Below are positions 1-64,000 of a stretch of DNA of 64,000 bases, piece after piece. Every line of letters begins with the position of its first letter. Position 1 is the first letter of the stretch. The notes beneath the pieces were generated by a model that saw only the letters and a list, made by a program, of their open reading frames with translations, was not told the DNA's origin and did no database searches. A program made the position numbers and the translations under genes. The stretch spans positions 2,714,037 to 2,778,036 of the forward strand of contig NZ_LT984895.1 of the NCBI RefSeq assembly GCF_900258505.1, read 5' to 3'. This DNA comes from Brachybacterium timonense (GTDB taxonomy: Bacteria; Actinomycetota; Actinomycetes; Actinomycetales; Dermabacteraceae).

Positions 1-210
1 ACGATTCTCCTCCTCGAGCGGCTCCCCCGGGCCGGCTGGTTCGGTGGGGCCGTAGCGGTTGCACCAGATCCGCAGCGTCTCCTCGCCGACACCGAGCTGC
101 GGGGAGACCGCACGAATCGATGCTGCACGGGGACCACCCTCGCGGGCCTGACGGTCGTAGACCATCCGCACGGCACGGTCACGCAGCTCTGGACTGAACT
201 TCTTGGGCAT
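1..210 (-). CDS. IS3-family transposase OrfA (partial)
   Basis: Seventy codons are visible from the ATG at 210 down to the window edge. The start MPKKFSPELRDRAVRMVYDR is the helix-turn-helix N-terminus of IS3-family OrfA proteins (HTH_Tnp_1), followed by a segment matching the second half of the HTH (VGEETLRIWCNRYG). In this family OrfA binds the terminal repeats, and the active transposase OrfAB is normally made by programmed frameshifting into orfB, which would lie beyond position 1. The frame is open throughout. Function of this copy cannot be judged without the rest of the element. Confidence 0.8.
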   Translation of the reverse strand, partial: MPKKFSPELRDRAVRMVYDRQAREGGPRAASIRAVSPQLGVGEETLRIWCNRYGPTEPAGPGEPLEEENR

Positions 211-258
211 ACTCCGATTCTCCCTGCTGAGACTCGGAACAGAACCCAGGACGCTTCA
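1..258 (-). mobile_element. IS3-family insertion sequence, left end only (truncated by window edge)
   Basis: Read on the minus strand, the element begins at 258 with TGAAGCGTCCTGGGTTCTGT, the TG-starting terminal repeat style of IS3-family elements. About 50 bp later comes the start codon of an OrfA-like transposase. The other end and orfB lie outside the window, so target duplication and completeness cannot be judged. The insertion cuts a small reading frame immediately to its right (259-361). Confidence 0.75.
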
Positions 259-361
259 TGTCGACCGGTTCATATGATCCGCGCGCCAAGGTTGCAGCGG
301 CGCTGGCGTCCTTGGCGGCCTGGCGCTCCGCCCGCTTCCCTGACTGCCCTCGTGTCGGCAT
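259..361 (-). pseudogene. 5' fragment of a small gene interrupted by the IS3 element
   Basis: An ATG at 361 is preceded on the minus strand by a good ribosome-binding site (AGAGGTG, six bases before the start). It opens a basic, alanine-rich frame, MPTRGQSGKRAERQAAKDAS and onward for about 34 codons. At 258 the frame runs straight into the IS3 terminal repeat. I therefore read it as the beginning of a real gene whose remainder was displaced by the insertion. No family is recognised. It belongs to the same small-gene neighbourhood as the HTH and membrane peptides to its right. Confidence 0.5.
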
Positions 362-490
362 GGTGATCACCTCTATGATTCATCGCCGCCCACCCGCGAC
401 AGGCTTCAAGCGTACTTAGTTCCTGGTCCAGCGGCTGGAGGTGGCGACCCTCGTCCTCATGCAGGCATGGTGGAGTCTGTTGCGCTGTAC

Positions 491-697
491 CTACTTCGCA
501 CTAGTACGTCCCCGGCCTGGTCGGTTCGCGTTCCACGCGTCGACGGTTTCGGGGAGCCAGCCCATGGTGCCGCGGCCCTCGAGCCCGATGATGACGTCTG
601 GGTCGGGCAGCTTGTACCGGGCGAGCGTGGGGACTTTCACGCCGATCCTGGCGGCAAGGTCACTTCTGGACAGGTAGATCACTGGGCGCGACGCCAC
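491..697 (-). CDS. small helix-turn-helix DNA-binding protein (excisionase/AlpA-like)
   Basis: A 68-residue protein with GTG start at 697. Residues about 9-35 (SRSDLAARIGVKVPTLARYK) form the winged/MerR-like HTH seen in excisionases and phage-type regulators. A tail with a conserved-looking GTMGWLPETVDAWNANRPGR matches the sort of family used to direct integrase or to repress phage promoters. The upstream RBS is weak (GGTGGT), and the start overlaps the end of the preceding membrane-protein gene by 19 bases, which suggests translational coupling. No integrase is visible in the window. Function as excisionase versus repressor is inference from size and fold only. Confidence 0.7.
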   Translation of the reverse strand: MASRPVIYLSRSDLAARIGVKVPTLARYKLPDPDVIIGLEGRGTMGWLPETVDAWNANRPGRGRTSAK

Positions 698-864
698 GCG
701 ACCACCACCGCAGTTGTATACACGGCGGCCGCAGCGGCCGTGAGTACAGACGCCGCGACAGTCAGGACGGTGGGGTCAGTGGCGGCGGACCAGACGGTGA
801 GTCCTGTCGCGCCGATGATCAGCCAGATCGGGTCGATGATCTTGTTCTTCATGGTTCGGTGCAT
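679..864 (-). CDS. small two-helix membrane protein (hypothetical, holin-like size)
   Basis: Up to 61 residues, with possible starts at 864 or at the ATG at 852 (MKNKIIDPIWLIIGATGL). Two hydrophobic segments, roughly residues 10-29 and 33-56, are separated by a short polar turn and followed by a basic end (WRRAQ). This is the usual topology of a small inner-membrane protein with both ends in the cytoplasm. Neither start has a convincing Shine-Dalgarno sequence, and a strong hairpin lies just upstream. The case rests on composition and on its position before the HTH gene. A holin-like role is only a size-based guess. Confidence 0.45.
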   Translation of the reverse strand: MHRTMKNKIIDPIWLIIGATGLTVWSAATDPTVLTVAASVLTAAAAAVYTTAVVVAWRRAQ

Positions 865-877
865 GGATGATGGGAGG

Positions 878-914
878 GGCGGCCCCGGAGTTCTAGGTCT
901 ACTTCGGGGCCGCC
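878..914 (-). terminator. strong GC hairpin between two small genes
   Basis: Perfect 10-bp stem: GGCGGCCCCG at 878-887 pairs with CGGGGCCGCC at 905-914, and further pairs extend inward. It sits just after the stop of the 34-residue peptide on the minus strand and before the two-helix membrane gene. It is a likely terminator or attenuator between them. There is no clear U-run. Confidence 0.55.
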
Positions 915-919
915 GTCGC

Positions 920-1024
920 TCAGTCCTTGTCGCGCGGTCGCGTCACTTCGATGAGTTTCGCGATTGAGGCGATGAGGCCGGCGATCGCGGCGATGAGGGC
1001 CGCGACTCCTGTCATCTCTTCCAT
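920..1024 (-). CDS. 34-residue hydrophobic peptide with strong RBS
   Basis: Start ATG at 1024, stop at 920-922. An excellent ribosome-binding site (AGAGGAGGAAGC) directly precedes the ATG. The peptide has a short acidic start (MEEMTG), one long Ala/Ile/Leu helix (about residues 7-26) and a charged end (VTRPRDKD), so it looks like a single-span membrane peptide. Upstream is a rare AT-rich stretch carrying a compound palindrome (1043-1077), which suggests tight control. Small hydrophobic peptides of this kind occur as phage-encoded proteins and type I toxins. Neither identity is shown here, and no antisense RNA is evident. Confidence 0.55.
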   Translation of the reverse strand: MEEMTGVAALIAAIAGLIASIAKLIEVTRPRDKD

Positions 1025-1042
1025 GCTTCCTCCTCTCTTCTG

Positions 1043-1077
1043 TTGTACCTCAACAATACATCAGTAATGATGTACAA
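1043..1077 (-). promoter_or_regulatory. compound palindromic operator upstream of the 34-residue peptide
   Basis: Two nested inverted repeats: TACATCA (1057-1063) / TGATGTA (1068-1074), separated by 4 bases, and an outer TTGTAC (1043-1048) / GTACAA (1072-1077). The stretch is much more AT-rich than its surroundings and lies 19 bases before the start of the peptide gene's RBS/ATG region. It is most simply a repressor-binding promoter region. The HTH gene at 491-697 is a candidate regulator by proximity only. Confidence 0.55.
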
Positions 1078-1446
1078 GCAAGTGCGCAGACCACGAAGTG
1101 ACTCACACAACTAGCTCCCCACCTGCCATCACGGCGGGCGGGGCGCTTCTTTGTTTCCCCATGTCCAGTTCGCGCCGATAAATCAACCCGACGCCACTAA
1201 AACAAGGCACCGCACGAGCGTCGATGCTGGTCAGGCCCTTCTTTAGGGGTGTCGCATTGTCGGGCGGGTAATCATAGGGCCCCCCAGATAGAGAAGGCCG
1301 GCCCTGGACTGAGCAGGCGCTCAGCGGAACCGGTCGTGTTCCCGCGAGTCTACTGGGGTCAGCCGCGCAGCCCGGACCACCCGACCGAGACAGCACGCCA
1401 CGGTGCGCGGGGGAGGACGTAGCGAGGCGGCAGCGCGATTGGACAC
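1078..1446. other. about 370 bp without a recognisable gene
   Basis: Open frames here have no family resemblance or RBS and look like chance frames in GC-rich DNA. The stretch separates the small-gene remnant from IS copy 1. Near its right end, 1436-1448 repeats the 13 bases CGATTGGACACAC that also follow the IS at 2796-2808. Confidence 0.4.
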
Positions 1447-1525
1447 ACGATTGGGGGTTATAGGCCAGATTGTGTGTATGGATCCGGCTAGTTCTCGGCC
1501 TTGACCTGGGGGTTTAGGGGTGTTG

Positions 1526-1544
1526 ACATGCTTTGGAAGCATGT
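1526..1544 (+). promoter_or_regulatory. hairpin overlapping the transposase ribosome-binding site
   Basis: ACATGCTT (1526-1533) and AAGCATGT (1537-1544) form a perfect 8-bp stem with a 3-base loop. The stem includes the GGAAG that precedes the GTG start at 1548. Folding would hide the RBS, a common way for insertion sequences to limit translation from read-through transcripts. The same sequence is present in copy 2. Confidence 0.5.
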
Positions 1545-1547
1545 TGG

Positions 1548-2711
1548 GTGTCGCCTCCTGGTAATCGGCCTCGGTGTCGTGTATGTGATCAGTCCCTGGT
1601 CAAGAGCGGGAAGACCTCAGCGGGGCGGACGAGGTGGCGGTGTCGCTCCTGCGGCTCCAGCACCGTCCTGGACCGTCCCGACATCAGCCATCGAGCTGAG
1701 CTGGAGTGGTTCCATGCCTGGCTGCTGAAGGGCGAGAGGCCACCGGCCTGGGCCGGCAGCGATCGCACGCTCCGCCGCCGTCTGCGCTGGTGCTGGCGTA
1801 TCGAGGTCCCGCCGCCACTGCCCACGGGCGAGCTCCACGACGTGGTCATGCTCGATGGCACCTACTTCCAGAACTGGTGCCTGCTGATCGCGACTAACGG
1901 TCATTACGTGCTGGACTGGCAGTGGTGCGACCGGGAGAAGAAGATCGCCTGGGCTCAGATCCTGCAGCGCTGGCCCGCACCACGTCTGGTCGTCACAGAC
2001 GGTGGAACGGGACTGCACGCAGCCGTGCACGAGCACTGGCCCCAAGCACGCGTCCAACGCTGCTACTTCCACATCTTCCAGAACGTCCGCCGCTACACCA
2101 CGCTTGCCCCACGCCTGGAGGCCGGGGGGCAGATCCTGGCACTGACCAGGGCGGTCATGAAGATTCAGAACATCGATCAGGCCGCTCTCTGGCTCGGTGC
2201 CTACGCGTCCTGGGAAGGACGCGGGAGCGAGTTCCTCCGCCAACGCACCTACGCACGAACCGGCACAGAACGCCCACGATCAGTGCCATTGGCGAAGCCG
2301 TGGTGGTACACGCACCGAGACCTCCGCAGTGTTCGTGGCTTGTTCCGCGGCCTGATCAAGCACGAGAACCTCTTCGCCTGGCTCGAACTCGCCCCCGACA
2401 TCGACAAGCCGCTGCCCCGGACGACATCACCCCTGGAAGGCGCTCAGAACACGGCCGTCAAGGACCTCCTCAGACGCCACCGCGGAATGCCCGCGGACCA
2501 CGCCAGACGAGCCGCGGAATGGCTCCTGGACTCCCTCACCGCAACCCCACGAGAGCCCTGGTCACTCGCACGCGAAGAGCACTGGAAACCGCCACCAGCG
2601 CGACCGGCGATCACTCCAGGCCCGGAGCCCGGCCCCACCCTCGGCACCAGCTTCTCCTGGGAAGACGGCAACGGAATCCAACACGGCTGGGCCGGCCGAA
2701 CACACCCCTGA
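1548..2711 (+). CDS. IS1249-family transposase, copy 1
   Basis: About 387 residues from the GTG at 1548, chosen because GGAAG lies 8 bases upstream; a TTG at 1533 would add five residues. The N-terminus carries a two-CxxC zinc ribbon (CRVC...CRSC). The catalytic DDE core is visible as LDGTY, VTDGG and the LEGAQN segment, with the CxxH motif (RCYFHI) typical of IS256-type transposases between the second Asp and the Glu. The enzyme cuts and pastes the element through its terminal repeats. The frame is intact. It differs from copy 2 by about nine residues, all within roughly residues 170-240. Confidence 0.93.
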   Translation: MSPPGNRPRCRVCDQSLVKSGKTSAGRTRWRCRSCGSSTVLDRPDISHRAELEWFHAWLLKGERPPAWAGSDRTLRRRLRWCWRIEVPPPLPTGELHDVVMLDGTYFQNWCLLIATNGHYVLDWQWCDREKKIAWAQILQRWPAPRLVVTDGGTGLHAAVHEHWPQARVQRCYFHIFQNVRRYTTLAPRLEAGGQILALTRAVMKIQNIDQAALWLGAYASWEGRGSEFLRQRTYARTGTERPRSVPLAKPWWYTHRDLRSVRGLFRGLIKHENLFAWLELAPDIDKPLPRTTSPLEGAQNTAVKDLLRRHRGMPADHARRAAEWLLDSLTATPREPWSLAREEHWKPPPARPAITPGPEPGPTLGTSFSWEDGNGIQHGWAGRTHP

Positions 2712-2725
2712 CCCCGCCACGACAC

Positions 2726-2794
2726 GCCCCGGCCATACACACATTTTGGCCAATAACCCCGCCCCGGCCATACACTCATTTTGGCCAATAACCC
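2726..2794 (+). repeat. tandem duplication of the IS right terminal repeat
   Basis: Two 35-bp units (2726-2760 and 2761-2794) differ at one base (acacAcatt versus acacTcatt). Each contains the complete right terminal inverted repeat GGCCATACAC...GGCCAATAACC. Copy 2 of the element has only one unit. The outer unit is the one adjacent to the target duplication. Confidence 0.9.
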
Positions 2795-2819
2795 ACGATT
2801 GGACACACCGAGGGCACAG

Positions 2820-2851
2820 AAAAGGGCCACTCCCCGAAGGAAAGTGGCCCT
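2820..2851 (-). terminator. rho-independent terminator of tRNA-Thr
   Basis: On the minus strand AGTGGCCCT pairs with AGGGCCACT (2823-2831 / 2843-2851), followed by TTTT. It lies directly after the tRNA-Thr 3' end. The IS target duplication begins 20 bases beyond it. Confidence 0.85.
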
Positions 2852-2855
2852 GACC

Positions 2856-2931
2856 TGGAGCCGCCTGCGGGAATCGAACCCGCGACCTATTCATTACGAG
2901 TGAATCGCTCTGCCGACTGAGCTAAGGCGGC
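2856..2931 (-). tRNA. tRNA-Thr (anticodon CGT)
   Basis: A 76-base cloverleaf with encoded CCA: acceptor GCCGCCT / AGGCGGC, D-arm AGCTCAGTCGGCAGAGC, anticodon loop CTCGTAA giving CGT, and T-loop GGTTCGATTCC. It is followed by its own terminator and then by IS copy 1. Confidence 0.95.
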
Positions 2932-2977
2932 GCCCCGCTGTTCGCGCAGCGGACCGCATCACTGTACGGGATGTCCG

Positions 2978-3004
2978 CTCACGCGGGCAAAGCGGCGGCG
3001 TGAG
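2978..3004 (-). terminator. candidate terminator of the S33 peptidase gene
   Basis: CTCACGC (2978-2984) and GCGTGAG (2998-3004) form a 7-bp stem just past the stop codon at 3012. There is no U-run, so this is moderate support only. Confidence 0.4.
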
Positions 3005-3011
3005 GGGCTCG

Positions 3012-4703
3012 TCACCCTGCCTGCTCGGCACCGCCCGGTGAGGAGCAGGTCAGGCCATTCTCCGGCACGGTGCCGTCCACCAAGTAGTCCTCAACAGCCT
3101 TCTCGATGCAGCCGCCAGAGCGGCCGTACGCGGTGTGGCCGCGCCCCTCGTAGGTGAGCAGCACACCCTGGTCGAGCTGCTGCGCCAAGGACTCCGACCA
3201 GGCGTACGGCGTCGCGGGATCACCGGTGGTACCGATCACGAGGATCGGCCCGGCGCCCTTCGCAGCGATCGGCGCTGGCTCACGCAGCGGCTTCACCGGC
3301 CACGGCTTGCAGTAGGCGGCGCTGTACCCGGCGTTCTCACCCATCAGCGGGTACTTCTGTGCGAGCTGTTCGGATTGCTGCTTCTGCCATTCCAGGTCCT
3401 CCACCCCGGGGTGGTCCAGACAGTTGATGGCGTTGATCGCGAACGCCCCGTTGCCGTTGAAGGTTCCGCCTTGCTCCCGCTCAGCGGACATATCGGACAG
3501 CTGCAGAAGCATGGAACCATCCCCCTGGGTAGCGTCGGCCAGACCAGAGCGGAGCATCTCCCAGATGCCGTCTTCGTACATCGCCATGACGAGAGCAGTG
3601 CTGGCGTGGGAGCCTGTCATGCGTCGGCCGTCCGGATCGTCGGTCTCCACGGGGTTGCGGTCCCAGGAGGTCAGCAGGTTCTCCAGCTGCTTCTTCGCTT
3701 CGGCCACATCGCCCTTGAACGGGCAGGCATCGTCGCCGCGGTTCAGGCAGTCCTGCAGGAAGTCCTCGATAGCGGCTTCGAAGCCCGCGGTCTGGCCAGC
3801 GGTGATCTGGTCCATGGTGAGCGCGGGATCCATGGCGCCGTCGAGCACGAAGCGTCCCACCCGCTCGGGATACAGATCGGCGTAGGTTGCTCCCAGGTAC
3901 GTGCCGTATGAGAAGCCGACATAGTCGAGCGTGTCGGAATCCACGGCAGCGCGCAGCACATCCAGATCGCGCGCAGCGGAGTAGGTGTCGAGGTACGGCA
4001 GGAGATCTGCGTGCTTCTCACTGCAGCCATCGGCGATCTTCTGCATCCAATCAATAGTGGTCTGGAGGTTCTCGTCGGGCGTCGCATCGGGGTCACCCGG
4101 TCTGTTGTATTCGGCGTCGAACTCTTCATCGCTCACGCAGTGGATGCCGGAGGAACGCGAGACGCCGCGCGGATCGAAGCCCACCAGGTCAAAACTCGAC
4201 GTGACCGGCTCACCGGCGATGTAGGTGGCGACGGTGCTGGCGAAGTCCACCCCTGACCCGCCGGGGCCGCCGGGGTTCAAGAACAGAGTGCCTTTCTTCT
4301 CTCCGGTGGCCGCCACCTTGGCGACGGCGATCTCAATATCACCGGCACCAGGGTCGTTCCACACGCGCGGCACTGTCACTGTGCCGCACTGACGGTCGGC
4401 TCCGGAATCATCGCCGCAGTCCGACCAGTCGATCGACTGCTCGTAGTAGGAAGCGTATGCGGGGTCCGTGGCCGGATCGGAGTCGAGATGCTGCGCCGCA
4501 GACTCGCCGAGCTCCGCAAGCGGCGGCGTCTTCGCCTCCTGGCCGTTGCTGCTGGCTCCGCCTGCGTCGCTGGAGCCCCCGTCGTCACTGCTGCCAGCAC
4601 CACCGGTGGTGCCGCCGGTGCAGGAGCTCAGCACCAGCGTGACAGCCGCGGCGGCGCTAGCGAGGGCCGCAAGCGGCCGGGCGGATTGGACACGGGTGCG
4701 CAT
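3012..4703 (-). CDS. S33-family (tripeptidyl aminopeptidase-like) lipoprotein peptidase
   Basis: A 563-residue alpha/beta hydrolase secreted as a lipoprotein. The signal peptide ends in the lipobox L-S-S-C28, followed by a Gly/Ser/Asp-rich linker to about residue 55. The oxyanion region NPGGPGGSG (about 143-151) precedes the nucleophile elbow G-F-S265-Y-G. The C-terminal TAP-type domain supplies the Asp (GDPATPY) and His (GRGHTAYG). Family members release N-terminal di- or tripeptides from proteins outside the membrane, so the likely role is peptide scavenging. The protein stands alone between tRNA-Thr and the two-component system. Its natural substrate cannot be read from the sequence. Confidence 0.9.
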   Translation of the reverse strand: MRTRVQSARPLAALASAAAAVTLVLSSCTGGTTGGAGSSDDGGSSDAGGASSNGQEAKTPPLAELGESAAQHLDSDPATDPAYASYYEQSIDWSDCGDDSGADRQCGTVTVPRVWNDPGAGDIEIAVAKVAATGEKKGTLFLNPGGPGGSGVDFASTVATYIAGEPVTSSFDLVGFDPRGVSRSSGIHCVSDEEFDAEYNRPGDPDATPDENLQTTIDWMQKIADGCSEKHADLLPYLDTYSAARDLDVLRAAVDSDTLDYVGFSYGTYLGATYADLYPERVGRFVLDGAMDPALTMDQITAGQTAGFEAAIEDFLQDCLNRGDDACPFKGDVAEAKKQLENLLTSWDRNPVETDDPDGRRMTGSHASTALVMAMYEDGIWEMLRSGLADATQGDGSMLLQLSDMSAEREQGGTFNGNGAFAINAINCLDHPGVEDLEWQKQQSEQLAQKYPLMGENAGYSAAYCKPWPVKPLREPAPIAAKGAGPILVIGTTGDPATPYAWSESLAQQLDQGVLLTYEGRGHTAYGRSGGCIEKAVEDYLVDGTVPENGLTCSSPGGAEQAG

Positions 4704-4880
4704 GGGAACTCCTGCAGGTCGGGATGGCGCAATCCTACGGCGCGGCTGTCCTCGTGAAGCGCTCTATGCGCAGGTGTGGCCGAAGGCCGCACGATGAGCC
4801 GACGAAGGTCCGACCCGCGTAGTTCGCTGGTCGACCTTTGACGGCGGTCCGCCGATCACTTCCGCATTACAGTGAGCCGG

Positions 4881-6017
4881 GTGACCGCCCCACCTGCCCC
4901 TCGCCGTCGGATCCCGCTGGAGATCCTCATGGTGGCGGCAGCACTGTTTGAAGGCGCGCTCGTCGTTCTCCCACTCGATGGCGGGGCGATTGACACGTCG
5001 CTGCTGCGCCCAGCACTCATCGGCATCGCGCTCACATGCGTGCTGCTGTTCCGCTTCCGCACGTGGCGCTGGCTGCTGCCGCTGGTGGGGGTCGCGAACG
5101 CTCTCGCGCCATCCCTGACTGTCGCGAGCGTGTGTTCGTTCGGCTTCGCAAATCGAGCGTCGGACCGCCGCATGGTGCTGCTGGTCAGCACGCTGGTCGG
5201 GCTCGCCATGTCGGTGCCGTTCTGGCGGCTCGGCGACCTTGCGAGCTCGAGCCTGGAGACCATGGGGAGCCTGATGGTGGCGGGAACCACCGGCGCACTG
5301 GGCATGTATACGGCGTCCTCGCGGCGCCTCACACAGGAGCTGGAGCAGCGCGCCCAGTTCGATGAGGACGGCCGCCTGCAGCTTCAGGAAGAGGCCCGCC
5401 GCGCCGAGCGCACCCGCATCGCCCGCGAGATGCACGACATCGTGGCGCACAAGATCTCACTGGTCGCGCTGCAGGCCGGCGCTCTCGAAGTGAACACGAA
5501 CCTCGAACGCGAGCAGGTGGTCGAGGCCGCGGGACTGATCCGCTCGACCGCGACCACCGCCTTGTCCGAGCTGCGTGAGGTGCTCGGCGTCCTGCGCGGC
5601 GATGATGACGAGGCACCACTCGCGCCCCAACCCACCTGGAACGACGTGCGCGCGCTGGTGACGGCATCGCAAGAGGCAGGCGTGTCTGTTGAGCTGTTCG
5701 ACTTCATCGACGCTCCCGTTCCTGACACGCTGGCCCGCACCACGTATCGGGTGGTGCAGGAAGGGCTCACGAACATTCACAAGCACGCCCGTCACACCCA
5801 GGCGCGTGTGGCACTCATCGGCGAGCCCGGCACGGAGCTGGTGATCGAGGTCAGTAATGTGCTTCCACAGGGGTTCACGACGGACCTGCCCGGCGCCCGC
5901 ATGGGCCTGTCCGGCATCGAGGCGCGCGTCACGCATGCCGGTGGCACGATCACGTCAGGCCCCACGGACGATGGACGCTTCGAGGTGAAGGCGGTGATCC
6001 CATGGCCGGCGACGTAA
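4881..6017 (+). CDS. NarL-type sensor histidine kinase
   Basis: About 378 residues. A TACAGT box at 4868-4873 lies seven bases before the GTG at 4881, so a leaderless start there is likely; the GTG at 4872 is the alternative and overlaps that box. The N-terminal half has four or five hydrophobic helices, then a short coiled linker (about residues 150-175). It continues into a HisKA_3 dimerisation helix with the phospho-accepting motif R-E-M-H-D-I-V-A-H. A HATPase_c domain follows, with the N-box YRVVQEGLTNIHKHA and a G-box ARMGLSGIEARV. It phosphorylates the overlapping response regulator. The signal is unknown; there is no extracytoplasmic sensor domain. Confidence 0.9.
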   Translation: MTAPPAPRRRIPLEILMVAAALFEGALVVLPLDGGAIDTSLLRPALIGIALTCVLLFRFRTWRWLLPLVGVANALAPSLTVASVCSFGFANRASDRRMVLLVSTLVGLAMSVPFWRLGDLASSSLETMGSLMVAGTTGALGMYTASSRRLTQELEQRAQFDEDGRLQLQEEARRAERTRIAREMHDIVAHKISLVALQAGALEVNTNLEREQVVEAAGLIRSTATTALSELREVLGVLRGDDDEAPLAPQPTWNDVRALVTASQEAGVSVELFDFIDAPVPDTLARTTYRVVQEGLTNIHKHARHTQARVALIGEPGTELVIEVSNVLPQGFTTDLPGARMGLSGIEARVTHAGGTITSGPTDDGRFEVKAVIPWPAT

Positions 6018-6682
6018 TCCGGGTGGGGCTAGTGGACGATGACTCGCTCGTGCGGGCAGGTCTCGCAATGATCCTGGGCGCCGACGCGAGGCTGGAGATC
6101 GTGGGGCAAGCCGACGACGGCTCCGGCGCAGTGCCGCTCGTGCAGAAGCATCGCCCCGACGTGCTGCTGATGGACGTGCGAATGCCGACGATGGACGGTC
6201 TGCGCGCCACGAAAGCAGTGGTGGAACTCCCGAACCCGCCGAAGATCATCATGCTCACCACGTTCGACATGGACGAGTACGTGTTCCAGGCGCTCGAGGC
6301 CGGTGCCAGCGGATTCCTCCTGAAGGACACACCGCCGCAGGATCTGATTCGCGCCGTCCATGTGGTGGCGGGAGGCGATGCGATGCTCTCCCCCGGCGTG
6401 ACCCGTCGGATGCTCTCCCACTTCTCACACGCAAACCCGGGCACTCGGGCCCCGCAGCATCCAGGCTTAGATCAGCTGACCGATCGCGAGCGCGAGGTAC
6501 TAGGCGCCGTCGGTGCAGGTCTGTCGAATGCACAGATCGGCACACGCTTGTTCATGAGCGAGGCGACGGTGAAGGCGCATGTGTCGAAGATTTTCGCGAA
6601 GCTGGACTGCACGAACCGTGTGCAGATCGCGATCATCGCGCACGAGGCCGGGTTAAGCGACATCGACGAGGCACCCGCCTGA
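6002..6682 (+). CDS. NarL/LuxR-family response regulator
   Basis: A 226-residue protein whose ATG at 6002 overlaps the kinase gene by 16 bases, indicating coupled synthesis of the pair. The receiver domain occupies residues about 6-122, with the acidic cluster VDDD near 11-14, the phospho-acceptor D58 in LLMDVRMP, and conserved Thr and Lys (TTFD, LLKDTPP). The C-terminal LuxR HTH (LTDREREVLGAVGAGLSNAQ onward, ending near residue 215) binds promoters as a dimer. Likely targets are not evident, since neighbouring genes are tRNAs and a metallopeptidase. Confidence 0.93.
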   Translation: MAGDVIRVGLVDDDSLVRAGLAMILGADARLEIVGQADDGSGAVPLVQKHRPDVLLMDVRMPTMDGLRATKAVVELPNPPKIIMLTTFDMDEYVFQALEAGASGFLLKDTPPQDLIRAVHVVAGGDAMLSPGVTRRMLSHFSHANPGTRAPQHPGLDQLTDREREVLGAVGAGLSNAQIGTRLFMSEATVKAHVSKIFAKLDCTNRVQIAIIAHEAGLSDIDEAPA

Positions 6683-6768
6683 GCACCGTTCGGCGCGACT
6701 GATCCGCCCGGATTGCCTGCGCCGTGTGAACCGCTTCTGCAGGTACGGCCCCGGTGAGGCGGACTGCG

Positions 6769-7131
6769 TCAGCCCCAGCCGAGCTCGTGCAGGCGATCAT
6801 CGTCGATGCCGAACAGGTGGCCGAGCTCGTGCAGCACAGTCACCCGGATCTCCTCGATCAGCTCATCGCGGCTGGAGCACATCCGCTGCAGCGGCCCGCG
6901 GAAGATGAAGATCCGATCCGGTTCACCGAAGCCGTCGAACACGCTGCGCTCATCGAGAGGCACCCCCACGTACAGGCCCAGCAACTCCGGGTCCTCCGCG
7001 TCAGCTCCGGGCTCCTCCTCCACCAGGATCACCACGTTCGCCTCGGCGATCGTGCGCGCAATCCGTTCCGGAAGGGAATCCAGGGCGTCATCGACCGTAT
7101 CCTCGAACTCGGCTCGGCTCAGCTGGATCAC
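6769..7131 (-). CDS. minimal zincin metallopeptidase-fold protein
   Basis: About 120 residues from the GTG at 7131 (MIQLSRAEFEDTVDDALDSL). A longer frame to 7227 exists, but its extra N-terminus is Arg-rich and unlike the family. The C-terminus holds the zinc site H-E-L-G-H-L-F-G-I-D, followed by a third ligand region (DDRLHELG). This is the pattern of the single-domain metallopeptidase family formerly called DUF1025. Proteins of this family are widespread in actinobacteria, and peptidase activity has not generally been shown for them. The RBS is weak. It is convergent with the two-component operon. Confidence 0.8.
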   Translation of the reverse strand: MIQLSRAEFEDTVDDALDSLPERIARTIAEANVVILVEEEPGADAEDPELLGLYVGVPLDERSVFDGFGEPDRIFIFRGPLQRMCSSRDELIEEIRVTVLHELGHLFGIDDDRLHELGWG

Positions 7132-7338
7132 TGCCCCAGGATCGCACGACTGTGACCAGCGTCGCGCAGCTGCGACGCGACATCGAAGCGAAGGGCGCCG
7201 ACGGGGCGGGCGGCCCTGCACGAGCACTCATATGGAGTCGGCACAGTGCCACCACAACGCCGCTACAGTGTCAGCTGGATCGCATCGGAGCGGTTCAGTG
7301 CGCACAGATCGCTAGAGGGGCGCTATCCTCCCGTGAGG

Positions 7339-7411
<73 letters not shown>

Positions 7412-8092
7412 CGACGCTGGCCCGCGCAAACAGGCTCACTTGCCTTCGCAAGGCAACAGCTCCGGTACCACGGACGCAGAGAGACTCGTCCAGCATCATC
7501 AGACGGCCCCGCACTCACGACTCCGTCGTCGGCCGTAACAGGTTCCGGCCTATTTCCCGATTCGGTACCCCCCTGCCAGCGTAGGTTGATGTGGGTTACG
7601 CCCCACCCTCTGTGGGCAGACGGGGATTCGCAGGGAATCAGTTGAGCGCGAAATTGACAAGTGTGGAACCGACGAACCCACACAGGACGGCAATGAGGTG
7701 AGAGGCCCCCATTGTGGTGCCGATGATTGCCGCGACCCGGATTCCCGCGACGGACTGGGGTCGGTGCAGTCATGCGGCAACTCTACCGGCGGCCTGCGGC
7801 CGTTTCCGGGCATTCGCATCCACACTTCACCAGACCAACACTCAGCTCGCTGCCATCACTCGGCGCTGGCTGGGTGCGTACGTGCGCTCGCGGTAGTACC
7901 GGACACAGATCTGGCCCTGACACAGGTCACGGACCGATCGCGATGCCTCTTCGACCAGAGACGAACCCGTCGTGGGTACGACGCAGACCGTGATGCGGCA
8001 AGCATCACAGCGGTTCTGGTCATGACCACCGACAATCGTCCGGTAGAGTTATCCGAGTCGAAGCGCGCTGACGCCGCGGAGACCCGAAAGTT
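7412..8092. other. 680 bp between tRNA-Glu and tRNA-Asp with no convincing gene
   Basis: No frame here has both an RBS and a recognisable protein. The only suggestive stretch is an open segment on the minus strand at 7638-7769. It would read as a hydrophobic end (AAIIGTTMGASHLIAVLCGF, then ending in VNFALN and a stop), resembling the last helices of a small membrane protein such as GtrA-type. It has no start with RBS and may be a decayed remnant. A TAGAGT box at about 8044 probably drives tRNA-Asp. Confidence 0.35.
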
Positions 8093-8166
8093 GGCCCTGT
8101 AGCTCAGTTGGTTAGAGTGCCGCCCTGTCACGGCGGAGGTCGCCGGTTCAAGCCCGGTCAGGGTCG
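8093..8166 (+). tRNA. tRNA-Asp (anticodon GTC)
   Basis: A 74-base cloverleaf: acceptor GGCCCTG / CAGGGTC, D-arm AGCTCAGTTGGTTAGAGT, anticodon loop CTGTCAC giving GTC, and T-arm GCCGGTTCAAGCCCGGT. CCA is not encoded. Confidence 0.95.
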
Positions 8167-8174
8167 CGACATGA

Positions 8175-8201
8175 AAGGCCCCGGATTCTCTCCGGGGCCT
8201 T
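8175..8201 (+). terminator. terminator of tRNA-Asp
   Basis: AAGGCCCCGG (8175-8184) and CCGGGGCCTT (8192-8201) form a perfect 10-bp stem directly behind the tRNA. Confidence 0.85.
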
Positions 8202-8425
8202 CGCGCATATCCTCGCGTTGCACGCCAATGCCCCACCCCGGCAGCTGAGCACGTCACTCCTCCATGCGGGCCGACACCGCCGCCGCGCCACGGTCCCTGC
8301 GCTCATCTGGTGGGCGAAGCGTCCGCCGGAGCGCACTCCAGCGTGGTCTCGCTCTCACCCGTGCCCGCCGTCTCCGAGCATCGGCCTCGGCCTGCTACGC
8401 TGTTCTTCGGTCCTTCAGCGGCCAC

Positions 8426-8501
8426 GGCTCTGTAGCTCAGTTGGTAGAGCGTTCGACTGAAAATCGAAAGGTCACCGGATCGACGCCGGTCGGAGCCACC
8501 A
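8426..8501 (+). tRNA. tRNA-Phe (anticodon GAA)
   Basis: A 76-base cloverleaf with encoded CCA: acceptor GGCTCTG / CGGAGCC, anticodon stem TCGA around CTGAAAA giving GAA, and T-loop region CCGGATCGACGCCGG. It is followed by a terminator and then by IS copy 2. Confidence 0.94.
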
Positions 8502-8506
8502 CCGAC

Positions 8507-8528
8507 AGCCCCCGCCCCGGCGGGGGCT
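8507..8528 (+). terminator. terminator of tRNA-Phe
   Basis: AGCCCCCG (8507-8514) and CGGGGGCT (8521-8528) form an 8-bp stem with a 6-base loop. The IS copy 2 target duplication begins 19-20 bases beyond it. Confidence 0.8.
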
Positions 8529-8555
8529 TCGTCATGTCGGGCGCCACCATATGGC

Positions 8556-9860
8556 GGGTTATTGGCCAAAATGTGTGTATGGCCGGGGCGTGTCGTGGCG
8601 GGGTCAGGGGTGTGTTCGGCCGGCCCAGCCGTGTTGGATTCCGTTGCCGTCTTCCCAGGAGAAGCTGGTGCCGAGGGTGGGGCCGGGCTCCGGGCCTGGA
8701 GTGATCGCCGGTCGCGCTGGTGGCGGTTTCCAGTGCTCTTCGCGTGCGAGTGACCAGGGCTCTCGTGGGGTTGCGGTGAGGGAGTCCAGGAGCCATTCCG
8801 CGGCTCGTCTGGCGTGGTCCGCGGGCATTCCGCGGTGGCGTCTGAGGAGGTCCTTGACGGCCGTGTTCTGAGCGCCTTCCAGGGGTGATGTCGTCCGGGG
8901 CAGCGGCTTGTCGATGTCGGGGGCGAGTTCGAGCCAGGCGAAGAGGTTCTCGTGCTTGATCAGGCCGCGGAACAAGCCACGAACACTGCGGAGGTCTCGG
9001 TGCGTGTACCACCACGGCTTCGCCAATGGCACTGATCGTGGGCGTTCTGTGCCGGCTCGTGCGTAGGTGCGTTGGCGGAGGAACTCGTTCCAGCGTGCTT
9101 CCCAGGACGCGCAGGCACCGAGCCAGAGAGCGGCCTGATCGATGTTCTGAATCTTCATGAGCGCCCTGGTCAGTGCCAGGATCTGCCTCCCGGCCTCGAG
9201 GCGTGGGGCAAGCGTGGTGTAGCGGCGGACGTTCTGGAAGATGTGGAAGTAGCAGCGATGGACGCGTGCTTGGGGCCAGTGCTCGTGCACGGCTGCGTGC
9301 AGTCCCGTTCCACCGTCTGTGACGACCAGACGTGGTGCGGGCCAGCGCTGCAGGATCTGAGCCCAGGCGATCTTCTTCTCCCGGTCGCACCACTGCCAGT
9401 CCAGCACGTAATGACCGTTAGTCGCGATCAGCAGGCACCAGTTCTGGAAGTAGGTGCCATCGAGCATGACCACGTCGTGGAGCTCGCCCGTGGGCAGTGG
9501 CGGCGGGACCTCGATACGCCAGCACCAGCGCAGACGGCGGCGGAGCGTGCGATCGCTGCCGGCCCAGGCCGGTGGCCTCTCGCCCTTCAGCAGCCAGGCA
9601 TGGAACCACTCCAGCTCAGCTCGATGGCTGATGTCGGGACGGTCCAGGACGGTGCTGGAGCCGCAGGAGCGACACCGCCACCTCGTCCGCCCCGCTGAGG
9701 TCTTCCCGCTCTTGACCAGGGACTGATCACATACACGACACCGAGGCCGATTACCAGGAGGCGACACCCAACATGCTTCCAAAGCATGTCAACACCCCTA
9801 AACCCCCAGGTCAAGGCCGAGAACTAGCCGGATCCATACACACAATCTGGCCTATAACCC
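8556..9860 (-). mobile_element. IS1249-type (IS256-related) insertion sequence, copy 2
   Basis: The element is 1305 bp, in the opposite orientation to copy 1. The ends are GGGTTATTGGCCAAAATGTG (right end, at 8556) and GGGTTATAGGCCAGATTGTG (left end, ending at 9860). A perfect 8-bp target duplication, CATATGGC, flanks it at 8548-8555 and 9861-9868. The duplication differs from that of copy 1, so the two copies inserted independently. The right end faces the tRNA-Phe terminator, as in copy 1 with tRNA-Thr. The left end stops 105 bp short of the fhs start codon. Confidence 0.95.
8604..9767 (-). CDS. IS1249-family transposase, copy 2
   Basis: About 387 residues from the GTG at 9767, with a TTG five codons earlier as alternative. 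Zinc-ribbon CxxC pairs, the LDGTY and VTDGG aspartates, the RCYFHI CxxH motif and the LEGAQN glutamate region are all intact. It is identical to copy 1 over the first ~165 and last ~145 residues. Differences cluster between (for example R for G in LEAGRQ, L for V in RALMK, WN for GS in the segment before EFLRQRTY). Both copies look active. Which is closer to the ancestral sequence cannot be decided from this window. Confidence 0.93.
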   Translation of the reverse strand: MSPPGNRPRCRVCDQSLVKSGKTSAGRTRWRCRSCGSSTVLDRPDISHRAELEWFHAWLLKGERPPAWAGSDRTLRRRLRWCWRIEVPPPLPTGELHDVVMLDGTYFQNWCLLIATNGHYVLDWQWCDREKKIAWAQILQRWPAPRLVVTDGGTGLHAAVHEHWPQARVHRCYFHIFQNVRRYTTLAPRLEAGRQILALTRALMKIQNIDQAALWLGACASWEARWNEFLRQRTYARAGTERPRSVPLAKPWWYTHRDLRSVRGLFRGLIKHENLFAWLELAPDIDKPLPRTTSPLEGAQNTAVKDLLRRHRGMPADHARRAAEWLLDSLTATPREPWSLAREEHWKPPPARPAITPGPEPGPTLGTSFSWEDGNGIQHGWAGRTHP

Positions 9861-9901
9861 CATATGGCCGGCCAGAGGATTCCCCGACCGCCCACCGGAT
9901 C

Positions 9902-9907
9902 GTAGAG
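9902..9907 (+). promoter_or_regulatory. candidate -10 box of fhs
   Basis: TAGAGT lies about 58 bases before the fhs ATG, giving a short leader that contains the palindrome CCGGGCGCGCGCCCGG (about 9921-9936). No convincing -35 is seen between it and the IS end at 9860, so IS copy 2 may have replaced upstream control sequence. Confidence 0.45.
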
Positions 9908-9965
9908 TGAGATGCACCGACCGGGCGCGCGCCCGGCCCCACAACTCCTCGGGAGGACGACATCG

Positions 9966-11636
9966 ATGTCAGCTGAGAACCCGGATCTGAAGATCGCGCA
10001 GGCCGCCACACTCCAGCCGATCCAGGCGATTGCCGAGACCGCGGGGATTCCCGCTGAGGCACTGATCCCCTACGGCAATGTGAAAGCGAAGGTCGATCCG
10101 GCACAGATCCCCCCGCGCGGCGAAAACGGCAAGCTGGTGCTGGTCACCGCCATGTCCCCGACGCCCGCGGGGGAAGGCAAGTCCACCACCACGGTGGGTC
10201 TAGCCGATGCGCTCAGCCTGAAGGGGAAGCGCACCGTGGTGGCGCTGCGTGAACCCGCGCTCGGCCCGATCATGGGCATCAAGGGCGGCGCCACCGGCGG
10301 CGGCTACGCACAGGTCGTGCCGATGGAAGACATCAACCTGCACTTCACCGGCGACTTCCACGCCATCCAGATCGCCAACAACACCATTGCTGCGCTGGTC
10401 GACAACCACATCCATCAGGGCAGTCAGCTGGGCATCGACCCGCGGCGCATCCAGTTCAAGCGCGTCGTCGACGTCAACGACCGTGCACTGCGCAGCATCG
10501 TCATCGGACTGGGCGGTCCCACGCAAGGAACCCCGCGCGAGGATGGCTTCGACATCGTCGTCGCCTCGGAGGTAATGGCGATCCTGTGCCTCGCCACCGA
10601 TCTGCAGGACCTGCAACGCCGCCTGGGCGAGATTGTCGTTGGCTTCACCTACAGCCGCGAGCCCGTCACGGTGCGGGATCTGAAAATCGAAGGCGCCATC
10701 ACCATGCTGCTGAAGGACGCGCTGAAGCCGAACCTTGTGCAGACCCTGGGCGGCACCCCCGCGCTCGTGCATGGCGGCCCGTTCGCAAACATTGCGCACG
10801 GCTGCAACTCCCTGTCTGCCACGCGCCTGGCGCTCTCGCTGTCCGAGATCACCGTGACGGAGGCCGGGTTCGGATCCGACCTGGGCGCGGAGAAGTTCCT
10901 GGATATCAAGGCACGCTACGGCGATCTGCATCCCGACGCCGCCGTGGTGGTTGCCACCGTGCGCGCCCTGAAGATGCACGGCGGTGTGGCGAAGGATGAT
11001 CTGGCCGCCGAAGACATCGACGCTGCCCTGCGCGGTACCGAGAACCTGCGCCGCCACGTGGAGAACATCCGCAAGTTCGGGCTCGAGCCCGTGATCGCCC
11101 TGAACCGCTTCCCCACCGATACCGAGGCGGAGATCGAGGCTGTGCTCGGCTGGGCGCGCGAGAACGGTTTCCGCGCGGCGCTGTCCGAGGTGTGGGCCAA
11201 GGGCGGCGAGGGCGGCCTCGCGATCGCCGAGCAGGTGCTCGAGGTGATCGACGCCGGCAATGACTTCCACCACCTGTACGACCCACAGGTTGGCGTTGAA
11301 GAAGCGCTGCGCACGATCGCCCGTGAGATCTACGGCGCCGACGACGTCCAATTCACCGACAAGGCCCCGATGCGCCTGCGCACCCTGAAGAAGCACGGCT
11401 GGGACACCCTGCCGGTGTGCGTGGCAAAGACCCAGTACTCCTTCAGCGACGACCCGAAGGCGCTCGGCGCCCCCACCGGGCATGTGCTACATGTGCGTGA
11501 CCTGGTGCCGAAGCTCGGCTCCGGATTCGTTGTAGCCCTCACCGGCGACATCATGACGATGCCGGGCCTTCCCAAGGAGCCTGCGGCACTGCGGATGGGC
11601 GTGGACGACAACGGCAGCACCTATGGGCTGTTCTGA
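9966..11636 (+). CDS. fhs: formate--tetrahydrofolate ligase
   Basis: A 556-residue cytosolic enzyme that makes 10-formyl-THF from formate, THF and ATP, feeding one-carbon units to purine and fMet synthesis. The start ATG at 9966 is supported by GGGAGGA eight bases upstream; the frame extends to 9912 without an RBS. The conserved N-terminal block PYGNVKAK and the P-loop-like [13 protein letters not shown] (near residue 65) are present, as are [15 protein letters not shown] and the C-terminal DIMTMPGLP signature. Length matches the family (about 555-560). It stands alone, followed by a large hairpin. IS copy 2 sits 105 bp upstream and could affect its expression. Confidence 0.97.
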
Positions 11637-11666
11637 GCCACAGCCCTGCGCCTGCCTGACCGGGGT

Positions 11667-11704
11667 CGGGCCCGGTGCGTTCCCGCGGGAACGTGCCGGG
11701 CCCG
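11667..11704. terminator. bidirectional terminator between fhs and the TPR gene
   Basis: CGGGCCCGG (11667-11675) pairs with CCGGGCCCG (11696-11704). A second inner stem, GCGTTCC / GGGAACG, makes one long hairpin. It separates two convergent genes. Confidence 0.75.
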
Positions 11705-11737
11705 TCCCGTCGGCGCAGGAACTGCCGGCTGGACGCG

Positions 11738-12166
11738 TCAGCTCTCCGGGCGGTCGATATTCGGCGCCTTGCTCGCGAGGAAATCGATGTACTTCGGGTC
11801 TTCGTCAGCGAAGATATCCGGGCCAGCGCCCATGTATGCGCGCATGAGTTCATCCGCGGCGCGCGGCATGTTCCCGAGCTCGAACTGTGCCTGGCCCAGA
11901 CGCAAGTGGATAAACGGATTGCCGATGGCCCCCGGGCAGCGCATGCACGTGGTCAGCGCGGCGTGCGCGGTCGTGAAGTCGCCGCGCAGAACATGCGCAT
12001 CGCCGATGCTGGCAAGCAGCCAGGTCGCCTGCGGCCACTGTGTTCTGGGCTCGGGAAGCAGGGCCCACGCTCGGTCGAAGAACTGCACAGCGCCGAGGTA
12101 ATCCTCCTGGTCCATGCGGTCGTTGCCCTGTTCTGCCAAGGCGTCGACATCCTGTTCCCAGCTCAT
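11738..12166 (-). CDS. tetratricopeptide-repeat protein
   Basis: A 142-residue protein starting at the ATG at 12166, which follows GAGAGGGGG; upstream in-frame ATGs lack an RBS. The whole protein is helical with TPR-like pairs: residues about 4-35 (ALAEQGNDRMDQEDYLGAVQ), 50-80 and 85-115 (HLRLGQAQFELGNMPRAADE). A CMRCPG segment lies between repeats. There is no signal peptide or membrane helix, so it is a cytosolic protein-binding module. Partner and pathway are unknown. It lies downstream of, but about 120 bp away from, the mnhG end of the antiporter operon on the same strand. Confidence 0.7.
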   Translation of the reverse strand: MSWEQDVDALAEQGNDRMDQEDYLGAVQFFDRAWALLPEPRTQWPQATWLLASIGDAHVLRGDFTTAHAALTTCMRCPGAIGNPFIHLRLGQAQFELGNMPRAADELMRAYMGAGPDIFADEDPKYIDFLASKAPNIDRPES

Positions 12167-12287
12167 GGAGCCCCCTCTCATGGATTCGTGGGCCCAGTCT
12201 GGCACGGGAAAGGGTCACGGGCCCGGCTTCTGACCCGGGAGGTTCCGTGCCCGGCACCCGGCACCGGGACGATGCCGTGCTCGCCTA

Positions 12288-12926
12288 TCACGCCTCTGGT
12301 CTGCGGGGCTTGCGTCCTCTCTGCTCACGCGCAGAGCGCTGCTGCGCATCGACGTCAGCGATCTCACCGGCTTCACGCTCGGTCTCGTCGGCGATGTCGA
12401 CATCCAGGCCGTCATCGTCACCCGACTCCTGCTCCGGCTCATCCCAGTTCACCAGCGACAGATCAGACTCATCTGCCTCCGGGGCGACAACATTGCTCGG
12501 GAACATGTCCTCGGACTGGATGGCGATGGTGCCCTCCTCATCATCCTCGAACTCGTCGACAAAGCCATCTTCATCGTCGTCATCGTCGTCAGTCCCTGCC
12601 AGGCGCGGGCTGAGGTCGTCGAAGGCGTAGTCGCTTCCACGCACGAACCCGCGTCGGAACGCGGACCGGCCCACCATGGAGCTCGCTGCGGGCACGGTGA
12701 TCATCTGGGCGAGCAGCACGAGCAGCAGCATTCCTGCGAGTGCCCAGGAGCCGACGGCGAGCGCGGTACCGCTGAGCACGAGCATCAGCCCGAGAGTCTG
12801 TGGCTTCGAGGTAGCGTGCATGCGGGCGAGCACGTTGTCGAACCGGTGCATACCGATCACCGCGACCACGGCGAGAAGAACCCCCAGGGACATCAGCACG
12901 GTGGCGATGACCTGAACGATCGTCAT
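12288..12926 (-). CDS. mnhG: Mrp-type Na+/H+ antiporter subunit G with acidic tail
   Basis: The first ~110 residues are a normal MnhG: three membrane helices, with the RFDNVLARMHATSKPQTLGL motif after helix one. The remaining ~100 residues are unusual: a very acidic, disordered tail (a DDDDDDED run, EFEDDEEG, many Glu/Asp) ending in a basic patch (REQRGRKPRRPEA). Family members are generally about 90-130 residues. The gene is last in the mnhA/B-C-D-E-F-G operon and overlaps mnhF by four bases. The Mrp complex exchanges cytoplasmic Na+ (or K+) for protons and supports pH and salt tolerance. The tail's role is unknown. Confidence 0.9.
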   Translation of the reverse strand: MTIVQVIATVLMSLGVLLAVVAVIGMHRFDNVLARMHATSKPQTLGLMLVLSGTALAVGSWALAGMLLLVLLAQMITVPAASSMVGRSAFRRGFVRGSDYAFDDLSPRLAGTDDDDDDEDGFVDEFEDDEEGTIAIQSEDMFPSNVVAPEADESDLSLVNWDEPEQESGDDDGLDVDIADETEREAGEIADVDAQQRSAREQRGRKPRRPEA

Positions 12927-13381
12927 CGGTTCACCCCCTGATCGCCGTGCCCTTCACGGCGACGGTCCTCAGCGAGCGCCGTCCGCACCTCGTGGTCCGG
13001 CCGGATCGAGGAGAACTGCCCCGTCTCAGTGCTCGAATACGGCCGGTGCTCCCGCTTCCGCAGGGTGTCGCTGGTTCCGGGGCGAGATCGCCGCATCGGT
13101 GGCGGCGCGGACTCCCGCGCCACGAAACGCGCAACCGTGACCGTGGCGATGAAGGCGGTCCCGGTCAGGCCAAGCATCGCCGGTCCTGCCCAGGACGCTG
13201 CGGCATGCGCGGTGTACAGCGCCATGCCCAGCACGGCCATCACCACAAGCATGTCGGTCGCAACGGCACGATCCAGGATCGTCGGCCCCACGATCATCCG
13301 ATACACGACGGGAAGGGCCGCGACGACGAGGATCACGCCGAGCACGACGAGGGCGAGAGTGAAGCCGTTCATCTCCATCAT
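12923..13381 (-). CDS. mnhF: Mrp-type antiporter subunit F
   Basis: A 152-residue protein. The first ~90 residues hold three membrane helices with the family motif YRMIVGPTILDRAVATDMLV. The last ~60 residues are a hydrophilic Arg/Ser-rich extension not usual in MnhF (commonly 85-100 residues). It overlaps mnhE at 13378-13381 and mnhG at 12923-12926, in the standard operon order. It is part of the multi-subunit cation/proton antiporter in the cytoplasmic membrane. Confidence 0.92.
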   Translation of the reverse strand: MMEMNGFTLALVVLGVILVVAALPVVYRMIVGPTILDRAVATDMLVVMAVLGMALYTAHAAASWAGPAMLGLTGTAFIATVTVARFVARESAPPPMRRSRPGTSDTLRKREHRPYSSTETGQFSSIRPDHEVRTALAEDRRREGHGDQGVNR

Positions 13382-13914
13382 CGAAGCCCCGCCTCCTCGA
13401 GGATGTCCCGGCTGGCCAGAGCGCGCAGCAGCCGCTCCTCCTGGTCCCGCACCCGTTGCTTGGCTGCCTCGACCTGGTCCTCGGTGGCTGCGCCGATCAC
13501 GTGCAGGAACAGGGTGCCGGTGGAGCGCTGCGCCTCCACCACGACGGAGCCGGGGATGAGGGTGGACAGGATGCCGGTGCCGGTGAGGAACAGATCTGAG
13601 CGTGACGCCATCTGCACGGCGATCACCGAGCTGAGTGGCTGCCCCGCGGGGCGGATCGCGTACCAGCCCACCTGGATCGAGGAGACCACGAGGTCATACA
13701 GGAAGCGCAGCAGGAAGCGGACGAACGCGATCGGATGCAGAGCAATCTCCCGGCCGGTGGACGGCATAGGGAACAGCCACACCACCAGCAGTGCCGCGAT
13801 GAGGCCTCCGAGCACGTTCTTCACAGACAGACCGCCCCACAGCAGGCACCAGAATGCCACCAGACCCACCACGTTCAGCAGGCTGGGGCGCATCTCGGGA
13901 CGTCGACGGCTCAT
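13378..13914 (-). CDS. mnhE: Mrp-type antiporter subunit E
   Basis: A 178-residue protein with two or three N-terminal helices (WCLLWGGLSVKNVLGGLIAA) and a cytoplasmic C-terminal half. That half has the family features IRPAGQPLSSVIAVQM, the GTGILSTLIPGSVVVE block, and a FLHVIGA strand. Length is as expected. It overlaps mnhD (13911-13914) and mnhF. It is needed for assembly of the antiporter in characterised Mrp systems. Confidence 0.92.
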   Translation of the reverse strand: MSRRRPEMRPSLLNVVGLVAFWCLLWGGLSVKNVLGGLIAALLVVWLFPMPSTGREIALHPIAFVRFLLRFLYDLVVSSIQVGWYAIRPAGQPLSSVIAVQMASRSDLFLTGTGILSTLIPGSVVVEAQRSTGTLFLHVIGAATEDQVEAAKQRVRDQEERLLRALASRDILEEAGLR

Positions 13915-15473
13915 CGCTCCACCACCTTGTGGCCTGCGTCGTCGATCCGATACACGAGATCGTCTGCGGCGGCATCACCCAGCACGGCGCCGACATATGG
14001 CGATCGTTTCAGCACGGCAAGAGCCGCCTCGTCGGAGTAGCGCAGCAGCGGCCCCGCGAGCAGTGACAGCGTGAGCGACATGCACACGAGAGCCGCGGTG
14101 GAACCGATCATGACCTTCGGGATCGGGGCGTCGTGGTCACGGACGTCGTCGTCGGGCTCCTGCCAGAAGGCACGGTTCCAGATCTTCGCGATCGCGTACA
14201 GGGTCAACAGGCTGGTGAGCACGCTGATGCCCACCAGGATCCAGGCGGCGGCCTGCCCGTGCTGGATGCCTGCCTCGATCAGCCCCACCTTGCCCAGGAA
14301 GCCGGACATGGGCGGGATGCCGGCGAGGTTCATCGCGGGGATGAAGAACAGCACGGCGATCACCGGTGCGAGCTTGGCCATGCCGCCCAGGCGCACCAGG
14401 TTTGTGGTCCCGCCGCGTTGTTCGATCAGCCCCGCGGCCAGGAACAGTGTGGACTGCACCGTGATGTGGTGGGCCACGTAGAAGATGGTGGCGGCCATGC
14501 CGAGCCGCGTGCTCATGCCGATGCCGAACAGCATGAAGCCCATGTGCGAGACGAGGGTGAAGGACAGCACACGTTTGAGGTCCGTCTGTGCGACCGCACC
14601 GAGGATGCCGACGAGCAGGCTGGCCGCAGCAGCGACCAGCAACAGGTTCTGGGTCTGCGAAGCGGGGAACAGCAGCGTCTCCAGACGCAGGATCGCGTAG
14701 ATACCCACCTTGGTGAGCAGGCCCGCGAACACGGCGGTCACAGGGGCCGGTGCCGTCGGGTACGAGTCCGGCAGCCAGGCACTCAGCGGGAAGATCGCCG
14801 CTTTGATGCCGAAGGCCGTGATGAGGGTCAGCTCCAGCACCATCCGAGTGCTTGCCGGCAGGCCGTCCAGCCGGACGGCGAGCTCGGCCAGGTTCACGGT
14901 TCCCACGGCCGCATACACCCCGGCCAGTCCAGAGAGGAAGATCACCGAGGACAGCACGGAGACGATCACGTATGTGGTCGCGGCACGGATGCGGCTGGCA
15001 GAGCCGCCCAGCGTGAGCAGCACGTAGCTCGAGGCCAGCAGCACCTCGAAGCCCACGTACAGGTTGAACAGGTCGCCCGCGAGGAACGCCATCGACACCC
15101 CGGCCACAAGCGCGAGATACGTGGGGTGGTAGATCGCCACGGGTGTGCCGCGCCGCTGCTGGTCCAACGACTGCGCGCTGGAGTACACCAGCACCGCGAG
15201 CGTCACAGCCGACGAGATCATCAGCATCAGCGCGGTGAGGCGATCAGCGACCAGCACGATACCGGTCTGTGGGGTCCACGCACCGATCTGCAGCACGAGG
15301 ATGTCCTGTGTGCTGACATAGGTGGCCAGCAGCAGTGAGACGGCGAAGATCGACGCCAAGGTGAGGATCGTCAGCCACAGCTGGGTGCGGGCGTGGTGGC
15401 GCAGAAGCAATGCGAAGGCGGCGCCACCCAGGGGCAGCAGCACGGGCAGCGCGAGCAGCATCTCCATGCTCAT
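13911..15473 (-). CDS. mnhD: Mrp-type antiporter subunit D (complex I-like proton channel)
   Basis: A 520-residue protein with about 14 membrane helices, homologous to NuoN/NuoM-type subunits. Conserved parts are visible: a helix with an embedded Glu (YVGFEVLLASSYVLLTLG), a Lys-containing helix (AFGIKAAIFPLSAWLPDSYP, the classic proton_antipo_M signature), and TDLKRVLSFTLVSHMGFML. It provides one of the two antiporter-like channels of the complex. It overlaps mnhC (15470-15473) and mnhE by four bases each. Confidence 0.95.
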   Translation of the reverse strand: MSMEMLLALPVLLPLGGAAFALLLRHHARTQLWLTILTLASIFAVSLLLATYVSTQDILVLQIGAWTPQTGIVLVADRLTALMLMISSAVTLAVLVYSSAQSLDQQRRGTPVAIYHPTYLALVAGVSMAFLAGDLFNLYVGFEVLLASSYVLLTLGGSASRIRAATTYVIVSVLSSVIFLSGLAGVYAAVGTVNLAELAVRLDGLPASTRMVLELTLITAFGIKAAIFPLSAWLPDSYPTAPAPVTAVFAGLLTKVGIYAILRLETLLFPASQTQNLLLVAAAASLLVGILGAVAQTDLKRVLSFTLVSHMGFMLFGIGMSTRLGMAATIFYVAHHITVQSTLFLAAGLIEQRGGTTNLVRLGGMAKLAPVIAVLFFIPAMNLAGIPPMSGFLGKVGLIEAGIQHGQAAAWILVGISVLTSLLTLYAIAKIWNRAFWQEPDDDVRDHDAPIPKVMIGSTAALVCMSLTLSLLAGPLLRYSDEAALAVLKRSPYVGAVLGDAAADDLVYRIDDAGHKVVER

Positions 15474-16051
15474 CGGCTCACCTCCCCGTCATCGCCCGCT
15501 GCGTCCGGCCCGTCGTCGGCCTCGGTGTCGTCCTGCGGCACATCCTCGGCGCCCGAGAGGTCCGAGCCGATCGTCTCGTGATCGTCTTCGTCCGGCTCCG
15601 GGCCGAGCATGCCCTGCGATTGCAGCAGCGCGCCGCGACGCGCCTCCTCGCTGAGCGGGAGGTCGCGGCTGGGTGCCTCGGTCCCGGGCCGACGCTGGGA
15701 ACGGCGCAGCACGCGACGGTCTTCAACGTCGTCGGGCACTTCGTCGTGGCCGAACAGCTGCCACGCGCGGTACGCGAGCGCCATGCCGAACGCAGTGATC
15801 CCCAGGGAGATCACGATCGCGGTGAGCACCATGGCGAACGGCAGCGGATCGGACATCTCCGACGGGTCGCCGCTGCCCTCGAACGGAGCGATTCCCGGCG
15901 GCCCTGCCGCAACGATGAACAGCAGGTTCACGCCGTTGCCGCACAGCACGAAGCCCAGCACGATCCGGGACAGGGTGCGCTCAAGCAGCAGGTACACGCC
16001 GCTGGCGATGAGCACACCAGCGATCAGGAGCAGGGAGAGACTAACCGGCAT
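15470..16051 (-). CDS. mnhC: Mrp-type antiporter subunit C with hydrophilic tail
   Basis: A 193-residue protein. The first ~115 residues are NuoK-like with three helices and the motif RIVLGFVLCGNGVNLLFIVA. The rest is a charged tail rich in Asp/Glu (PEPDEDDHETIGSDLSGAED and onward), another acidic extension, as in mnhG of this operon. It overlaps the fused mnhA by 11 bases. Confidence 0.93.
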   Translation of the reverse strand: MPVSLSLLLIAGVLIASGVYLLLERTLSRIVLGFVLCGNGVNLLFIVAAGPPGIAPFEGSGDPSEMSDPLPFAMVLTAIVISLGITAFGMALAYRAWQLFGHDEVPDDVEDRRVLRRSQRRPGTEAPSRDLPLSEEARRGALLQSQGMLGPEPDEDDHETIGSDLSGAEDVPQDDTEADDGPDAAGDDGEVSR

Positions 16052-18974
16052 CGCTCTCCTCCTCCTGCTGCTGATCGATCTGCGCCCCGAGAGAACGCAG
16101 GAAGTCGAGCATCACGCCCACCACCACCAGGTACACACCGACATCGAAGATCAGAGCGCTGGGCAGATGCACCTCACCCAGCAGCGGCACCTGGAACACC
16201 GGTGTGGCCGTGGTGAAGATCCCGCCGCCGAACGGGATCGGCAGCACCGCGGCCACCACCGCGATCGCCATACCTGAGCCGAGCACGGCCCCGGCCTGGA
16301 CGGGCGCGGCCTCACTCAGCTCGTAACGCCCGCCGGCCAGGTAGCGCAGCACAAGCGCCAGGCCCGCCACAAGGCCACCGGCGAAGCCGCCGCCGGGCAG
16401 GTTGTGCCCAGCCATCAGCAGGTAGAGCGAGAACATCATCAGGAAGGGGAACAGCACCCGCGTGATGACCTCGAACAGCACCATGCGGCGCTCCGGGGCG
16501 AGTGTCAGCCCGGCCGACAGCCAGGTGCGCCACCGGTTGCCCTGGGCGACCTCTTCGGGGCGCACGTCGAAACGCAGGGCATTCTGCGGGATCGCCGGAT
16601 CGGCTCGTCGGCGCCAGATCGATGCCGTGGGCTTCATGTCGCGCACACGGGAGATCTGCTGCTCACGCCGGGTGACGAAGATGAGCGATGCCACGCCCGT
16701 AGCGACCACCAACAGCACGCCGATCTCGCCCATGGTGTCCCACACGCGGGCATCCACCAGGGTCACGTTCACCACGTTGTGGCCGCCACCGATCGTGTAG
16801 GCGGGTTCGATCAGTCCGGGGCCCAGCGGTTCCACGTGTCGGGAGCTCGCGGCGATCAACGTCATCGAGCAGAGCGTCACCGCGGTACCGATCGCGATCG
16901 CCCAGCGCGCCACGAAGCCCAGCCGCAGCGGTCGTCGGGAAAAGTGCAGCGGCAGGCGGCGCAGCACGAGCACCAGCACCACGGTCATGGCGGTCTCCAC
17001 CAGCACCTGGGTGGTGGCCACATCCGGTGCGCCCGCGAGCAGGAACAGGGCGGCGGCTACGTAGCCGGTGGCGGAGATGAGGAACACGGCGCGCAACCGC
17101 CGACGGGCGCGCGCCGCACCGATCGCCGCGAACACGGCCACCGGCAGCAGGGCCAGCTCCAGCGGCGAGTGGAACAGCACGAGATTCGGTGTGGTCTCAC
17201 CGTTCAGCAACGCGAAGGGCGCCACCATCGCGATCAGCACCACGAGCATCGACGAGAGCGTGAACGGCAGCGAACCGCGCTGAAACAGTGGCGTCACCGC
17301 GGTGGCCAGGGCATCGGTGCCGCGCATGAGACGACGGAAGCTGCGTTCGGCGTCGAACCACTCCTGAACGGTTTCCCCACCCCAGGTGTTCGGCGACACC
17401 GCCTTCTGCAGACGTTCCACGGGACTCGCCAGCACGATCAGCAGTGCCCCCAACCCCAGCGTCACCGCGGACAGCAGCAGCGGAACCCCGAGGTGTGGGA
17501 TCACAACAAGGTGGATGCCCTTCCCCGTCTCGGGCAGCACCGCGGAGAACGCCCGCAGGATCGACTCCAGCGGCCCCGCAAGCACGGCAAGCGCGACAGA
17601 GCCGATCGCCACCACAGCGGGCGGCAGCCAAAACAACACGGGGACAGACACCGGCGCGACCCGCGGCGCATCAACGGCAGGTCCGAATGCCCCGAGGACG
17701 AATCGCCACGAGTAGGCAACGGTGAGCACAGATCCAGCCACAAGGGCGATCAGCAGCACGCGCTGCGCTCCCCCGCCGTACCACAGCGCGGAGTACACCG
17801 CTTCCTTCGCGACGAACCCGTACAGCGGCGGCACAGCGGCCATCGACGCAGCGGAGACAGCGCCGATGAGCGACACCACCGGCGCTGCACGCCACACCCC
17901 ATTGAGCACACGTAGGTCGCGTGTGCCGAACTTCTTGTCGACGATGCCTACCACCATGAACAGCGGTGCTTTGAACACCGAATGCGCGATCAGCATGGCC
18001 AGCGCTGCCAGCACAGCGTCGTGCGTAGCCAGCCCCGAGATCGCGGCGAGGAAGCCGAGCTGGGACACGGTGCCGTAGGCGAGCAGCAGCTTGATGTCGG
18101 TCTGCCGCAGCGCGCGCCACCCGCCCAACAGCATGGTGACAGCACCCACCACCGCAAGGACCACGGAAACGGTCTCCACGTGGGCGATCGCGGGCGCGAA
18201 CCGCAGGATCAGGTAGATGCCGGCCTTCACCATCGCTGCGGCATGGAGATATGCGGAGACCGGCGTGGGTGCAGCCATTGCACCGGGCAGCCAGAAGTGG
18301 GTGGGGACGAGCGCCGACTTCGACATTGCTCCCGCCATCACCAGCAGCAGCCCCGTGAGCAGGTACGGGGAGCTCTCGGACCACATCGGGGAGGCGACGA
18401 TGTCCGAAAGGTTCATCGACCCGGCACGGTACGCCAGCATCAGCAGGCCCACGAGCATAGCGAGTCCGCCCGCGGTGGTGGAGATGATCGCATTCATCGC
18501 CGCGCGCCGGGAGGCCTGTTTCTCGTTGTAGTGCCCGATGAGCAGGTAGGAGAAGATCGTGGTGAGCTCCCAGAAGGTGTAGAGCATCATCGCGTCTTCG
18601 GCGAGCACGAGCCCTACCATGGCGCCGGCGAAGGCGGTGAGAACACCGGCGAAGCGACCAAGACCCGGCTCAGTGTTCTTGAAGTACCTGGCGCAGTAGA
18701 CGAGCACGAGAGCGCCGATCGCTGTCGCGATCATCGCCAGCACCCACGAGAGCGAGTCCAGTCGGAACCCGAGCGCTATGTCGAACTCGGGGATCCACTC
18801 CACACGTGCGTCGATCGGCGTGTGCACGAGGTCGCGGGGGTCGTGCGAGGCCAGCCAGACGGCGGATCCGGCCGGCACCAGCGCCAGCGGGTAGAAGGCG
18901 TTGCGACCCATCACTCGGACCAGCACCGGCGCCGCGAGCGCGGCGACGACGTGGGCGAGGAGGATCGTGAACAC
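16041..18974 (-). CDS. mnhA: Mrp-type antiporter fused subunits A and B
   Basis: About 977 residues from the GTG at 18974, which has GGAG seven bases upstream; an ATG at 18989 would add five residues. The N-terminal ~500 residues are the NuoL-like channel, with the helix DAMMLYTFWELTTIFSYLLI, the Lys signature KSALVPTHFWLPGAMAAPTP and TDIKLLLAYGTVSQLGFLAA. A middle portion has the MnhA-specific C-terminal helices. The last ~150 residues are MnhB-like (FPFLMMFSLYLLMAGHNLPG, then GGFAGGL). Fusion of A and B is common in actinobacteria. It is first gene of the operon. Confidence 0.95.
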   Translation of the reverse strand: MFTILLAHVVAALAAPVLVRVMGRNAFYPLALVPAGSAVWLASHDPRDLVHTPIDARVEWIPEFDIALGFRLDSLSWVLAMIATAIGALVLVYCARYFKNTEPGLGRFAGVLTAFAGAMVGLVLAEDAMMLYTFWELTTIFSYLLIGHYNEKQASRRAAMNAIISTTAGGLAMLVGLLMLAYRAGSMNLSDIVASPMWSESSPYLLTGLLLVMAGAMSKSALVPTHFWLPGAMAAPTPVSAYLHAAAMVKAGIYLILRFAPAIAHVETVSVVLAVVGAVTMLLGGWRALRQTDIKLLLAYGTVSQLGFLAAISGLATHDAVLAALAMLIAHSVFKAPLFMVVGIVDKKFGTRDLRVLNGVWRAAPVVSLIGAVSAASMAAVPPLYGFVAKEAVYSALWYGGGAQRVLLIALVAGSVLTVAYSWRFVLGAFGPAVDAPRVAPVSVPVLFWLPPAVVAIGSVALAVLAGPLESILRAFSAVLPETGKGIHLVVIPHLGVPLLLSAVTLGLGALLIVLASPVERLQKAVSPNTWGGETVQEWFDAERSFRRLMRGTDALATAVTPLFQRGSLPFTLSSMLVVLIAMVAPFALLNGETTPNLVLFHSPLELALLPVAVFAAIGAARARRRLRAVFLISATGYVAAALFLLAGAPDVATTQVLVETAMTVVLVLVLRRLPLHFSRRPLRLGFVARWAIAIGTAVTLCSMTLIAASSRHVEPLGPGLIEPAYTIGGGHNVVNVTLVDARVWDTMGEIGVLLVVATGVASLIFVTRREQQISRVRDMKPTASIWRRRADPAIPQNALRFDVRPEEVAQGNRWRTWLSAGLTLAPERRMVLFEVITRVLFPFLMMFSLYLLMAGHNLPGGGFAGGLVAGLALVLRYLAGGRYELSEAAPVQAGAVLGSGMAIAVVAAVLPIPFGGGIFTTATPVFQVPLLGEVHLPSALIFDVGVYLVVVGVMLDFLRSLGAQIDQQQEEESDAG

Positions 18975-19085
18975 GCAGTCTCCGTCCATCGTCCGGGAAG
19001 AGTGGGGTGGCCTGGGCCGGGCGTCATTCTACGGGACGGTTCTGACAGGCCGACGGGCCGTCCATCCGGTGCGGAGCGCAGTCCG

Positions 19086-19097
19086 TAGAGTTGGCTC
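19086..19097 (+). promoter_or_regulatory. -10 box directly before a leaderless MFS gene
   Basis: TAGAGT at 19086-19091 is followed by six bases and then the ATG at 19098, with no Shine-Dalgarno sequence. A transcript from this box would begin at or next to the start codon. Confidence 0.55.
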
Positions 19098-20492
19098 ATG
19101 TCCACCGCCCCGGATGCATCCCGGTCCCCTGCCTCAGATTCAGCCGACGGTTCCGCGCTCGGCTCCGCTGCGGGCACCGCACGAGTGTCGCTGCGACGTC
19201 AGGTCACCGCCTTCGCCCTGTGGGACGGCGGCATGTCAGCGTTCAGCTCCGTGATCCTCACCTTTGTGTTCTCCACCTACATCACCAAGGCCGTCGCTGC
19301 CGAGGGCGTGGTGGGGAAGGCCGCGATCAAGGCTGCCCAGGACCACGGCGCTCAGGTCGTGAGCGGCTGGCAGACGGTCGGTGCTGTGGCCGTGGCGCTG
19401 CTCGCCCCGCTGCTGGGGAACCTCGCTGATTCCGGGGGCGGGCGCAATGCGCTGCTGCGCATCTTCACGATCGCCACCGTCGTCACGGTCGCGCTGATGC
19501 CGATGGTGGCACTGGACAGCGACGCACTGGTGCTGGGCGCTGTGCTGCTGGCGGTCGCGATCGTGTTCAGTGAGCTCGCCGGGGTGTTCGTGAACTCAGT
19601 GCTGCCGGAGATCTCCACGGAGGCGAATCGCGGCCGCATCTCCGGCACCGCCTGGGCCGTCGGCTACTGGGGGTCGATCCTCTGCCTGGGCCTGGTGCTC
19701 ATTCTGTTCGTCATGCCGGGAACGGGACTGCTAGGTATCACCGATGAGAACGGCTGGAATCTGCGAGCGGTACCACTGTTCGTCGCAGCGTGGATCCTGG
19801 CAGGCACTCTCCCGCTGATGCTGTGGGCGCCGCGACATGCAGCCTCAGACCCCGGAGCGCGATGGAATCCGCTGCAGGGCTACATCACGATCATCCGCCG
19901 CGTGACCCGTGCGGTGCGCGATGAGCCGGTGATGCTGCAGTACCTGGTCGCGTCGGCGATCTACCGCGACGGTCTGGGCGCCGTGTTCTCCGTGGCCGGA
20001 ATCCTGGCGGGCGTCGCATACGGCTTCTCCACCGTCGAGGTGATCCTGTTCGGCATCGTGGCGAACCTGGTGGCAGGCTTCGGGGTCTTCGTCGGTGGGC
20101 GGGCCGACGACCGGTTCGGGCCACGCCCCGTGATCATCGCGGGATGCCTGGGCATCATCGTGCTGGGCCTGCTGGTGTTCGCCTTCGGCTCACCACTCGT
20201 GTTCTGGATCGCGGGACTGGCGATCTGCCTGTTCGTCGGCCCCGTGCAGTCCGCATCGCGCAACCTGCTCACTCGCTTGTCTGCACCCGGCCGGGAGACA
20301 GAGAACTTCGGCCTATACGCCACCACGGGGCGCGCGCTCGGCTTCCTGGGGATGGGCGCGTTCACGCTGACGGTCGCGTGGCTCAACGACACGCGTTCCG
20401 GCATCCTCGGGATCATCGTGGTGATGGCGGTGGGCCTGCTGGCATTCGTGCCGATCCGTTTGGGAGCTGCCGGGCGCGCATCGGCGCGCTGA
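19098..20492 (+). CDS. UMF1-type MFS transporter
   Basis: A 464-residue protein with a 35-residue Ser/Ala-rich cytoplasmic start, then about 12 helices. The opening FALWDGGMSAFSSVILTFVF matches the F-A-x-x-D-x-x-x-S-A-F signature of the UMF1/Atg22-like MFS branch. A typical loop GNLADSGGGRN follows helix 2, and a second MFS loop (GGRADDRFGPRP) lies in the middle. Substrates of bacterial UMF1 proteins are largely unknown, although the eukaryotic relative exports amino acids from vacuoles. It stands divergent from the antiporter operon and is probably leaderless. Confidence 0.85.
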   Translation: MSTAPDASRSPASDSADGSALGSAAGTARVSLRRQVTAFALWDGGMSAFSSVILTFVFSTYITKAVAAEGVVGKAAIKAAQDHGAQVVSGWQTVGAVAVALLAPLLGNLADSGGGRNALLRIFTIATVVTVALMPMVALDSDALVLGAVLLAVAIVFSELAGVFVNSVLPEISTEANRGRISGTAWAVGYWGSILCLGLVLILFVMPGTGLLGITDENGWNLRAVPLFVAAWILAGTLPLMLWAPRHAASDPGARWNPLQGYITIIRRVTRAVRDEPVMLQYLVASAIYRDGLGAVFSVAGILAGVAYGFSTVEVILFGIVANLVAGFGVFVGGRADDRFGPRPVIIAGCLGIIVLGLLVFAFGSPLVFWIAGLAICLFVGPVQSASRNLLTRLSAPGRETENFGLYATTGRALGFLGMGAFTLTVAWLNDTRSGILGIIVVMAVGLLAFVPIRLGAAGRASAR

Positions 20493-20514
20493 GCGCAGCG
20501 ACCGGCCGACGAGT

Positions 20515-21381
20515 TCAGGCCAGCTGAGCCGGGTCGACCAGGAAGCCCTCCGGGTCGACCACGAAACCGCCGACGGTCTCGTGCACCAGCCCGACGATCT
20601 GCCCGATCCGTCGATACACGCGCACCCAGCGCTGAGCGGTTGCCTCGTCGGGCTGCTCCAGCTGCAGCTCTGCACGGTCTTCCGGCTCATACACAACCAT
20701 GTAGTACACCGCCTCATCCGCCCAGGGAACATCCTGCAGCGCCACGGGCACCTCGCCGCGTCCCACATGCACGAGGATCCGGCCGCCCTCATCGAGGTCG
20801 ATGCTGAGCCCATACGAGGAGATCGGCGCATCCGTCGGGTCGTCATCGAGCGTCGCCTCCGGCTCGAGCGGCGCGATGAGTTGCGCGAAGGACTCCGGGG
20901 CGAGCACATGCGGGCTCAGCACCGCCAGGTCCGGAATGCAGCAGGGGTGGGGCTCCAGGCGCACACCATCCTCCGTGACCACAGCGCCGAACAGTCGGCG
21001 CGCAAGGGACCACGCGAGGTCAAGTGCCTCCAGCTCGACACCTTCGGGCTGTCCGTCAGGGAATGCTCGGCCGTACCCGTGGGAATCAGGCTCGGCTTCG
21101 CGTGCACTGTCGCCCTGGCTCGCGTCGCCACGCTCACGCGGAGCCTCCAGGGTCCAGCGTCCTGCCCCGCGTCGGCTCTCATCCGCTACCAGACGCATGC
21201 CATCACCGATCGTGAGCACGCCACCGTCGAGCGCTGCCTCCGGGCGCACATTGCGGATCATCGTGAGCACATCCGCCGGGTCGGTGGTGCGCGGAAGCTG
21301 CAGCCGGTGCGCGGTCAGGGGCTGCGTCGTCGCATCGTCGGACTGCGTCGTGTCGTGGGACAGATCGGATGGGGCGCTCAT
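20515..21381 (-). CDS. protein of unknown function coupled to dcd
   Basis: A 288-residue protein whose ATG at 21381 overlaps the dcd stop codon by one base (TGATG), implying translational coupling. I do not recognise a family. The N-terminal ~40 residues are Ser/Thr/Asp-rich and probably disordered. The rest alternates beta-like stretches and acidic loops, with a CCIPDLAVLSPHVLAPESFA segment near the middle and LDEGGRILVHVGRGEVPVAL followed by a YYMVVYEPEDRAELQLEQPD stretch. There is no signal peptide, membrane helix or nucleotide-binding motif. Its link to nucleotide metabolism is suggested only by the operon. Confidence 0.7.
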   Translation of the reverse strand: MSAPSDLSHDTTQSDDATTQPLTAHRLQLPRTTDPADVLTMIRNVRPEAALDGGVLTIGDGMRLVADESRRGAGRWTLEAPRERGDASQGDSAREAEPDSHGYGRAFPDGQPEGVELEALDLAWSLARRLFGAVVTEDGVRLEPHPCCIPDLAVLSPHVLAPESFAQLIAPLEPEATLDDDPTDAPISSYGLSIDLDEGGRILVHVGRGEVPVALQDVPWADEAVYYMVVYEPEDRAELQLEQPDEATAQRWVRVYRRIGQIVGLVHETVGGFVVDPEGFLVDPAQLA

Positions 21382-21974
21382 CAGCTCTCCTCCTCCACCG
21401 GGATACGCGTGCGATGGAAGTTCAGGGCCGAACGCGACGGGGTGGGGCCGCGTTGACCCAGATAGCGGTTCAGGTTCCCGGCGGACCCGTACGGGCGCTC
21501 TGCCGGGCTGGACAGGCGGAAGAAGCACAGCTGCCCGACCTTCATTCCGGGCCAGAGCGCGACAGGCAGGGTGGCCATATTCGACAGCTCCAACGTGATG
21601 TGCCCGGTGAAGCCGGGATCGATGAAGCCCGCGGTGGAATGCGTGAGCAGGCCCAGACGGCCCAGCGAGCTCTTTCCCTCCAGGCGCGCAGCGACATCAT
21701 CGGGCAGGGTGATGCGCTCATACGTCGAGGCCAGCACGAACTCCCCGGGGTGCAGCATGTAGGGCTCGTCGGGGTCCATCACGATCTCCCGCGTGAGCTC
21801 AGCCTGCTCCTGCGCAGGGTCGATCATCGCGTACTTGTGATTGTCGAACTGGCGGAAGAAGCGGTCGATGCGCACATCCACGGAGGCGGGCTGAACCATC
21901 TGCGGGTCGTACGGGTCCAGCTCGACCCGGCCCGCCTCGATCTGGTCTCGAATATCGCGATCGCTCAGCAGCAC
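21381..21974 (-). CDS. dcd: dCTP deaminase
   Basis: A 197-residue enzyme that converts dCTP to dUTP (some actinobacterial relatives go directly to dUMP), supplying dTTP synthesis. It begins [20 protein letters not shown]. It carries the family block [16 protein letters not shown], the active-site region [13 protein letters not shown] with S-S-x-G-R, and [21 protein letters not shown] with the catalytic Glu. A C-terminal tail, which closes over the nucleotide in this family, is present. The length is normal. Whether it is mono- or bifunctional cannot be told by eye. Confidence 0.96.
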
Positions 21975-22123
21975 CCGCTCAGCCTATCCGCCCGGATGCG
22001 ATCCTGCCCACGGCTCGCAGCAGGCGATGTGCCTCGCCACCGTCGGCGGGGTATGCTGATCGGCGTTCGTCGCCCACAGTGTGCGTTTCCTTTCGGCGAA
22101 TGCACAGCTGAGGGCGGGGATTC

Positions 22124-22194
22124 GCGGGTGTAGTTCAATGGTAGAACTTCAGCTTCCCAAGCTGACAGCGCGGGTTCGATTCCCGTCACCCGCT
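22124..22194 (+). tRNA. tRNA-Gly (anticodon CCC)
   Basis: A 71-base cloverleaf: acceptor GCGGGTG / CACCCGC, D-arm AGTTCAATGGTAGAAC, anticodon stem CAGC around TTCCCAA giving CCC, and T-arm GCGGGTTCGATTCCCGT. CCA is not encoded. Confidence 0.95.
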
Positions 22195-22256
22195 CCGTTT
22201 GCGCTGGTCACGCCGCACTGTTGCGCCCTGACCGGGTGGCACTCCGGCCACGCAGT

Positions 22257-22295
22257 GCGATGGGCCCACCGTGCTGGGCAAAGCAGACCCATCGC
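22257..22295. terminator. hairpin between tRNA-Gly and the DUF4282 gene
   Basis: GCGATGGG (22257-22264) and CCCATCGC (22288-22295) form a perfect 8-bp stem with a GC-rich loop. It lies between two converging transcription units and could serve both. Confidence 0.5.
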
Positions 22296-22323
22296 GTTGC
22301 ACAGATCCCGCCAGCAGCGGAGG

Positions 22324-22869
22324 TCAGGCGCGTCCTTCCAGGTGATCGCGAACAGCCTGCATGTCCTCTGCGGTGCGGATGTTCGCGAGCGACAGCTCGA
22401 GGAAGACACGCACAACGATGATCATCACGAGCACCGGGATCCACCCGAGCAGCAGGTGCGCCACTCCCATCATCGCGGGGAGGAACGCCACGGCCTCCGT
22501 CTGGTAATCACCGGACAGGATCGCGGCCATCGCAAAGTTGCCCAGGGCAGATCCCAGCCAGGCGATCACCCCCAGAGCGACGGTGAGGATGTAGAGGATC
22601 TTGGCCACGGTCGGGGTGGCGTAGCTGCGGAAGGAGAGGTCGATCAGGGCCTTGAGACCACCTTCCTTGCGGGTACCGCTCGGAGCCGCCGCAGCGCTGA
22701 AGGACCCAGAAGCTGTTCCTGTCGCTGCCGTGCCCGACGCAGCGCTGCTCGTTCCGTGGGAGGTGTGTGCCGAGTAGTCCGGGTAGTCCGCGCGGCTATC
22801 AGCGGAGGGAACGTCGGTGCCGGAGGATGGGGAGTAGGGAGTGGGCTGGGGAGCAGGGTTCTGAGTCAT
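22324..22869 (-). CDS. DUF4282-type membrane protein
   Basis: A 181-residue protein from the ATG at 22869 (MTQNPAPQPTPYSPSSG). The first ~70 residues are low-complexity Ser/Ala/Thr/Tyr/Pro, probably a disordered cytoplasmic region. Then come a conserved-looking linker (LKALIDLSFRSYATPTVAKI), two membrane helices (about residues 90-115 and 130-160), and the motif VFLELSLANIRTAEDMQAVR typical of DUF4282 proteins. The function of the family is unknown. It is monocistronic, between tRNA-Gly and the TetR gene. Confidence 0.8.
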   Translation of the reverse strand: MTQNPAPQPTPYSPSSGTDVPSADSRADYPDYSAHTSHGTSSAASGTAATGTASGSFSAAAAPSGTRKEGGLKALIDLSFRSYATPTVAKILYILTVALGVIAWLGSALGNFAMAAILSGDYQTEAVAFLPAMMGVAHLLLGWIPVLVMIIVVRVFLELSLANIRTAEDMQAVRDHLEGRA

Positions 22870-23019
22870 AGCGTCATTGTGCCAGTTGCCCCACATGTCA
22901 GGGCGAGGCGGCGACGCCCGCTGCTGACGCCGCGCTAGCCCACCGATGACCTCTCAGGCCGCGACTCACCGAGCACCGCGGTCGGGACCCTGGGCCCTCC
23001 GCCGGTTCTGTCACGGTGT

Positions 23020-23031
23020 AACAATGCCCGC
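23020..23031 (+). promoter_or_regulatory. -10 box directly before a leaderless TetR gene
   Basis: AACAAT (23020-23025, within TGTAACAAT) is followed by six bases and the ATG at 23032. No Shine-Dalgarno sequence is present. Confidence 0.5.
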
Positions 23032-23607
23032 ATGCCCAAGATCATCGGCGCCTCGCTGGAGGAGCACCGTGAACGCACCCGGGAGAAGATCTTCGCCGCG
23101 CTCGGCGAGCTCCTGGGCACACACGAGTTCGACGAAATCACGTTCTCGTCGATCGCCAAGAGCGCCGGGGTTGGGCGCACCGCGATGTACAACCACTTCC
23201 CCGACAAGGACACGCTCCTGGTCGAGTACGCGATCCATGAGACCGACGGGTACATCCGCGCTCTTGAGGAGGGCATCTCCCACGCCCGCAGCCCCCGGGA
23301 GGCGGTGCTGCTCTACGTGCGTACCCAGCTGGAGCTGACGGTGTCGTTGCATATGCCGACGAATCTCTCGCGCCACCAACTCGCCCCGCAGACGGCGATG
23401 AAGATGCATGAGCACGTGCTGATGATCGACAAGGTGCTGCGGCGCATTCTTGACAGCGGTATCGCCAGCGGTGACTTCGCCGAGGATCTCGATGTCGATG
23501 CCGCGATACGCATCATCAACGCGCTGGTGGTCGGCAAGCGGATGCAGCGCGTCACCCGCTCCTCGCTGGAGGAGTTCGTGCTGCGCGGCCTGGGTGCTCA
23601 GGTCTGA
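23032..23607 (+). CDS. TetR/AcrR-family transcriptional regulator
   Basis: A 191-residue protein with an N-terminal TetR HTH at about residues 10-56 (REKIFAALGELLGTHEFDEI, then SIAKSAGVGRTAMYNHFPDK). A helical ligand-binding domain follows, containing a conserved-looking NLSRHQLAPQTAMKMHEHVL stretch. It is probably leaderless. It converges on the pyrophosphatase-like gene (23664) and has no obvious divergent target, so its regulon and ligand are unknown. Confidence 0.9.
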   Translation: MPKIIGASLEEHRERTREKIFAALGELLGTHEFDEITFSSIAKSAGVGRTAMYNHFPDKDTLLVEYAIHETDGYIRALEEGISHARSPREAVLLYVRTQLELTVSLHMPTNLSRHQLAPQTAMKMHEHVLMIDKVLRRILDSGIASGDFAEDLDVDAAIRIINALVVGKRMQRVTRSSLEEFVLRGLGAQV

Positions 23608-23663
23608 CCCACGACCTCAGTCGCCAACCACCTCAGTCGGCCGCCACCGTGACCCCGACCGTC

Positions 23664-26204
23664 TCAGTCCTCAGCGTGGCTATCGTCCTCGGCGTCGTCC
23701 TTCGGGTCCTGCGCGGCTGCTGAGCTTTTCGCGCCCCGTCGGCGCGAGCGCCCGCCGCGGCCCTTCCGGCGTGGCGCATCCTCGACCGGCAGAAGCACCT
23801 CCTCGACGTCGTCGTCCTGCGCATCCCAGGTCATCGCGTCCAGGGTCTGCTCGGGCAGGGGCTCATCCCGACCTCCGAACAGCGGCTGGCTGAGGTCCTC
23901 CTGCCCGTCTTCGAGGTCCACCTCGGGAGCGGTCGCCGTGATCACCCAGAAGACGCTCGCGACGATCAGTGCCACCACGGCAATGCCCCAGCGCAGCGCC
24001 GGATCCACGTCCCCGCCCCATACGATCGCGGTCGCCGCCGGGGTGATGAGGGCAGCACCGAACGCCACGACAAGCAGAAGCGGCAGCGCCACGGCAGCGA
24101 CGCTCGACCGCAGAGCACCCACCAGCACCGCGGACGTGATCGCACCGGAATGCGCCCACGAGCCGGGGCCGCCGTAGCGGCCAGACGCGATGGAGGCGAC
24201 AGCGCCCTCGGTCGCAGCCGACCCCAGCAGCATCCACAGCCCCAATCCGCCTGCTGTTGCCGCTGCCCCCAGGACGAGTCCGGGCAGCGACGACGCGCCG
24301 AGCCCGAACCCGGCGGCGACGGGCAGCAGCACAGCCACGACCACCGGGGTGACGCTCGCGCGGCGCAGCCCGTCGAACACATCGCGCAGATCAGCGCTGT
24401 CCCGGCCCTCCAGGCGCGCTGAGCGCGACTCCACCACGGCCAGAGCACCCGCGCGGCGCACCGCATCGAGCAGTGAGGCGCCCACAAGCAGCACGGTCAC
24501 GGCACCGGTGAGCACACCGGCGATCACCGGCATCGCCATCGGTGTGAGGGCGTGCAGGGACCTGTCCTCCCAGACTGTGCCCGCGCGGGGCGCCAGCTGA
24601 ATGGTGGTGACGATCGGCGCGATCACCGCGGTCGCGGCGATCACCGCGGTCAGCAGCATGATGCCGCGCGGCCCCGGGGATGCCTGGGCGACGACCTCGC
24701 GCAGCTCCCGCGGCGTGCCGGGCCGATCCGCGATACTCGGCGCCATCAGCGCAGCAGCATGTCCGGCGAGCACCACGAGGGCACCGAGGCCGGCATGGGC
24801 GAGCAGTGTGGAGGCCAGTTCCGGCACCCCGGCGCTGAGAACGCTCAGCACCACCACGATCAGGGCCACCAGGGACAGCCCGCCAGCGGCCAGCAGCGCC
24901 GAGGACCCGAGCGCGGCGGCACCGCCGAGCGCTCCACCGGTGCGGCTTGTGCGGGCGGCGCGAAGCACGGTGCCGCCGCGCCGCTCAGCGATCGTGGCCA
25001 TCAGCATCACGGCGCCGAACGCGGCGAGTGCGCCCAGGCCCAGCGCCCCGCCGATCACCGCGGACGGGTTGATCGTGTGCAGGGTGATGACGTCGAGGAA
25101 CGCACCGGCGTCACGCGAATCGTCGGTCGCGCTGATCCACTGCCCCATGTCCTTCGCGGCTTCTTCGATCTGTCCGGTCATCTCTGCGCGCGGCAGCGGC
25201 TTCTCTCCGGCGATGGCCGGGTCCGTGAAGTTCGCTTGGCCAGCCTGGGCGAAGCGCAGCGCCTTGTACTGGGAGGGCAGCCACAGCACGGCGCACGCCA
25301 CCAGTGCGGCCGCACCGAGCATCGACGATACGACCCCGCCCAGAGTGAATGTGGCCGACTCGCGCCCCTCAGCGCCCACGTGCGGCACCACGGCGACGAT
25401 GGCGGCGGTCAGCCAGGCCACGCCCAGGGCAAGCAGCGGCACAAGCACGGCCTCCGCGGCGATGACCTGCACTCCCAGCAGCACGGCAGCTCCCGCGAGC
25501 GCGGTCACCAGTGCCACGAGGTCGGCACCCAGTGCGGCACCGCGGCGGAACAGTCGGGCACTGAGCTCAAGCGGCGCCCCGAGGATCGAGGTGTCGTCGG
25601 CGTCTTCATCGTTCTCGTCCACGCCGACGAGCAGCACGGCGGCGGCGCCGACGGCATCGAGCGGAGCCGCGGTGGCGCGCAGGGCGAGCGCGGAGAGGGC
25701 GGCGCCCGCGGCCATGGCCAGCAGGGCGATACCCGAGGCGGTCTGCAGGAACCAGATCACCACGACGATCGGCAGCACCGCCCAGGACAGTGCGCTCACC
25801 ACCGCGAGGGCACCGAGCCGCTGTGTGGCGCGCCCCCGTTCGGCGGCCTCGACGCCGAGCGCCGCCACCAGGATCATCATGCCGCGCCATGCGGCGAGGG
25901 GGGCCAGCAACAGCCCGGCCAGCAACATGCCCGAGCGCAGGATCCGATCGTCCGTCGAGCCGGGTACCAAGAAGAGCAGCGCCACGGCCGGGACCCCGAC
26001 CCACAGGATCACCGAGCCCGCGGATCCGAGCAGGGCGCCGAGGCGCCGCCCCAGCGCGGGGTCGACGCCGTCGGCGTTCTCATTGCGAGCCATGCGCTGC
26101 GGCACGATGAATCCAGCGACGATGCCTGCGAGGGACAGGACGCCGAGCACGAGCAGGATGATGGCGATGTCATCGCCCAGCCGGTAGTCAGTGATCAGAT
26201 CCAC
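23664..26204 (-). CDS. membrane-bound pyrophosphatase-like protein lacking catalytic motifs
   Basis: About 846 residues with some 15-16 membrane helices. The GTG at 26204 has GGAAG five bases upstream; an ATG at 26234 is the alternative. Several stretches align by eye with H+-translocating membrane pyrophosphatases (HppA). LDAVGAAAVLLVGVDEND (about 182-199) sits where the family has a DVGADLVGKVE-type motif. SLLDAVRRAGALAVVESRSA resembles the AVGRAA...MVEEVRRQF segment. GRYGGPGSWAH (675-685) corresponds to GNYGGKGSEAH. The substrate-binding DNVGDNVGD and GDPFKDT-type acidic motifs and the Lys of GNTTKA are absent. The C-terminal ~75 residues are an acidic/basic tail. I infer an intact pseudoenzyme; distant homology needs an HMM search. 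Confidence 0.65.
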   Translation of the reverse strand: MDLITDYRLGDDIAIILLVLGVLSLAGIVAGFIVPQRMARNENADGVDPALGRRLGALLGSAGSVILWVGVPAVALLFLVPGSTDDRILRSGMLLAGLLLAPLAAWRGMMILVAALGVEAAERGRATQRLGALAVVSALSWAVLPIVVVIWFLQTASGIALLAMAAGAALSALALRATAAPLDAVGAAAVLLVGVDENDEDADDTSILGAPLELSARLFRRGAALGADLVALVTALAGAAVLLGVQVIAAEAVLVPLLALGVAWLTAAIVAVVPHVGAEGRESATFTLGGVVSSMLGAAALVACAVLWLPSQYKALRFAQAGQANFTDPAIAGEKPLPRAEMTGQIEEAAKDMGQWISATDDSRDAGAFLDVITLHTINPSAVIGGALGLGALAAFGAVMLMATIAERRGGTVLRAARTSRTGGALGGAAALGSSALLAAGGLSLVALIVVVLSVLSAGVPELASTLLAHAGLGALVVLAGHAAALMAPSIADRPGTPRELREVVAQASPGPRGIMLLTAVIAATAVIAPIVTTIQLAPRAGTVWEDRSLHALTPMAMPVIAGVLTGAVTVLLVGASLLDAVRRAGALAVVESRSARLEGRDSADLRDVFDGLRRASVTPVVVAVLLPVAAGFGLGASSLPGLVLGAAATAGGLGLWMLLGSAATEGAVASIASGRYGGPGSWAHSGAITSAVLVGALRSSVAAVALPLLLVVAFGAALITPAATAIVWGGDVDPALRWGIAVVALIVASVFWVITATAPEVDLEDGQEDLSQPLFGGRDEPLPEQTLDAMTWDAQDDDVEEVLLPVEDAPRRKGRGGRSRRRGAKSSAAAQDPKDDAEDDSHAED

Positions 26205-26364
26205 GGTCTCTTCCCATGGTGAGATGGCTGGCACGAGGGCCAGAAGGTCAGAATGACGGGCACAGAGCCAGGGGTCACGATGGCTGGCGCGCGGCCTGAG
26301 GTCAAGCGTGGCCGCGCTGGCTCACGGGGCTCGCGAGCTCGCACCGGCGCCTGGCCCGCTGGTC

Positions 26365-28284
26365 TCAGGACAGCAGGGACAGGTCCAGCGCGGTGGGGGC
26401 TCCGTCGACGATGCGGATCGGCACACCCCAGTCCTGCTGATGCATGTGGCAGGCGGGGAACTCGACCGACGGGTCCGCGTCGCACGAGGCGGCGCGGGCA
26501 CTGACGTGCAGCACACCCTCGGTGTGCGCGGGATCCAGGTGCACGGTGCGTTCGAGCGCGGTATCGGTGCCGCCGCCGTCGCGGATCATGCCGGACGGGG
26601 TGGTGGAGATCGTCACCTGGGTGGAGGGGCCGAGCGAGTCGTCGAGCTTGTGTCCCTCCGGCGGGGTGAACAGCACACGGACGGTCAATGGGCCGCGGCC
26701 GATCTCGGTGACGGGGCGTTCTGAGCGCAGGGAGCCTTCGTCGATGCGACGCTCTGCAGCCTTCGCCACAGGCACCCAGGTGACCCGGTGCCTGCCGGAC
26801 TCGACGACGAGCAGCTGCCCGATGCCGTCGATCGGTGGGCCGATGGTCGCGTCGGAGGGTTCGGCGAGATCTGTCGCGACGGTGACAACGTCGGCCTGTC
26901 CGTTCTCGCCGTGTTCGTCGATCAGGCGGATCGCCCCGTTGTATGTATCGGCCACAGCGATGCGTCCATCCGGCAAGGCGGTCACACCCAGGGGATGCTG
27001 GAGGCGGGCTGTTTCGGCGGGGCCGTCGACGTGACCGAAGTCGAACAGGCCGGTACCCACCAGGGTGGTGACCTGCATGGCCGACGGATCAATCACGCGC
27101 ACAGCGGAGGTCTCCGAATCCGCGACGACAAGGCGGCCGTCCTCGAGTTCGTCGATACCGGAGGGCTGCGCCCACCAGGAGCGCACCAGTGGACCGTCCA
27201 CGAGGCCCTCCTGTGTGGTGCCCGCGAGAACGGCGAGAGTCCGACCCGCCGGGTCAAAGGTCCAGATCTGATGGATCCCGGCCATGGTGATGACGGCACA
27301 GTTCAGGGCATGCGACCAGGTGAGGTCCCACGGGGTGGAGAGGTCGAAGCCCAGCGGATCACCGCCGCCGACGGGAAGCGGCGCGCCCTGCATCCACTGG
27401 GCGCCCGAGCCCGCAACGGTGGTGACCTCGGTGGCGGTGCGTGCACGCAGCAGACGGTCACGCCCGATTCGTACACCGCGTAGGCGATGGTTCGCGGTAT
27501 CAGCGACGAGCAGGTCGTAGCCGACGGCGTCGGCGACCTCCGCGGGCAGGGCGAGCAGGCCGTTGGGTTCGGCGAACTGCGCCTCGGCGCCATCGCCGTC
27601 GGCATGGCCCCGCTGCCCCGCACCGATCACCTCATCAACGGTCACCGCGTCGTGCTCGAACACGACCAGACGGTGGTGGCCGGGGTCTGAGACGACGAGT
27701 CGGCCGTCCGGCAGCACAACGGCTTTGGAGGGGAAGCTCAGCGTGGAGGTGGGCTGCTCCTCGAGGACGGTCGGGGCGTCGCCACGCCGCAGGGAGCCGT
27801 CAGCCTCGGCTTCGGCCACCAGTCGGCCGACGAGCGCGTCGAGATTCGCAGCATGGCCCTCACCGGAGAGGCTGCCGGCGATACGGCCGTGCGTATCGAT
27901 CACGATCAGGGTGGGCCAGGCGCGCGCGCCGTACTCACTCCAGGTGGACAGCTGTGGATCATCGAGCACCGGGTGGGTCACGCCGTAGCGGCCGATGTTC
28001 GCGGCGAGCGCTTCGGGGTCCTTCTCGAACTCGAACTTCGGGGAATGCACGCCGATGACCACAAGCTCCTGGGAGTACTTCTCCTCGAGCGGTCGCAGCT
28101 CATCGAGCACATGCAGGCAGTTCACGCAGCAGAACGTCCAGAAATCCAACAGCACGATCTTGCCGCGCAGATCCTCGAGCCGCAGGTCGGCTCCGCCGGT
28201 GTTGAACCAGCCGCGGCCACGCAGCTCCGAGGCGCGGGGGCGGTCGTTCCAGGGTGCGGCGGTGTCGTGTTCGGCGGCAGTCAT
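26365..28284 (-). CDS. thioredoxin-domain/NHL-repeat protein (NHLRC2-like)
   Basis: A 639-residue protein starting at the ATG at 28284. Residues about 20-170 form a thioredoxin/TlpA fold with a redox pair C53-V-N-C56 in FWTFCCVNCLHVLDEL. From about 200 to 510 there is an NHL-type six-bladed propeller (repeats such as LPDGRLVVSDPGHHRLVVFE and LPDGRIAVADTYNGAIRLID). A C-terminal beta-rich domain carries extra Cys (SCDADPSVEFPACHMHQQDW). There is no signal peptide, so it is cytosolic. This architecture matches NHLRC2-like proteins, whose biochemical function in bacteria is unsettled. It is on the same strand as, and 160 bp upstream of, the pyrophosphatase-like gene. Confidence 0.88.
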   Translation of the reverse strand: MTAAEHDTAAPWNDRPRASELRGRGWFNTGGADLRLEDLRGKIVLLDFWTFCCVNCLHVLDELRPLEEKYSQELVVIGVHSPKFEFEKDPEALAANIGRYGVTHPVLDDPQLSTWSEYGARAWPTLIVIDTHGRIAGSLSGEGHAANLDALVGRLVAEAEADGSLRRGDAPTVLEEQPTSTLSFPSKAVVLPDGRLVVSDPGHHRLVVFEHDAVTVDEVIGAGQRGHADGDGAEAQFAEPNGLLALPAEVADAVGYDLLVADTANHRLRGVRIGRDRLLRARTATEVTTVAGSGAQWMQGAPLPVGGGDPLGFDLSTPWDLTWSHALNCAVITMAGIHQIWTFDPAGRTLAVLAGTTQEGLVDGPLVRSWWAQPSGIDELEDGRLVVADSETSAVRVIDPSAMQVTTLVGTGLFDFGHVDGPAETARLQHPLGVTALPDGRIAVADTYNGAIRLIDEHGENGQADVVTVATDLAEPSDATIGPPIDGIGQLLVVESGRHRVTWVPVAKAAERRIDEGSLRSERPVTEIGRGPLTVRVLFTPPEGHKLDDSLGPSTQVTISTTPSGMIRDGGGTDTALERTVHLDPAHTEGVLHVSARAASCDADPSVEFPACHMHQQDWGVPIRIVDGAPTALDLSLLS

Positions 28285-28386
28285 AAGGTCAGTCAACACC
28301 GCCGGGGCGGGAGGGGCCAAACACCGCGACACAGAACGCACCACGCGCAGGGCCCGACTATGGTGCAGCCACCGCGGGAATCGCAG

Positions 28387-29091
28387 TCACCAGGTGCTGA
28401 TCCATTCGTGCAGAGCCGGGTCCTCGAGGCTGTCGATCACGAGGTCCGCCTCGGGCGCTGGATCACCGGGGGCGGGCACGGCGATCAGCCGCAACCCTGC
28501 GTCGCGAGCGGCACGCGCACCGGTGGCGGAGTCCTCGAAGGCGAGCGCGTCACGGGGGTCGACGCCCAGGGCGCGCGCTGCTGCGGCATACATGTCCGGA
28601 GCGGGCTTGGGTCGCTCGACGGTGTCGGATGCCTGCAGCACGGTGATGTGCTCACGCAGCCCACCCACCGTGAGTTTGTGCTCCAGCGCCGTGAGCCACG
28701 AGTTGGAGGCGCAGCCAACGCCCACGCGCTCAGCGACCGCGCGAAGTGTCGTCAATGCTCCTGGCATGGTGCGCACGCCGTCTGTGAGCAGCTCATCGAA
28801 CACCTCGTGGAGCCGACGGTCCACGATCTGCACGTCCGTGCCGGAGCGTTCGGCGAACAGGGCGGCGGCGGTCTCCAGAGCGGAGCCGTGCAAGGCTCGG
28901 CGGTCGTCGTCCCTGATGCGGGCACCGACCTCTTGGATCACACGCCGCTGCGTCTCCTCCCACACCGACTCGGTGTCCAGCAGCAGACCGTCGCAGTCGA
29001 AGACGACGGCGCGCGGCGTCCAGTCCCCGAACGCTGCGGCGATCCGTGAGGCGGTGCTGTTGCTGCCGGGATCGCGTTGCGGCTGCGTCAT
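28387..29091 (-). CDS. HAD-superfamily phosphatase, beta-phosphoglucomutase-like (copy 1)
   Basis: A 234-residue protein. Motif I is DCDGLLLDTE near residue 34 (nucleophile and acid/base Asp pair). Motif II is SNSWLTALE. The conserved KPAPDMYAAAARALGVDPRD gives the motif III Lys, and LAFEDSATGARAARDAGLRL gives motif IV. This is the subclass I pattern of phosphosugar phosphatases and beta-PGM. It overlaps the next HAD gene by four bases (ATGA), so the two are co-translated, and they resemble each other along their whole length. The substrate is not identifiable. Confidence 0.88.
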   Translation of the reverse strand: MTQPQRDPGSNSTASRIAAAFGDWTPRAVVFDCDGLLLDTESVWEETQRRVIQEVGARIRDDDRRALHGSALETAAALFAERSGTDVQIVDRRLHEVFDELLTDGVRTMPGALTTLRAVAERVGVGCASNSWLTALEHKLTVGGLREHITVLQASDTVERPKPAPDMYAAAARALGVDPRDALAFEDSATGARAARDAGLRLIAVPAPGDPAPEADLVIDSLEDPALHEWISTW

Positions 29092-29816
29092 CGGGTGCGG
29101 GTCCAGCTCTCGACCCAGCGGTGCAGCTCGGGGTCGGTGAGGTCCGTCAGGCGGTGATGCGAGCGCGGGTCCTGACCGGGAATGACGGGCACGGAGATCA
29201 GCTGGAGTCCTGCGGCCAGAGCGGATTCCGCTCCTGTTTCAGAGTCTTCGATCGCCAGGCAGTCGGCGGGGTCGGCGCCGAGCAGCTCGGCGCCACGCCG
29301 ATACATGTCGGGGGCGGGTTTGGGCTGTGCGACGTCCTCGATCGCAACGGTGTGGTCTGCCACGTCGTCGATGCCGAGGGAATGGACCTTCTTGTCGAGC
29401 AGGTCGCGGGGTGAGTTGGAGGCGATGGCAACGGGCTTGCGCTCGGCGATCGCGCGGAGGATCTCCAGGGCGCCGGGCAGCGGGGTGAGCGGGCGGTCGA
29501 GATCGGCGCGGTGCTGGGCGAGCAGCTCGCCGACGACGACCTCCGGGTCCTTACCGACGATCCGTGCGATCGCGGCGACGACGGTCTGGGCGCTGCGGCC
29601 GGTGATCTCGCGGCGGGTGTGCTCATCGATGGTGGCGCCATGGGACTGCAGGTAGGTGTCCTGTGCCTGAACCCATTGCTGTTCGGTGTCCACCAGGGTG
29701 CCGTCGAGGTCGACGACGACAGCGGCGGGCTCCCAGCTCGGCGGCCAAGGTGTCAGTTTCGAGGCGGTGGGCAGGTGATCGCGTGACGGGGTGGGATCCG
29801 TGATGGTCTCGCTCAT
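29088..29816 (-). CDS. HAD-superfamily phosphatase, beta-phosphoglucomutase-like (copy 2)
   Basis: A 242-residue protein from the ATG at 29816. It has all HAD motifs: DLDGTLVDTEQQWVQAQDTY, SNSPRDLLDKK, KPAPDMYRRGAELLGADPAD and LAIEDSETGAESALAAGLQL. It is a clear paralogue of the downstream HAD gene, and the two are adjacent and overlapping, so they probably arose by tandem duplication and have diverged. Likely a cytosolic phosphosugar or nucleotide phosphatase; the substrate is unknown. Confidence 0.88.
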   Translation of the reverse strand: MSETITDPTPSRDHLPTASKLTPWPPSWEPAAVVVDLDGTLVDTEQQWVQAQDTYLQSHGATIDEHTRREITGRSAQTVVAAIARIVGKDPEVVVGELLAQHRADLDRPLTPLPGALEILRAIAERKPVAIASNSPRDLLDKKVHSLGIDDVADHTVAIEDVAQPKPAPDMYRRGAELLGADPADCLAIEDSETGAESALAAGLQLISVPVIPGQDPRSHHRLTDLTDPELHRWVESWTRTR

Positions 29817-29855
29817 GATGGCTCCAGCGTAGCCACGCCGTGTCCTGCCCTGCAG

Positions 29856-29902
29856 CACGCCGCGTCGGTGCCCCGCGGAGGTCGAGGCGCCGACGCGGCG
29901 TG
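29856..29902 (-). terminator. terminator of metY
   Basis: CACGCCGCGTCGG (29856-29868) and CCGACGCGGCGTG (29890-29902) make a perfect 13-bp stem just after the metY stop codon and before the HAD genes. There is no U-run. Confidence 0.65.
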
Positions 29903-29925
29903 TCGGGTGGGCCGGCGGACGCTGC

Positions 29926-31209
29926 TCAGGCAGCGGCGGCGAGGCCCTTCTCCAGATCGGCGAGGATGTCGTCGATGTGTTCAAGGCCAACGCTCAGGCG
30001 CACGAAGCCCGGCCCGGCGCCCGCCGCCACCAGCTCGTCGGCGGTGAGCTGGGAGTGGGTGGTGGAGGCGGGGTGGATCACGAGGCTGCGCACGTCACCG
30101 ATATTCGCCACGTGCGAGTGCAGCTCGAGTGCTTCGACGAACTTCTTGCCGGCGTCGATGCCGCCGGGCAGCTCGAAGCCGAGCACGCTGCCGGCTCCGC
30201 GCGGGAGGTAGGTGTCGGCCAGCTGCTTGTACGGGGAGGAGCTGAGCGATGCCCAGGTGACCGAGGCGACGCGCTCGTCGGCTTCGAGGAACTCGGCGAC
30301 GGCACGCGCGTTGTCGACGTGCCGCTCGATGCGCAGCGGGAGGGTCTCCAGGCCCTGGCCGATGAGGAAGGCGTTGAACGGGGAGATCGCCGGCCCCAGG
30401 TCACGCAGCAGGTTGGTGCGGGCGCGGGTGGCGAACGGCGCCGGGACCTGCGTGAACACGAGACCGTTGTAGGACTCGTCAGGCTGGGTGAACTGCGGGA
30501 ACTTCTCGGGATGGGCGGAGAAGTCGAAGCTGTCACCGTCGACGATCACACCGGCGATGGAGGTGCCGTGCCCGCCGAGGAATTTGGTGGCGGAGTGCAC
30601 CACGACGTCGGCGCCGTGTTCGAGTGGACGCAGCAGGTAGGGGGTGGCGATCGTGTTGTCGACGATCAGTGGCACACCGACCTCGTGGGCGACATCGGCG
30701 ATGCGGCGGATGTCGAGGATGTCGTGCTTGGGGTTGGGGATGGTCTCGCCGAAGAACGCACGGGTGGTGTCGTCGGCGGCGGCGCGCCAGGACTCGGGGT
30801 CGGCGGGGTTCTCAACCCAGCGCGGGGTGATCCCGACTGTCGAGAGGGTGTGCTTGAACAGGTTGAAGGTGCCGCCGTACAGGCTCGGGGAGACCACGAC
30901 GGAGTCGCCGGCACCGGCCACGTTGAGGATCGCGAGAGTGATGGCGGCCTGCCCGGAGGCGAGTAGCAGACCTGCCGCCCCGCCTTCGAGGGCCGCGATC
31001 CGGGACTCCACGGTGGACTGCGTGGGGTTCGTGATGCGGGTGTAGATGTTCCCCGCCTCGGTGAGGGCGAAGCGGTCGGCTGCCGACTGCGTGGAGGGGA
31101 AGGCGAAGCTGGTGGTCTGGTGGATCGGCAGGGCCAGCGATCCGGCGGCCGGGTCAGGCTCCTGGCCGGCGTGGATCGCGAGGGTCTCGAAATGCTGCGG
31201 GGTGGTCAT
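29926..31209 (-). CDS. metY: O-acetylhomoserine sulfhydrylase (PLP-dependent)
   Basis: A 427-residue Cys/Met-metabolism PLP enzyme that makes homocysteine (or methionine) from O-acetylhomoserine and sulfide or methanethiol. It begins [20 protein letters not shown] and has the [20 protein letters not shown] block. The PLP Lys is K209 in [11 protein letters not shown], and a [13 protein letters not shown] end is typical of the family. The length fits MetY rather than the shorter MetB/MetZ. It is monocistronic, with about 170 bases of upstream DNA that may hold a leader (see findings). Confidence 0.93.
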
Positions 31210-31379
31210 GGCATCCTCCGGGTCGGCGGTCTGAGTTCGGACCGACAGCGGCCGGTCACCGCCCGGTGGGCGCTCGGCCGGGGCGGTGATGCCACTGTTG
31301 CCGACGGGCCCGCGATGCGGGGAGCTTCATGAACGACTATGACCGCCGACGGCGTCATCCACCGTGGGCGGCGGCCTCA

Positions 31380-33062
31380 TCATTCGTCCGGGCTGACCTC
31401 CTCCTGCATGGGGGCGAGCGCGAGGGTACGCCCCGTCCAGCGGCGTCGGAGCCACCTGTCGTGAGAGGCGATCAGGACCGTGCCGGGCCAGTCGGCGAGT
31501 GCCGCCTCGAGCCGGGTCGCGGTGACCAGGGCCAGATGGTTCGTGGGTTCGTCGAGAACAAGAAGGTCGGGTGGGTCGAGCAGGATCGCGGCGAGCATGA
31601 CGCGGCGCAGCTGTCCACGGGACAGAACGGTCAGCGGCCGGGTCAGGTCACGCGGGTGCACGAGCCCGAACAGCTCGGGCACCGCTGCCTCGTCCTCGAT
31701 ACCGGTGGCGCGGCGCAGATGCTCGCCGACGGTGATGTCCGCTGGAGCCTCGTCGTCCTGCAGCAGGTGGCCGATGCGCAGGTTCGCGGGGCGGTTCACG
31801 GTGCCGCTGCTCGGCTCGAGTCGTCCCACGAGCACATCGAGCAGGGTCGACTTGCCGCTGCCGTTCACGCCAGTGACCAGCAGATGCTCGCCGTTGGTGA
31901 GCGCAAGGGAGGTGGGGGCGAGACGCCCGTCAACGCCAACCTCGACGGCTGAGATCAGCACCTGGCCCGTGCCCTTGCGCGGCGCCGCGGGCATAGCGGT
32001 GAAGTGCAGGTCGGCCGGGGGCTTGCGGATCTGTTCGCGTTCGAGCCGTTCGAGGCGCTGTGTCGCCTCCCGAACGCTGCGGGCGACACGCACGGCGGCC
32101 TTGTCGGAGTAGAACTTGCGGGCCCCGCGGATCTCGGAGTGCTTCTCCGAGATCCTCCCCTGCCGGTGCGCGGCAACCTCGATCGCCCGCAGCTCGTTCA
32201 GCTCGTCCTGCTCCCGCGCGAACTGCTGCTCCCAGCGGTCGCGCTCGTCGAAGCGGGCCATCAGGTAGTCGGAGAAGGTGCCGGTGTAGGCGCGGGCACC
32301 GCCCGGCTCGCGGTGCAGAGGGGTGGGTGCCGGGTCGAGGTCGATCTGGGCAAGGGTCGCCTCGTCGAGGAAGGCACGGTCGTGACTGGCCAGCAGCACG
32401 GGGCCGGGATGCTCGGCGAGCAGCCGAGCGAGGAAGGCAGCGCCGGCGTCGTCGAGATGGTTGGTGGGCTCGTCGAGCAGCGGCGTGGGGGGGCGGGAGA
32501 TCAGCAGGTGGGCGAGGGCGGGGCGGGCGCGCTGCCCGCCGCTGATCTCGCCGAGGATGCGCTCGCGGGGCAGGTCCGCGAGGGCAAGCCCGGCCAAGAC
32601 CTCCTCGGCGCGGTGCTCGGCCGTCCAGACGTCGGCGAGGGTGGCCTCCTCCAGGAGTTCGTCGTAGCGGCGGGCGGCCTGCGGGTCCTCCGGGGCGTCG
32701 GCGAGGGCCTCTGCGGCGGCGGCCAGCTCGGCCTCGAGCCGACGGGCCCGGGACAGGGCGTCCTCGAGCAGTCGCTGGAGGGTCCAGTCGGCGGGGCGCG
32801 GCAGCTCCTGGTGGAGGAGGCCGACGGGGCCCGGCAGGTCGAGCGTGCCGCCGTCGGCCTCGAGCTCGCCAGCGAGGATGCGCAGCAGGGTGGTCTTGCC
32901 GCAGCCGTTCTCGCCGAGCAGTCCGGTCGGCCGGCCGGCGGGGACCACGAGGGAGACGTCGGTGAGGACGCGACGATCCGGGTAGGAGAAGGAGACGCCG
33001 TCGGCGCGCAGATGCAGGTGGGCGGCCGCGGTCGAGGCGTGGGAGGTGGCAGTGGCGGTCAT
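31380..33062 (-). CDS. antibiotic-resistance-type ABC-F ATPase
   Basis: A 560-residue protein with two ABC domains and no membrane helices. Domain 1 has Walker A GENGCGKTT, signature SGGQR and LLDEPTNHLDD. A long charged linker lies at about residues 270-340 (FDERDRWEQQFAREQDELNE), the arm that reaches into the ribosome. Domain 2 has GVNGSGKST, the variant signature SRGQLRR and LVLDEPTNHL followed by ASHDRWLRRRWTGRTL. This resembles the actinomycete CarA/OleB/TlrC group, which rescues ribosomes from macrolides, lincosamides and similar drugs. Resistance here is inference. The short MWN reading frame upstream (33153-33164) may be a regulatory leader. Confidence 0.85.
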   Translation of the reverse strand: MTATATSHASTAAAHLHLRADGVSFSYPDRRVLTDVSLVVPAGRPTGLLGENGCGKTTLLRILAGELEADGGTLDLPGPVGLLHQELPRPADWTLQRLLEDALSRARRLEAELAAAAEALADAPEDPQAARRYDELLEEATLADVWTAEHRAEEVLAGLALADLPRERILGEISGGQRARPALAHLLISRPPTPLLDEPTNHLDDAGAAFLARLLAEHPGPVLLASHDRAFLDEATLAQIDLDPAPTPLHREPGGARAYTGTFSDYLMARFDERDRWEQQFAREQDELNELRAIEVAAHRQGRISEKHSEIRGARKFYSDKAAVRVARSVREATQRLERLEREQIRKPPADLHFTAMPAAPRKGTGQVLISAVEVGVDGRLAPTSLALTNGEHLLVTGVNGSGKSTLLDVLVGRLEPSSGTVNRPANLRIGHLLQDDEAPADITVGEHLRRATGIEDEAAVPELFGLVHPRDLTRPLTVLSRGQLRRVMLAAILLDPPDLLVLDEPTNHLALVTATRLEAALADWPGTVLIASHDRWLRRRWTGRTLALAPMQEEVSPDE

Positions 33063-33152
33063 CGATCAGCTCCGGGAGTGTGCGTGGGGCCGCGCCGGGG
33101 CCTCGGAGTAGGGCTCGACGAGGCGCGGGCGCAGGCAGGGCGACGGGGCCGA

Positions 33153-33177
33153 TCAGTTCCACATGCCCTCGACCGTA
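33153..33177 (-). promoter_or_regulatory. candidate promoter and three-codon leader ORF of the ABC-F gene
   Basis: On the minus strand TGGACC, 18 bases, TACGGT and then seven bases lead to ATG TGG AAC TGA (Met-Trp-Asn-stop) with its ATG at 33164. About 90 GC-rich bases then precede the ABC-F start at 33062. Very short upstream frames control several ABC-F resistance genes by attenuation; this case is inference. Confidence 0.35.
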
Positions 33178-33355
33178 CCAGGGCCGACGACTGCCGGTCC
33201 ATTCGATTCCCGGACGGCGGTCGACCGGTCCTGCATCGGCCACCCGTCTGGCCGACGCACAACGGGTCGTCACAGAGGGGGTCGGTGTGACACGACCTCA
33301 TCGATCAGCCGATTCGGCTCCCCTTCGTGCACGACGGGGGCGGAGCCGCGGCGGC

Positions 33356-34237
33356 TCACTCGGTGCGGCGGGATTCCACGGCGGCGCGGGTGCGGGCCAG
33401 CGCGTCTCTGCCGAGGTCCGGAAGCTTCCGGACTGTTGCCATGAACAGGCAATCCACCACCGTGAGCTGGGCGATGCGGGAGGCGGTCGCACCGGAGCGC
33501 ACCTCCGACTCGGAAGCGGCGGTCACCAGCACGTGATCGCAGGCCCGTGCGAGAACGCTGCGCGGCGCCTCGGTGACGGCAACGGTGAGGGCACCGGATC
33601 GGGCCGCGACCACGGCGAGGTCGAGCGTCTCTGCGGTGCGCCCGGAATGCGAGAAGGCGATGCACAGGTCGTCGGGACGCAGCAGGGCGGCGGCAGGCAG
33701 GCCGTGATGGATGTCGAGATAGGCGACGGCGGGCAGGCCCACGCGGAACAGTTTCTGCTGCAGGTCCTGAGCGGGCAGGGCGGAGGCTCCGACGCCGACC
33801 AGCAGGATGCGTCGGGCGGTCACCGCGTGCTGGGCGACGGCGTCGAGCACCGCCGTGTCGAGCATGCCCACGGTGTCGTGGGCGGCGCGGGCGTCCGCTG
33901 CGGCGATCTTCGCGATCACCACCGAGAGATCGTCGGCCGGGTCGATATCGGTGGCGTAGACCTCGGCGGGTGCACCGGCGCGCTGGGCCGTCTCCTCATG
34001 GAGGGCGAAACGGAACTGGCGATACCCGGTGTATCCGATCTCCTTGGTGAAGCGCACCACGGTCGCCTCGGAGCAGTCGGCGTGGGCGGCGACGTCGGCG
34101 ATCGTCATGGCGGCGACTGCGGCGGGCTCGGCGAGCACAACATCGGCAATGCGGCCGAGCGCGGGCTGCAGGCCGGTGCGGTGAGCGCGAATCCGAGCGG
34201 TGACGGTGCCTTCCACGGCGGGGACCTGCTGGTTCAC
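33356..34237 (-). CDS. MurR/RpiR-family transcriptional regulator
   Basis: A 293-residue protein with GTG start at 34237, preceded by GGAAGGA. An N-terminal HTH_6 domain (about residues 8-80, MTIADVAAHADCSEATVVRF) is followed by a SIS sugar-phosphate-binding domain (about 120-260, ILLVGVGASALPAQDLQQKL, then AFSHSGRTAETLDLAVVA). It is the third gene of nagZ-anmK-rpiR, 60 bp behind anmK. MurR-type regulators sense MurNAc-6-phosphate or related sugar phosphates, so it most likely controls this cell-wall recycling cluster. Confidence 0.92.
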   Translation of the reverse strand: MNQQVPAVEGTVTARIRAHRTGLQPALGRIADVVLAEPAAVAAMTIADVAAHADCSEATVVRFTKEIGYTGYRQFRFALHEETAQRAGAPAEVYATDIDPADDLSVVIAKIAAADARAAHDTVGMLDTAVLDAVAQHAVTARRILLVGVGASALPAQDLQQKLFRVGLPAVAYLDIHHGLPAAALLRPDDLCIAFSHSGRTAETLDLAVVAARSGALTVAVTEAPRSVLARACDHVLVTAASESEVRSGATASRIAQLTVVDCLFMATVRKLPDLGRDALARTRAAVESRRTE

Positions 34238-34297
34238 GATGCGTTCCTTCCGTGCTCTGTGAGCCGGCCCGACGGGCCCTGGCTGGTGTTGGCCATG

Positions 34298-35560
34298 TCA
34301 GCGTTCCTGCGCGGATACGGATGGGGTGAGCCGGAGTCGGGTGATCGGGCCCGCCCCGTCGGGCCGAGGAGCGCCGACGGGCGGCGTGAGCACGCCGAGC
34401 ACCTGGGCGGCGCGGGCGCCCGTGGCAGGGCGGCCGTCACGGCCGACGGGGACGCCCGGCAGCCCCTGGATCGACATCCACCCGATCAGGGCGACGAGCA
34501 CGGCCTCCTTCGCGTCGGCATCGAGACCGAGCCGGGCGGTGGTGTCCCACACGGTGTCGGGAAGCAGCGCCGCCAGACGCTCGCACAACAGCGGGTTGTG
34601 GGCGCCACCGCCGGAGAGGAGAACACGCCCCGGCCGATGCGGCGCGAGCACATCGGCGATGGTGCTCGCGGTGAGTTCGACCAGTGTGGCGAGCAGATCC
34701 GGAAGATCAGGCAGGGCGATCCCGGACCGTGCCGCGACGGCGGCGACATAGCCCGGGGTGAAATGCTCACGACCGGTGGAACGCGGCAGTGGCAGAGCGT
34801 AGAACGGGTCCTCGCGCAGGGCAGCCAGCAGCCCGGGGTCGACGGTGCCGGTGCGGGCGCGCGCTGCATCCCGATCACAGGGCTGGCCCGTTGCTGTACG
34901 GACGGCAGCATCGAGCAGTGCGTTGCCGGGGCCGGTGTCACCGATGGCGTGAATAGTCCCGTCGTCCTCGAGCACGGTGACATTGCCGATACCGCCGATG
35001 TTCAGCAGCGCGGTGCGGCCCGGCAGGTCGGCGCGGCCCGCGACGAGCAGGGAATCCAGCAGAGGGACGAGCGGGGCGCCCTGGCCTCCGGCGGCGACGT
35101 CGGCGGTGCGCAGGTCAGCGAGCACGGGTGTGCCTGTGGCGGCGTGGATCCGGGCAGGATCACCGATCTGCAGCGTGGAGGTGACCGTGCCGTCCGGGCC
35201 TGCGCCGTGGAACAGGGTCTGGCCGTGGCTGGCGACAAGGTCGACGCGCACGCCGTCGGCCGAGAGCTGCTGCAGCTCCACCGCGGCAGCCCTCCCGAAG
35301 GCGGCGCCGCACCGGGCATGCAGCTCGGACAGCGCCGCGGCATCGAGCTCACCGGGCGGCATGGCATCGAGCAGCTGGGCCCGATCCTGCTCTGACCAGG
35401 CATGTTCGCTCGTACGCAGGAGCTGTGCATGCAGCAGCGTCGGATCGCTCAGATCCCGGCGGAAGCGCACGGCCGCGGTGTCGATGCCGTCCACGCTCGT
35501 GCCGGACATCAGGCCCAGGATGGTCAGCGCACTGTCCCGGGCCGGGGGTTCGGTGCTCAC
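34298..35560 (-). CDS. anmK: anhydro-N-acetylmuramic acid kinase
   Basis: A 420-residue kinase that opens and phosphorylates 1,6-anhydro-MurNAc to MurNAc-6-phosphate. It begins with the family signature GLMSGTSVDGIDTAAVRF. It carries ASHGQTLFHGAGPDGT, LNIGGIGNVTVLEDDG (the second phosphate-binding loop), DTGPGNALLDA and VLLSGGGAHNPLL. The start overlaps the nagZ stop by four bases (ATGA). The last ~30 residues are Pro/Gly/Arg-rich. The product would need MurQ for further use, and no murQ is present in this window. Confidence 0.96.
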   Translation of the reverse strand: MSTEPPARDSALTILGLMSGTSVDGIDTAAVRFRRDLSDPTLLHAQLLRTSEHAWSEQDRAQLLDAMPPGELDAAALSELHARCGAAFGRAAAVELQQLSADGVRVDLVASHGQTLFHGAGPDGTVTSTLQIGDPARIHAATGTPVLADLRTADVAAGGQGAPLVPLLDSLLVAGRADLPGRTALLNIGGIGNVTVLEDDGTIHAIGDTGPGNALLDAAVRTATGQPCDRDAARARTGTVDPGLLAALREDPFYALPLPRSTGREHFTPGYVAAVAARSGIALPDLPDLLATLVELTASTIADVLAPHRPGRVLLSGGGAHNPLLCERLAALLPDTVWDTTARLGLDADAKEAVLVALIGWMSIQGLPGVPVGRDGRPATGARAAQVLGVLTPPVGAPRPDGAGPITRLRLTPSVSAQER

Positions 35561-37074
35561 CGGTCGCCGCCGGCGAGCAGGGCGTCGATGGCGGCGCGCA
35601 TCATGGTGCGGCCGGCACCGTGGGCCAGGACGAGGCGGTCGTGGCGTGGTGCGGCGTCCGGGACACCCAGGTGGACAACGATCGCGTCCGGTCGCACAGC
35701 GAGCACCCGCGCCAGCTGCTCCTGCTCCGCCGCATCGCTGCGGGCCAACCGTGTGGTGACCAGGATCTGCGGGGCGCGCAATGCAGTGGTGAGGTCTTCC
35801 CCGCCGGCTGCTTCGTAGGCATCGATGCCGCGCTCATGCAGCGCGGCCAGCAGCCGGCCGCGGCGCGCCGAAGACAGCGCCACTCCCCCGCCACGCACGT
35901 CGATCACGCACGTCTGATCCAGCGTGAGGCGGGCATGCCGCACCTGGACTGCACGCAGGGCCGCCCCGGCGCCCAGCGATTCGGCGTGGGCGAGCGCCTG
36001 GTCGAGGTCGGGGGTGGGCAGCCAGCGTCGGCGCGAGCGGATGGAACGCAGCAGCACGCGGGTGCGTGAGGCTCGCTGGGCGAGGGTGTCGGCGCTGATC
36101 CGTCCGGACTGGAGGGCCGCCACGAGGGCGTCGTGCGCCTGCGTGACCATCTGGGCGCTGTCACGGCGGATCGAGGTTCCCAGGCACAGCAGGTCTGCTC
36201 CGGCCTCGACCGCGCGAACCACGGCCTCGGTGTAGCCGGGGTCCTCGGAGACGGCCGCCATGTCGAGGGCGTCGGTGATGACGAGCCCGTGGAATCCGCC
36301 GAGGCTGATCTCCTCGAGCAGGTCCCGGGACCAGCCCGAAATGGTGGCGGGGCCCTCGCCGAAGGTCGGTACCAGGACGTGCGCGGTCATCACGGCATCC
36401 ATCCAGGGGGCGAGGGTCCAGGGCGCGAGATGGTCGCGGCGGAACGTCGCCTCCGGCAGGTCGATCCGCGGCAGTGCGGTGTGAGAGTCGACGCTGGTGG
36501 CGCCGTGGCCGGGGAAGTGCTTGCCGCACACGGCGATGCCTTCGTCTCGCAGCCCGGAGGCCATCGCGCGGGCGTGCCGGGCCACGAGGTCGGGTTCGTC
36601 GCCGTAGGCGCGGGTGCCGATAACCGGGTTCGCCGGATCGGTGGAGACGTCCAGCACGGGCGCGAGGTCAAGGTCGATGTCGCAGGCGGCGAGGATGTCA
36701 CCGAGCGCGCAGCCCATGCGGCGGGTGAGGTCCACGTCATCCAGGGTTCCGAGCGCCCATGCGGTGGGCAGGGAGGAACCGGTGGCCGACTGCAGGCGGG
36801 TGACGTCACCGCCCTCTTCGTCGATCGCGATCACGCAGTCAGCGGCGATCTCGTGGATGCTGCGGGCGAGGTCGCGGGCGGTTGGGGCATCCGGCGTGTT
36901 GTAGCCGAAGAAGATCACGCTGCCAACGCCTTCGGCGAGGATCTCGCGTTCGAAATCGGTCAACTCGGTGCCGGAGACCGGCGCCATGAGCAGGCTGAGA
37001 ATGTCGCGGTTCCAGTCCGTGCGGGTCGGGGTGCTGGAGTTCGAGGTACCGGGGGTCGGGGTGGCATTCGTCAT
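35557..37074 (-). CDS. nagZ: family 3 glycosidase, beta-N-acetylhexosaminidase (NagZ-like)
   Basis: A 505-residue GH3 enzyme from the ATG at 37074. The catalytic region CGKHFPGHGATSVDSHTALP is the NagZ hallmark, with the His-containing loop acting as acid/base partner. The nucleophile Asp lies in VITDALDMAAVSEDPGY. FDEEGG-like content near the N-terminus reads AIDEEGGDVTRLQ. There is no signal peptide, so it acts in the cytoplasm, removing GlcNAc from muropeptides during wall recycling. A C-terminal ~150-residue domain follows the TIM barrel, as in longer actinobacterial and Bacillus-type enzymes. First gene of nagZ-anmK-rpiR. Confidence 0.93.
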   Translation of the reverse strand: MTNATPTPGTSNSSTPTRTDWNRDILSLLMAPVSGTELTDFEREILAEGVGSVIFFGYNTPDAPTARDLARSIHEIAADCVIAIDEEGGDVTRLQSATGSSLPTAWALGTLDDVDLTRRMGCALGDILAACDIDLDLAPVLDVSTDPANPVIGTRAYGDEPDLVARHARAMASGLRDEGIAVCGKHFPGHGATSVDSHTALPRIDLPEATFRRDHLAPWTLAPWMDAVMTAHVLVPTFGEGPATISGWSRDLLEEISLGGFHGLVITDALDMAAVSEDPGYTEAVVRAVEAGADLLCLGTSIRRDSAQMVTQAHDALVAALQSGRISADTLAQRASRTRVLLRSIRSRRRWLPTPDLDQALAHAESLGAGAALRAVQVRHARLTLDQTCVIDVRGGGVALSSARRGRLLAALHERGIDAYEAAGGEDLTTALRAPQILVTTRLARSDAAEQEQLARVLAVRPDAIVVHLGVPDAAPRHDRLVLAHGAGRTMMRAAIDALLAGGDR

Positions 37075-37205
37075 CGGCGCATCACCTTTCGCGGCACCGA
37101 CGGTGAGGCTGTGGCGGCGAGCACACGACGTCGTGCGATCATGAGAGCTCCTTGGGGGAGGCAAGCGTCATCAGTGGCCTCTCTGCACGGCACCCGATCG
37201 ACGCC

Positions 37206-37260
37206 GGAGTAAAATTTCCTCGTCGCGGACGAGATGGTGAAGAAACTACCACACACGGGG
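37206..37260. promoter_or_regulatory. AT-rich divergent promoter/operator between nagZ and the sugar kinase
   Basis: The stretch GGAGTAAAATTTCCTC (37206-37221) and the following GGTGAAGAAACTACC are notably AT-rich and partly symmetrical around AAATTT, in otherwise GC-rich DNA. They lie between divergent cell-wall recycling genes. It is a candidate site for the cluster's RpiR regulator; no consensus is available here to test it. Confidence 0.4.
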
Positions 37261-37267
37261 GTTCCGA

Positions 37268-38341
37268 GTGAGGCCGACCACTCCTGCTGAGCGCAGCGAT
37301 CGCACGCACACTGTCTCGCTGCGCGTCGTCATCGGCGCTGACATCGGCGGGACGAGCACTCGCATCGCCCTGGTCCCCGTGGAGCAGCGCACGGGGGCCG
37401 ACGCCGAGACCGTCGGCCCGAGCCTCGACGGGGCCGTCATCACCCGGGGGCCCGGTGCGAATCTGCGCTCCTCCGGCCCCGCCGCCGTGGCCGGCATCGC
37501 GGCGCCTGTGCGCGAGGCACTGACGGTCGCGGGCGAGACGTTCGACCGCCCGCTCGATGTCTGTGCCGTGTTCGCCGGCATGTCCGGAGCGGGAGCCGCC
37601 CGCCATGGCGAGATCCTCGATGCCCTCCGCCAGGCCCTCACCCCACTGGGCATCGCTGCCGACCGCATCGACGTGGGCCCGGATCTGCTCACCGCCTTCC
37701 TCGCCGGCGATGTGGGTGATGACGGGGTGCTGCTGCTGGCTGGCACCGGTGCCGTGGCGGTGCGTTTCACCGGACGCGAGATCACCGAGCGACGCGATGG
37801 CATGGGCTGGATGCTGGGTGACATCGGCTCCGCCGTGTGGCTCGGACGCCGCACCCTCGAAGCGGTGGCCGCCGATATCGACGACCGCGGGCCGCGGACC
37901 GAGCTCACCGAGCGCCTAGCCGATGCATTGGATCTCGATCTGCGCGACGGCATCCTGCCGCCCTCCCCCACCGGCGATGTGCGTCAGGACCTCATCCGCG
38001 CCCTCGACGAGATCGTGCCCGTCGGCTCCCCCGCGGCGATGGGCCGCTTCGCCCCGCTGCCCGGCCAGATCCCCGACGACCCCGTGGCACGGCAGATCCT
38101 CGATGCCGCGATCCGTCATCTCAGCTCCGCGGTGCAGCGTCTGGATCCTGACCGCGAGCTGCCCGTGGTGCTCGCCGGGTCCGTGCTCACATCCCCCGGC
38201 CCGATCCACGATGAACTCTTGGCCGGGCTTCAGACCGATGGCCGCACCACCGCCATCGCCGCCGACGGACTCGCAGGCGCTGTTCGTCTCGCGCATGAGG
38301 CGGCGCTCGAGGACCCCACCGCGGACGCGCGGCACGGGTGA
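37268..38341 (+). CDS. BadF/BadG-type N-acetyl-sugar kinase (GlcNAc/MurNAc kinase-like)
   Basis: A 357-residue ASKHA-fold kinase. The phosphate-1 loop is IGADIGGTSTRIALV, a GMSGAG segment follows, phosphate-2 is LLLAGTGAVAVRF with GWMLGDIGSAVWLG, and a C-terminal VLAGSVLTSPGPIHDEL closes the site. Relatives phosphorylate GlcNAc, GlcN or both GlcNAc and MurNAc (MurK). It is divergent from nagZ-anmK-rpiR, so it probably salvages amino sugars freed from peptidoglycan. The GTG start follows a GGGGG run eight bases upstream. It overlaps the next gene by four bases. Confidence 0.88.
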   Translation: MRPTTPAERSDRTHTVSLRVVIGADIGGTSTRIALVPVEQRTGADAETVGPSLDGAVITRGPGANLRSSGPAAVAGIAAPVREALTVAGETFDRPLDVCAVFAGMSGAGAARHGEILDALRQALTPLGIAADRIDVGPDLLTAFLAGDVGDDGVLLLAGTGAVAVRFTGREITERRDGMGWMLGDIGSAVWLGRRTLEAVAADIDDRGPRTELTERLADALDLDLRDGILPPSPTGDVRQDLIRALDEIVPVGSPAAMGRFAPLPGQIPDDPVARQILDAAIRHLSSAVQRLDPDRELPVVLAGSVLTSPGPIHDELLAGLQTDGRTTAIAADGLAGAVRLAHEAALEDPTADARHG

Positions 38342-39186
38342 GCAGATCAGGTACGAGTCAGATGACGCACCCAGCCTCCGCCGTCCTGAGTGCGGCGACG
38401 CGCTGCCCGCGGCGTCTGTGCCGACGCTGGCGGCGCCGCCTGAGCGGTCTGCGCACCGGAGCGTGCAGCTGGCGCGACCTGCTGCTGTCGGAGAACCTGC
38501 GCTTTTCGATGTCGCTGCTGCTGGCCTGCGTGTTCTGGATGGTGGTCCCGACACTGCGACTCGAGCTCAACTGGGTCACAGCCGACAACGCCCGGGAGAG
38601 AGCCTTGCTGCTGGCGTTGACATTCGTGGTCATCGTCAGCGCGTACACCGCACTGTTCGCCCTCTTCACGCTGGCGGCGGCGCATGGGCAGCCGCGCGCA
38701 CGACTGCTGGCGCTCGCTCGACTGCCTCATGCCCGACGGCACGTGTTCGCCTACCGCGCGTGGGCATCCCGCGCCGGCGCCCGCACCGAAGTGATCAACA
38801 TGATGGTCACCGCCATCGTCGCGATCGCTGTGCTGATCGCCAGGCCGCAGGGGGTGCCGGTCACGATTCTTCTGATCATTGCGGTCGGCTCCATGGCAGC
38901 GACCTGGTTCAGCACCGTGGTGACCTACGCGCTGGAGTACGCGGCCGCCGATGCAGTCGACGGCGGGTTCTCGCTGCCTGGGACGACAGTGTCCGAGCGA
39001 GGACTGCCGGAGTACCTGTACGCCGCGGTCCTCGTGCAGACCTCATCGGGGCCCACCGATCTCGTGCCGCAGACCGCCCGGGCTCGCCGTCTGGTGCGCG
39101 ACCATGCTCTGCTGGCCCATATCACCAGCACGGTCATCATCGCCGTGGGTGTCTCGTTGGTGATCTCGGTGCTGACCACCACCTGA
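38338..39186 (+). CDS. DUF1345-type membrane protein
   Basis: Up to 282 residues, GTG at 38338 overlapping the kinase stop; an ATG at 38362 is a plausible shorter start. After an Arg-rich cytoplasmic N-terminus come four or five helices (FSMSLLLACVFWMVVPTLRL; LLLALTFVVIVSAYTALFAL; the TEVINMMVTAIVAIAVLIAR segment; WFSTVVTYALEYAAADAVDG). The sequence ends in a last helix ITSTVIIAVGVSLVISVLTT. The WFSTVVTYALEYA segment is the recognisable DUF1345 feature. Function is unknown. Translational coupling to the sugar kinase may simply reflect operon packing. Confidence 0.75.
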   Translation: MSRSGTSQMTHPASAVLSAATRCPRRLCRRWRRRLSGLRTGACSWRDLLLSENLRFSMSLLLACVFWMVVPTLRLELNWVTADNARERALLLALTFVVIVSAYTALFALFTLAAAHGQPRARLLALARLPHARRHVFAYRAWASRAGARTEVINMMVTAIVAIAVLIARPQGVPVTILLIIAVGSMAATWFSTVVTYALEYAAADAVDGGFSLPGTTVSERGLPEYLYAAVLVQTSSGPTDLVPQTARARRLVRDHALLAHITSTVIIAVGVSLVISVLTTT

Positions 39187-39255
39187 TCCGCACCACCTAG
39201 GATGGACCTCGTGCCGTCGCGCACCCCTGACCCGCATCACCCGGAAGGCTCCACG

Positions 39256-40632
39256 ATGTCCGAGCTCGACCATCAGGTCCCTACCCGCGAGAAGGTGCTC
39301 GTGGTCGGCGCCGGTCCGGCCGGTCTGGCCGCGGCTGCCGCGCTGCAGGCGCTCGAGGTCCCCTTCGACCTGGTCGATCGCGCCGAACATGTCGGCGGGA
39401 TCTGGAACTCGCAGCGGGAGGACTCCCCCATCTGGTCCACCATGGAGATGATCTCCTCCCGCGCGTTCACGCAGTACGAGGACATGCTCCAGCCGGTGTC
39501 GTTCCCGGAGTTCCTGCGCGGCGAGCAGATGGCGAAGTATCTGCGCGCCTACGCCGCACGCTACAACCTGACCGAGCACTTCCGGCCGGGTGTGGAGGTG
39601 CGAAGCGCGCATCCGTTCTCGGAGGGTGTGTGGCAGGTGGAGCTGTCCACCGGCGAGATCACCATCTATCGAGCGATCATCGCAGCGCATGGCACGAGTG
39701 AGCGCCCCTACCTGCCGGACTGGGTCCAGCAGGCGCCCGCGAGCACACGGGTGATCCACGCGAAGGACTGGACCAGCGCCGACGGCCTCGAGGGCCAGCG
39801 CGTGCTGGTCGTGGGCTCCGGGCAGTCCGCCGCAGATATCGCCGTGGACGCCGCCCGCCGCGCTCTCGAGGTGCGCTGGTCGGTGCGTACGGGCCACTGG
39901 GTGGTGCCGCGCCGGATCGGACCGGTGGCGGGCGACGTGGCCGCCGCACGGGAGCCGGAGCTGCTGGGGCCGCTGAACGAACGCATCGCCTCCGCGGTGG
40001 TGGGGCGCCTTGCCGGTGACCCGTCCGAGGTTGGTCTGCCGGCGCCGACGGTGCCGCTCACGCAGGATCGCGTGATCGTCTCCGACACCGTGCTGGATCG
40101 AGTGCGTGAAGGCCGGATCACCCCGATCGGTGAGGTCACCGGCATCACCGCCGACGGCGCGATCACGGGCAGCGGCGACGGCTACCGTCCCGACCTCATC
40201 ATTCTGGCCACCGGTTATCGCTCCGGTGCGGACTATCTGCCGGACGATGTGGTGCCGTCCACCGAGTCGGGAGCCCCGGACCTGTTCCTCGGCGCATTCC
40301 CGCGTCATCGCGATGATCTGGTGATCCTGGGTCAGGTACGCGTCTCCGGTGGCATCCTGCCGGTGCTCGTGGAGCAAGCAGACATCGCGGCCTATCTGAT
40401 GCGCGCCGTGATCGACGAGTCCGGCCCGCTGGAGGAGTTCCGACGAATCCGTGCAGGCGGCGACGCGTCGGTGCACGCCGCTGCCGAGAGCCCGGGGCGG
40501 CTGGCCCGACTGTGGGCACGCCGACGAGCAGCGAAGACCGCCGCGTCGACTCAGGTCGAACCGTACGTGCCGTTCACGGACCGGGAGCAGCTGCTGGGTC
40601 GTCTGCGGACGGTCCGCGGCCTGTTCGCCTGA
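39256..40632 (+). CDS. flavin-containing monooxygenase-like NAD(P)-dependent oxidoreductase
   Basis: A 458-residue protein. The ATG at 39256 has GGAAGG seven bases upstream. A TAGGAT box at 39198-39203 would also permit a leaderless GTG at 39211, adding 15 residues. The FAD Rossmann motif VVGAGPAGLAAAAAL is at the N-terminus, and the second NADP-type motif VVGSGQSAADIA lies near residue 185. A LATGYRSGADYLPDD segment is typical of class B flavoprotein monooxygenases and related trafficking oxidoreductases. The substrate is unknown. The 3' end overlaps the convergent CopD/CtaG gene by 59 bp. Confidence 0.85.
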   Translation: MSELDHQVPTREKVLVVGAGPAGLAAAAALQALEVPFDLVDRAEHVGGIWNSQREDSPIWSTMEMISSRAFTQYEDMLQPVSFPEFLRGEQMAKYLRAYAARYNLTEHFRPGVEVRSAHPFSEGVWQVELSTGEITIYRAIIAAHGTSERPYLPDWVQQAPASTRVIHAKDWTSADGLEGQRVLVVGSGQSAADIAVDAARRALEVRWSVRTGHWVVPRRIGPVAGDVAAAREPELLGPLNERIASAVVGRLAGDPSEVGLPAPTVPLTQDRVIVSDTVLDRVREGRITPIGEVTGITADGAITGSGDGYRPDLIILATGYRSGADYLPDDVVPSTESGAPDLFLGAFPRHRDDLVILGQVRVSGGILPVLVEQADIAAYLMRAVIDESGPLEEFRRIRAGGDASVHAAAESPGRLARLWARRRAAKTAASTQVEPYVPFTDREQLLGRLRTVRGLFA

Positions 40633-42355
40633 GCACGATCGCGGCCGCCGCAGCGACCAGCACGGTTCCGCCGACGAGGGCTATGCCGCCGGTGCGCTGA
40701 TCCGCCAGCGCGTCGGCGAGCCAGGGACGCCCGGTCGCACCGAACCAGCTGGCCGCGAGCAGTCTGTCGCCGACGGCGAGCGTGATGGCGGCGGCGAGCA
40801 GCACCGCCGCAGCTGCCGCAAGGCCGGGCCACGGCGAGCGAGCGCAGCGCACCGCCTGCACGGTGAGCACACCCGCCACGACGGCGAGGAGCATCAGCAT
40901 GATGTGAGCTGCGTGCGAGGTCAGTGCCAGGCGCAGCGTGAATGGCTGCGCGTAGACGCCGATGAGCAGGAGGGGCCCCGCGGCGGCGAGAGCAGCGGCC
41001 AGCCAGGGCCGCGTCGGCAGCAGGTCACGCAGCCACGTGGAGCGCTGCACCGCGGCCCCCAGCAGCAGGCCCACCGCCAGCAGCAGCGCATGCAGCACAA
41101 CATGGGCGCTGACCAGCACCTTGCTGTAGACCGCGAGCGGACCGCTGGTGACAAGCACGAGCAGCGCCACTCCCCCGACAGCGGCGAGGACATCAGCGCG
41201 GCGCCGGAGTGGTGCGGCGGGCCGCCAGAACCACAGCAGAACAGCGGCGGCTGCGGCGAGCCCTGCCGGGTCGGGACGCCACTGGCCCAGCACCGTGAGA
41301 AGAGTCGGTTCGGGCGGCAGCGGATAGCCGGACAGACGCGAGGCGGCGTCCACCGGCGGCGGCACTTCCACGGCGGGCGGCGGTGACGAGCTCATGGCTG
41401 CGGCAAGCGCGATCGCAAGTCCCATCAGCAGCAGCTCCATCACGGCGAGCCGCCGGTACGCGGTGATCGCGTGTCCCACTGGGGCGTCCGGGTCGACGCG
41501 GGCAGCGAGCTGCTGCCGCTGGGCGTATCCGAGCACCGCGAGCGTCAGCAGGAGCAGCGCCTTGACCACGCCGAGCTGCACGTACGGGCTGCTCAGGACA
41601 TCCGCGGGTGCGGTCATCCGCACGCCGAGCGCCCACAGCCCGCTCACGCCCACCGCGATCCAGGCCACGAGTGCAAGGCGGGAGAAGCCACGCAGCACGG
41701 CGGCATCATCGCGCTGCGCGGGAGGCAGCACCTGCAGCACAAGCAGTCCACCCACCCAGACGCCGACGCCGAGCAGATGCACCGCCAGGGTCGAGGTCGC
41801 GGTCTCATGCGAGCTGCCACCGGCGGCATGGCCCGTCATGGCGGTCGCACATGCGGCTGCCCCCAGCAGGATCGCCACAGCACGGGCATGGGTCCGCGAG
41901 GTGCCGACGAGAGCGGCGGTGGTGGAGCCTGCCAGCAGCACCAGGCCGGTGAGCAGCCAGGACCCCAGGTCGGTCGCGACGAACACCGGCAGGTCGGAGC
42001 CGAAACGGTCCGAGGCCAGCGACTGGCCGGTCGCGAGCGCGTAGGAGGTGAGCAGACCGAGCAGCCGGGCGATCGTGGCGATCCCTGCGGCGACGGCAAC
42101 GGTTCCCATCGCGCGCGTGCGGTCAGCGTCGGCCCTCAGCAGCCATCCGCCGATCACCGCGCCGCCCAGTGCGACGGCTGCCGCAAGATCAGCCACCATG
42201 GCGGCGATGGGTCCGGCGGTCCGCACCACGGGGCCGGCGTCAGCAAGCACGATGTTGTCCCCGGCGGCTCCGGCAGCCGCCAGCACGGCCACGACGGCCA
42301 ACACCACCAGGGCGATCACACCGACGGCGCCGAGCCGGACGCGGCCTGCGGTCAT
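40574..42355 (-). CDS. fused CopD / CtaG-type membrane protein
   Basis: A 593-residue protein with about 15 helices, starting at the ATG at 42355 that overlaps the crcB stop (ATGA). The N-terminal half carries a CopD-type region (STLAVHLLGVGVWVGGLLVL) used in copper uptake. The C-terminal half begins with TVLGQWRPDPAGL, the start of the CtaG/caa3 assembly domain (family motif R-W-x-P-D-P), which helps metallate the cytochrome oxidase CuB site. The fusion is common in actinobacteria. Co-transcription with fluoride channel genes is unusual. The end overlaps the convergent monooxygenase gene by 59 bp. Confidence 0.88.
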   Translation of the reverse strand: MTAGRVRLGAVGVIALVVLAVVAVLAAAGAAGDNIVLADAGPVVRTAGPIAAMVADLAAAVALGGAVIGGWLLRADADRTRAMGTVAVAAGIATIARLLGLLTSYALATGQSLASDRFGSDLPVFVATDLGSWLLTGLVLLAGSTTAALVGTSRTHARAVAILLGAAACATAMTGHAAGGSSHETATSTLAVHLLGVGVWVGGLLVLQVLPPAQRDDAAVLRGFSRLALVAWIAVGVSGLWALGVRMTAPADVLSSPYVQLGVVKALLLLTLAVLGYAQRQQLAARVDPDAPVGHAITAYRRLAVMELLLMGLAIALAAAMSSSPPPAVEVPPPVDAASRLSGYPLPPEPTLLTVLGQWRPDPAGLAAAAAVLLWFWRPAAPLRRRADVLAAVGGVALLVLVTSGPLAVYSKVLVSAHVVLHALLLAVGLLLGAAVQRSTWLRDLLPTRPWLAAALAAAGPLLLIGVYAQPFTLRLALTSHAAHIMLMLLAVVAGVLTVQAVRCARSPWPGLAAAAAVLLAAAITLAVGDRLLAASWFGATGRPWLADALADQRTGGIALVGGTVLVAAAAAIVLRRTGRGPSADDPAAAPGP

Positions 42356-42765
42356 GAGGCGATCACCACCCCGAGCCACAGCCCGGCCATGCACAGGCCG
42401 ATCGTCAGCAGCGTGTACCCGGTGGCGAGCACGGACGAGCCACCGCGCGCGAGCTGTGCGGCATCGAGGGCGGCAGTCGAGAGCGTGGAGAGTCCGCCGC
42501 AGAAGCCGACGGCAAGCAGCAGGTAGGCGAGGGCGGCGGCGCCGTCGGCCGATCCGAGGTTCACCACCACCAGCCCCAGGAGGAAGCAGGCGAGCACGTT
42601 CGCGATCATCGTGGGCCACGGAATCGGCGGGGAGTCCGTGCGGCGCTGCCCCTGGGGAGCGCGCCGGGCCTGCAGAGTGCTGTACATGTCACCGATCCAC
42701 CAGCGCAGTGCGGCACCGGCGCCGCCACCGATCCCCACCATGAGCACGCTCAGCAGTGCCGTCAT
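42352..42765 (-). CDS. crcB: CrcB/Fluc fluoride channel subunit (second copy)
   Basis: A 137-residue protein from the ATG at 42765, with AGGAGGGCAC upstream. It has four helices; the signatures GGGAGAALRWW, PTMIANVLACFLLGLV (with the conserved Asn) and VGFCGGLSTLSTAALD are all present. Fluc proteins form dual-topology dimers that let fluoride leave the cell. Paired genes usually give a heterodimer with fixed opposite orientations. It overlaps the upstream crcB by four bases and the CopD/CtaG gene by four bases. Confidence 0.94.
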   Translation of the reverse strand: MTALLSVLMVGIGGGAGAALRWWIGDMYSTLQARRAPQGQRRTDSPPIPWPTMIANVLACFLLGLVVVNLGSADGAAALAYLLLAVGFCGGLSTLSTAALDAAQLARGGSSVLATGYTLLTIGLCMAGLWLGVVIAS

Positions 42766-43415
42766 GCTGTGCCCTCCTGGTCTGGATCCGTTGCGGACGT
42801 GATCGCTGCCTCCACGCGCGGGCGCAACGTCTCGTAGGTGCGCAGGGCGCGGCCGATCCGCGTGCCGAGCGCGAGCCCCAGCGCTGTCGCGGCGAAGCTG
42901 AGGATGAGCGTGACCATCCCGTAGATCGCGGCGAGCATCGAGAAGCCCGCCCCCACCATCGCCGATCCCTCCAGGACAAGGGTCGACATGGTGGTGAACC
43001 CGCCACAGAGGCCGGGGCCGGCGAAGGGCCGGACCCAGGCGCGCACGGGGCCGCGCACTTCGATCTCGCCGGTGAGCACGCCGAGCAGGAGGCAACCAAC
43101 GACGTTCACCGCCAGGGTCGCGAGCGGCAGCTCGATCAGGGTCGGGGTCGTGGTGGAGGGCTCGATCAGCCCCAGCACCCACCGGGCGATGGCTCCGATC
43201 GCGCCACCGGCGGCGACCAGCAGTGCGATCCGCCAGCGGGCGAGCTGCTCGGGAACGGGGCCAGAACCGAGCACGTCATGCTCATCCTCCGGTTCCACCA
43301 CGAGCGCGGCCATCTCCACGGTGTGCATGCGCACGTCCTCGCGGCGCGCACGGGCGCGAGCGGAACCGCTCGAGGGACTCGACGCGGAGTGATCGTCGTG
43401 GGAGCTCGCCTCCAC
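42762..43415 (-). CDS. crcB: CrcB/Fluc fluoride channel subunit (first copy, long N-terminus)
   Basis: Up to 217 residues from the GTG at 43415, or ~188 from the ATG at 43328 (MHTVEMAALVVEPEDEHD). The Fluc core covers about residues 62-195: GGAIGAIARWVLG, PLATLAVNVVGCLLLG and GLCGGFTTMSTLVLEG. The 60-residue hydrophilic N-terminus is extra for the family. It is the partner of the next crcB gene, forming a heterodimeric fluoride exporter. It begins 11 bases after the E2 stop, so it is in the dehydrogenase operon. No fluoride riboswitch is visible directly upstream. Confidence 0.92.
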   Translation of the reverse strand: MEASSHDDHSASSPSSGSARARARREDVRMHTVEMAALVVEPEDEHDVLGSGPVPEQLARWRIALLVAAGGAIGAIARWVLGLIEPSTTTPTLIELPLATLAVNVVGCLLLGVLTGEIEVRGPVRAWVRPFAGPGLCGGFTTMSTLVLEGSAMVGAGFSMLAAIYGMVTLILSFAATALGLALGTRIGRALRTYETLRPRVEAAITSATDPDQEGTA

Positions 43416-43426
43416 CGGGCAGGCCC

Positions 43427-44812
43427 TCAGCCCCAGACGAGGCCCAGCGCGGGCTGCTCGAGCACGGCGGAGACGTCCCGCAGCAGCTCAGCGCCGAGGG
43501 CGCCGTCGATCAGGCGATGGTCGAAGCTTGCGGCGAGCTGGACCACCTTGCGTGGCACGACCTGTCCGTCGATCACGCGCGGCACGTCCTTGATGGCGCC
43601 GACGCCCAGGATCACGGACTCCCCCGGGTTGAGGATCGGGGTGCCGGAGTCGATGCCGAACACACCGAAGTTCGTGATGGTGATGGTGCCGTCGCGAGTG
43701 TCAGACACCGTGGTGCGACCGGCGCGGGCGGTGCGGGCGAGTTCGTCGATCGCGTCGGCCAGCTCGCGCAGCGTCATCAGGTGCGCATCCTTGATGTTCG
43801 GCACGATGAGGCCGCGCGGGGTGGCGGCGGCGATGCCCAGATTGACGTAGTGCTTATAGACGATCTCCTGGGCGTCTTCATCCCAGGAGGCGTTGACCTC
43901 GGGGTTGCGGCGGATCGCGACCAGCAGTGCTTTCGCCACCAGGGTGAGTGGGGAGAGCTTGACGTCCTTCCACTCGCGCGAGGCCTTCAGCTGCGCGAGC
44001 AGCTGCATACCGTCGGTGATGTCGACCTCGTTGAACACGGTCACGTGCGGGGCAGTGAAGGCGCTGGCCACCATGGCTTCGGCGGTGCGTTTGCGCACGG
44101 AGCGGATGGGCACGCGGGTGGTGCGCTCATCGGTGGTGACGCCGGGGAACGGCTGGTGGCGGCTGGACTTCATGGCGCCACCCAGGTCCTCGGGGGCCTG
44201 CGGGGACTCGTCGGGGAAGTATTCGCCGTCACGCACGGTGACGGTGTCGCCACTGAGGGAACGCTGCTGTGCACTGAGCACGTCCTCGCGGGTGACGGTG
44301 CCGTCGGGCCCGGTGGCGAGCACGTCGGCGAGCGCGATCCCCAGGTCTTTGGCGAGCTTGCGCACAGGTGGTTTGGCGAGGATGCGGTCAACGGGGACCT
44401 GCTGGTGCTGATCCGCGTCGTGGCCGTGGGTCGCGGCCGTGTTCGCACCGGGGGCGCGGCGACGTCGGCGGGTCGGTGCGGAGCTGCCGTACCCGACGAG
44501 CGTGCGCGGCTCCTCCTGGCTCTGCTGTGCTGGGCCGGACGGGGGAACAGGTGAGGATCCGCCCGCGGTGTCGATCTCCAGCAGTGGGGTGCCCACGGGC
44601 ACCTCATCGCCGACGGCCACGAGCACCTTCACCACGGTGCCAGCCACATGGCTGGGCAGCTCGACAGCGCTCTTGGCGGTCTCCACTTCGACCACGGGGT
44701 CGTTGATGGCCACGGTGTCGCCCACAGCAACCTTGATCTCGAGGATCTCCGCCTCAGTGAGTCCCTCACCGGGGTCGGTCAGGGTGATCGGAACGATCGT
44801 CGCAGAAGCCAT
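43427..44812 (-). CDS. dihydrolipoamide acyltransferase (E2) of a 2-oxoacid dehydrogenase
   Basis: A 461-residue protein. The N-terminal lipoyl domain has its lipoyl-lysine K47 in VEVETAKSAVELPSH. A flexible His/Pro/Arg linker leads to an E3-binding domain around residues 135-170 (KPPVRKLAKDLGIALADVLA). The C-terminal catalytic domain ends with SFDHRLIDGALGAELLRDV, carrying the active-site His and Asp. It transfers acyl groups from E1 to CoA. It lies downstream of E1 alpha and E1 beta genes. No E3 (lipoamide dehydrogenase) gene is present, so E3 must come from elsewhere. The branched-chain versus pyruvate substrate is undecided. Confidence 0.93.
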   Translation of the reverse strand: MASATIVPITLTDPGEGLTEAEILEIKVAVGDTVAINDPVVEVETAKSAVELPSHVAGTVVKVLVAVGDEVPVGTPLLEIDTAGGSSPVPPSGPAQQSQEEPRTLVGYGSSAPTRRRRRAPGANTAATHGHDADQHQQVPVDRILAKPPVRKLAKDLGIALADVLATGPDGTVTREDVLSAQQRSLSGDTVTVRDGEYFPDESPQAPEDLGGAMKSSRHQPFPGVTTDERTTRVPIRSVRKRTAEAMVASAFTAPHVTVFNEVDITDGMQLLAQLKASREWKDVKLSPLTLVAKALLVAIRRNPEVNASWDEDAQEIVYKHYVNLGIAAATPRGLIVPNIKDAHLMTLRELADAIDELARTARAGRTTVSDTRDGTITITNFGVFGIDSGTPILNPGESVILGVGAIKDVPRVIDGQVVPRKVVQLAASFDHRLIDGALGAELLRDVSAVLEQPALGLVWG

Positions 44813-44881
44813 GGGGGAATCCTCTCACGCAGGCGGGGGCTGCTCAGGGCCGACGCTGCAGGGTGTGATCGAGCAGGGGCG

Positions 44882-45865
44882 TCAGTGGGCCAGGGCGCGG
44901 TCCACGCCGTCCAGCACACGGTCGAGGTCGGGCAGGTAGGCGTCCTCGACCCGCGCTGGCGGGTACGGGGTGTGGTAGCCGCCCACGCGGATCACAGGCG
45001 ACTCCAGGTGGTAGAAGCACTCTTCGGTGATGCGGGCGGCGATCTCGGCGCTGAGCCCACCGGAGACCGGGGCCTCGTGCACGATCACGAGCCTGCCCGT
45101 GCGGCGCACGGAGTCGGAAATCGTGGGGATGTCCAGCGGGGCGAGGGAGCGGGCATCGATCACCTCGAGGTCCACACCGTCGGCGGCGGCTTCCTCGGCG
45201 CTCTCGAGCGCGAGCTGCACGCTGGGTCCCCAGGCGAGCAGTGTCGCGTCACGGCCCGAACGGCGCACCTGGGCGTTCCATGGCGAGAGGTCGGGCCGCT
45301 GGTCCGGGTCGACGTCGCCCTTGACCCAGTACCGGCGCTTGGGCTCGAGCATGATCACGGGGTCGTCGCACTCGATGGCCTGGCGGGTCATCCAGTAGGC
45401 GTCCTGCGCGGTGGCCGGGGCAAGGATCCGCAGGCCCGCGGTGTGGGCGAAGAGCGCTTCGGGGCTCTCAGAGTGGTGCTCGACCGCGCCGATACCCCCA
45501 CCGTGCGGGATTCGGATCACGAGCGGCAGGCTGACGCGGCCGCCGGTGCGGTAGTGCATTTTCGCGACCTGGGTGGTGATCTGGTTGAAGGCGGGGAAGA
45601 CGAAGCCATCGAACTGGATCTCGACAACGGGCCGGTAGCCGCGGAAGCACAGGCCGACGGCAGTGCCGACGATCCCGGCCTCTGCAAGCGGAGTGTCAAC
45701 CACGCGCTGGGAGCCGAACTCGGCGTGCAGACCATCGGTGACGCGGAAGACGCCGCCGAGCACACCGATGTCCTCGCCCATCAGCATCACTTTTTCGTCG
45801 GCGCGCATGGCGTCGCGCAGTCCGGCGGTGATGGCCTTGGCGATCGGCAACGTGGTGGTGCTCAT
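44882..45865 (-). CDS. 2-oxoacid dehydrogenase E1 beta subunit
   Basis: A 327-residue protein of the transketolase-like family. It has KVMLMGEDIGVLGGVFRVTD, the conserved VDTPLAEAGIVGTAVGLCFR, and PLVIRIPHGGGIGAVEHHSE, with DARSLAPLDIPTISDSVRRT in the C-terminal domain. Together with E1 alpha it forms the alpha2beta2 thiamine-diphosphate enzyme that decarboxylates the oxoacid. The start overlaps the E1 alpha stop by four bases. The GAVEHHSESPEALFAH loop resembles branched-chain type E1 beta, but assignment by eye is weak. Confidence 0.93.
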   Translation of the reverse strand: MSTTTLPIAKAITAGLRDAMRADEKVMLMGEDIGVLGGVFRVTDGLHAEFGSQRVVDTPLAEAGIVGTAVGLCFRGYRPVVEIQFDGFVFPAFNQITTQVAKMHYRTGGRVSLPLVIRIPHGGGIGAVEHHSESPEALFAHTAGLRILAPATAQDAYWMTRQAIECDDPVIMLEPKRRYWVKGDVDPDQRPDLSPWNAQVRRSGRDATLLAWGPSVQLALESAEEAAADGVDLEVIDARSLAPLDIPTISDSVRRTGRLVIVHEAPVSGGLSAEIAARITEECFYHLESPVIRVGGYHTPYPPARVEDAYLPDLDRVLDGVDRALAH

Positions 45866-47100
45866 CGTGTGGCCTCCTGATCGGTGGCGTCCTGCTGCCC
45901 GTCGGCCCCAGCGGGGTCAGTGGCCTCGTCGTCGGCGAACTGCGCGGCGTACTCGAGGTAGGCGGCACGCTCGGCCTCCACGAGCGGATGGGGTTCGGCG
46001 TAGACGTGGTCGAAGATCGTGGCCGGGTCGGGGTCGGCCATGCCGTGGATGTGGTGGTGCAGCCGCATTGCGAGATCGTGGCCCTCCTCCTCGCAGGCAT
46101 CCACGAAGGACTGGTCGATCTCGTCTATGCGCTCGAGGTGCCGACGAAGCCGCAGGATCGGGTCCTTGCGGGCCCACTGCTGCTCCTCGTCACCGGAACG
46201 GTAACGGGAGGGGTCGTCGCTCGTGGTGTGTGCGGCCATGCGGTAGGTGACGGCTTCGACGAAGCGCGGGCCCCCACCGTCGCGGGCGGAGTCGAGCGCG
46301 ATACGCACTGCGGCGAGCGTGGCGAGCACATCGTTGCCGTCCACGCGCACCGAGGGAATGCCCCAGCCGCGTGAGCGCTGTGCAAGCGGCACACGAGTCT
46401 GCACGGCCGTGGGCACAGAGATGGCCCACTGGTTGTTCTGGGAGAAGAACACGACGGGCGCCTGTGTGGAGGCGGCGAAAGTGAAGGACTCAGAGACCTC
46501 ACCCTCGCTCGAGGCGCCGTCGCCGAACAGGGCGAGAACAGCGGTGTCCGTGGTCGCATCGCCGGTGCCCACAAGGCCGTCGCGCTGCAGTCCCATGGCG
46601 TAGCCCACGGCGTGCGGGGCTTGGGAGCCGAGCACGATCATGTAGGGATGGGTGCGCAGGGCGACAGGGTCCCAGCCGCAGTGGGAGATGCCGCGGAACA
46701 GCTCCAGCAGTGTCATCGGCTCGATGCCGCGAGCCCAGGCCACGCCGTGTTCGCGGTAGGTGGGCACCAGGTAGTCCTGGGTGCGGGCGGCATGGCCGGC
46801 ACCGATCTGGGCACCCTCCTGGCCAAGTGCGCTCGCCCACAGGCCCAGCTGGCCCTGGCGCTGCAGGCTGGTGGCTTCCAGGTCGGCGGCGCGGATCATC
46901 ACCATGTCGCGGTAATAGCCGCGCAGGCGCTGCGGGGAATCCAGCGGCTCGGGGTCGTCGGGACTCGTGCCGGCGGCGAGCACCGCGTCCAGCTCATCGA
47001 GCGGGCTGCGGGCGCCGTCGGGGTCCAGGAGCTGGATCATCGGCTCCGTATCAGCCGGTGACGGGATCGAGGTTGAGAACACGCTCACCCGCCCCACCAT
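45862..47100 (-). CDS. 2-oxoacid dehydrogenase E1 alpha subunit
   Basis: A 412-residue ThDP enzyme subunit. The start is taken as ATG at 47100; a GTG at 47082 behind GGGGCGGG is possible. The ThDP/Mg motif is ALFGDGASSEGEVSESFTFA...FFSQNNQWAIS, preceded by GSQAPHAVGYAMGLQ. The phosphorylation-loop region YRMAAHTTSDDPSRYR has the AHxTSDD pattern often found in branched-chain oxoacid E1 alpha, suggesting a Bkd-type complex. First gene of an operon with E1 beta, E2, two crcB genes and CopD/CtaG. A perfect palindrome (47103-47118) abuts the start, suggesting repression. Confidence 0.9.
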   Translation of the reverse strand: MVGRVSVFSTSIPSPADTEPMIQLLDPDGARSPLDELDAVLAAGTSPDDPEPLDSPQRLRGYYRDMVMIRAADLEATSLQRQGQLGLWASALGQEGAQIGAGHAARTQDYLVPTYREHGVAWARGIEPMTLLELFRGISHCGWDPVALRTHPYMIVLGSQAPHAVGYAMGLQRDGLVGTGDATTDTAVLALFGDGASSEGEVSESFTFAASTQAPVVFFSQNNQWAISVPTAVQTRVPLAQRSRGWGIPSVRVDGNDVLATLAAVRIALDSARDGGGPRFVEAVTYRMAAHTTSDDPSRYRSGDEEQQWARKDPILRLRRHLERIDEIDQSFVDACEEEGHDLAMRLHHHIHGMADPDPATIFDHVYAEPHPLVEAERAAYLEYAAQFADDEATDPAGADGQQDATDQEATR

Positions 47101-47102
47101 AA

Positions 47103-47118
47103 CCTACGGTCCCGTAGG
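47103..47118 (-). promoter_or_regulatory. perfect palindromic operator at the dehydrogenase operon start
   Basis: CCTACGG (47103-47109), two bases, CCGTAGG (47112-47118). It ends three bases before the E1 alpha ATG and contains a TAGGTT that could act as -10. Such symmetric sites are typical of TetR-family repressors; which protein binds is unknown. Confidence 0.55.
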
Positions 47119-47161
47119 GAGGAAGGAGGGGAAGAGGGAAGATCAGGTCGAGCGACGGAGA

Positions 47162-48640
47162 TCAGTACCCGTGCGTCGGCCCCCACTGCGGCCTGGGCGT
47201 GTCCGGCCCGCGGTAGGGCTCGTCCTGGAACTCGGCCTGCAGGCGCGCGAGTTCGGCGCGCATCTCGGCGAGCACGTCGGCGTAGGCGGGGTCATCCACG
47301 ACGTTGGTGAGCTCGGCGGGGTCCTTCTCCATGTCGTACAGCTCGTACTCGGCGGGGAGGATCTCATCAGAGGAGCCGGGCGCCCCCATGCCATCGCCGT
47401 AGTAGTGCACGTACTTGTAGCGCCGGGTGCGCACGCCGTAGTGGGCGGGAGCCCTGTGGTCGACGTCCAGGTGCTCCCAATAGCGGTAGTACATCGACTC
47501 GGGCCAGTCCGCTGGGTGTTCGCCGCGCATGATCGGCAGGAGTGAGCGACCCTGCTGCTGCGGCATGGCGGTATCGGCCTCTATGCCGGCGGCTTCGAGG
47601 AAGGTCGCGGCGAAGGACACATTGGTGCCGATCGCCTCGCACACGGAACCGGCCGGGATCTGGTCGGGCCAGCGCACCAGCATCGGCATCCGCAGGGACT
47701 CGTCGAACATCAGGCGTTTGTCGTACCAACCGTGGTCGCCAAGGAAGAAGCCCTGATCCGAGGTGTAGACGACGATGGTGTTCTCCGCGATGCCGAGCTC
47801 ATCGAGCGTATCGAGCACCGTGCCCACACCGTCGTCGATCGCTTGCACGGTGCGGAGGTAATCCGCCATGTACCGCTGGTATGCCCATCGGGTGCGCTCG
47901 ATGCGTTTCTCTTCGCCGCGCAGTTCCTCGGGGATCTCCTGCTTGAGGTCATGGGCGGTGAGGTGATCGGCGATCGACATGTGCAGGTCTTTGATCACCT
48001 GCGAGCGACCCGCGTGGTCATCGAACAGGGTCTCCGGCTCGGGAATGGCGCCCTCCGTGTACAACGACTCATGCCGAGGATGCGGCACCCAGGGACGGTG
48101 AGGCGCTTTGTGATGGATCAACAGGCAGAACGGATCCTCGGGGTGGTCGGCGCGACTGCGGCGCATCCAGTCCACAGACAGGTCGGTGATGATGTCGGTG
48201 GCGTACCCCTCGACGGTTCCTCGCCAGTCATCGGAATACATGACCGGGTCGCGGTATTCGCCCTGGTTCGGGAAGATCAGCCAGTCGTCGAAACCACGCG
48301 GATTGGACTGCTCGGACACCCCCAGATGCCATTTACCGAACAGCGCCGTGCGGTAGCCCGTGGCCTGCAGGGCTTCGGGGAACGACGGCAGCCGGTGGTC
48401 GATCTCCGTGCGGATGGTGGCACAGCCATTCACGTGACTGTACGTGCCGGTGAGGATCGAGGCGCGACTGGGCGAGCAGATCGAGTTGGTGCAGAACACC
48501 GCGTTCATGCGCACGCCCTCACGCGCGATCCGATCCAGGTGCGGCGTCGAGTTCAATCCGGCACCGTATGCGGAGATCGCATGCGCGGCGTGATCGTCGG
48601 ACATGATGAAGACGATGTTCGGGCGGAACGGCGCAGCCAT
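47162..48640 (-). CDS. type I (formylglycine) sulfatase
   Basis: A 492-residue protein with no signal peptide. The metal-binding aspartates D15-D16 are in NIVFIMSDDHAAH. The maturation motif C55-S-P-S-R59 (ICSPSRASILTG) should be converted to formylglycine. GKWHLGVSEQ and HHKAPHRPW hold further active-site residues, and VYTSDQGFFLGDHGWYDKR is the C-terminal metal ligand block. The closest general resemblance is to choline- or aryl-sulfatase and phosphonate-hydrolase-like members with cytoplasmic location. The substrate is unknown. Monocistronic, with a long divergent promoter region. Confidence 0.92.
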   Translation of the reverse strand: MAAPFRPNIVFIMSDDHAAHAISAYGAGLNSTPHLDRIAREGVRMNAVFCTNSICSPSRASILTGTYSHVNGCATIRTEIDHRLPSFPEALQATGYRTALFGKWHLGVSEQSNPRGFDDWLIFPNQGEYRDPVMYSDDWRGTVEGYATDIITDLSVDWMRRSRADHPEDPFCLLIHHKAPHRPWVPHPRHESLYTEGAIPEPETLFDDHAGRSQVIKDLHMSIADHLTAHDLKQEIPEELRGEEKRIERTRWAYQRYMADYLRTVQAIDDGVGTVLDTLDELGIAENTIVVYTSDQGFFLGDHGWYDKRLMFDESLRMPMLVRWPDQIPAGSVCEAIGTNVSFAATFLEAAGIEADTAMPQQQGRSLLPIMRGEHPADWPESMYYRYWEHLDVDHRAPAHYGVRTRRYKYVHYYGDGMGAPGSSDEILPAEYELYDMEKDPAELTNVVDDPAYADVLAEMRAELARLQAEFQDEPYRGPDTPRPQWGPTHGY

Positions 48641-48773
48641 GGCTCTCCTTGCTCAGTCAGCAGCCCGCTCTCGCGTCGGCGCCGACGGGCCGGGCGGCGC
48701 ATCCACTCTATGCGGATGCGTGGCGCCAGCCTCTGCACTACACCGCCGACCCACCACACGCGCGGCGCCAACG

Positions 48774-48805
48774 ATCATGCAGCACGTGTCGGCACGCTGC
48801 ATGAT
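48774..48805. promoter_or_regulatory. 10-bp inverted repeat in the sulfatase/CPBP intergenic region
   Basis: ATCATGCAGC (48774-48783) and GCTGCATGAT (48796-48805) are perfect inverted repeats with a 12-base spacer. They lie between divergent genes, upstream of the CPBP promoter elements. It is a likely binding site for a dimeric repressor or activator. Confidence 0.5.
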
Positions 48806-48838
48806 GCAACCCGCCACACACTCGCCGTCAACGCCACA

Positions 48839-48873
48839 TTGACGCGTCATTGCTCCATTGACAGACTGGAGTC
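48839..48873 (+). promoter_or_regulatory. promoter of the CPBP gene (leaderless)
   Basis: TTGACG (48839-48844), 17 bases, CAGACT (48862-48867), six bases, ATG at 48874. The spacing is ideal and the -10 sits right at the start codon, so the mRNA probably begins at or beside the AUG. Confidence 0.6.
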
Positions 48874-49863
48874 ATGACGCGACCCGCTTCTGCCGTTGCC
48901 CACCCGAACTCCCCCGCAGTCATCCCGTCGTCGGCAGCAGGGGCCGAACAGCCCGATTGGCGTTCCATCGGGATCTTCTTCGCCGTCGCTCTGGCCGGGC
49001 TCACCGCAGCCTCATTGCCGTTCTGGTTCCTGGAAGGCGGGATCAGTCACCCGCTGTACGTGTGGCTGATCGCGCTCGGAATGTGCTCCCCTGCCCTGGG
49101 AACAGTTGTGGCAGTCGCCGACGCGCGCCGACGCGGACGCGCTGAGCGCTGGCGGGATGCCGTCGGGCTCCGCTTCCGCGGGCGCTGGCGAGCGATCATC
49201 GTGTGGAGCGTGGTCGGCGTGCTCACAGTCAGCGCCATCACTTTCGCAGGCGCCGCCGTCATGGTGCTGCGCGGCGTGCCCGGCGACCTGACCTTCCAGC
49301 ACTTCCTTCAGACCACGACGGCCGCGGCGCAGGAAGCCGGCGCCGCGATCCCGCCCGCCGCGATGCTCGCCATCGTCCTCGGCGCCGTCGCGGTCAACAT
49401 CCTCCTCTCCGCGATCCCGGCGCTGGGCGAGGAGGTCGGCTGGCGCGGCTGGCTCCATCGACAGCTCCTCAGCCTGGGCAGCTGGACGGCCATCGGCGTG
49501 GGCGGCACGATCTGGGCGCTGTGGCACCTTCCCATCCTCCTGCTGGGGCACAACTACCCTGGAGCCCCGCGCCCCTACGCGATCGGGATGTTCATCGTGT
49601 TCTGCTGCGCCGCGAACTACATGCTGGTCGCGATCACCGAGCGAGCGGGCGGCAACCCGATCCCCGCAGCCCTCACACACTCAGCACTGAACGTCACCTT
49701 CGCGCAGTTCACGATCATGGTCTCGGTGCCCCAGACAGCGGAGCATGCCTCGTGGTGGTTCGACGGCGTGACGGGAGTGGTGGGCATCGTCCTGCTCACG
49801 CTCGCGGGGCTTGTGCTCATGCCCCGCGCGCAGCGCACCGCTGCCAGCACCGGTGCCGTGTGA
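48874..49863 (+). CDS. CPBP-family intramembrane metalloprotease
   Basis: A 329-residue protein with about eight helices. The CPBP (Abi) motifs are present: EEVGWRGWLHRQL (motif 1, E-E-x-x-x-R), IWALWHLPILLLGH (motif 2, H), and AALTHSALNVTF (motif 3, H/N). These residues form the intramembrane active site in related Rce1-type proteases. In bacteria such proteins act in bacteriocin self-immunity or in signal-protein cleavage. The partner here is unknown. It is divergent from the sulfatase and probably leaderless. Confidence 0.9.
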   Translation: MTRPASAVAHPNSPAVIPSSAAGAEQPDWRSIGIFFAVALAGLTAASLPFWFLEGGISHPLYVWLIALGMCSPALGTVVAVADARRRGRAERWRDAVGLRFRGRWRAIIVWSVVGVLTVSAITFAGAAVMVLRGVPGDLTFQHFLQTTTAAAQEAGAAIPPAAMLAIVLGAVAVNILLSAIPALGEEVGWRGWLHRQLLSLGSWTAIGVGGTIWALWHLPILLLGHNYPGAPRPYAIGMFIVFCCAANYMLVAITERAGGNPIPAALTHSALNVTFAQFTIMVSVPQTAEHASWWFDGVTGVVGIVLLTLAGLVLMPRAQRTAASTGAV

Positions 49864-49903
49864 GCGAGCATCGAATGCCCTGACCTCGGGTGACGAGCTC
49901 TCG

Positions 49904-49915
49904 TAGACTCATGCA
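49904..49915 (+). promoter_or_regulatory. -10 box directly before a leaderless HTH gene
   Basis: CTGACC (49880-49885), 18 bases, TAGACT (49904-49909), six bases, ATG at 49916. There is no Shine-Dalgarno sequence. Confidence 0.5.
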
Positions 49916-50632
49916 ATGTCTCTCTCCCCGCAGGAGCACGTCATCCACGAGTTGATCGCCGCCCAGGCGCTCGTCATCGATGCGCTCTCCGACCGGCGGG
50001 GCGACGCAGGCAGTGCAGGCGATGCGGATGATGGCGTCCGGGACGCAGTTACCCCCGAGGGCAGTGCGTCCGCAGCGTCTTCCCCCGCTGCGGCGCCGCC
50101 GGCGGCTTCCCTTGCCGCTGCCGCACAGCTGATGGACACTGCCGAACGGGCGCTGCACCTGCTCGTCCAGGACAGCCGACGGCACGGGCTGACATGGGCG
50201 CAGATCGGCGAGAGCCTGGGCATCAGCCGGCAGGCAGCTCAACGCCGCTTCAGCGCCCAGGTGCCCGCGAAGATCACCGCTCCACGGCACGAGGTCCCGA
50301 CCCAGGCGATCAAGCAGGCACGTGACCTGATGACGGATGCCGCGACCGGTCGCTTCGACCGGATCGACGCGTGCGCCTCCCCGAGCCTGCGCTCATCCAT
50401 GCAGGGACTGAGTTGGCAGAGCGTCTTCGAACCGGCGCGCACCATCTTCGGAGACGTCGTCCGGCGCGACGAGCCCACAGCGCAGGTGATCGCCGGACTC
50501 TACCGCATCACTGCCCGGGAGGAACGCACGCTACGCGCCGTGGAGGCCGAGGTGCTGATGTCCGCTTCCGGGGCGCTCCTGGGCATGCACTACAACCCTG
50601 TGGACGCCGATGCCGCGGAGCCGACGCCCTAG
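49916..50632 (+). CDS. HTH protein with C-terminal alpha+beta domain
   Basis: A 238-residue cytosolic protein. The first ~100 residues are helical with an Ala/Ser-rich insert. Residues about 90-112 are a sigma-region-4-like helix-turn-helix (LTWAQIGESLGISRQAAQRR). The C-terminal ~110 residues look like a DUF3887/NTF2-like fold (ARDLMTDAATGRFDRIDACA, then LYRITAREERTLRAVEAEVL). This combination occurs in actinobacterial DNA-binding proteins of unknown role. It lies 53 bp downstream of the CPBP gene on the same strand and has its own likely leaderless promoter. Confidence 0.65.
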   Translation: MSLSPQEHVIHELIAAQALVIDALSDRRGDAGSAGDADDGVRDAVTPEGSASAASSPAAAPPAASLAAAAQLMDTAERALHLLVQDSRRHGLTWAQIGESLGISRQAAQRRFSAQVPAKITAPRHEVPTQAIKQARDLMTDAATGRFDRIDACASPSLRSSMQGLSWQSVFEPARTIFGDVVRRDEPTAQVIAGLYRITAREERTLRAVEAEVLMSASGALLGMHYNPVDADAAEPTP

Positions 50633-50655
50633 GGGCTGGCCCCGCCCCGGCTCCG

Positions 50656-51942
50656 TCAGCTCTGCTCAGCCTTCGCCTGCTCCTGCGCCTCATACAGCGC
50701 ATCGAGGTCCACCGGTTCCTGGTCCGCGTCAAGATCCTGCACCGGCAGGGGGCAGTCACCCAGGTCGTTGATCGGCAGGCGCTCGCCGCCGCGCTGCATC
50801 GACTCGTGGGCGATCACACCGGGCAGCGTGTAGCGGGCGGCCTGCCAGGCGTTGACCATCGGCTGCATGCCGTCGACCACGGCGCGGGCGAAGTCGTCGA
50901 CCAGGAAGTGGTGTGCGCCCTCGTGACCGTTGGGCATGCCGCGGAACTCCTCGGGCAGCCGCTCCTGATGATGGGAGCGAGCAGCACCCGCGACGAAGGC
51001 ATCGCGCAGCGTCGGCGAGAGGTCCGCGAGCCGGGGATCATCCAGGCTCATCGTGGCGTCGGTGCGGATCAGCTCCGTGACGTCCACAACCCGTTCTTTG
51101 TCATGCCAGTAGGTGACGTCGATGGTCTCCTCGAAGGAGGAGTCGGTGCCGAAGAAGCGGAAGCGGGACTCGCGCTTGTGGCTGGGGTAGCCCACGCGGC
51201 GCAGCTCATTGGTGCGGAAGGCGCCACCGCTGGCGGTGCCGAACAGGGCGAAGGCGTTGGAGACGTCGTTGCCGAACATGGAGACGTTCTTGTCGAACAC
51301 GCCATCGCCGCGGGTGTCCGGGCGTCCGAGCGCGGAGACGGACACGGCATAGTCATCGATCGCCCCCATGATGCCGCCGAGCGAATGCGTGGGGTACAGC
51401 AGCGGCGGGTAGGACGCGGTGGCCTTCCAGCCCTCGCCACCGGAGTACTTGTAGGCGTCGTAGAAGCCCAGATCCATGTCGTGCACGTAGTCGCCCTCGG
51501 CGTAGAACACCTGGCCGAACACACCCTGGCGGTGCAGGCGGCGTGCGAGCACCACAGCAGCGTTGTACTGGCTGGTCTCACCCATCATGTAGACGAGTCC
51601 GGTGCGCTGCACCTCCTCGGTGATCGCACGGATCTCATCTTCCGTGATGGCCATCGGCACGGAGGAGTAGACGTGCTTGCCGGCGCGCAGCGCCGCCAGG
51701 GCATGTTCGCCGTGCGTCCAGCGCTGCGTGAAGATCGCGACGGCCTCCACGTCGGAGGCGAGCAGATCCTCGATGGTGTCGAAACGGCCGGCGATCTGCA
51801 CGCCGCGATCCTGCAGGGCGTCGATCCGTTCAGGTCGCTCGTCCACGGCGTAGATGCCGTCGATCTCGGGGTGGGCGGCGAAGAGCTCCGCGAAGTGGGT
51901 GCCGAACTGGCCGATGCCGATGATGCCGAGGCGGAAGGACAC
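50656..51942 (-). CDS. Gfo/Idh/MocA-family oxidoreductase
   Basis: A 428-residue protein with GTG start at 51942 preceded by AGGAGA; the longer frame lacks an RBS. The N-terminal NAD(P) Rossmann fold reads GIIGIGQFGTHFAELF. The catalytic-region motif is replaced by GKHVYSSVPMAITEDE (family usually EKP; here SVP), so the usual E-K-P lysine is absent. A C-terminal alpha/beta substrate domain follows, with HDMDLGFYDAYKYSGG. It probably oxidises or isomerises a sugar or inositol-type substrate. It is transcribed after the MFS transporter gene (52075-53451) on the same strand. Confidence 0.85.
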   Translation of the reverse strand: MSFRLGIIGIGQFGTHFAELFAAHPEIDGIYAVDERPERIDALQDRGVQIAGRFDTIEDLLASDVEAVAIFTQRWTHGEHALAALRAGKHVYSSVPMAITEDEIRAITEEVQRTGLVYMMGETSQYNAAVVLARRLHRQGVFGQVFYAEGDYVHDMDLGFYDAYKYSGGEGWKATASYPPLLYPTHSLGGIMGAIDDYAVSVSALGRPDTRGDGVFDKNVSMFGNDVSNAFALFGTASGGAFRTNELRRVGYPSHKRESRFRFFGTDSSFEETIDVTYWHDKERVVDVTELIRTDATMSLDDPRLADLSPTLRDAFVAGAARSHHQERLPEEFRGMPNGHEGAHHFLVDDFARAVVDGMQPMVNAWQAARYTLPGVIAHESMQRGGERLPINDLGDCPLPVQDLDADQEPVDLDALYEAQEQAKAEQS

Positions 51943-52074
51943 GAGAGATCTCCTCGCTGAGAATAGGGCGGTCGTGGGACCAGCGTAGTTGCAGGTCGGC
52001 GCGGATTCGACCGCGGCAGTCCCGACGGGCAATGTCACGAGCGGAACTCGATAGCGGTGCGCTGCCCGCCTCGT

Positions 52075-53451
52075 TCAGATCTGCCGCCAGCGGCCCGAGC
52101 GCCAGACGTCGCGCCACGGCGGCACGGTGGTGCCGTGCCTCGCCATGAGAGCGCGCAACCGCCGGCGACTGCGCTGCATGCCGATGATGCCCAGCAGGAG
52201 CATCGGGATCTGCACTGCGAGAGCACGACGGAACGCCACCAGGTCGTAGGCACCGTCCGGGCACATCAGGTCCAACGCCAGTCCGATCAGCTGAATCGCG
52301 ATGAGCGCACCCACGAAGCCGCCCATGATCACCACACCGGTGGCGGTGCCCAGGCGATGCTTGGCCAGGTCCGTGCGCGGGAAGTCGAAGCCGATACCTG
52401 ACCCCGGCCCGCCGATCGAGAAACCGACGACGAGCACGACCAGCAGCCAGAGGGGCGCGGGTCCCGGCCACAGCACGGTGGCGGTCAGCGGGACGACGAT
52501 CGAGATCACGACCAGGTACACCAGAGTCGAGCGGCGCAGCGGATGGCGCTGGGTGAGCGCACCGATCACAGGACCAGCCACGATCGAAGCGACCACCAGG
52601 ACCGTCATGATCGCTGAGGCGGTGGTGCGCGGCAGCCCCTCCCCCGCGGTGAGATACGGGTAGCCCCACATCATCGCGAACACGATCCCGGGAAAGCCCG
52701 CCGTGTAGTGGGACCAGAATCCAAGTTGCGTGGCGGGATGGCGCAGGATCCGCCAGATTTGCGCCGGGATCCGTGTGACTTGCTGGCTGTGCTTCGGCCG
52801 ACTGAGCGGCTGCGGTGAGGGGCGAACGAACAGCAGCGCAAGCACACCGGCAGCTGCGGCCACCACCGCGGTGGCGCGGAAGGCGGCGGACCAGCCGACG
52901 CTTCCCAGCAGAGCAACGAAGGGGACGGCGGAGGCGATCTGCCCGAACTGTCCAAGGATGCCGGTCAGCTGCGTGAACAGCGGCGCTCGACGGGGTGGGA
53001 ACCAGGCCGGCACGAGACGAATCGCGGAGCCGAAGGTCAACGCGTCGCCGGCGCCCACCACGATCCGGGCGAGCATCGCCTCGGGCACAGTCTCCGCGCC
53101 GGACAGCAGCAGCTGGCCGCAGGTCATCAGGGCGGCGCCTGTGGTCAGCGTGGCCCGAGCGCCGAAACGGTCCAGCAGCAGCCCGGCCGGGATCTGTGCG
53201 AGCGCATAGACCGTCAGCTGCAGCACCACGAAGGTCGAGACGATGGAAGCCGAGGTCTGGAAGCGGTCCACCGCATCCAGGCCAGCGACACCCATGGTGG
53301 TGCGCTGCAGAACCGCCGAGGCGTAGGCGATCAGCGCGGTGCCCCAGACGACAGCGGTGCGCATCGGCGTGGACCCCGCGGGGGCATCAGCCCAACCGCC
53401 GGCGGCCGGCACGTCGTCCGCTGCCGAGGGGGTCTGATCGAGCCTGCTCAT
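52075..53451 (-). CDS. MFS transporter
   Basis: A 458-residue protein with 12 helices. The loop 2-3 signature reads LLDRFGARATLTTGAALM. There is a symmetrical second half after the ~30-residue central loop (PSPQPLSRPKHSQQVTRIPA). The 30-residue N-terminus is hydrophilic. The C-terminal end is basic (MQRSRRRLRALMARHGT). It resembles sugar-phosphate/nitrate-type MFS permeases only in outline. Its position upstream of a Gfo/Idh/MocA oxidoreductase on the same strand (132 bp gap) hints at import of that enzyme's substrate. Confidence 0.85.
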   Translation of the reverse strand: MSRLDQTPSAADDVPAAGGWADAPAGSTPMRTAVVWGTALIAYASAVLQRTTMGVAGLDAVDRFQTSASIVSTFVVLQLTVYALAQIPAGLLLDRFGARATLTTGAALMTCGQLLLSGAETVPEAMLARIVVGAGDALTFGSAIRLVPAWFPPRRAPLFTQLTGILGQFGQIASAVPFVALLGSVGWSAAFRATAVVAAAAGVLALLFVRPSPQPLSRPKHSQQVTRIPAQIWRILRHPATQLGFWSHYTAGFPGIVFAMMWGYPYLTAGEGLPRTTASAIMTVLVVASIVAGPVIGALTQRHPLRRSTLVYLVVISIVVPLTATVLWPGPAPLWLLVVLVVGFSIGGPGSGIGFDFPRTDLAKHRLGTATGVVIMGGFVGALIAIQLIGLALDLMCPDGAYDLVAFRRALAVQIPMLLLGIIGMQRSRRRLRALMARHGTTVPPWRDVWRSGRWRQI

Positions 53452-53609
53452 CGCATCTTTCTCACCACGTCGAATCGTTCACTATCCGGGGGCTCCGCAT
53501 GGCTGCGACCAGCAGTCTCACATAGACGGCAGCTCGGATGGTGAGTCCTGCCCGGTGAGACGGACAACCTGGCGCTCCGACGGCCCGTCGACTCCTGACC
53601 ATCCCGCAC

Positions 53610-54746
53610 TCAGGCCTGCGAGCGCCACTGGCGGCAGATCTCCAGCAGCAGGTCGTTGGCCTCCGGCTCGGCGATGGTGACCCGCACCCCATCGGTCCCG
53701 TAGGGGCGGACCACCAGGCCATGCTCGTCGCAGAAGGCGGCGAACTGCCCGGTGTGCTCCCCGAGCGGGAAGAACACGAAGTTGCCCTGGGAGCGCGGCA
53801 GGTCCCACCCGTCGGCGGCCAGGGCGTCCTGCACCCGGTCCCGTTCGGCGCGCAGGGCGGCGGCCCGTCGGTCGAGTTCTTCGCACACGTCCGGCTGCAG
53901 GGAGGCGAGGGCTGCGGCCTGCGCGGGGGCGCTGGCGCCGAAGGGGATGGTCACGGCGGTGAGGGCTCGCGCCAGCCGCGGGTGGGCAATGCCGTAGCCG
54001 ATCCGCAGACCAGCCAGGCCCTGCAGCTTCGAGAAGGTGCGCAGCAGAATCACATTCGCGTGATCGCGGAACAGCGCGGTGGTGTCGGCGACGGTGGCGG
54101 GCTCATGGAACTCCCGGTACGCCTCGTCGATGGCGACCACGACGTCTTGTGGCACCTGACGCAGGAAGCCGGCGATCGCCTCGTCGCTCAGTGCCGTGCC
54201 CGTGGGGTTGTTCGGGGTGCACAGCAGCACGAGCCGGGTCCGGTCAGTGATCGCCGCAGCCATCGCCGACAGGTCGTGCTCGTGCCTCGCGGTCAGAGGG
54301 ACGCGGATGCTGGTGCCGCCCTGGGCGCCGACGATGATCGGGTACGCCTCGAAGGAGCGCCATGGGTAGACCACCTCGTCGCCCGGGTCGACGACGGCCC
54401 GCACCAGGTCGGCGATGACGGCGGTGGAGCCGGTCGAAACGCAGATCTGCTCGGGGGTGACGTCGTGACGGGCGGCGAGCGCCTCGCGCAGGGCGCGCAC
54501 GCCCATGTCCGGGTAGCGGTTCGCGGCGGTCAGCGCCGCGGTCGCCGCCTCGAGCACGGCGGGGATGGGCGCGTAGGGCGATTCATTGGAAGAGACCTTA
54601 TAGCGGCGTCGGCCGTCATCCACCGGTGGTTTCCCGGCCACATACGCGGGCAGGGCCTCGAGACAGGCGCGGGTACGGATGCGCTCGACGGGGGCCGACG
54701 GGCTGTCGCTGCGGTCGCTCTGACTGGGGGTGCTGGTCTCATTCAT
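53610..54746 (-). CDS. PLP-dependent histidinol-phosphate / aromatic amino-acid aminotransferase
   Basis: A 378-residue class I/II aminotransferase from the ATG at 54746. It has KVSSNESPYAPIPAVLEAAT, a STGSTAVIADL cofactor loop, CTPNNPTGTALSDE, and a VVAIDEAYREFHEPA segment with the PLP Asp. The PLP Lys is in LLRTFSKLQGLAGLRIGYGI, and RVTIAEPEAND lies near the C-terminus. The length and motifs fit HisC-type enzymes and the actinobacterial Pat group, which makes Phe/Tyr. No other his or aro genes are adjacent, favouring the Pat role; this is inference. Upstream RBS is weak. Confidence 0.9.
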   Translation of the reverse strand: MNETSTPSQSDRSDSPSAPVERIRTRACLEALPAYVAGKPPVDDGRRRYKVSSNESPYAPIPAVLEAATAALTAANRYPDMGVRALREALAARHDVTPEQICVSTGSTAVIADLVRAVVDPGDEVVYPWRSFEAYPIIVGAQGGTSIRVPLTARHEHDLSAMAAAITDRTRLVLLCTPNNPTGTALSDEAIAGFLRQVPQDVVVAIDEAYREFHEPATVADTTALFRDHANVILLRTFSKLQGLAGLRIGYGIAHPRLARALTAVTIPFGASAPAQAAALASLQPDVCEELDRRAAALRAERDRVQDALAADGWDLPRSQGNFVFFPLGEHTGQFAAFCDEHGLVVRPYGTDGVRVTIAEPEANDLLLEICRQWRSQA

Positions 54747-54870
54747 GCTGTCAGCGTAGGACGGTTGTGAGGGCGCGGGTCTGACGCGTCTCCCCGCAGC
54801 GGGCCTCACGCATGATCTGAGACCCGCACTCACAGTCGCCGAAGGGCAGCGTTCATTGTCATCTCCGACA

Positions 54871-54888
54871 ATGGGGAGCGTTCCCCAT
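54871..54888 (+). promoter_or_regulatory. 7-bp inverted repeat before the lipoprotein gene
   Basis: ATGGGGA (54871-54877), four bases, TCCCCAT (54882-54888), ending 20 bases before the ATG at 54909. It could be an operator or an RNA hairpin in the leader. Confidence 0.35.
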
Positions 54889-54908
54889 CAGTCAGCCCAG
54901 GAGGAGCC

Positions 54909-55406
54909 ATGCATGGATCCCTCACCCGCGCCGCGCACCGCTGCGCCGCTGTCAGCGCCACACTGGTTCTGCTGACCGCCTGCGCAGGCTCCGAGGAACC
55001 GATCCGCGCCGCCGATGCAGTGGCCCACTATGACGAGGTCGCCACCGCTATCGCCGCCACGGCGGCTCCCGACGCTGCGTGGACCTTCGCCGACTCCACG
55101 CGCCATGTCGCCGCCGATGGTTCCGGCACCTGCCTGTACACGCCCGGCGACTGGTCGATGGACAGCCCCCTGATCTCCGCTGACGCTCGGAGCTGGGACG
55201 ACGTCCTCGGTGCGCTCGGCCCCTCTCTGGAGGGGTACGGTTTCGAACCGGTGGACTCGACCACCGAGCAGCAATCACGGCGCGTCCTCGAGACGACTGA
55301 TGAGCACGGGGCGACCCTGCAGATCACGGAGGACGGAACTCTACGGATCCACAGCGCCCTGGTGGATGCCGACACATGCACCGACGCCACGCTCGGCCTC
55401 AGCTGA
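54909..55406 (+). CDS. putative secreted lipoprotein of unknown function
   Basis: A 165-residue protein, start ATG at 54909 with AGGAGGAG upstream. The signal peptide ends in lipobox L-T-A-C25, followed by AGSEEPIRAADA. The mature part contains a possible disulfide pair (GTCLYTPGDW near residue 77 and DADTCTDATLG at the end) and beta-strand-like repeats (GYGFEPVDSTTEQQSRRVLE, then ATLQITEDGTLRIHSALVD). No family is recognised. It is anchored outside the cytoplasmic membrane. Confidence 0.75.
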   Translation: MHGSLTRAAHRCAAVSATLVLLTACAGSEEPIRAADAVAHYDEVATAIAATAAPDAAWTFADSTRHVAADGSGTCLYTPGDWSMDSPLISADARSWDDVLGALGPSLEGYGFEPVDSTTEQQSRRVLETTDEHGATLQITEDGTLRIHSALVDADTCTDATLGLS

Positions 55407-55409
55407 TAC

Positions 55410-55459
55410 TTCCGTCCCGACGCCCCGGGGCTTGCTAGTAATTCCGTCCCGACGCCCCG
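55410..55459. repeat. tandem 32-bp-period repeat in an intergenic gap
   Basis: TTCCGTCCCGACGCCCCG occurs at 55410-55427 and again at 55442-55459, with similar following bases (GGGCTTGCT / TGACCTGCT). It lies between the lipoprotein stop and the holin-family gene. Confidence 0.8.
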
Positions 55460-55521
55460 TGACCTGCTGACATGTCTCCCTCTACTGGGCATCACCGGAG
55501 TGCACCTGATGGAATGGCCCC

Positions 55522-55965
55522 ATGCGCTTCCTTGGCTCCGTTGTGGTCACCGCTCTCGCTCTATGGCTCACCGCCCTCGTGCTGCCCGGCATGCAGCTCG
55601 GCACCGGCCAGGGTGATCCACTGGCCCGTGTACTGACCGTGCTGGCGATCGCCCTGATCCTGGGGCTCGTCAACGCGATCGTCCGGCCCGTGCTGTCGCT
55701 GCTGACGCTACCGATCACGTGCCTCACGCTGGGCCTGTTCCAGCTCGTCATCAACACGTTGATGCTGCTGCTGACCAGCTGGATCTCCGAGCAGCTAGGG
55801 CTCGCGCTGCACTTCGATTCCTTCTGGTGGGCGTTGCTGGCTGGCCTGATCATCGGCCTGCTGCAGGCGATCCTCAGCGGGGTGACCGGTCTGGGCCGCG
55901 AGTCCGATCGGGCTGAGCGGCGACGGCGTCAGCGGCGTCGGGAGCAGAGGCGGCAGGCCGACTGA
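55522..55965 (+). CDS. phage-holin-family (PF04020-like) membrane protein
   Basis: A 147-residue protein with four helices and the family pattern: a short helix RFLGSVVVTALALWLTALVL, then ALILGLVNAIVRPVLSLLTL with the conserved N-A-x-x-R-P motif, TLGLFQLVINTLMLLLTSWI, and WWALLAGLIIGLLQAILSGV. It ends in a strongly basic tail (RAERRRRQRRREQRRQAD). Despite the family name these chromosomal proteins are not phage holins, and their role is unknown. Confidence 0.85.
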   Translation: MRFLGSVVVTALALWLTALVLPGMQLGTGQGDPLARVLTVLAIALILGLVNAIVRPVLSLLTLPITCLTLGLFQLVINTLMLLLTSWISEQLGLALHFDSFWWALLAGLIIGLLQAILSGVTGLGRESDRAERRRRQRRREQRRQAD

Positions 55966-55978
55966 CCCATCGGCGCCC

Positions 55979-56013
55979 CTGACGGCACAGTGCGCGAGTG
56001 GAACAATGAGCCC
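55979..56013 (+). promoter_or_regulatory. promoter of purB (leaderless)
   Basis: CTGACG (55979-55984), 17 bases, AACAAT (56002-56007), six bases, ATG at 56014. There is no Shine-Dalgarno sequence, supporting a leaderless start at 56014 rather than the in-frame 55990. Confidence 0.55.
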
Positions 56014-57492
56014 ATGCCGCATTCCTTCGCCGACATCACGCCGCCGATCGCCCTGACTCCGCTGGATGGCCGCTACCGGGCCCAGGTAGCGCCACTGGTG
56101 GACCACCTCTCCGAGGCTGCCCTGAATCGGGCACGCCTGGTGGTGGAGACCGAGTGGATGATCCACCTGCTCTCCCGCAGCGTGATCCCGCAGCTGCGGG
56201 CGCTCACCGCCGATGAGATCGCGCTGCTGAGGTCGATCCCGGAGGAGTTCGACGCCGACGGCATCGCCGAGCACGCCGCGATCGAGCGGGAGACCGTGCA
56301 TGACGTCAAGGCCGTGGAGTACTACATCAAGCGTCGCCTGCAGGGCACGTCACTGGAGCCCCTGGCTGAGGTGGTGCATATCTACTGCACCAGCGAGGAC
56401 GTGAACAATCTGGCGTATGCGCTGATGATCAAAGGGGCGGTGGATGACGTGTGGCTGCCGGCGCTGCACGAGCTGATCGGCGACCTCGCCTCTCTCGCAC
56501 GCGAGACGGCCAGCGTGCCGATGCTGTCCCGCACCCACGGGCAAGCGGCGACCCCCACCACGCTCGGCAAGGAGCTCGCGGTGTTCGCGCACCGGCTGGC
56601 TCGGCAGGCGCGCCGCCTCGTGCACACCCACGCACTCGGCAAGATCAACGGTGCGACCGGCACGTACGCCGCGCACCAGGTGTCGGTGCCCACGGCCGAC
56701 TGGCAGGAGATCTCGCGCAGCTTTGTCGAGCACCTGGGGCTGACCTGGAATCCGTTGACCACGCAGATCGAGTCGCATGACTGGCAGGCCGAGCTGTACG
56801 CCGATATGGCGCGCACAGGCCGGATCCTGCACAACCTCGCCACCGACATGTGGACGTACATCTCGCTGGGCTATTTCCGCCAGCGGCTGTCCGCCCAGGG
56901 CGGCACCGGCTCTTCGACGATGCCGCACAAGGTGAACCCGATTCGCTTCGAGAACGCGGAGGCGAACCTCGAGATCTCCGGGGCGCTGCTGGATGTGCTG
57001 TCCCAGACTCTGGTGACGTCCCGATTGCAGCGCGACCTCACCGACTCCACCACGCAGCGCAATATCGGGCCGGCCGTCGGGCATTCGCTGCTGGCGATCT
57101 CCAACATCCGCAAGGGCCTTTCCGGCCTGGACGTCGACGCCGACGCGATGGCACGCGATCTCGACGCCAACTGGGAGGTGCTCGGTGAGGCGGTGCAGTC
57201 GGTGATGCGCACCCTGGGTGTGCAGGGCACGCCCGGCATGGAGAACCCGTACGAACGCCTCAAGGAGCTCACCCGCGGCCATCGCGTGGACGGTGAGGCG
57301 ATGCGCGACTTCATCCGTGATCTGGGTCTGCCGTCGGCCGAGCAGGAACGGCTGCTCGCCCTGACCCCCGCGACCTATATCGGGCTCGCGGAGCAGCTCG
57401 TGGACCAGTTGGACGTGTCAGAGCTGCCGGTCAGTCTAGGTGCACCCCGCATCCCTGAGGTATCGCCGACGAGTCGAGAGGGGCAGGCGTGA
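56014..57492 (+). CDS. purB: adenylosuccinate lyase
   Basis: A 492-residue fumarase/aspartase-superfamily enzyme that cleaves SAICAR and adenylosuccinate in purine synthesis. It starts PPIALTPLDGRYRAQVAPLV. It shows HDVKAVEYYIKRRL with the catalytic His, YCTSEDVNNLAYALM, MLSRTHGQAATPTTLGKELA, and the signature loop GSSTMPHKVNPIRFENAE. The length and motifs match the longer (E. coli type) PurB class. The downstream csoR start overlaps its stop, giving a coupled pair. Confidence 0.97.
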   Translation: MPHSFADITPPIALTPLDGRYRAQVAPLVDHLSEAALNRARLVVETEWMIHLLSRSVIPQLRALTADEIALLRSIPEEFDADGIAEHAAIERETVHDVKAVEYYIKRRLQGTSLEPLAEVVHIYCTSEDVNNLAYALMIKGAVDDVWLPALHELIGDLASLARETASVPMLSRTHGQAATPTTLGKELAVFAHRLARQARRLVHTHALGKINGATGTYAAHQVSVPTADWQEISRSFVEHLGLTWNPLTTQIESHDWQAELYADMARTGRILHNLATDMWTYISLGYFRQRLSAQGGTGSSTMPHKVNPIRFENAEANLEISGALLDVLSQTLVTSRLQRDLTDSTTQRNIGPAVGHSLLAISNIRKGLSGLDVDADAMARDLDANWEVLGEAVQSVMRTLGVQGTPGMENPYERLKELTRGHRVDGEAMRDFIRDLGLPSAEQERLLALTPATYIGLAEQLVDQLDVSELPVSLGAPRIPEVSPTSREGQA

Positions 57493-57785
57493 GCGAGGCG
57501 CAGGAGCCCGGCTACCACGACACCAAAACCGCCTATCTGCGGCGGCTACGGCTGATCGAGGGGCAGGTGCGGGGCCTGCAGCGCATGGTCGAGGAAGATA
57601 CCTACTGCATCGACGTGCTCACGCAGGTTGCCGCGACCACGCGTGCGCTGCAGTCGGTGGCAACGGAGCTCGTGAACGACCATGTGCACCACTGCGTGCA
57701 CCACGCTGCCGCGTCCGGGGATCCCGAGGAGCTGACCGCGAAGATCGACGAAGTGATGGTGGCCATCAAGCGGCTGCTGAAGTGA
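57489..57785 (+). CDS. csoR: CsoR-type copper-sensing repressor
   Basis: A 98-residue all-helical regulator with GTG start overlapping the purB stop (GTGA). The Cu(I)-binding triad C40, H65 and C69 is present (TYCIDVLTQ, NDHVHHCVHH), as are the RLRLIEGQVRGLQRMVEED motif in helix 1 and a final helix EVMVAIKRLLK. CsoR tetramers release DNA on binding Cu(I), derepressing copper export genes. No copper ATPase or copZ is adjacent. The CopD/CtaG gene is about 15 kb away, so the target is not evident here. Confidence 0.92.
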   Translation: MSEAQEPGYHDTKTAYLRRLRLIEGQVRGLQRMVEEDTYCIDVLTQVAATTRALQSVATELVNDHVHHCVHHAAASGDPEELTAKIDEVMVAIKRLLK

Positions 57786-57810
57786 ACGGGCCGCTCAGGA
57801 GAGTAGGACC

Positions 57811-58524
57811 TTAGCGGGGCCGCACAGAGACCACGTCGATGCTGGCCTCCTCACTGGCGGTGAGGACCAGACGCACGGCTGCTGCCACGGAGCCGGGCCG
57901 CAGATAGCGCTCGGCGTCGTACTGCCCACCTTCGAAGGCCACCAGTTCGTGCTGCATGTCCGTGTCGACTCGGCCAGGGTGCACGGAGCTGACTCGCACG
58001 CCGTGCTCCCGCTCCTCCTCGCGTAGCGCATCGGTGAGTGCCCGCAGCGCGAACTTGGACGCCGCGTACGCGCCGCCCGCCGCACCAGCGTTCCAGCCCG
58101 CACCGGAGTTCAGGGTCACCACGGTGCCACGCGCGGCACGCAGCGCCGGCAGCAGGGCGCGCGTCAGGGTCGCAACCGCGACAACGTTCAGGGCGAAAGA
58201 CCGGGTCCACTCCCCCGCGGTGAGCTCCTCAATCGTGCCGGGCACGAGAACGCCCGCGGAATGCACGACGGCATCCAGCCGGGCATCGGGGGCGAGCAGC
58301 CCCGCCTGCTCGAGCGCGGCGCCGACAGCCTGCTCGTCGGTGAGGTCTGCGACCAGCGCCCGAGCGTCGGGCAGTTCGCGGGCGAGCTCCTCCAGGGCTG
58401 CGCTATCGCGGCCGGCGAGCAGCAGATCGTGATCGGGGGCGAGGTCCTCGGCAATAGCACGACCGATGCCGCGGGTGGCGCCGGTGATGAGGACGAGGGG
58501 GCGTGAGGTGGTGCTGTGGCTCAT
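57811..58524 (-). CDS. short-chain dehydrogenase/reductase
   Basis: A 237-residue SDR from the ATG at 58524. The cofactor loop is LITGATRGIGRAIAEDL (T-G-x-x-x-G-x-G), an Arg after strand 2 (LAGRDSAALEELARE) suggests NADP preference, and VHSAGVLVPG holds the structural NAG-like segment. The catalytic set is S...Y-x-x-x-K, seen as NSGAGWNAG and GGAYAASKFALRALTDALR. The substrate cannot be inferred. It converges with the csoR gene. Confidence 0.9.
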   Translation of the reverse strand: MSHSTTSRPLVLITGATRGIGRAIAEDLAPDHDLLLAGRDSAALEELARELPDARALVADLTDEQAVGAALEQAGLLAPDARLDAVVHSAGVLVPGTIEELTAGEWTRSFALNVVAVATLTRALLPALRAARGTVVTLNSGAGWNAGAAGGAYAASKFALRALTDALREEEREHGVRVSSVHPGRVDTDMQHELVAFEGGQYDAERYLRPGSVAAAVRLVLTASEEASIDVVSVRPR

Positions 58525-58672
58525 GCCCGTGAGTCTGTCACGCCACAGCAGGCGAGGCCACGGCACACGACCCCGCCCTGACCCACTACTCACCGCCGCG
58601 TCGGCCAGGACGTTCTCGGCGCTCTGGGGACGACGCTGAATCCGTCGCCGCCCCCACAGTGCTTTCGACGGG

Positions 58673-58767
58673 TTCTCCCCCGCGCTCGGTGGGACGATGG
58701 CGCCACAACAGTGGAAACTCAACGAGCAGACAGTTTCTCCCCCGCGCTCGGTGGGACGATGGCGCCA
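58673..58767 (+). repeat. 33-bp direct repeat upstream of the CPBP gene
   Basis: The 33 bases at 58673-58705 recur exactly at 58735-58767 (62-bp period; each begins TTCTCCCCCGCGCTCGGTGG and ends GGCGCCA). The last base of the second copy is the A of the ATG start. The first copy runs into ACA instead, so it lacks the start codon. Confidence 0.9.
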
Positions 58768-59567
58768 TGGAACAGTCGCACGCCATGACAGCGCCCACGC
58801 GGCCGGGGGTGGGATGGAGTGGTCCGCAGCCGTGGCGGTGGTTCATCGGGGCAGAGATCCTCATCGTGCTGGGGCTGTCGCTAGGCCGCAGCGGGTACTA
58901 CGCGGTGCTCGAACTGGTGGACGCACTCACTCGCGGGCCGCTGCGCGACCAGAGCACATCGTTGAACCCGTCGGTCTCGCCGCGGCCGTGGTTCGACCTG
59001 CTATACCAGCTCTCCGGCATCGTCTTCACGCTCGTGCCCGTTGTTCTCGTGCTCTTCCTGCTGCACATCACCGGGTCACAGGCGCTGCGAGCACTCGGCC
59101 TGGATCTGCTGCGCCCGATCGCAGACCTGCTGTGGGGGCTGGGGCTTGCCGCCGCGATCGGGATCCCAGGGCTGGGCGTGTACTGGCTCGGGCGCGTGCT
59201 GGGCGCCACCATGGAAGTGGTGCCCGCAGCCTTGGATCAGCACTGGTGGGCGATCCCCGTGCTCGTGCTGCAGGCGGTGAAGAACGCGCTCATCGAGGAA
59301 GTGGTGGTGGCCGGGTACCTGGTGGTGCGTCTGGAGCAGATCGGGTGGTCGCCCGCGGCGGTGCTCGCCGTCTCCGCGTTGCTGCGCGGCTCCTATCACC
59401 TGTATCAGGGCATCGGTGCGGGTATCGCGAACGTGGTGATGGGGCTCGTGTTTGCAGAGTTCTTCCGGCGCACGCGGCGCACCGGGCCGCTGATTGTGGC
59501 CCACACGGTGATGGACGTGGTGGTGTTCGTCGGCTACGCGCTGCTGGGGCCCGCACTCGGGCTGTGA
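58767..59567 (+). CDS. CPBP-family intramembrane protease (second in window)
   Basis: A 266-residue protein from the ATG at 58767. It has a ~20-residue cytoplasmic start, about seven helices, and motif 1 ALIEEVVVAGYLVVRLEQIG (the E-E-x-x-x-x-G-Y pattern of the family). Motif 2 lies in the ALLRGSYHLYQGIGAGIANV segment and motif 3 in LIVAHTVMDVVVF. The paired Glu, both His and Asp needed for the site are present. Its role is unknown. Its start region is duplicated upstream as a 33-bp direct repeat. Confidence 0.88.
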   Translation: MEQSHAMTAPTRPGVGWSGPQPWRWFIGAEILIVLGLSLGRSGYYAVLELVDALTRGPLRDQSTSLNPSVSPRPWFDLLYQLSGIVFTLVPVVLVLFLLHITGSQALRALGLDLLRPIADLLWGLGLAAAIGIPGLGVYWLGRVLGATMEVVPAALDQHWWAIPVLVLQAVKNALIEEVVVAGYLVVRLEQIGWSPAAVLAVSALLRGSYHLYQGIGAGIANVVMGLVFAEFFRRTRRTGPLIVAHTVMDVVVFVGYALLGPALGL

Positions 59568-59693
59568 GCATCCGGGCCGACGGGCGCAGCAACGGTGGCC
59601 GTCCGCGCCGGATGTACGCAGGGCGCTGCCGGCGTTCGGGTGAGGGCCGACGGTCGGGCGAGGGGCTGGTCCCTTCCCGCGCACGTCATTGCG

Positions 59694-60017
59694 TCAGATG
59701 ATGCGCGGCTCCCCGGGGCCGTCGGTGACGATCGGCAGACCTGACTCGAGCCACTGGTCCATGCCGCCGCGCACGTCGATCGCCTCGAAACCGTTGAGGT
59801 TCAGCCACTGGGTGACCTGGCGGGAGCGGCCGCCGCTGCGGCACACCACATAGACCTCGCCGTCCTCAGGCAGCTGGTCCAGGTTCTCCAGGAGGGTGCT
59901 CGCCGGAAGGTGGCGGGCATTCGGGGCGTGCCCAGCGTCCCACTCGTTCTGCTCGCGCACGTCCAGCAGATGAGCATCCTGCGGCACCTCGGCGGGGGTG
60001 ACTGCATCCAGATCCAT
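59694..60017 (-). CDS. single-domain rhodanese-like protein
   Basis: A 107-residue protein from the ATG at 60017 (MDLDAVTPAEVPQDAHLLDV). It has the rhodanese N-terminal signature DVREQNEWDAGHAPNARHLP and the active-site loop V-V-C59-R-S-G-G-R-S. Such proteins carry persulfide sulfur on the Cys or act as phosphatase-like relatives. The six-residue loop favours sulfurtransferase. There is no signal peptide. It is located directly after a CPBP gene in convergent orientation, with no visible partner. Confidence 0.9.
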   Translation of the reverse strand: MDLDAVTPAEVPQDAHLLDVREQNEWDAGHAPNARHLPASTLLENLDQLPEDGEVYVVCRSGGRSRQVTQWLNLNGFEAIDVRGGMDQWLESGLPIVTDGPGEPRII

Positions 60018-60100
60018 GGTCGCAACCCTACGCGGCACGACGCCGGCCGGCACCTCCTCCACAGGGTGCCGGCCGGTCGTCGCCGTGAGGGCTGTTGCCC

Positions 60101-61525
60101 TCAGCCCTGCAGTGCGCCTCGGCGCACAAGCGGCGCCGCCACCAGAATCGAGCCGAGCACCATCGCATAGGCGGCGACGATGCCGAGCACGTACTGGATC
60201 AGAACACCCGGCTGGCTGAGCGCCGTGGACATGACGCTGGCGAGCACCAGCGCCACCATGCCGAATGCGAGCACGGAGCTCATCAGCAGCGGGATCATGA
60301 TCTCCGCGAGCCGAGCGCGGTGCAGTTGGGCGACCTGCGCACCGGCCACATACTGGGCGCGCAGCACCGGCGCCTGGTCGATCACGCGGGCCGTCTGCGG
60401 CACTCCTGTCGCCACGGCCGCGAGCACCGCAGCGATCACCAGCGTGAGCATCCCGCCTGTGCGCAGCGCCGTGATCAACATGACGTCCTCAGCGGAGCTT
60501 GGCTCATTCAGTGTGGCCAACACCGACAGGAACCCGGCGATGATCATCGCGAAGGTCACCCCGGCCACAGCACGCCATCCCGCCCGCGGATCGGCCGCGA
60601 GCCGACGCGCACCCACCAACACTGCGGCGCTCCGGGCGAGGCGAGCAACGATCTTCGCGGTGATCCAGACGAGGAAGGGGCCAGCCACATTCACCGCAGC
60701 CACCATGGCCCCGAGAAGCACGATCATGAACGCCATGACCATCATCGCTCCGCCTTCCTCCGAGGCGAAGAGGGAACCCACCTGTGACAGCGCCACGAAA
60801 GCGATGGCGAGCACCGCCAGCAGCACCAGACGCAGCACGGACATCCGCACCACGCGCGCGTCACGGGCAACACCCAGCGGGCTGAGCACCACACCGGACA
60901 GGGCGATCCCCGCAGAGATCGCGGCCAGCAGCACCAGGCCGCCGATCAGCAGCGGATAGGACCACCAGGGCAGGAGCAGCTCCGCCACGGTGAACGCGGT
61001 GATACCGAAGTCCAGACCCGTCAGCGGCAGGGCGAGCAGCAGGTGCGCCACGAGCCCGATCACCGAACCGAGCAGGCACTGCACAACAACGTCCAGCACC
61101 GCCACAGAGCCGACCTGAGCCGACGTACCGCCCACCAGCCGCAAGGAGGCAAGGTCCTTCTCGCGGCGAGCAAGCGATAGACGCGCTGCAGAACCACCGA
61201 GGCCCACAGCGCTCGGCACCAGCAAGACAGTGGCGATCACGGCGCACATCACCAGGAATCCGGCCACCGATTGTTCGTCGCTGAGCTCATCGAGCGCCGC
61301 ACCAGAATCCGGCAGACGGCCGATGAACGCACCCAAGCCACCGAGCACCGTGAGGGTGATCGCCGTGGAGACCGCGAAGGCGATGACGGGCAGCAGATCA
61401 GCAAGGGCACCACGGCGGCGCAGCAACAGCGGCAGCGCCTCACGCACAGCGCTGAGGCGGCTCCCCTGCTCAGTCACGGCCGTGCGGGAGGTCGCAGAAA
61501 CAGAGGGCATGACGTCGGTGCTCAT
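60101..61525 (-). CDS. FtsX-like ABC transporter permease
   Basis: A 474-residue permease with about ten helices arranged as two FtsX-type halves. After a 35-residue cytoplasmic start come a helix (LPVIAFAVSTAITLTVLGGL), a modest extracytoplasmic loop, and three helices with the coupling motif RRAARLSLARREKDLASLRL-like (here SAARLSLARREKDLASLRLV). A second set with ARRLAADPRAGWRAVAGVTF follows. It overlaps the ATPase gene by four bases. The pair forms a MacB/LolCDE-like exporter of peptides, lipoproteins or drugs. No periplasmic adaptor gene is adjacent. Confidence 0.87.
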   Translation of the reverse strand: MSTDVMPSVSATSRTAVTEQGSRLSAVREALPLLLRRRGALADLLPVIAFAVSTAITLTVLGGLGAFIGRLPDSGAALDELSDEQSVAGFLVMCAVIATVLLVPSAVGLGGSAARLSLARREKDLASLRLVGGTSAQVGSVAVLDVVVQCLLGSVIGLVAHLLLALPLTGLDFGITAFTVAELLLPWWSYPLLIGGLVLLAAISAGIALSGVVLSPLGVARDARVVRMSVLRLVLLAVLAIAFVALSQVGSLFASEEGGAMMVMAFMIVLLGAMVAAVNVAGPFLVWITAKIVARLARSAAVLVGARRLAADPRAGWRAVAGVTFAMIIAGFLSVLATLNEPSSAEDVMLITALRTGGMLTLVIAAVLAAVATGVPQTARVIDQAPVLRAQYVAGAQVAQLHRARLAEIMIPLLMSSVLAFGMVALVLASVMSTALSQPGVLIQYVLGIVAAYAMVLGSILVAAPLVRRGALQG

Positions 61526-62319
61526 CGGGCACCCCCCTGAGTGCGATGGAACTCCTGGGCGATACGGCCATCACGCATGGCAACGGTCCGAGAGCAGGCA
61601 GACGCGACACTCGGATCGTGCGTGACCATCACCAGGCTCGCGCCGCTGATCTGGCAGGCGTCCACGAGCACCTGCAGCACAGACTGACCAGTCGCCTGAT
61701 CCAGAGCACCGGTGGGCTCATCGGCGAAGACCACCGACGGCTGGCCGGCAAGCGCTCGGGCGATGGCCACGCGCTGCGCCTGACCGCCGGAGATCTGACC
61801 CGGGCGCCGATCCGCGAGGTCAGCGATGCCCAGGCGATCCAGCCAGGCGCGTGCCTCCGCGGTGGCGGCCCGGCGAGGTGTGCCCCCGAGCATGCGCGGC
61901 AGGATCACGTTCTCCAGTGCGCTCAGCTCCGGCAGAAGGCGTCCGTCCTGGAAGACGAATCCGAAGGCAGAGCGGCGCAACCGGGTGCGCTCGGCGTCGG
62001 AGAGCGTGGCAAGGTCGCGGCCGTCGTAGTGCACGCTGCCGGTGGTGGGCTGCAGGATCCCCGCCAGCACGTGCAGCAGGGTTGTCTTGCCGCAGCCGGA
62101 GGGTCCCATCACGGCGAGCGAATCGGCACGGGCAATCTGGAGGTCCACGCCGTTCAGGGCGCGCACGCCCTGGGAGCGGTCACCATAGGACTTGGTCAGG
62201 GCCGAGGCGGTGAGCACGGCACTGGGGCCGCTGTGGATCGAGCCCTGGGGGTGCGGGGCATGCGGGTGCGGGGCATGGGCGTGTGGGACATGAGGATGCG
62301 GGGCGGTCGCTGTGGTCAT
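61522..62319 (-). CDS. LolD/MacB-type ABC ATPase with His-rich N-terminus
   Basis: A 265-residue ATPase with Walker A GPSGCGKTTLL, Q-loop GFVFQDGRLLPEL, signature ISGGQAQRVAIARALAGQ, Walker B VVFADEPTGALD and H-loop MVTHD. The LDQATG and ALN features match the LolD/MacB exporter branch. Its first ~25 residues are unusual: a His/Pro/Ala repeat (PHPHVPHAHAPHPHAPHPQG) with eight or more His. The coding DNA there is a short-period repeat. It may bind metal ions, or the true start may be a later GTG. It works with the overlapping permease. Confidence 0.9.
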   Translation of the reverse strand: MTTATAPHPHVPHAHAPHPHAPHPQGSIHSGPSAVLTASALTKSYGDRSQGVRALNGVDLQIARADSLAVMGPSGCGKTTLLHVLAGILQPTTGSVHYDGRDLATLSDAERTRLRRSAFGFVFQDGRLLPELSALENVILPRMLGGTPRRAATAEARAWLDRLGIADLADRRPGQISGGQAQRVAIARALAGQPSVVFADEPTGALDQATGQSVLQVLVDACQISGASLVMVTHDPSVASACSRTVAMRDGRIAQEFHRTQGGAR

Positions 62320-62351
62320 GCATCCAGGGTGCTCGGCCGCTCCCGGATGCG

Positions 62352-62385
62352 CGTCGGCCCCGAGGATGCATCCTCGGGGCCGACG
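62352..62385. terminator. perfect 34-bp palindrome after pstB
   Basis: The sequence is symmetrical base for base around 62368/62369 (arms begin CGTCGGCCCCGAGGATG). It lies 43 bp beyond the pstB stop and 32 bp before the LolD-type start, so it is the probable terminator of the pst operon. The absence of a loop is unusual. Confidence 0.65.
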
Positions 62386-62428
62386 TCAGACCGTGGGAGG
62401 AGTCAGCTCTCCTCCTGGTGGCACCGAA

Positions 62429-63208
<780 letters not shown>

Positions 63209-63240
63209 CGGGATTCCTTTCCAGGGGCGCCGAGCTGGGC

Positions 63241-64000
63241 TCAGCGGCTGAGCTTCGGCGAGAAGTAGTAGCTGATGACGCGGGCGATGATGTTGAGCAC
63301 CATCACGATGATGATGAGGGTCAGGGCCGCAGCCCACGCATTGTCGAAGTTGACCGTCTCCGAGCAGGCGTGTTCGAGCCCCGTGGAGGGGTTCTTCATC
63401 GTGTCATTCGGGCAGGGCGCGGTGCCCTGCTTGTACATCGTGTTGATGTAGGTGGGCAGGGTCTGCATGCGTCCGTCGAACAGGTCCGCGTTCAGCGTGC
63501 GGACCGCACCGACCGTGAGCAGCAGCGGAGCCGTCTCACCGATGACGCGAGCGATCGCGAGGGTGACCGACGTGGCCAGGCCAGCGATCGCAGTGCGCAG
63601 CACCACGTTGACGATCGTGAGCCACTTCGGGGTGCCCAAGGCGTAGGCCGCCTCGCGCAGATCCAGCGGCACCAGTCGCAGCATCTCTTCACTGGAGCGC
63701 ACAACAGTCGGGATCATCAGCACGGACAGTGCCACGGAACCCATCAGGCCCGTGCGCATGCCCGGGTCGCCGGAGATGATCGTGAACAGCGCCAGTCCGA
63801 ACAGGCCAGCAACGATCGACGGGATACCCGTCATAACGTCCACCAGGAAGGTGATGCCGCGCGAGAGCAGCTTGAGCGGCCCCTGCGAGGCGTACTCCAC
63901 CAGGAAGATCGAGGTGAAGAACCCGATCGGCACAGAGATCAGGGTGGCGCCCAGCGTCACCATCAGGGTGCCGACGATCGCGTGCATGATGCCGCCGTCG
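63241..64000 (-). CDS. pstA: phosphate ABC transporter permease PstA (partial)
   Basis: The C-terminal ~252 residues are visible; the frame continues past the right edge ([20 protein letters not shown] is internal, so no start is chosen). Features include five helices, the permease coupling loop [20 protein letters not shown], and the family block [37 protein letters not shown] is also conserved. A longer than usual loop with two Cys ([20 protein letters not shown], then C) lies before the last helix, as in other actinobacterial PstA proteins. Confidence 0.97.

Follow-up and report, generated by a model that had tools for sequence, protein, structure and literature searches.

The open reading frame at 23664..26204 on the minus strand of the window (the whole 64,000-nucleotide stretch of DNA that was analysed) encodes an 846-residue membrane protein, which we call pPP. 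Its sequence and its predicted fold place it in the H_PPase superfamily, yet it is counted as no membrane pyrophosphatase (mPPase), because two defining features of those enzymes, the hydrolytic centre and the ion gate, were looked for and their residues are mostly gone. pPP is restricted to one bacterial family, the Dermabacteraceae, among the genomes searched, and it is under purifying selection. The best-supported class for it is that of a non-transporting scaffold or receptor; among the functions guessed earlier, scaffold or regulator is the preferred one. At a little under an even chance, we propose that pPP descends from an mPPase pump, has lost hydrolysis and ion transport, and is selected as a non-transporting receptor or scaffold which relays its conformational state among the pocket or outer cap, the twin subunit and a partner in the cytosol. 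The ancestor would have been an H+- or Na+-pumping membrane pyrophosphatase that lost both activities, and selection would have retained pPP as a membrane protein for some other task. pPP would remain a dimer, in which the cytoplasmic lid (loop 5–6) and helices 5, 10 and 13 would switch jointly. The enlarged outer loops 8–9 and 12–13 would cap the former ion exit, and a ligand or partner would be bound by the pocket on the cytoplasmic side and by the DLED...PLF tail. The first candidate partner, nominated from gene order alone, would be the thioredoxin-like/NHL-propeller (Trx-NHL) protein encoded upstream.

The frame starts with GTG at position 26204 and ends with the stop at 23664. The GTG start was accepted since its surroundings recur among relatives: the N-terminus M[DEA][LFV]I[TS] is found at the chosen start in 24 of the 30 rows checked, and a GGAAG at most 20 bases 5' of the start in 21 of them (the window row is counted in both). 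In the six rows without the shared N-terminus the script had chosen a more internal start, downstream of the likely true one. An antisense artefact is excluded by the coding-type G+C pattern of the codon positions (0.78/0.53/0.86), by the presence of a single stop codon, the terminal one, and by dN/dS values of 0.12–0.37 (NG86; the 22 closest pairs listed), the differences between relatives being mainly silent. In one genome (G003, locus L054) pPP is divided into two overlapping open frames. At locus L115 pPP lies in pieces and the Trx-NHL match is shortened too, which hints at an assembly error there. In several species (e.g. loci L028–L031) the first cytoplasmic loop of pPP is lengthened by an Ala/Arg/Glu-rich stretch, which follows the position of residue 41–47 of the window protein.

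PF03030 was the sole Pfam match listed for pPP at E values up to 10 (E 7.6e-9, 35.2 bits, cut-off 29.7). The NCBIfam model PRK00733 matches at E 6.8e-16, but its 57.4 bits lie far below the cut-off of 912. Further pPP members also exceed the PF03030 cut-off, and some fall below it or have no match; at E ≤ 0.01 the profile matches 21 of the 36 rows of our pPP alignment. These rows come from the 43 genomes with pPP, leaving out G003, G027, G028, G030 and G033 (split, fragmentary or truncated) as well as G316 and G317, and only 24 of the alignment columns are invariant. In profile–profile comparisons, pPP aligns globally with a set of 17 pumps that includes 13 from the genus (P 100, E 2.7e-57), and locally, over residues 8–763, with 51 actinobacterial pumps (E 3.3e-42). 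These 51 canonical pumps were selected by the motif DNVGDN[VI]GD and a length above 650 amino acids, so that the invariance of D6.35, D6.39 and D6.43 among them is by construction. Used alone, the pPP sequence matched nothing in the PDB at E values up to 10, so the family profile was needed; with it, 11 mPPase sequences matched (E 1.2e-11 to 0.019), along with one chance match (E 0.89).

The predicted structure has the mPPase fold and matches the enzymes of Vigna (4A01), Thermotoga (4AV3/5LZQ) and Pyrobaculum (8B37) over 584–644 aligned residues; no high-scoring non-mPPase family was among the matches listed in the fold searches with the model. Judged by alignment and model together, pPP is a full-length mPPase homologue with the mPPase fold. 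The earlier note, made from the letters of the window, had described an intact frame of 846 residues here and read it as a full-length HppA homologue kept open after catalysis was lost. The frame is as described, the three segments quoted in the note are present and align with the HppA landmarks claimed for them, and the reading itself is supported by the PF03030 match, by the model, which matches the Vigna and Thermotoga enzymes as the note had envisaged, and by family conservation, the loss of activity being read from residues. The note's suggestion of a paralogue is borne out only in part. In a tree from a quick search with 12 pPP and 26 canonical rows, chosen from the alignment rows and pumps, one branch (SH-aLRT 100) separates all pPP rows from the canonical ones, but that branch is too long for the tree to place the origin of pPP. 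The tree also came with warnings, concerning long branches that meet and an odd letter make-up in 11 of the 12 pPP rows.

Concerning topology, the hydropathy profile fits 17 helices, more than the roughly 15 first estimated, with three long hydrophobic blocks each divided in two. Under an N-out, 17-helix arrangement the loops contain in total about 41 Lys and Arg residues on the inside and 9 on the outside. Two loops are placed outside on the basis of this charge bias and of the alignment with mPPases. The first, the enlarged loop 8–9 (residues 307–378; 25071..25286, minus strand), is predicted to be extracellular, and the model makes part of it helical (pLDDT of the block 54–76). Its length is about 72 residues and its motif LWLPSxYxxLRF..FTD..R..QIE, in which P310, L316 and G322 are invariant and R317, R339 and Q345 occur in 35/36 rows. 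The motif is discernible in the other genera and weaker in the row of G092, where FTD is missing. The second is loop 12–13 with the WEDR motif (residues 540–548; 24561..24587, minus strand), also predicted to be extracellular, where W545 is found in 35, E546 in 33, and D547 and R548 each in 34 of the 36 rows. The tail (residues 756–846; 23667..23939, minus strand) is predicted to be cytoplasmic from the same N-out, 17-helix topology. It contains the conserved DLED (763–766; D763, L764 and D766 in 36/36 rows) and PLF (774–776; all three residues in 34/36 rows, with two gaps), followed by an acidic and Lys/Arg-rich end. Model confidence is low for the tail end, the outer cap and the WEDR loop.

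According to PMC10897367, a communication network of mPPases runs from helix 5 to helix 13 and is propagated via helix 10, and the outer ring is termed 'of largely unknown function'. Three of the 24 invariant pPP columns are E197, R421 and R594, which align with E5.71, R10.33 and R13.62 (residue numbers derived by hand from the alignment) and correspond to this lid-to-dimer network. R421 lies in the predicted cytoplasmic ARTSRTGG segment (residues 415–427; 24924..24962, minus strand) and R594 in TM13 (residues 577–598; 24411..24476, minus strand), which also carries the invariant R583. Among the 51 canonical pumps E5.71 and R13.62 are found in 51/51 and Arg at 10.33 in 27/51, so that pPP, with Arg in 36/36 rows, is stricter at 10.33 than the working pumps. 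We infer that these residues continue to switch in pPP; the role of the invariant salt-bridge residues may also be only that of stabilising the fold. The strongest rival to a switching receptor or scaffold is a passive scaffold, in which the fold serves as a stable dimeric platform, e.g. for envelope organisation via the outer loops, and nothing switches. The outer loops are indeed conserved, and the retained residues include many structural glycines and prolines (20 of the 62 invariant ones). Branches are also much longer for pPP rows than for most pumps, L130 being a pump row with a long branch and most pPP rows exceeding the pumps in their end branches; loose constraint would account for this as well as a new function would. 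As all three network residues are invariant, with Arg at 10.33 more strictly kept than among the 51 pumps, we consider a passive platform unlikely.

The residues of the hydrolytic centre (12 acidic, three Lys and one Asn), the coupling funnel and the ion gate, as listed in PMC6882861, were mapped onto the 36 pPP rows via the profile alignment; that source gives N12.53, in place of which the Asn of GNTTK (Vr N534, 12.43) was mapped. Only D5.77 (Asp in 21/36, Glu in 12/36) and D11.57 (Asp in 33/36, Glu in two) are widely retained among the 12 acidic sites, and the others are replaced in most rows. The alignment of D11.57 (D493) is tentative: this position and D11.50 align with low confidence, and R502, S509 and R513 with the lowest. 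In the segment of TM5, loop 5–6 and TM6 (residues 176–231; 25512..25679, minus strand) the Mg-PPi motifs are gone. K5.58, D5.61, D5.65, E5.76, D6.39 and D6.43 are replaced there, while R176 (5.50), E197 (5.71), D203 (5.77) and D228 (6.50) are retained. The commonest residues are Thr/Ala for K5.58, Ala/Ser for D5.61 (Asp in 4/36 rows), Leu/Val/Ile for D5.65 and Ala for E5.76, and D6.35 is Leu in most rows and Glu in the window protein. The TM11–12 region (residues 486–513; 24666..24749, minus strand) keeps D493 and lacks D11.50 and K12.50. Loop 15–16 with GRYGGPGSWAH and R699, the Arg at 16.38 (residues 675–700; 24105..24182, minus strand) has lost D16.31 and D16.35, most commonly to Gly, and D16.39, most commonly to Ser; K15.64 has become Ala/Val/Leu. 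D15.61 is Glu in 15/36 rows, the window protein being one of these. In total the window protein is acidic at 4 of the 12 acidic positions (D203, E213, D493 and E666, the two Glu standing in place of Asp), so its site loss is not total. Looking at the charged columns that are at least 96% invariant in pumps, 10 of the 40 are retained in at least 70% of pPP rows.

The earlier note had called the lost sites hydrophobic or neutral. This does not hold for D6.39 and D6.43, which are mostly Arg, nor for the Glu of the window protein at 6.35 and 15.61. Position 6.39 is Arg in 23/36 rows and 6.43 is Arg in 31/36 and His in three, and K16.38 is Arg in 35/36. Such arginines in the old pocket make an anion ligand without metal conceivable: the partly basic former Mg site (R217, R221 and R699) would take a phosphate-type ligand, and pPP would act as a sensor or transporter for it. 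We hold this to be rather improbable, as the remaining 13/36 rows at 6.39 show any of Gln, Ala, Asp, Gly, Ser, Glu and Pro, the gate below retains none of its polar residues but D6.50, and the arginines may merely form salt bridges with D203, D228 or D493.

At the ion gate (D6.50, E6.53/6.57, S6.54, D/N16.46 and K16.50) only D6.50 is retained, in 28/36 rows. E6.53 is replaced by Ala (31/36), S6.54 by Leu/Val (36/36) and K16.50 by Leu (31/36), and D11.50 is Leu/His in 31/36 rows, at a position of low alignment confidence. With the hydrolytic centre and the gate both altered in this way, we infer that PPi hydrolysis and ion pumping would be impossible for pPP. The third function guessed earlier, an ion channel or leak along the former pore of the pump, would draw on the pore helices, which are present in the model, and on R5.50 (29/36 rows, with His in six) and D6.50, which are mostly retained. 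The change of the gate positions to Ala, Leu and Val leaves little polar path, and together with the loss of D11.50 it makes a channel quite improbable.

The pPP profile found pPP in 43 of the 47 Dermabacteraceae genomes searched, so the conservation across the family that the earlier note had wished to see examined is there. The gene occurs in 37/38 Brachybacterium genomes and in 1/1, 4/4 and 1/1 genomes of three other genera; it was not found by the profile in the single genome of a fifth genus or in the two genomes of a sixth. The counts 37/38 and 43/47 omit matches to canonical pumps only, with which the raw tallies are 38/38 and 45/47. The contig of the one Brachybacterium genome without a pPP match (G031) stops within the Trx-NHL gene, and absence from that genome is therefore not established. 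Outside the family, a search of the order (297 genomes) and a profile search of the phylum (296 genomes), each scoring at most three candidates in most genomes, led at the inspected loci to catalytic motifs, bar two short frames. The first two pump motifs are present in 7/7 of loci L039–L045 and 27/29 of loci L118–L146; the other two, L127 and L140, have the third pump motif only, in short open frames of 450 and 465 amino acids. A scan of genome contigs with two motifs gave 52 matched stretches, 23 of which encode a relative; these make up 22 loci, all in Brachybacterium. Both motifs are typical of that genus, so the scan would miss others.

Catalytic mPPases are found in 19/47 genomes of the family, 18 of them in Brachybacterium (18/38), and 17 genomes have both proteins. 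In the window genome the single PF03030 match is the pPP gene, so that the Pfam search of that genome found no active hppA; a soluble PPase is present. At locus L084 of genome G018 the first frame on the plus strand encodes a second mPPase beside pPP, with the motifs IADIGADLMK and CTGDNAGDSVGPSAD; it looks catalytically equipped and is clearly unlike the usual hppA of the genus. The co-occurrence in 17 genomes and the retained dimer network would suit a regulatory subunit in mixed dimers with active HppA. However, no catalytic mPPase was detected in 26 of the 43 pPP genomes, the window's included (a few of these assemblies are incomplete), and we set this heterodimer aside on occurrence as very improbable.

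Two further readings have almost no probability left. A divergent, still working pyrophosphatase or pump could point to the same predicted fold, to R5.50, D5.77, D6.50 and D11.57 retained in most rows and to K16.38 as Arg, but was set aside on the lost hydrolytic-centre and gate residues, two of the 12 acidic sites taken from PMC6882861 being mostly Arg. A decaying pseudogene would explain why pPP is split in some assemblies (G003 and G028), but neither relaxed selection nor a general breakage of frames was seen (dN/dS 0.12–0.37 in the 22 closest pairs listed; pPP-type matches in 37/38 genomes of the genus, a few of them fragmentary), and on dN/dS and family occurrence it was set aside for most species.

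Returning to the non-transporting receptor or scaffold, its candidate partner is encoded by the open frame at 26365..28344 on the minus strand, so that pPP does lie downstream of a thioredoxin/NHL gene, as had been noted before. This Trx-NHL protein closely resembles plant SOQ1 and human NHLRC2 in sequence and carries the motif FCCVNC. The conserved neighbours also include two HAD-family hydrolases (28387..29091 and an open frame at 29088..29990, both minus strand) and, in Brachybacterium, a TetR-family regulator past the 3' end of pPP on the opposite strand (23032..23607, plus strand). In 32 of 33 loci (some genomes are counted twice) pPP is preceded by Trx-NHL in the same orientation, and the remaining locus starts within pPP. 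The HAD genes usually lie 5' of Trx-NHL. Most loci have two, and in L061 the two HAD queries match a single place. The gap between Trx-NHL and pPP is 160 bases in the window and 10–143 bases in 9/11 loci measured, with a 4-base overlap in L061 and a 4-base gap in L062, measured from an in-frame ATG. Further off in the window (20515–21528) a protein without a Pfam match adjoins dcd in many neighbourhood loci; the frame as listed overlaps dcd, and its true start is probably further in.

This gene order supports, at most, co-transcription of Trx-NHL and pPP, and a physical link between the two products is a guess. It may also reflect plain inheritance, as the HAD genes accompany the pair and Trx-NHL is widespread: it has a match in 100/119 genomes of the order, some below full length, and being so common it is independent of pPP. 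In two genomes of the sixth genus (L184 and L185) Trx-NHL is followed by TetR, reversed relative to Brachybacterium, with no pPP between them, which is either a loss of pPP or the state before its arrival. No conserved cysteine was found in the 36-row pPP alignment, where only columns 178 (8/36) and 752 (19/36) have Cys in at least six rows. pPP is therefore unlikely to be a thiol substrate of the thioredoxin domain, and disulfide exchange between the two was set aside.

In the open-access full text searched, no report of an inactive mPPase homologue or of an mPPase in Brachybacterium was found. If true, a conserved and selected branch that lacks the catalytic residues would be a first case of the mPPase fold serving as something other than a pump. 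In its fullest form, the proposal is that catalysis and ion transport were removed, the inter-subunit network was retained, and an outer cap and a cytosolic tail were gained, giving a membrane switch which signals to the cytosolic SOQ1/NHLRC2-like Trx-NHL protein; we regard this version as possible though doubtful. pPP would then be a natural separation-of-function version of the proposed inter-subunit communication route. As it keeps the route residues without the hydrolytic site or most of the gate, it could serve to test in isolation the helix 5–13–10 route proposed in PMC10897367, and so would bear on the open question of how mPPase subunits communicate. It also carries a warning for annotation: a PF03030 match is no proof of a proton pump, and Pfam would credit the window genome with one from pPP alone.

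Compared with known systems, pPP shares with HppA (PF03030; Vigna 4A01, Thermotoga 4AV3/5LZQ, Pyrobaculum 8B37) the fold, as predicted, the topology by charge bias, the glycine-rich loops, R5.50, D6.50 and the E5.71–R10.33–R13.62 set. It differs in lacking most of the Mg-PPi site, the coupling funnel and the ion gate, and in having the enlarged loop 8–9, the WEDR loop 12–13, the DLED...PLF tail and longer branches. The Streptomyces coelicolor pump is reportedly of 17-helix topology. The HppA of the genus (e.g. L071) and pPP both show, by eye, a hydrophobic segment past the 16 helices of the solved structures, and 15–17 helices are given for mPPases in PMC9405524, citing the S. coelicolor topology study. 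This HppA is a separate gene and group, with 24% identity to pPP in the profile alignment, and it has the catalytic motifs that pPP lacks. The likeness to inactive rhomboids lies elsewhere. These have a polytopic catalytic fold without the active site, reused for binding or regulation; their fold is unrelated to that of pPP and their function is established, and what the two would have in common is being a pseudoenzyme membrane protein derived from an enzyme.
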